From contig DAOVTC010000100.1 in NCBI GenBank assembly GCA_030633285.1, positions 1-5,327 of the forward strand: DNA of 5,327 nucleotides, read 5' to 3'. Below are positions 1-5,327 of the stretch, in pieces. The translations under genes and the position numbers were made by a program. Source of the DNA: Flavobacteriaceae bacterium (GTDB lineage Bacteria > Bacteroidota > Bacteroidia > Flavobacteriales > Flavobacteriaceae). The first letter of the stretch is position 1. Each line of letters opens with the position of its first letter. The notes below the pieces were generated by a model that saw only the letters and a program-made list of their open reading frames with translations, ran no database searches and was not told the DNA's origin.

Positions 1-373
1 TTTCTTGAACGGCAAATGGGTTTACCGCTGTACGAGCACCAATCCACAAGATATCAATATCAAATTCTAATGCTAGTTTTGCATGTTGTGCATTGGCTAT
101 TTCTATAGCAGTAAGTAATCCTGTTTCTTCTTTTACTTTTAGCAACCATGGCAATGCTTTTACGCCATTTCCTTCAAAAGTACCAGGTCTGGTTCTAGGC
201 TTCCAAACTCCTGCTCTGAACACAGTAGCATCCGTATTTTTTAATTCATGAGCAACTTCTAAAACTTGTTCTTCTGATTCTGCACTGCATGGTCCTGCAA
301 TTACCAAAGGATGATCTAATTGCATGTTGTCTAACCATGTTCTAAAATTTTTATTTTCCATTTCCATTTCCAT
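1..373 (-). CDS. 3-deoxy-7-phosphoheptulonate (DAHP) synthase, type I-beta, N-terminal part; probably a DAHP synthase/chorismate mutase fusion
   Basis: Only the first 124 codons are in the window; the gene continues past the left edge. The enzyme condenses phosphoenolpyruvate with erythrose 4-phosphate, the first step of the shikimate pathway. Seen in the sequence (numbered from the ATG at 373): AGPCSAES at 26-33, the GPCS signature of the type I-beta DAHP/KDO8P synthase family; FRAGVWKPRTRPGTF, holding the KPRT substrate loop; and IGARTAVNPFAVQE at the cut edge, the IGART...NPF motif. In Bacteroidota this enzyme is usually fused to a C-terminal type II chorismate mutase. That would explain why neither pheA nor tyrA here carries a mutase domain, but the fusion lies outside the window and is inferred. 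Three in-frame ATGs (373, 367, 361) sit in a hexanucleotide repeat inside the end of tyrA. The exact start is uncertain by four residues, and the shortest form begins MENKNF. It is the last gene seen of the phe/tyr operon, probably translated by coupling to tyrA. Confidence 0.9.
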   Translation of the reverse strand, partial: MEMEMENKNFRTWLDNMQLDHPLVIAGPCSAESEEQVLEVAHELKNTDATVFRAGVWKPRTRPGTFEGNGVKALPWLLKVKEETGLLTAIEIANAQHAKLALEFDIDILWIGARTAVNPFAVQE

Positions 374-1223
374 TTTTAATACCAGCTAAAACACTTTTTA
401 TTTTGTTTGTATTTTGCATAATTGCATAAACTTTTTCTGCTGATTCGTCAGTTATTATTTTTTTAAAATGATTTAAATTTTTAATGTATTCGTTTAATGA
501 TTTTAATATGTATTCTTTATTTTGTAAAAAAATTGGTGTCCATGTTTCAGGATTACTTTTTGCTAGCCTAACGGTTGATTCAAATCCACTTCCAGCCATA
601 TCAAAAATACTTTTTTCATCTTTTTCAATTTCCAAAACAGTTTTTCCTAGCATAAATGAACTGATATGTGATAGATGTGAGACATAAGCAATGTGTTTAT
701 CGTGTTGCTCGGCAGAATCCATAAATACATTACGCATTTTTAATTTTTCAAATATGCTAACTGCACGGTTTATCATTTCTTTACTGCTTAAATTTTGTTC
801 GCAGATAATATTTACTTTATTGGTAAACAAATCATAAATAGCAGCATCAGGTCCTGAAAATTCTGTACCTGAAATAGGATGAAGAGCAACAAAATTTTTC
901 CTTTTCGGATGATTTTTTACTGCTTCACAAACTACGGATTTGGTAGAACCTACATCAAAAACCAAAGTATTTTCATTAATTAAACTTAAAACTTGAATAG
1001 TAAGTTCTGGAATTACATTTACAGGAACAGCAATGATTACCACATCAACTTCTTTAACAATATTGATATCAGCTTTTTTATAAATAATACCAAGATCAAG
1101 AGCTTTATTAAGATGTTTGGGGTTTTTATCAATGCCATAAATAGTAGCCCAAGTAACTTTTTTCAACTCTAAAGCTAAGGAACCGCCAATTAATCCTAAT
1201 CCTATGACTGCAACTTTTTTCAT
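351..1223 (-). CDS. tyrA: Prephenate dehydrogenase
   Basis: A cytoplasmic enzyme of 290 residues that oxidatively decarboxylates prephenate to 4-hydroxyphenylpyruvate, the precursor of tyrosine. The N-terminus is a Rossmann dinucleotide fold: GLGLIGGS at 8-15 and an acidic Asp32 at the end of the second strand, which favours NAD+ over NADP+. Family motifs follow: GSTK at 92-95; HPISGTEFSG at 115-124 with the expected catalytic His115; YVSHLSH at 180-186; and Arg219 in VRLAKSNPETW, the position of the substrate-binding arginine. The length suits a monofunctional enzyme. I see no fused chorismate mutase and no clear ACT domain, so feedback control by tyrosine is not evident in the protein itself. 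The ATG at 1223 is 1 nt after the aminotransferase stop, and the 3' end overlaps the DAHP synthase start. The very C-terminus (NGNGNGK) is low-complexity and comes from the hexanucleotide repeat. Use of arogenate instead of prephenate cannot be excluded. Confidence 0.93.
   Translation of the reverse strand: MKKVAVIGLGLIGGSLALELKKVTWATIYGIDKNPKHLNKALDLGIIYKKADINIVKEVDVVIIAVPVNVIPELTIQVLSLINENTLVFDVGSTKSVVCEAVKNHPKRKNFVALHPISGTEFSGPDAAIYDLFTNKVNIICEQNLSSKEMINRAVSIFEKLKMRNVFMDSAEQHDKHIAYVSHLSHISSFMLGKTVLEIEKDEKSIFDMAGSGFESTVRLAKSNPETWTPIFLQNKEYILKSLNEYIKNLNHFKKIITDESAEKVYAIMQNTNKIKSVLAGIKNGNGNGK
356..373 (-). repeat. Triple ATGGAA hexanucleotide repeat in the tyrA/DAHP synthase overlap
   Basis: On the minus strand ATGGAA occurs three times in tandem. 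In the tyrA frame it gives the Asn-Gly repeats at the C-terminus (GNGNGK, then TAA at 353-351). In the DAHP synthase frame it gives Met-Glu-Met-Glu-Met-Glu, that is, three successive start codons. Because the unit is 6 nt, gain or loss of a copy changes both proteins by two residues and shifts neither frame. Confidence 0.85.
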
Positions 1224-1224
1224 T

Positions 1225-2367
1225 TTAATTATTTTTAGAAATTCTGGTTAAAACTTCTTTAATTCTATCTTCTTCTACGCAAAGTGAAAAGCGAATATAT
1301 CCTTCACCGTTACTTCCAAAAACAGTACCTGGAGTAATAAAAACATTGTAATGGTACAACAATTCATCTGTAATTTCATTAGAGGTTTTACCTTTTGGAA
1401 TTTTTGCCCATACAAATAAACCTGTATTTGTTTTATCATAAGTACAATGAAGATTATCACAAATTTCCCAAATAATATTCCTTCTTTTTCTATAAATAGT
1501 ATTGATTTGATCAAACCATTTTTTTGATAATTTTAAAGCTGTAATTGCCCCTTGTTGGATACCGTAATACATGCCAGAATCCATGTTGCTTTTTACTTTT
1601 AATATGTTATTGATATATTCACTTTTTCCAACTACCATACCAACTCTCCAGCCTGATATATTGAAAGATTTACTTAATGAATTGAGTTCAATTGCAACAT
1701 CTTTCGCTCCTTCATAAGCTAAAATACTTTTAGGCTTATCATTTAAAATAAAACTATATGGATTATCATTCACAATTAATATCTGATGTTTTTTAGCAAA
1801 AGCAATTAATTTTTCAAATAATGTATTAGTTGGTGAGCTACCTGTTGGCATGTGTGGATAATTAACCCACATTATTTTTACTTTTTCTAGATTTACTTTT
1901 TCTAAAGCTTCAAAGTTGGGGAACCAATTATTTTCTTCAACTAAATCGTAATAAACAGGTTTAGCCTGAACCAATTTAGTTACAGAAGTATAGGTAGGAT
2001 ATCCAGGGTTTGGAATTAACACCTCATCACCTTCATTTAAATACGCCATTGAAATATGTAAAATACCTTCTTTTGATCCCATCAAAGGTAAAATTTCATC
2101 GCTAACTTGTAAAGAAACATTGTAATATTTGTAATAAAAATCAGATATAGCTTGTCTAAATTCAGGAATACCTTGATAATTTTGATATCCGTAAATAGTT
2201 GAGTTATTTAATGCATTTATAACTTCTTGTGGAGGTTGTAAATCAGGACTTCCAACACCTAAATTTATAATTGGTTTTCCCTGATTAATCAGAGATCTAA
2301 CTTCTCTTAATTTTTTAGAGAAATAATACTCTTTTACAGTTTTTAATCTGTTGGCAACTTGAATCAT
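1225..2367 (-). CDS. PLP-dependent class I/II aminotransferase, probably the aromatic amino acid aminotransferase of the operon
   Basis: A 380-residue fold-type I aminotransferase of usual length. Visible motifs: NLGVGSPDLQPP at 35-46 near the N-terminus; GSKEG at 97-101 (cofactor phosphate binding); NYPHMPTG at 169-176, the NYPxxPTG motif with Met where Asn is commoner; Asp201 (NDNPYSF), which pairs with the pyridine nitrogen; SLSKSFNISGWRVG at 230-243 with the Schiff-base Lys233; and Arg359 in YIRFSLC, the carboxylate-binding arginine. Sequence alone places it near aspartate, aromatic and LL-diaminopimelate aminotransferases and does not fix the substrate. Its position between pheA and tyrA makes transamination of phenylpyruvate and 4-hydroxyphenylpyruvate to Phe and Tyr the likely job; this is inference. 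The ATG at 2367 overlaps the pheA stop in an ATGA arrangement, which suggests translational coupling. An aspartate or methionine-pathway aminotransferase role remains possible. Confidence 0.88.
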   Translation of the reverse strand: MIQVANRLKTVKEYYFSKKLREVRSLINQGKPIINLGVGSPDLQPPQEVINALNNSTIYGYQNYQGIPEFRQAISDFYYKYYNVSLQVSDEILPLMGSKEGILHISMAYLNEGDEVLIPNPGYPTYTSVTKLVQAKPVYYDLVEENNWFPNFEALEKVNLEKVKIMWVNYPHMPTGSSPTNTLFEKLIAFAKKHQILIVNDNPYSFILNDKPKSILAYEGAKDVAIELNSLSKSFNISGWRVGMVVGKSEYINNILKVKSNMDSGMYYGIQQGAITALKLSKKWFDQINTIYRKRRNIIWEICDNLHCTYDKTNTGLFVWAKIPKGKTSNEITDELLYHYNVFITPGTVFGSNGEGYIRFSLCVEEDRIKEVLTRISKNN

Positions 2368-3206
2368 TTCGTTATTGTATTTTGATGGTATTCTCCTAGT
2401 ATTTTTAAGTGTGTAACTTTTTTATTTATTAAATGTAAAGCATTATTGTAAAGGGTTTTATCATCAAAAACAAGATCAATAAAAAAAGAATATTTCCACG
2501 GTTCTTCAATTTTAGGCAATGATTGAATTTTAGTTAAACTAATTTCGTGTTTAGCAAAAATATCTAAAACTTCTGCTAAACTACCTGTTTCGTGTTTGGT
2601 GATAAATTTGATAGATGACTTATTTTGTACGCCACCAATTTTATTTGAATGAACAGGACTATTTTTTTCCTTTTTAAGGATGAAAAAACGAGTTGAATTA
2701 TATTTAATAGTTTGGATATCGTCAGCAATAACTTCTAAATTATAAAGTTTTGATGCTTCTTTACTTGCTATTGCTGCAATTCCTTTAATTTTTTCATTTT
2801 GAATTCTTTTAGCAACTTCTGCAGTATCTTTTTCTTCAATTAATTTGATATTTGGATGATTTCTAAAATATTTTCGACATTGTAAAATCGCCATAGGATG
2901 TGACCAAACTTCTTTAATATCTTCTAATTTTTGTCCTTTTAAAGCCATTAAATGATGATGAATATTTAAATAAATTTCTCCCTCAATATTTAAATTATAT
3001 TCATCAATTAAAGCATAATTTGGTAATATGGCTCCAGCTATTGAATTTTCAATTGCCATTACAGCACTATCAACTTCGTTGTTTTTTAACAATATAGGAA
3101 TTTCAGTAAATGACAAACATTCACACAATTCAATATTATCGCCAAAAAATTGTTTGGCAACGATATCGTGAAAAGAACCTTTTATACCTTGTATTGCTAC
3201 TTTCAT
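2364..3206 (-). CDS. pheA: Prephenate dehydratase with C-terminal ACT domain
   Basis: A 280-residue monofunctional prephenate dehydratase that turns prephenate into phenylpyruvate, the precursor of phenylalanine. The catalytic domain covers roughly residues 1-178: GIKGSFH at 7-13, AIENSIAG at 51-58, SHPMAILQC at 102-110, and NSTRFF at 170-175, which contains the Thr-Arg-Phe catalytic motif. An ACT regulatory domain follows at about 197-272, with GSLAEVLDIF at 208-217. The usual ESRP motif of the Phe-binding ACT domain reads QSLP (228-231) here, although WKYSFFID after it is as expected. Phenylalanine feedback may therefore differ, or this may be the normal form in the group. There is no N-terminal chorismate mutase domain, unlike enterobacterial PheA. 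It is the first structural gene of the operon. Its ATG lies 13 nt after the U-tract of an attenuator terminator, so its expression should depend on read-through. No Shine-Dalgarno site is seen; the upstream sequence is A/T-rich. Confidence 0.94.
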   Translation of the reverse strand: MKVAIQGIKGSFHDIVAKQFFGDNIELCECLSFTEIPILLKNNEVDSAVMAIENSIAGAILPNYALIDEYNLNIEGEIYLNIHHHLMALKGQKLEDIKEVWSHPMAILQCRKYFRNHPNIKLIEEKDTAEVAKRIQNEKIKGIAAIASKEASKLYNLEVIADDIQTIKYNSTRFFILKKEKNSPVHSNKIGGVQNKSSIKFITKHETGSLAEVLDIFAKHEISLTKIQSLPKIEEPWKYSFFIDLVFDDKTLYNNALHLINKKVTHLKILGEYHQNTITK

Positions 3207-3219
3207 TTTAATTATATCT

Positions 3220-3250
3220 AAAAAAAAAGCCTCGAAAATTTCGAGACTTT
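3220..3250 (-). terminator. Rho-independent attenuator terminator upstream of pheA
   Basis: On the minus strand positions 3250-3240 (AAAGUCUCGAA) pair with 3236-3226 (UUCGAGGCUUU) around a 3-nt loop. This gives an 11-bp stem with one U-G pair and a CUCGA/UCGAG core. Counting from the stem's last C, nine consecutive T residues run from 3228 to 3220. The terminator lies inside the operon leader, 13 nt before the pheA ATG, so it must be conditional for the operon to be expressed. On the plus strand the hairpin lacks a T-run, so it would not act in that direction. Confidence 0.88.
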
Positions 3251-3291
3251 ATGATGTTATATTATTTAACTAATTTACATATAGAGTCTCA
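3242..3291 (-). promoter_or_regulatory. Antiterminator stem (2:3) of the attenuator
   Basis: Minus-strand GAGACU (3290-3285) is the exact complement of AGUCUC (3248-3243); a U-G pair (3291/3242) can extend it to seven. The right-hand strand is the same sequence that forms the 5' side of the terminator stem, so the two structures exclude each other. The first two bases of GAGACU belong to the leader TGA stop codon, so a ribosome halted at the stop would cover this strand. Confidence 0.75.
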
Positions 3292-3351
3292 CTTTATTTT
3301 AAAATAAAAATAAAAGTAAAAACGGTTAAAAATGTAAAAAGTGTTGTTCAT
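3289..3351 (-). CDS. Phe/Tyr-rich attenuator leader peptide, 20 residues
   Basis: The minus-strand ATG at 3351-3349 opens a 21-codon frame closed by TGA at 3291-3289. The peptide begins MNNTFYIFNR, continues FYFYFYF (residues 11-17) and ends KIK. Six residues are Phe (5, 8, 11, 13, 15, 17), all TTT, and four are Tyr (6, 12, 14, 16; TAC, TAC, TAT, TAT). There is no Trp. Its role would be to report the supply of charged tRNA-Phe and tRNA-Tyr through ribosome speed, not to act as a protein, as with the enterobacterial pheA leader peptide. It lies directly upstream of a terminator and of genes that make exactly these two amino acids. The start is about 11-15 nt from the predicted transcription start, after an A-rich stretch with no Shine-Dalgarno site. 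AT-rich DNA raises Phe and Tyr codon frequency by chance, so the case rests on the combination with the stop-codon position and the RNA hairpins. Confidence 0.82.
   Translation of the reverse strand: MNNTFYIFNRFYFYFYFKIK
3291..3317 (-). promoter_or_regulatory. Possible weak pause hairpin (1:2) within the leader peptide gene
   Basis: On the minus strand ACUUUUAUUUU (3317-3307) can pair with AAAAUAAAGU (3300-3291), giving ten base pairs with one bulged U and a 6-nt loop. Only one pair is G-C, so it is weak. It sits where a transcription-pausing hairpin would be in a classical attenuator, and a ribosome translating the Phe/Tyr run would melt it. It touches the antiterminator strand only at position 3291. 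Confidence 0.35.
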
Positions 3352-3369
3352 AATTTTTTAATGTGGCAG

Positions 3370-3399
3370 CAAATCTATAAATATTTTTTTTAATTGCAA
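3370..3399 (-). promoter_or_regulatory. Bacteroidota-type promoter of the phe/tyr operon
   Basis: The minus strand carries TTG (3399-3397), a 19-nt spacer, then TAGATTTG (3377-3370). This matches the flavobacterial pattern of TTG, 17-23 nt, TAnnTTTG at about -33 and -7. Transcription would start near 3362-3366, placing the leader peptide ATG 11-15 nt downstream and the end of the attenuated transcript near 3220, about 145 nt long. Confidence 0.72.
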
Positions 3400-3455
3400 G
3401 TGTTTTTGTGATTTTATTGATAAATCTTTAACATTATTTTTGTTTTGTAGCGAAT

Positions 3456-3481
3456 TTGAAATTAATTGAAAGATAATTTTG
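3456..3481 (+). promoter_or_regulatory. Candidate promoter for gldA
   Basis: TAATTTTG at 3474-3481 fits the TAnnTTTG -7 consensus, with TTG at 3456-3458. The 15-nt spacer is shorter than the usual 17-23 nt. A second match, TATTTTTG at 3435-3442, has a TTG at the same short distance. In DNA this rich in T both may be chance. Apart from these, 3400-3554 holds no gene, hairpin or repeat that I can support. Confidence 0.3.
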
Positions 3482-3554
3482 TGGTTTTATTTGTTTTGAG
3501 TTTAAAATAAACCCACAAAGTTTTGTTTCTTTGTACTCAGCAAATTACTTTTTT

Positions 3555-4448
3555 ATGTCAATAGAAGTACAAAATGTTTTAAAACTTTACGGAAAACAAA
3601 AAGCATTAAACAATGTGTCTTTTACAATACCAACTGGTGAAATAGTTGGGTTTTTAGGGCCAAATGGTGCAGGGAAATCAACTATGATGAAAATATTGAC
3701 TACTTACATTAATCAAAATGAAGGGCAAGTAAAAGTGAATGGATTTGATACTTTGACTCATGATATTGAGGTAAAAAAATCGATTGGCTATTTACCCGAA
3801 CACAATCCGTTATATTTAGATCTGTATGTAAAAGAGTATTTAAATTTTCATGCGAATATTCATAAAGTATCTAAAAACAGAATAAATGAAGTTATTGACT
3901 TAGTAGGTTTATCCCCTGAAAAGGGTAAAAAAATCAATCAGCTTTCAAAAGGATATCGTCAGAGAGTGGGATTAGCAGCAGCACTTTTACACAATCCGGA
4001 AGTTTTGATTTTAGATGAGCCAACTACAGGTCTAGATCCAAATCAATTGGCAGATATCAGAAATTTAATAAAAGATATTGGTAAAACTAAAACAGTATTG
4101 TTATCTACACATATTATGCAAGAAGTTGAGGCTATGTGTGATAGGGTAATAATTATAAATAAAGGAGAGATAGTTGCTGATAAAAAATTAAAAGATTTAT
4201 TAGAAAACCAAGAACAAACTATTGAAGTTGAATTTGATTTACGTGTTGAAGAACAATTATTAAATACAATACCAAATATAAAAAGTGTTCTTAATGTTTT
4301 TGATAATACTTGGCAATTAATTTTTGACACTAAAAAAGATATGCGACCTGAAATATTTGATTTTGCTCAAACTAACGGATTAAAAACTTTACAAATACAG
4401 CAAAAAATTAATAGTTTAGAAAGTTTATTTCAAAATTTGACTAATTAA
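3555..4448 (+). CDS. gldA: Gliding-motility-associated ABC transporter ATP-binding protein GldA
   Basis: A 297-residue cytoplasmic ATPase that would power an ABC-2 type exporter; in gliding flavobacteria GldA works with the membrane proteins GldF and GldG, which are not in this window. Motifs from the ATG at 3555: Walker A GPNGAGKST at 35-43; IGYLPEHNPLY at 77-87, where the Q-loop glutamine is replaced by Glu/His as in other GldA-like proteins; signature LSKGYRQRV at 130-138; Walker B LILDEP at 151-156 with catalytic Glu155; D-loop near Asp161; and switch His186 in STH. The C-terminal ~80 residues are the variable accessory region. A TTG at 3531 would add eight residues, but MSIEV from ATG 3555 is the natural family start. 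It is transcribed away from the phe/tyr operon, and its stop is 10 nt before the porin start, suggesting co-transcription. Assignment to GldA and not a general NatA-like ATPase rests on the overall resemblance and the PEHNPLY stretch. Confidence 0.87.
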   Translation: MSIEVQNVLKLYGKQKALNNVSFTIPTGEIVGFLGPNGAGKSTMMKILTTYINQNEGQVKVNGFDTLTHDIEVKKSIGYLPEHNPLYLDLYVKEYLNFHANIHKVSKNRINEVIDLVGLSPEKGKKINQLSKGYRQRVGLAAALLHNPEVLILDEPTTGLDPNQLADIRNLIKDIGKTKTVLLSTHIMQEVEAMCDRVIIINKGEIVADKKLKDLLENQEQTIEVEFDLRVEEQLLNTIPNIKSVLNVFDNTWQLIFDTKKDMRPEIFDFAQTNGLKTLQIQQKINSLESLFQNLTN

Positions 4449-4458
4449 AAAAGAGGTT

Positions 4459-5327
4459 TTGTTAAATAAGTTTTTCATATTTTTTGTATTCATATTTTTT
4501 TCTTTACCAATTTTTGGTCAAGAAAAAAATGATAATTTTTATATGACCAAAGGAAAAGGTTTTGAATTTCATTTGTATGATAACACTTATTTATTACAAA
4601 TAGATTTTAGAGGGCAGTTTAGAGCGAAAGTTGAAGAGGGAGAATTTCCTACTCTTGGTAATGATTTTTCAGACCAAAATACAACTTTTGGCATCAATAG
4701 AGGAAGAATAAAAATTGGAGGCCACGCTTTCAAACCATATTATAAGTTTTATTTAGAACAAGATATTGTTGGAGGTAATTTACTCGATTTTAGGGTGATG
4801 ATTGAAAAATATCCTTTTTTAAAATTAAAAGTAGGGCAATGGAAAGCAAGATATTCTCGAGAGAGAATAATCTCTTCTGGTAAACAACAAGATGTTGATA
4901 GGTCAATAATTAATAATGTTTTTACAATTGATAGGCAACAGGGTGTTTCACTTTATGGAAATTTAAAAGGAGAAGGTGCGGCAAATTTTAATTATTGGGC
5001 ATCTGTATTTTCCGGAACCGGAAGAGGCGGTTCTTCAAATGATGAGAATACATTAATGTATTTATTGAGACTGCAATGGAATCCTAATGGAGAGGTTTTG
5101 AAATTTTTAGGTTCGGATATAAAAAATCATCAAAAATTTATTTCTTCTATTGCAATTGCTGGAGTTACAAACACAAGTAAATATACTCGATTTTCAACTT
5201 CTGGGGCAGGGCAATTGCCTGGGTTTGAAGATGGAGTTGATGGGCAATATAAAGTAGATCAGTTGTTATTTGAAACTGCTTTTAAATATAAAGGCTTATC
5301 ATGGCAGCAAGAGTTTCATTTTAAAAA
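4459..5327 (+). CDS. Outer-membrane porin, phosphate-selective porin O/P (OprP/OprO) type, N-terminal part
   Basis: An open frame of 289 codons with no stop before the right edge. Residues 1-20 form a signal peptide: MLNK, a hydrophobic Phe/Ile run, then LPIFG with likely cleavage before QEKND. The mature part alternates as in beta-barrel strands, with aromatic girdle residues. It contains INRGRIKIGGHAFKPYYKFY at about 79-98, LKVGQWKARYSRERI (123-137), the DRQQGVSLYG stretch and a glycine-rich FSGTGRGG loop (184-191). The order of an arginine-bearing strand, a VGQxK...ERI motif and a DRQxGV-type motif is that of the porin O/P family. The protein should sit in the outer membrane and pass small, often anionic, solutes; phosphate specificity is not shown. 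The only start that keeps the signal peptide is TTG at 4459: the frame has TGA at 4438-4440, and the first ATG likely to serve as a start (4540) lies beyond the signal. An AGAGG at 4452-4456 is only 2 nt from the TTG. Confidence 0.8.
   Translation, partial: MLNKFFIFFVFIFFSLPIFGQEKNDNFYMTKGKGFEFHLYDNTYLLQIDFRGQFRAKVEEGEFPTLGNDFSDQNTTFGINRGRIKIGGHAFKPYYKFYLEQDIVGGNLLDFRVMIEKYPFLKLKVGQWKARYSRERIISSGKQQDVDRSIINNVFTIDRQQGVSLYGNLKGEGAANFNYWASVFSGTGRGGSSNDENTLMYLLRLQWNPNGEVLKFLGSDIKNHQKFISSIAIAGVTNTSKYTRFSTSGAGQLPGFEDGVDGQYKVDQLLFETAFKYKGLSWQQEFHFK

Follow-up and report, generated by a model that had tools for sequence, protein, structure and literature searches.

A predicted phenylalanine- and tyrosine-sensing leader attenuator upstream of the pheA operon in Flavobacteriaceae and more distant Bacteroidota

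The 5,327-nt stretch of flavobacterial DNA analysed here (the window) carries a group of aromatic amino acid biosynthesis genes on its minus strand. The first is pheA (2364..3206), which encodes a prephenate dehydratase with an ACT domain (Pfam PF00800 and PF01842); its top NCBIfam equivalog is also prephenate dehydratase, at 202.7 bits under a cut-off of 219. It is followed by a class I/II aminotransferase gene (1225..2367; Pfam PF00155), whose top NCBIfam score is for LL-diaminopimelate aminotransferase at 407.8 bits, below the cut-off of 507, by the prephenate dehydrogenase gene tyrA (351..1223), which exceeds the cut-off of NCBIfam NF006307, and by the first part of a DAHP synthase gene (2..373; Pfam PF00793), an open reading frame cut at the window end. 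The pheA and aminotransferase genes overlap by 4 nt (2364-2367) and tyrA shares 23 nt (351-373) with the DAHP synthase gene in its longest reading, making translational coupling within the operon possible. The divergent gene gldA lies at 3555-4448. Relatives were compared, the nearest being an uncultured Flavobacteriaceae MAG whose pheA shares 96% identity with that of the window. Of the 66 loci in which sequence extends beyond 3.9 kb from the start of pheA, 64 showed the order pheA-aminotransferase-tyrA-DAHP synthase. The description of the operon as complete in the initial annotation thus holds for the Phe/Tyr branch, while the fourth gene present in relatives, that for DAHP synthase, is truncated by the window. 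The place of the aminotransferase in this operon suggests that it is an aromatic aminotransferase, and all four genes serve the synthesis of the amino acids that the element described below is predicted to sense.

Upstream of pheA, the initial annotation had reported a minus-strand frame of 20 codons with ten for Phe or Tyr. This leader ORF is indeed present at 3289..3351, where it encodes MNNTFYIFNRFYFYFYFKIK followed by a stop codon and contains 6 Phe and 4 Tyr codons. A similar Phe/Tyr-rich leader was found upstream of pheA in 78 of 80 assessable loci, comprising the window and 79 relatives; L016, with 44 nt of upstream DNA, had too little sequence to be counted. As a control, we took up to 420 nt of upstream sequence from the window and each of 80 relatives and made 20 shuffles of every region. 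At least six Phe/Tyr codons within ten occurred in 101 of the 1620 shuffled regions, compared to 78 of the 80 real ones, and at least eight, the score of the window, in 2 shuffles and 54 real regions. On these counts, the leader/attenuator arrangement is not due to chance. The same control bears on an alternative in which the element would be a T-box or a riboswitch that binds a ligand or protein, with the small ORF arising incidentally from the AT-richness of the DNA. Such DNA does favour TTT and TAT codons, and a density of six was reached in 6.2% of shuffles; the density seen in the window, however, was reached in just 2 of 1620, which argues against an incidental ORF.

Individual loci depart from this arrangement. 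At L031, the leader lies 1042 nt upstream of pheA (L031:2960), and between the two sits an insertion, a 197-codon ORF (L031:3149-3742, 259-853 nt upstream of pheA; MKTIPFEPSKYYHFFNRG...) that presumably resembles a REP-associated transposase. Repeats of the ACCTGTTAGGTTT type accompany this ORF, and similar repeats were seen between the terminator and pheA in L032, L034 and L038. L056, labelled as a Gammaproteobacteria MAG, has no leader upstream of its pheA, which is 54% identical to that of the window, and the aminotransferase, tyrA and DAHP synthase genes were not found downstream of it; this locus may reflect mis-binning or transfer.

The promoter-like site reported ahead of the leader in the initial annotation appears to be of the Bacteroidota type. 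The predicted -7 element, TAGATTTG (3370..3377, minus strand), fits the consensus TAnnTTTG, which a 2021 transcriptome study of F. psychrophilum places at -12 to -5 (PMC9723704). Based on that placement, transcription is predicted to start near 3365, 14 nt before the leader ATG, and would yield a leader RNA of ~146 nt. An exact TAnnTTTG box occurs no more than 60 nt from the leader start in 58 of 77 loci (L036 was omitted from this count), whereas letter shuffling of these 58 regions produced it in 6.5% of cases. The other 19 loci have no exact box, and among the 58 that have one, 51 place the predicted transcription start 12-20 nt ahead of the leader start codon. We assign low weight to a possible -33 element, TTG at 3397..3399 on the minus strand, 19 nt upstream of the -7 box, of a kind that we assume to be part of the Bacteroidota promoter. 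Of the 58 loci whose -7 box is exact, 48 have TTG 17-23 nt upstream of it, a count that carries no shuffle baseline; for F. johnsoniae, the motifs described at -18 and -28 stand out more than any near -33 (PMC6847099). A scan for E. coli-type promoters returned 2 sites against 2.4 in shuffles and was uninformative. As for translation, none of 77 leaders has GGAG, GAGG or AGGA in the 16 nt before its start, these motifs precede pheA itself in 3 of 78 loci, and A occupies position -3 in 62% of leaders. Both the rarity of Shine-Dalgarno motifs and the A at -3 agree with published descriptions of initiation in Bacteroidia, which proceeds without Shine-Dalgarno use and favours A at -3 (PMC9976891, PMC6847099).

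Downstream of the Phe/Tyr codons, two alternative hairpins can be drawn on the minus strand. Segment 2 (TGAGACT, 3285..3291) forms the 5' strand of the predicted antiterminator and overlaps the leader stop, and segment 3 (AGTCTCG, 3242..3248) is common to the antiterminator and the terminator. Pairing of segments 2 and 3 gives the antiterminator hairpin (3242..3291; -11.4 kcal/mol, z -3.36), whereas pairing of segments 3 and 4 gives an 11-bp terminator hairpin (3226..3250; -11.7 kcal/mol, z -4.82) with a 9-T tract at 3220..3228. The latter agrees with the 11-bp hairpin and 9-T tract that had been placed before pheA, predicted here to span 3250-3220. An antiterminator had been proposed as well; it is present but not limited to the 6 bp originally assigned to it, as the stretch 3292-3241 folds into a single hairpin. 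The near balance of -11.4 and -11.7 kcal/mol matches what a switch would need, and when both helices can form, the minimum-energy fold of the window contains the terminator. Across 3150-3550, two terminator-like sites were detected, one per strand, compared to 0.1 in shuffles. Among relatives, a terminator is predicted between the leader and the first gene in 78 of 78 loci. The antiterminator outperforms shuffled linkers at p <= 0.05 in 68 of the 78 and is not individually significant in the other 10 by this comparison; at L021, the best antiterminator helix is out of register.

The spacing of these parts is informative. The overlap of the stop codon with the antiterminator strand, noted initially for the window, recurs in some relatives, but elsewhere the stop ranges from 5 nt ahead of segment 2 to 30 nt past its start, and we rejected an obligatory overlap of the stop with the start of segment 2 because of this wide variation. 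The end of the Phe/Tyr block, taken as the densest ten codons, lies 7-17 nt from segment 2 in all 78 loci. Since the position of the stop shifts while the distance of the block stays within this narrow range, it is the distance between control codons and segment 2 that appears to be kept, not the place of the stop. By geometry, a ribosome stalled on the control codons would leave segment 2 free and one that finishes the leader would mask it.

This near-fixed distance is a second point against a riboswitch or T-box. Terminator/antiterminator pairs also occur in riboswitches and T-boxes, so the hairpins fit that alternative as well; segments 2 and 3, however, are separated by just 22-43 poorly conserved nucleotides, which leave little space for a binding domain. 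At gathering scores, the window has no match to any Rfam family. The eight weak Rfam matches at E <= 10 in the window include Phe_leader (RF01859; 25 bits, E 0.036, below its gathering score of 55 and hence short of membership) and do not include a T-box. Taken together, we consider a riboswitch or T-box highly improbable and favour the reading of the element as a ribosome-mediated attenuator.

Support for the attenuator also came from covariation. Relatives were aligned, as the initial annotation had proposed, in an alignment of 78 rows (A1) that leaves out L016, L031 and L056. The terminator is paired in 95.7% of cells, with 7 of its 11 pairs changed on both sides, and the antiterminator in 88.3%, with 6 of its 8 pairs changed on both sides; controls in which the helices were slid gave 16-57% paired. 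Cells with two-sided changes numbered 71 for the terminator compared to 24.1 in shuffles, and 40 for the antiterminator compared to 9.9. Because segment 3 is common to both helices, changes have to be threefold, and they were observed to be so: columns 15/74/93 read A-T-A in 39 of 78 rows and G-C-G in 23, and columns 14/75/92 read G-C-G in 69 and A-T-A in 6. These pair counts are inflated by relatedness. On a quick tree of 77 pheA proteins, with one short pheA omitted and with rows lacking a full Watson-Crick triple left out of the triple counts, the minimum numbers of concerted Watson-Crick triple changes at five positions sum to 7, giving ~7 independent concerted changes. Thus, both of the mutually exclusive helices that share the terminator strand show covariation. 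Absence of the short frame or of the stems from close relatives, which would speak against an attenuator, was looked for in this comparison and not found; relatives retain the short ORF, the two helices and the distances between them, and the three pairing segments change in concert.

The covariation also addresses the simplest alternative, a constitutive partial terminator that lowers basal expression with no regulation. The occurrence of a terminator in 78 of 78 loci is as expected of such a device, but segment 2 covaries with the terminator, which a terminator alone would not need, and the Phe/Tyr leader would be left unexplained. We give this alternative almost no credence. The parts, geometry, conservation and coordinated changes instead support the initial proposal of a ribosome-mediated attenuator, and we put the probability that the element is a classical ribosome-mediated transcription attenuator of the pheA-aminotransferase-tyrA-DAHP synthase operon at roughly 93%.

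From this arrangement we infer leader translation, termination and a response to starvation as follows. RNA polymerase would initiate near 3365 and produce the leader RNA, with a ribosome trailing it on the leader ORF. An ample supply of charged Phe-tRNA and Tyr-tRNA would let the ribosome pass the Phe/Tyr block, reach the stop and cover segment 2, so that segments 3 and 4 pair and transcription ends at the T tract. Scarcity of Phe or Tyr would instead stall the ribosome in the block and leave segment 2 free to pair with the emerging segment 3, allowing read-through into pheA and the aminotransferase, tyrA and DAHP synthase genes. In addition, a hairpin between the Phe/Tyr codons and Lys/Arg codons may pause the polymerase and let the ribosome catch up.

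For this pause hairpin, the sequences are suggestive. Segment 1 of the window (3293..3314, minus strand) comprises Phe/Tyr codons and the Lys/Ile codons that follow, within a longer fold at 3321-3287, and Phe/Tyr codons are able to pair with the Lys/Arg codons after them. Compared with synonymous recoding, segment 1 gave a mean z of -1.3 and a mean p of 0.25 across loci, with p <= 0.1 in 23 of 78 and p = 0.22 for the window alone. The linker of a locus folds better than the mean of swapped linkers in 54 of 78 loci. These values weakly suggest a pause hairpin in the leader.

Which amino acids are sensed can be judged from leader composition. The 78 leaders comprise 1902 residues, of which 454 are Phe and 267 Tyr; 39 are Trp, found in 38 leaders (e.g. 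L060, L046 and L022), and the window leader has no Trp codon. The presence of Trp switches at least 13 times on the pheA tree. We also chose by eye 17 leaders of the Polaribacter/Tenacibaculum type (L055, L058, L060-L064, L066-L070, L073, L074, L076, L079 and L080), in which the block is preceded by the motif X-(T/A/S)-(R/G/F)-F; here X is occupied by Phe in 9 of the leaders, by Trp in 6, and by Tyr and Cys in one each. Since Phe to Trp takes two base changes, upkeep of an aromatic codon at X is likely, though not certain. These patterns bear on a further alternative, an arrest peptide that stalls the ribosome through its own sequence or a ligand and not through codon supply. Arrest peptides likewise switch RNA structures, and a recognisable peptide pattern is kept among relatives, as they would require; by eye, however, the residues outside the aromatic block vary widely by clade, and Phe, Tyr and Trp interchange as expected of codon sensing. 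An arrest peptide is therefore very unlikely in our view.

We instead predict attenuation by the supply of Phe and Tyr, and perhaps of Trp too. Pooled sensing of Phe and Tyr, perhaps with Trp, would fit an operon that holds enzymes of both branches and DAHP synthase, and pooling of all three aromatic amino acids would be in keeping with the common DAHP synthase step and with an upstream leader codon that alternates among Phe, Tyr and Trp. A broader proposal, which we advance tentatively and would not be surprised to see fail, is that this is a single attenuator pooling Phe, Tyr and Trp, that it works through tight ribosome-polymerase coupling among bacteria that do without Shine-Dalgarno sequences, and that it may date to an early Bacteroidota ancestor.

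The enterobacterial pheA attenuator likewise has a leader peptide rich in the regulated amino acid and alternative antiterminator and terminator hairpins upstream of pheA, and the element described here has the same features in the same position. It differs in that Tyr codons are interleaved with Phe, whereas E. coli pheL contains Phe and is not known to contain Tyr; in that its operon adds tyrA, an aminotransferase and DAHP synthase; and in that its leaders do without the Shine-Dalgarno motifs scored above. The trp and his leaders of Proteobacteria, in which the stop codon lies near segment 2, have the four-segment logic in common with it and differ in amino acids, operons and phylum.

In the literature, the F. 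psychrophilum transcriptome study describes structured 5' elements, among them one upstream of pheA that is also found in other Flavobacteriaceae genera and has no Rfam hit, and finds strong indications of attenuation by leader peptides ahead of amino-acid operons (PMC9723704). Matched by description, that pheA element is probably the same as the one analysed here, and novelty is limited accordingly; in the text available, that report does not give the leader sequence or codon content of its pheA element and does not describe covariation or a wider distribution. Leader-peptide-like sORFs are mentioned in B. thetaiotaomicron (PMC7366714), the attenuation mechanism has been placed in E. coli, Proteobacteria and Actinobacteria (PMC4833913), and PMC2965389 makes no mention of Bacteroid, Flavobacter, pheA, Cytophaga or Gramella. 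Within the open-access text available, the Phe/Tyr leader, its covariation and its spread in Bacteroidota are undescribed; subscription work (Lopatovskaya et al. 2010, on attenuation) lies outside that scope. What our predictions add is scale, threefold covariation, the mix of Phe and Tyr (and Trp) codons, and the setting in a phylum without Shine-Dalgarno initiation.

As far as sequence tells, this is a real and widely kept attenuator-like element that works on a textbook principle. A case backed by covariation would imply that the ribosome can load near an A-rich 5' end in bacteria that ignore Shine-Dalgarno sequences, and that it tracks RNA polymerase closely enough to decide termination. 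The element could therefore serve as a ready reporter for transcription-translation coupling in Bacteroidota and as a regulatory handle for aromatic amino acid synthesis, and it could yield an RNA family model absent from Rfam 15.

Distribution was assessed with a covariance model of 120 positions (R1), built from 47 of the 78 sequences with no pheA sequence included. We searched 120 genomes of the family of Aureibaculum luteum, whose genome (G001, that of L022) also supplied a training sequence, as other genomes of the set may have. R1 matched at E <= 0.01 in 99 of the 120 genomes, and a prephenate dehydratase (PDT) gene was found in 102. In 95 of these 102 genomes the match and the PDT domain share a strand, with the match 0-524 nt ahead of the domain. 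Of the 7 genomes missed, five (L176-L180) have a divergent Phe/Tyr leader along with a terminator and complementary segment, whereas L174 and L175, 2 of the 102, have no attenuator-like leader before pheA. Conversely, 4 of the 99 matching genomes have no PDT match, and 27 of the 122 R1 matches in the family search are not upstream of a PDT gene.

Across the family and phylum searches, pheA adjoins 56 of the best-scoring 58 R1 match loci. L144 and L145, which have no adjoining pheA, are false matches near E = 1e-3, so that the phylum tally of 45/296 is not clean. At 15 phylum loci, pheA is just 40-49% identical to that of the window, and in each of the 15 we found a leader with 6-9 Phe/Tyr codons in ten together with a complementary segment and a terminator. 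The stems of these distant loci use other letters (e.g. GCCGGGACT/AGTCCCGGC), and the best helix found at L138 has just 4 bp. Together with nine others, they make up 24 further loci, all 24 with leader, terminator and complementary segment. In 13 phylum regions, hand-picked and not random, with G206 and G115 partly chosen for weak model matches, the element is present in 4 (L181 and L183-L185) and absent from 9; L183, in a region of 57% G+C, has a leader plus a 5-bp helix. Universality in Bacteroidota was considered and rejected, with the 30 highest-scoring phylum PDT loci (L085-L114) all at a density of 4 or less. The predicted elements recovered in these searches show that most of the flavobacteria analysed, and some bacteria less closely related to them, keep the arrangement ahead of the pheA operon. 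Lastly, several genomes contain weak second R1 matches at E 0.001-0.01 (e.g. G202:C1:1854734-1854840 and G084:C2:604580-604696), which could be other amino-acid attenuators or plain terminators.
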